Shown here: piece by piece, positions 1-5,325 of the stretch | Numbering within the stretch: the first letter of the stretch is position 1 | How the letters are laid out: every line of letters starts with the position of its first letter | Assembly (NCBI GenBank): GCA_020629335.1 | Contig: JAHDDN010000259.1 | Coordinates: forward strand, 2,144 to 7,468 | Length of the DNA stretch: 5,325 nucleotides | Reading direction: 5' to 3' | Source of the DNA: Chitinophagales bacterium | GTDB taxonomy: Bacteria; Bacteroidota; Bacteroidia; Chitinophagales; UBA2359 | The notes under the pieces: generated by a model | Told to the model about the DNA's origin: nothing | The model's database searches: none | Seen by the model: only the letters and a program-made list of their open reading frames with translations | Position numbers and translations under genes: made by a program

Positions 1-30
1 AAAAAAACTCCGTTTGATGTTAAATTATTG

Positions 31-63
31 AAAAAAAGAGGCGCACACATAGGTAGCGCCTCT
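31..63 (-). terminator. Intrinsic terminator at the end of the ilv operon
   Basis: The minus strand reads AGAGGCGC (63-56), an 11 nt loop, and GCGCCTCT (44-37), then T to position 31. This gives an 8 bp perfect GC-rich stem followed by a run of seven T, the first of which belongs to the stem. It lies 86 nt after the ilvC stop and is oriented to end transcription from the operon. The plus strand lacks a T run after the stem, so the terminator is one-directional. Its presence argues that no leu genes follow in the same transcript, unless read-through occurs. Confidence 0.85.
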
Positions 64-120
64 ACAGTCGGATGAAAAATTAGGAAGGGATACACCCCAA
101 ATATAAAAAACCGCCCCTGG

Positions 121-143
121 CCCCTCCTTAATATAAGGTGGGG
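121..143 (-). other. GC-rich stem-loop directly after ilvC
   Basis: Six nucleotides after the ilvC stop, the minus strand forms CCCC-A-CCTTA, loop TAT, TAAGG-A-GGGG: 9 bp with a single A-A mismatch and a 3 nt loop. It is followed by a G-rich stretch (CCAGGGGCGG) and then six T at 110-105. The 10 nt between stem and T run is too long for a standard intrinsic terminator. It may be a pause or weak terminator, or a 3' end stabiliser of the operon mRNA. Structure seen; function uncertain. Confidence 0.5.
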
Positions 144-149
144 AAATGA

Positions 150-1196
150 TTAAGAATTTTCAGGTCTTAAATTTCGAACTTGTTGGCCTGCTTGCCAGAG
201 TTCGGATTCTCTTAGTTCTGATAATTCCTCCTCCAATTTATCTCGATAGTTTAGTTGAGAGTTTGCGTCGATTACGACTTTAGCTTCTTTCCCTGATGCA
301 ACTCTTTCGTAAAGGTCTTCGAAGACAGGTAAGGTGGCAGCTTTGAATTTATGTCGCCAGTCTAATGCCCCTCTTTGGGCGGTTGTAGAAGTATTGGCAT
401 ACATCCAATCCATACCATTTTCTGCGACTAATGGCATTAAGCTTTGTGTCAGTTCTTCTACAGTTTCATTGAAGGCTTCGGATGGTGAGTGGCCGTTTTT
501 TCTTAGTACTTCATATTGTGCTTCAAATAAGCCAGCTAATGCGCCCATCAGGATGCCTCTTTCTCCTGTTAAGTCGGAATAGACTTCTTTTTTAAAGTCT
601 GTTTCGAAAAGGTAACCTGAGCCAACTCCAATGCCCAAAGAAACAACTTTTTCATAAGCTTTACCTGTGGCGTCTTGATAGATTGCATAACTTGAGTTGA
701 GTCCTTTACCAGCCAAAAAGAGTCTTCTTAGAGAGGTCCCAGATCCTTTAGGGGCTACTAATATCACATCTACATCTTTGGGAGGAATAATACCTGTTTG
801 GTCAGAATACGTGATTCCAAATCCATGTGAGAAATAAAGTGTATTACCTGGTTCGAGATTCTTCTTCACTATTTCCCATTGGGCCATTTGTCCTGCATCA
901 GAAAGTAGATACTGAATAATGGTTCCTCTTTGGGCTGCTTCCTCTAATTCAAATAAAGTTTCGCCTGGTACCCATCCGTCAGCGACCGCTTTATCCCAGC
1001 TTTTTGAATTTTTTCTTTGTCCTACGATTACATTAAATCCATTATCTTTTAGATTTAGTGATTGTCCTGGTCCTTGGACGCCATAGCCTAATATGGCGAT
1101 AGTTTCGTCTTTTAAAGTGTTAAGTGCTTTATCGAGAGGAAATTCTTCTCGTGTTACTACATTTTCTTCTATTCCTCCAAAATTTAATTTCGCCAT
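150..1196 (-). CDS. ilvC: Ketol-acid reductoisomerase IlvC (fungal Ilv5-like form)
   Basis: NAD(P)H- and Mg-dependent alkyl migration and reduction of acetolactate or acetohydroxybutyrate to the dihydroxy acids used by IlvD. The protein has 348 residues. The N-terminal Rossmann domain carries GYGVQGPGQ (37-45). The cofactor-specificity loop GQRKNSKSW has Arg61, Ser64 and Ser66, which suggests NADPH. Catalytic candidates are His124 (SHGFG), Lys150 (APKGSG), Asp208 and Glu212 (SDLTGERG), Glu244 and Glu248 (FNETVEE) and Ser270 (NTSTTAQRGA). The single C-terminal knotted domain and length exclude the long class II form of E. coli. GERG in place of the common bacterial GEQ, and the ending LRPENS, recall fungal mitochondrial and other eukaryotic enzymes. 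Last gene of the operon, 32 nt after ilvN, followed by a hairpin and a terminator. ATG at 1196 is the only sensible start (MAKLNFGG). Confidence 0.97.
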   Translation of the reverse strand: MAKLNFGGIEENVVTREEFPLDKALNTLKDETIAILGYGVQGPGQSLNLKDNGFNVIVGQRKNSKSWDKAVADGWVPGETLFELEEAAQRGTIIQYLLSDAGQMAQWEIVKKNLEPGNTLYFSHGFGITYSDQTGIIPPKDVDVILVAPKGSGTSLRRLFLAGKGLNSSYAIYQDATGKAYEKVVSLGIGVGSGYLFETDFKKEVYSDLTGERGILMGALAGLFEAQYEVLRKNGHSPSEAFNETVEELTQSLMPLVAENGMDWMYANTSTTAQRGALDWRHKFKAATLPVFEDLYERVASGKEAKVVIDANSQLNYRDKLEEELSELRESELWQAGQQVRNLRPENS

Positions 1197-1228
1197 TTTG
1201 ATTTTATTTTTTTGATTTATTGTAACTA

Positions 1229-1762
1229 TTAATAGGCATTAGCCAATTCTATTTCTGCTAGAAACTCTTTGAATTCTTTCATGGGTTTAGAAATGGCAAT
1301 TCTGCCAGAGCGAACAAATTCTAATAACCCAAAAGGAGAAAGCAGTTCGTATAGTTCTTGCGTTTCTTCTTTGTGACCTGTTTTTTCAAGGATGGTAAAT
1401 TCTTGCTCTATGGCCAATACTCTTGCTTGATAGGATCGAATAATTTTCTCTACACTTCCTCCAGTGATTAATGAGGAGGTGGGTAATTTATACATCGCAA
1501 TTTCTTGATAGACCATTTCTTCATTTCGATGAAAAAATGCTTTGAGTACATCTACTTGTTTTTCTATTTGTTTAGTAATTTTCTTTACAAGTTCTTCAGT
1601 TATGCTCACTACAAAGGTGAAACGATGTACTCCTTTAACTTCGCTTTCAGAAACGGTCAGACTTTCTATATTTATATGGCGTCTTGTAAAAACGCCGCAG
1701 ATTCTACTGAGTAGTCCAACCTTATTTTCTGAAAATACGGATATGATAAATTGATTTTTCAT
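1229..1762 (-). CDS. ilvN: Acetolactate synthase small, regulatory subunit IlvN
   Basis: Regulatory partner of IlvB that raises its activity and usually confers feedback inhibition by valine. Residues about 4-78 form an ACT domain (FIISVFSENKVGLLSRICGV, then NIESLTVSES). Asn13, Gly16 and Asn31 align with the residues that bind valine in E. coli IlvH (Asn11, Gly14, Asn29), so valine sensitivity is plausible. Residues about 85-160 match the C-terminal acetolactate synthase small-subunit domain (YQARVLAIEQEFTILEKTG, then LLSPFGLLEFVRSGRIA). Its 177 residues are usual for the longer IlvH-type subunits, in contrast to the roughly 95-residue IlvN of E. coli. It starts 7 nt after the ilvB stop, as expected for subunits made in step, and the start has A-rich sequence rather than a Shine-Dalgarno motif. 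The symbol ilvH would be equally correct. Confidence 0.95.
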   Translation of the reverse strand: MKNQFIISVFSENKVGLLSRICGVFTRRHINIESLTVSESEVKGVHRFTFVVSITEELVKKITKQIEKQVDVLKAFFHRNEEMVYQEIAMYKLPTSSLITGGSVEKIIRSYQARVLAIEQEFTILEKTGHKEETQELYELLSPFGLLEFVRSGRIAISKPMKEFKEFLAEIELANAY

Positions 1763-1769
1763 TTGGTTT

Positions 1770-3503
1770 TTATTTTAATCTTATGTCTGAAATTGAGGCT
1801 CCTGTTGGCACCATTGGGAATACATTATTTTCTTTTCCTACCAATACTTCCAGCAACCTACTTTTGGGATGATTGACAAATCTATCTAAGGCCGCTGATA
1901 AGTCTGCTCTTGCTGATACTTTTTCTGCATCCATATAATAGCCTTTAGCGATTGTTTGAAAATCGGGGTTTAGCATTTCTGTGGAAGCATATCTCTTATC
2001 AAAGAACAACTCTTGCCATTGTCTCACCATTCCTAAGAATTCATTATTGAGGATTAGAATTTTAACATCCAATTGAGTTTGAAATATAGTCGCTAATTCT
2101 TGAATGGTCATTTGAAAACCTCCATCTCCTATGACTGCGATTACAGTCCGTTCAGGAGCGGCCAGTTTGGCTCCTATGGCTGCTGGTAAAGCAAAACCCA
2201 TGGTTCCTAAACCACCAGAGGTAATATTGCTGCGCCATTTAGAAAATTGGTAGTAGCGTTGTGCGATCATTTGATGCTGTCCTACATCTGTGACTATAAT
2301 GGCTTCCCCATTGGTTTTCTCAGACATCAAATTGATCACTTCTCCCATAGAAATTGGTTTATTCTCGATTGGATTCAATTCATTTTTAATGACTGTATCA
2401 AATTCCTTTTGATCGCATAATTTAAATCTTTGAAGCCAATCTTTATGTTCCTTTTTATCTACTAACTCAGTTAATTGGGCTAAAGTCTTTTTACAGTTTC
2501 CAAGTACAGGAACATCAGCATGAACATTTTTATTTATCTCAGAAGGATCAATTTCCAAATGAATGACTTTAGCTTGTTTTGCATAGTAATCTAAATTTCC
2601 TGTTACTCTATCATCAAAGCGCATTCCTACTGCTATTAGTACATCACACTCATTGGTCAGTAAATTGGGGCCATAGTTGCCATGCATTCCTAACATCCCA
2701 ACATTGAGTGGGTGAGCATCTTCCAGAGCAGATAAACCCATGATCGTCCATGCAGCAGGCAAGCCTGCTTTTTCGATAAATGCTTTGAACTCTTCTTCCG
2801 CTTCTGCCAGTAATACTCCTTGACCAAACAATACCAAGGGCTGCTTAGCCTGATTAATTAATGCGGCTGCACTTTCCAATGCATTATTAAGAATTAAAGG
2901 TTCTGGAACATAGCTTCTAATAGTAGTACAAGTCTTATATTCAAACTCAAAGCTATCCAATTGGGCATCTTTTGTTATATCCACCACGACTGGACCTGGT
3001 CTTCCGCTATTGGCTATATAAAAAGCTTTGGCGATAGCTGTAGGAATGTCTTCCGCCCTTGTCACTTGGACATTCCATTTGCAGACGGGGGTTGATATTC
3101 CGACTATATCTGTTTCTTGAAATGCATCCGAACCTAATAGCGTACTTGCTACTTGACCTGTTATGCAAACTAAGGGGGTAGAATCTATTTGTGCATCTGC
3201 AATACCAGTAATTAAATTGGTAGCTCCTGGGCCTGAAGTAGCTAAACAGACCCCAACTTTACCCGATATTCGGGCATATCCTTGAGCAGCATGTGTAGCT
3301 GCTTGTTCATGGCGAACTAATATGTGTTGTAATTGATTCTGGTAATCGTATAGCACATCGTAGACAGGCATAATTGCTCCTCCAGGATAACCAAATAAGA
3401 TGTCTACCTTTTCTTCCAGTAAGCATTTGATTAATGCTTCAGCTCCTGTCATTAATTGGGTGGTTTTTTCCAGCTCCAACTTTGTTGCATTTTTCACTTC
3501 CAT
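1770..3503 (-). CDS. ilvB: Acetolactate synthase (AHAS) large, catalytic subunit IlvB
   Basis: Thiamine-diphosphate enzyme that condenses two pyruvates to 2-acetolactate, or pyruvate with 2-oxobutyrate to 2-aceto-2-hydroxybutyrate: the committed step of the pathway. With 577 residues it has the usual length. The N-terminal ThDP domain begins at TGAEALI (19-25) and includes FGYPGGAI and the catalytic Glu66 in RHEQAA. The central domain contains RFDDRVTG (295-302). The C-terminal ThDP domain has GDGGFQMT starting at 459 and ending in Asn486-Asn487, the Mg-ThDP motif. Trp496 in VRQWQELFF corresponds to the conserved herbicide-site tryptophan of AHAS, which distinguishes it from related pyruvate oxidases. 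Two starts are possible: ATG at 3524, overlapping ilvD by 19 nt, or ATG at 3503, 2 nt after the ilvD stop in TAATTATG. The latter is preferred because it gives tight coupling without a non-conserved extension. The partner subunit gene ilvN starts 7 nt downstream. Confidence 0.96.
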   Translation of the reverse strand: MEVKNATKLELEKTTQLMTGAEALIKCLLEEKVDILFGYPGGAIMPVYDVLYDYQNQLQHILVRHEQAATHAAQGYARISGKVGVCLATSGPGATNLITGIADAQIDSTPLVCITGQVASTLLGSDAFQETDIVGISTPVCKWNVQVTRAEDIPTAIAKAFYIANSGRPGPVVVDITKDAQLDSFEFEYKTCTTIRSYVPEPLILNNALESAAALINQAKQPLVLFGQGVLLAEAEEEFKAFIEKAGLPAAWTIMGLSALEDAHPLNVGMLGMHGNYGPNLLTNECDVLIAVGMRFDDRVTGNLDYYAKQAKVIHLEIDPSEINKNVHADVPVLGNCKKTLAQLTELVDKKEHKDWLQRFKLCDQKEFDTVIKNELNPIENKPISMGEVINLMSEKTNGEAIIVTDVGQHQMIAQRYYQFSKWRSNITSGGLGTMGFALPAAIGAKLAAPERTVIAVIGDGGFQMTIQELATIFQTQLDVKILILNNEFLGMVRQWQELFFDKRYASTEMLNPDFQTIAKGYYMDAEKVSARADLSAALDRFVNHPKSRLLEVLVGKENNVFPMVPTGASISDIRLK

Positions 3504-3505
3504 AA

Positions 3506-5179
3506 TTATTTGTCTGTTATACATCCTTGAGATGCTGATGAAACATTTTTAGCGTATTTGTAAAGCGTACCACGTTTTACTTTTAGGGGTGGTACTTCCC
3601 ATTTTTCTCTTCTTGTTTTGATTTCTTCTTCGCTTAATTTCACATCGATGGTATTCGCTTCTGCATCAATGGAGATTTCATCTCCATCTTCCAATAAGGC
3701 AATCATACCACCCACTTGGGCTTCGGGTGTAATATGCCCAACGACAAAGCCATGAGTACCACCAGAGAATCGGCCATCTGTGATTAATGCCACCTCTTTG
3801 CCTAAGCCTGCTCCTACTATGGCTGCAGTAGGCTTGAGCATTTCTGGCATACCTGGTCCTCCTTTCGGGCCTTCATATCTAATGACTACTACTTCTCCTT
3901 TCTTGACTTGACCAGCGGCAATTCCAGCGTTTGCATCCCATTCACTATTGAATACCTTAGCCGTTCCTGTAAATTTCAAGCCCTCTTTACCAGTGATTTT
4001 GGCTACTGCTCCTTCTTCTGCTAAGTTGCCATATAGGATGCGAATATGCCCACTATCTTTCAAGGCTTTTTCTACTGGGTAGATGACCATTTGCCCTGTG
4101 GATAGTGCTGGTAAATCTTCTAAGTTTTCTGATAAGGTTTTACCACTTACTGTTAGGCAGTCGCCATTCAGTAAGCCCTTTTCTAATAAGTATTTCATTA
4201 CAGCTGGGGTGCCTCCTACTTCGTGTAAGTCTTCCATTAAGTATTGACCGCTTGGTTTTAGGTCAGCTAAATAGGGCGTCTTATCGCTGATCGCTTGGAT
4301 ATCTTCTAAGGTAAATTCTATATTAGCCGCATCTGCTATGGCTAAAAAGTGTAAGACAGCATTGGTTGATCCTCCTAGTGCCGTTACTATTGTCAGGGCA
4401 TTTTCTAAGGAGCTTTTAGTGATAATATCGGAGGGTTTGATATCCTTTTTGATTAACTCCATTAAAGCTTCTCCTGCCCTTTCACACTCTAATTGTTTGG
4501 CTTCTCCTTCGGCTGGATTAGAGGCATTATAGGGTAAGGAAAAACCCAGCGCTTCTATGGCAGCTGCCATGGTATTAGCGGTATACATACCTCCACAAGC
4601 GCCTGCTCCTGGACAGGCTTTTTGAATCACTGACTTAAACTCTTCTTCTTCGATTTTACCTGCTACTCTTTCTCCCCATGCTTCAAAGGCAGATACAATA
4701 TCTAACTTGCGATTATTCAAATGGCCTGCTGCAATCGTACCACCATAAACTAAAATGGAAGGTCGATCTAATCGCAACATGGCCATGAGTGCGCCTGGCA
4801 TATTTTTATCACAACCGACAACTGTTAGCAAGCCATCATAGCTCATTCCTTCTACTACTGATTCCATTGAGTCAGCGATTAAGTCTCTGGACGGCAACGA
4901 GTAACGCATGCCTGGTGTACCCATTGAGATGCCATCGCTTATTCCTATGGTATTGAATACCAGTCCTACTCCTCCTGAGTCATTGACCCCTTTCTTGGCT
5001 ATTTGAGCCAAAAGGTTTAAGTGCATATTGCAGGGGTTTCCTTCATAGCCAGTACTTCCAATTCCTATGAGCGGCTTATTAAAGTCCTCCTCTTTTAAGC
5101 CTATGGCATACAGCATCGCTTGTGCGGCTGGCTGGCTGGGATCTTGGGTGACTCGTTTACTAAATTTGTTATAATTCAT
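3506..5179 (-). CDS. ilvD: Dihydroxy-acid dehydratase IlvD
   Basis: Dehydrates 2,3-dihydroxy-isovalerate and 2,3-dihydroxy-3-methylvalerate to the 2-oxo acids that precede valine and isoleucine; cytosolic. The protein has 557 residues, typical of the shorter [2Fe-2S] IlvD/Edd-type enzymes. Cys50 (GNPCNMH), Cys123 (VGCDKNMPG) and Cys195 ([15 protein letters not shown]) are the expected cluster ligands. Lys125 is the expected carbamylated, metal-binding lysine. Ser472 in [10 protein letters not shown] matches the proposed catalytic base. The cluster type is inferred from length and motifs. The ATG at 5179 ([12 protein letters not shown]) is chosen because the longer frame back to a GTG at 5221 would begin inside the attenuator hairpin and add a low-complexity stretch. 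The start is preceded by AGAAAG and A/T-rich sequence, with no strong Shine-Dalgarno motif. It is the first structural gene of the operon, directly behind the attenuator, and ends 2 nt before the preferred ilvB start. It is intact. Confidence 0.97.
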
Positions 5180-5201
5180 TCTTTCTATTAAAATTTTAAT
5201 C

Positions 5202-5241
5202 AAAAAAAAAGCCCTTCTCACATATTGAGAAGGGCTTTTTT
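5202..5241 (-). terminator. Intrinsic terminator of the ilv leader (attenuator)
   Basis: On the minus strand GCCCTTCTCA (5235-5226), loop ATATG, and TGAGAAGGGC (5220-5211) form a perfect 10 bp stem. Flanking A6 and T runs extend it to 16 bp, and nine consecutive T (5210-5202) follow. This is a textbook Rho-independent terminator, placed between the Ile/Val leader peptide and the ilvD start only 22 nt further on. A terminator upstream of the first structural gene and just after a leader peptide makes sense only as a conditional attenuator. It could also work in the opposite direction, because the plus strand carries six T (5236-5241) after the same stem. Confidence 0.93.
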
Positions 5242-5260
5242 ATCATAAATTAGACATATT

Positions 5261-5267
5261 CTTCTCA
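5261..5267 (-). promoter_or_regulatory. Antiterminator strand of the ilv attenuator
   Basis: Four nucleotides after the leader-peptide stop, the minus strand reads TGAGAAG (5267-5261). It is complementary over 7 bp to CTTCTCA in the first arm of the terminator (5232-5226) and repeats the sequence of the terminator's second arm. If the ribosome stalls on the Ile/Val codons, this strand is free and can capture the first arm, so the terminator cannot form and ilvD is transcribed. If the ribosome reaches the stop codon, its footprint should cover this strand and the terminator forms. The pairing is seen directly; the switch mechanism is inferred from known attenuators. Confidence 0.7.
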
Positions 5268-5271
5268 CTCA

Positions 5272-5325
5272 TTAGATAATAATGACGACAATAATGCTAA
5301 TAATAGATATGATAGTATTTTGATT
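5272..5325 (-). CDS. Ile/Val-rich attenuator leader peptide (5' end outside window)
   Basis: The frame running into the window from the right edge reads NQNTIISIISIIVVIII and ends at TAA (5274-5272). Nine Ile and two Val codons fill 11 of the last 13 positions. All three Ile codons occur (ATT, ATC and the usually rarer ATA), and there is no Leu codon. No ATG lies in this frame inside the window, so the start is beyond 5325. A short peptide stacked with the end-product amino acids of the operon behind it, followed at once by a terminator, is the hallmark of ribosome-mediated attenuation, as in the enterobacterial ilv leader peptides. The peptide itself is expected to have no function; translation speed over 5275-5313 is the signal. 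Shortage of charged tRNA-Ile or tRNA-Val should stall the ribosome here. The only alternative is a longer real gene ending here, which is unlikely given the composition and the adjacent terminator. Confidence 0.88.
   Translation of the reverse strand, partial: NQNTIISIISIIVVIII

What the first reader, a model, noticed from the sequence alone, without database searches (positions are those of the whole stretch)
5272..5325. Unannotated Ile/Val leader peptide controlling the ilv operon
The 17 codons visible before the stop read NQNTIISIISIIVVIII, with 11 of the last 13 encoding Ile or Val, just ahead of a terminator and ilvD. Gene finders normally miss such a peptide. Ribosome-mediated attenuation is best known in Proteobacteria and has been predicted comparatively in Bacteroidetes/Chlorobi, so this is probably an example of a known principle in a little-tested lineage.
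Basis: partly seen in the sequence, partly recalled or inferred. Interest (0 to 1): 0.75.

Follow-up and report, generated by a model that had tools for sequence, protein, structure and literature searches.

The report
Ile/Val leader-peptide attenuator before ilvD
A short run of isoleucine and valine codons followed by a stop-signal hairpin sits just ahead of a bacterial isoleucine/valine-making operon and most likely lets a slowed ribosome switch the operon on when those amino acids run short; it is a well-supported new example, in the phylum Bacteroidota, of a control principle already known from other bacteria.

Summary
On the minus strand, 5325-5275 reads NQNTIISIISIIVVIII, then two stops, then 30 nt after the first stop a perfect 16-bp terminator (5241-5205), then ilvD-ilvB-ilvN-ilvC. 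The window ends before the start codon and its genome is not held, so I tested relatives. Of 178 usable ilvD upstream regions, 85 have a short Ile/Val-rich reading frame followed by an intrinsic terminator. The relatives with the most similar leaders (L081, L082, L087) start with ATG, which puts the window's ATG most likely at 5328-5326. The segment after the peptide can pair with the terminator's 5' arm (antiterminator) and with the Val/Ile codons (protector). Both pair better within a locus than after swapping partners between loci (0 of 2000 permutations each). Best explanation: classical ribosome-mediated transcription attenuation by Ile/Val-tRNA supply. Leader-peptide attenuation has been suggested in Flavobacterium psychrophilum (PMC9723704, passages), so this is a new member of a known kind. 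More unusual, 10 of 86 loci with a unit carry two in tandem. No experiment was done.

The parts
5275..5325 (-). leader-peptide codons NQNTIISIISIIVVIII (5' end cut by the window; start codon predicted at 5328-5326, outside)
   Evidence: translation; relatives L081, L082, L087
5272..5274 (-). stop codon TAA of the leader
5269..5271 (-). second in-frame stop TGA; part of the protector pairing
5280..5288 (-). region 1: TCG + TCATTA within the Val-Val-Ile-Ile codons, predicted to pair with 5274-5269 and 5267-5265 (protector 1:2)
   Evidence: fold; 1:2 partner-swap test
5261..5267 (-). region 2: TGAGAAG, antiterminator segment, complementary to CTTCTCA (5232-5226) of region 3
   Evidence: identical in L081, L082, L087
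5226..5241 (-). region 3: terminator 5' arm AAAAAAGCCCTTCTCA
5205..5220 (-). region 4: terminator 3' arm TGAGAAGGGCTTTTTT; loop 5225-5221; T run 5210-5202
3506..5179 (-). ilvD, dihydroxy-acid dehydratase
   Evidence: TIGR00110 755.9 bits, above cut-off
1770..3500 (-). ilvB, acetolactate synthase large subunit (stretch scanned; the listed ORF runs from 3524)
   Evidence: TIGR00118 716.7 bits, above cut-off
1229..1762 (-). ilvN/ilvH, acetolactate synthase small subunit
   Evidence: TIGR00119 and NF008864, above cut-off
150..1196 (-). ilvC, ketol-acid reductoisomerase
   Evidence: TIGR00465 313.7 bits, above cut-off

Best explanation
A ribosome-mediated transcription attenuator of the ilvDBNC operon. 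RNA polymerase transcribes a leader encoding a peptide of about 18 residues that is mostly Ile and Val. If charged Ile- and Val-tRNA are plentiful, the ribosome reaches the tandem stops (5274-5269) and covers region 2, the terminator 5241-5205 forms, and transcription ends before ilvD. If either is scarce, the ribosome stalls on the Ile-Ile-Val-Val-Ile codons (5295-5281) and covers region 1 but not region 2. TGAGAAG (5267-5261) then pairs with CTTCTCA (5232-5226) before region 4 is made, the terminator does not form, and the operon is read. Without translation the protector 1:2 forms and the terminator stays on. Shown by computation: the sequence, the ORF in relatives, the terminator, and locus-specific 1:2 and 2:3 pairings. 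Inferred: the start codon of this copy, transcription from an upstream promoter, coupling of ribosome and polymerase, and the response to Ile/Val.
For: Ile/Val run and stops, not expected by chance. Whole leader with terminator folds with z -4.86. With region 1 masked and region 4 not yet made, the RNA folds into the 7-bp 2:3 helix, -7.9 kcal/mol; unmasked it folds with 1:2. Relatives: >=7 Ile/Val in 10 residues in 53 of 109 upstream regions, mean 0.5 in 20 shuffled sets, 2 in reverse complements. L081 MKRNINIIINIIVVIIQCTT, L082 MKRYINIITVIIIVVIIQ, L087 MNTNFSIISIIIIVVIIQCTT, with TGAGAAG and CTTCTCA invariant among these and the window. Six of the seven best ilvD matches have a unit. Terminator starting 0-60 nt after the stop in 95 of 103 leaders, 2-6 in ten dinucleotide-shuffled sets. 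Partner-swap test on 96 units: 2:3 -9.11 vs -7.01, 1:2 -15.56 vs -11.64 kcal/mol, 0 of 2000 permutations each; own partner better than the mean of others in 70 and 77 of 96. The 96 units have 95 different peptides. Val codon GTC, which takes part in 1:2 in the window, is 56% of Val codons in leader runs but 14% in ilvD of the same 50 loci. Downstream genes make Ile and Val.
Against: The start codon is outside the window. 93 of 178 relatives show no such unit by my criteria; 41 of those have an open frame of 60 or more codons ending within 120 nt of ilvD and so may have ilvD inside an operon, but 52 do not, and 8 of the 85 with a unit have such a frame too. L083, a close ilvD match, lacks a leader; 2 of 9 best phylum matches have a unit, and none of the last 16 loci of the phylum sample (L224-L239). 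Locus by locus, the contiguous 2:3 helix beat shuffled spacers at 0.05 in only 32 of 62 units (window 0.045), and in several it was no better than chance, e.g. L001 0.96, L124 first unit 0.88, L132 0.985, L138 second unit 0.995. In the window, once region 4 is present the terminator wins in the minimum-energy fold even with region 2 free, so antitermination must be kinetic. Promoter signal is weak. The swap test is not corrected for kinship. Transcription-translation coupling in Bacteroidota is assumed, not shown.
Confidence: 0.89

Rival explanations
1. The Ile/Val-rich frame is the C-terminal tail of an unrelated upstream gene (for example a membrane segment), and the hairpin is simply that gene's terminator; ilvD has its own promoter after it.
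For: The frame is open at the window edge; the hairpin is a normal strong terminator.
Against: In L081, L082 and L087 the same run starts at an ATG with an in-frame stop 6-19 codons further upstream, giving 18-21 residue ORFs; across units, 68 of 95 have an in-frame stop within 15 codons before the start. The run recurs with different peptide sequences but similar spacing to the terminator (15-45 nt, median 28) in 96 units, and pairings 1:2 and 2:3 are locus-specific, which a plain gene end does not predict.
Confidence: 0.04
2. The leader is translated, but control is at translation of ilvD or through Rho or RNA stability rather than by intrinsic termination.
For: ilvD starts only 22 nt after the T run, so effects on its start are conceivable (sequence).
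Against: A perfect stem with 9 T after it, with a terminator after 95 of 103 leaders in relatives and an antiterminator partner, is what transcription attenuation needs; in the fold the ilvD-proximal bases are mostly unpaired. This rival was not tested further.
Confidence: 0.05
3. A ligand-binding RNA (riboswitch) or T-box controls the terminator and the short ORF is incidental.
For: A terminator with competing structures exists.
Against: No Rfam family reaches its gathering score in the window, nor at the leader in the 16 relatives searched (the single hit, a SAM-II riboswitch in L005, lies elsewhere on the other strand). The best sub-threshold match is a ribosome-mediated one, Thr_leader, 34.3 bits against 55, which is not a membership claim. 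Ile/Val identity recurs in 95 different peptides.
Confidence: 0.02

Closest known systems
ilv operon attenuators of enterobacteria (ilvGMEDA and ilvBN leader peptides; recalled, from no call)
   Same: Branched-chain-rich leader peptide, protector 1:2, antiterminator 2:3, terminator 3:4, in front of branched-chain biosynthesis genes
   Different: Different phylum and operon order (ilvD first); shorter leader (recalled); region 2 pairs with region 3 over only 7 bp here; Bacteroidota ribosomes largely start without Shine-Dalgarno pairing (recalled)
Leader-peptide attenuation upstream of amino-acid operons in Flavobacterium psychrophilum (PMC9723704, passages seen)
   Same: Same phylum, same proposed mechanism
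   Different: In the passages seen no ilv operon is named (the terms ilv and isoleucine do not occur in the main text) and no antiterminator or covariation test is described
Conserved uORF upstream of ilvBNC in Corynebacterium (PMC10272879, search listing only)
   Same: Short reading frame controlling an ilv operon outside Proteobacteria
   Different: Actinobacteria; first gene ilvB
Tandem attenuators of Salmonella mgtCBR (PMC3641672, search listing only)
   Same: Two short ORFs in one leader, as in 10 of my loci
   Different: A Mg2+ transport/virulence operon; there the two ORFs answer different signals (recalled), here both units are Ile/Val-rich before a biosynthesis operon

Membership tests
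Ribosome-mediated transcription attenuator of an amino-acid operon | Short ORF rich in codons for the amino acids made by the operon | tested here: met
Ribosome-mediated transcription attenuator of an amino-acid operon | Start codon and short length of that ORF in this copy | tested here: inconclusive
   outside the window; present in relatives L081, L082, L087
Ribosome-mediated transcription attenuator of an amino-acid operon | Intrinsic terminator between leader and first gene | tested here: met
Ribosome-mediated transcription attenuator of an amino-acid operon | Antiterminator 2:3 exclusive with the terminator | tested here: met
   met as a group, but 30 of 62 units do not reach 0.05 on their own
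Ribosome-mediated transcription attenuator of an amino-acid operon | Protector 1:2 overlapping the regulatory codons and exclusive with 2:3 | tested here: met
Ribosome-mediated transcription attenuator of an amino-acid operon | Read-through that responds to charged tRNA and needs leader translation | not testable with these tools
   needs reporter or transcript data
Rfam Thr_leader (RF00506) | Score at or above the gathering threshold | tested here: not met
   34.3 bits against 55

The most novel reading that the evidence does not exclude
Ile/Val leader attenuation is an ancestral or repeatedly gained control of ilv operons across Bacteroidota, a phylum where coupling of ribosome and polymerase is little studied, and in some lineages (10 of 86 loci with a unit) two complete leader-terminator units stand in series, each with its own Ile/Val peptide, giving a two-stage attenuator with a steeper response than a single one.
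Probability: 0.5. Interest if true: 0.6.

Novelty: new member of a known kind. Interest (0 to 1): 0.42.

Why it matters
Ribosome-mediated attenuation only works if the leading ribosome follows the polymerase closely. A recurrent set of such attenuators in Bacteroidota is therefore indirect evidence for transcription-translation coupling at leaders in a phylum whose ribosomes largely start translation without Shine-Dalgarno pairing (recalled), and it gives a simple reporter to test it. It also points to an unannotated small peptide in many genomes and to how their ilv operons are likely controlled.

Tried and rejected
One search read the minus-strand loci in the wrong orientation; its counts were discarded and redone. 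Promoter scans gave little: TAnnTTTG within 130 nt in 15 of 94 units, 9.3 expected; TTG-17..23-TAnnTTT 14 of 94, 7.3 expected; TAnnTTTG 8-60 nt upstream 11 of 95, 3.8 expected; TAnnTTT there 26 of 95, 26.4 expected. The promoter motif is the one named in the finding. Shuffled spacers one locus at a time gave 32 of 62 at 0.05, so the partner-swap test across loci was added. Rfam at a lax threshold lists 47 matches on both strands, none at its gathering score; none is used as evidence of membership.

Literature: searches (leader peptide, attenuation, Bacteroidetes, ilv; attenuator, leader peptide, isoleucine, Bacteroidota) returned no paper holding all terms; some searches gave listings, from which passages of PMC7366714, PMC12121999 (not relevant), PMC9723704 and PMC4833913 were seen. 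No paper was read whole. The comparative study by Lopatovskaya and colleagues (2010) was seen only as a citation in PMC4833913; that it covers Bacteroidetes I could not see.

Rows left out: of the 80 loci, 29 were looked at and 24 entered the counts, all taken as Bacteroidota-type although L011 is titled Alcanivoracaceae. Not counted: Bacillota, Acidobacteriota and other non-Bacteroidota loci, Marinicella/Lysobacterales (L015, L016, L017, L042), L039, and L003 (L090 is the same place and is counted). L089, L096 and L098 were dropped as duplicates of L001, L004 and L007; L092 and L107 as too short. L001 and L002 come from one MAG and have nearly the same leader. From (265 of 398 genomes with a match) 30 loci and 60 regions were used; (217 of 296) 29 new loci and 40 regions. 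These were picked by hand from the listed, best-matching places, not at random. No two of the 178 regions are identical over their last 150 nt; 11 pairs are near-duplicates.

Full report
Observation. On the minus strand the last 54 bases of the window read NQNTIISIISIIVVIII followed by TAA, then a second in-frame TGA. Eleven of the last 13 residues are Ile or Val. Given the Ile+Val fraction of the four enzymes downstream (0.136), this has a probability of 1.8e-8 per stretch, and no other frame in the window has even 9 of 13. Thirty bases after the first stop comes a 16-bp hairpin with a 5-base loop (5241-5205) and nine T (5210-5202), then 22 bases, then ATG at 5179 of ilvD. NCBIfam models above their cut-offs name the genes ilvD, ilvB, ilvN/H and ilvC.

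What the window cannot show. The frame is open at 5325 and no whole genome is held for the window. The best ilvD matches found are 75-77% identical. Of the seven best (L081-L087), six have a leader-terminator unit and L083 has none. Three have leaders most like the window's and begin with ATG: L081 MKRNINIIINIIVVIIQCTT, L082 MKRYINIITVIIIVVIIQ, L087 MNTNFSIISIIIIVVIIQCTT, with an in-frame stop 10, 6 and 19 codons further upstream. Comparing L087 with the window puts the missing ATG directly before the first visible codon, at 5328-5326. That position is an inference from peptide length and similarity.

Recurrence. I collected upstream regions of ilvD from relatives: 109 usable loci, mostly from the family of a Saprospiraceae-titled MAG, and 69 from a search across its phylum. 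A short ORF with at least 7 Ile/Val in 10 residues lies within 600 nt of ilvD in 53 of 109; 20 dinucleotide-shuffled sets gave a mean of 0.5 (maximum 2) and the reverse complements 2. In the phylum sample it is 22 of 69 at that threshold and 31 of 69 at 6 in 10 (no shuffle control was run on that sample). A terminator begins within 60 nt of the stop in 95 of 103 leaders; ten shuffled sets gave 2 to 6, and 19 of 440 random windows from leaderless loci had one. Counting complete units (leader plus terminator), 56 of 109 and 29 of 69 loci have one. The distance from stop to terminator is 15-45 nt, median 28. The 96 units have 95 different peptides. Distribution in the phylum sample is patchy: 2 of the 9 best matches (L171-L179), all 19 of L180-L198, and 8 of the remaining 41 (L199-L239), with none in L224-L239. 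Several of L180-L198 are close kin. The sample was picked from good ilvD matches, so prevalence figures hold for this sample only.

The switch. Classical attenuation needs two more pairings. In the window TGAGAAG (5267-5261) can pair with CTTCTCA of the terminator's 5' arm (antiterminator, 2:3), and TCG+TCATTA within the Val-Val-Ile-Ile codons pairs with TGA (5267-5265) and TAATGA (5274-5269) (protector, 1:2), which uses up the first bases of region 2. Folding with region 1 covered and region 4 not yet made gives 2:3 (-7.9 kcal/mol); folding the free nascent RNA gives 1:2. With region 4 present the terminator is far more stable, so 2:3 must act by forming first. Both pairings were tested across 96 units: the spacer pairs with its own terminator arm at -9.11 kcal/mol on average against -7.01 after swapping arms between loci, and the Ile/Val run with its own spacer at -15.56 against -11.64; none of 2000 permutations reached either observed value, and the own partner beat the mean of the others in 70 and 77 of 96. 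An example by eye is L084, where the spacer has GAGAATGG and the arm CCATTCTC instead of the window's TGAGAAG and CTTCTCA. Taken singly, 32 of 62 units beat shuffled spacers at 0.05 for a contiguous 2:3 helix; several, such as L001, L002, L132 and the second unit of L138, show none better than chance. Val is written GTC in 56% of leader-run Val codons but in 14% in ilvD of the same 50 loci, and Ile ATT in 79% against 51%. In the window GTC-ATT is part of the 1:2 pairing, so codon choice may be constrained by the protector as well as by the amino acid. The permutation test does not correct for kinship and is not a formal covariation test.

Mechanism. With a ribosome covering about 12-15 nt ahead of the A site (recalled), stalling on the Ile-Ile-Val-Val-Ile codons (5295-5281) covers region 1 and leaves region 2 free, which gives read-through; a ribosome at the stops covers region 2 and gives termination; no ribosome gives 1:2 and termination. 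The core IIVVII is present in the window, L081, L082 and L087. The last Ile codons are probably too close to region 2 to allow 2:3, so the middle codons should matter most; this is a prediction.

Known or new. The mechanism is the classical ribosome-mediated attenuation of ilv operons (recalled for enterobacteria). In this phylum, a transcriptome paper on Flavobacterium psychrophilum states that strong clues for leader-peptide attenuation were found upstream of operons for amino-acid biosynthesis (PMC9723704, passages), and one on Bacteroides thetaiotaomicron mentions short ORFs reminiscent of such leaders (PMC7366714, passages). So the window is a new member of a known kind. My searches of the open library found no paper joining ilv, leader peptide, attenuation and Bacteroidetes, or attenuator, leader peptide, isoleucine and Bacteroidota; most subscription papers are not covered.

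The less ordinary part. Ten of 86 loci with a unit (the window counted among the 86) have two complete units in series before ilvD, each with an Ile/Val-rich peptide and a terminator: L012, L040, L086, L088, L097, L099, L100, L124, L138, L143. Tandem attenuators are on record for Salmonella mgtCBR (PMC3641672, search listing). A single search for tandem attenuators with leader peptides (three papers listed) showed no case of two in-series units for the same amino acids before a biosynthesis operon. Whether the window's operon has a second unit further upstream cannot be seen.

Verdict. Observation confirmed, interpretation supported, function not tested by experiment.

Noticed in passing
L012, L040, L086, L088, L097, L099, L100, L124, L138, L143, upstream of ilvD: Two complete Ile/Val leader plus terminator units in series before ilvD.
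   Followed up: partly
L137, L152, L159, L119, upstream of ilvD: Several leader peptides end in a shared GGWY/EGWY/EEWY tail; it seems to arise because the antiterminator segment GGATGGT or GAATGGT is read in frame, region 2 overlapping the leader's last codons.
   Followed up: partly
   Followed up: no
   Followed up: no
L005 5517-5435, minus strand: A SAM-II riboswitch above the gathering score (55.8 against 44) near the ilvD locus of Flavivirga rizhaonensis, on the opposite strand.
   Followed up: no
L011: A contig titled Alcanivoracaceae MAG carries an ilvD 67% identical to the window's, with an Ile/Val leader MNLIQINIVVIIILVLIR; either a binning error or transfer.
   Followed up: no
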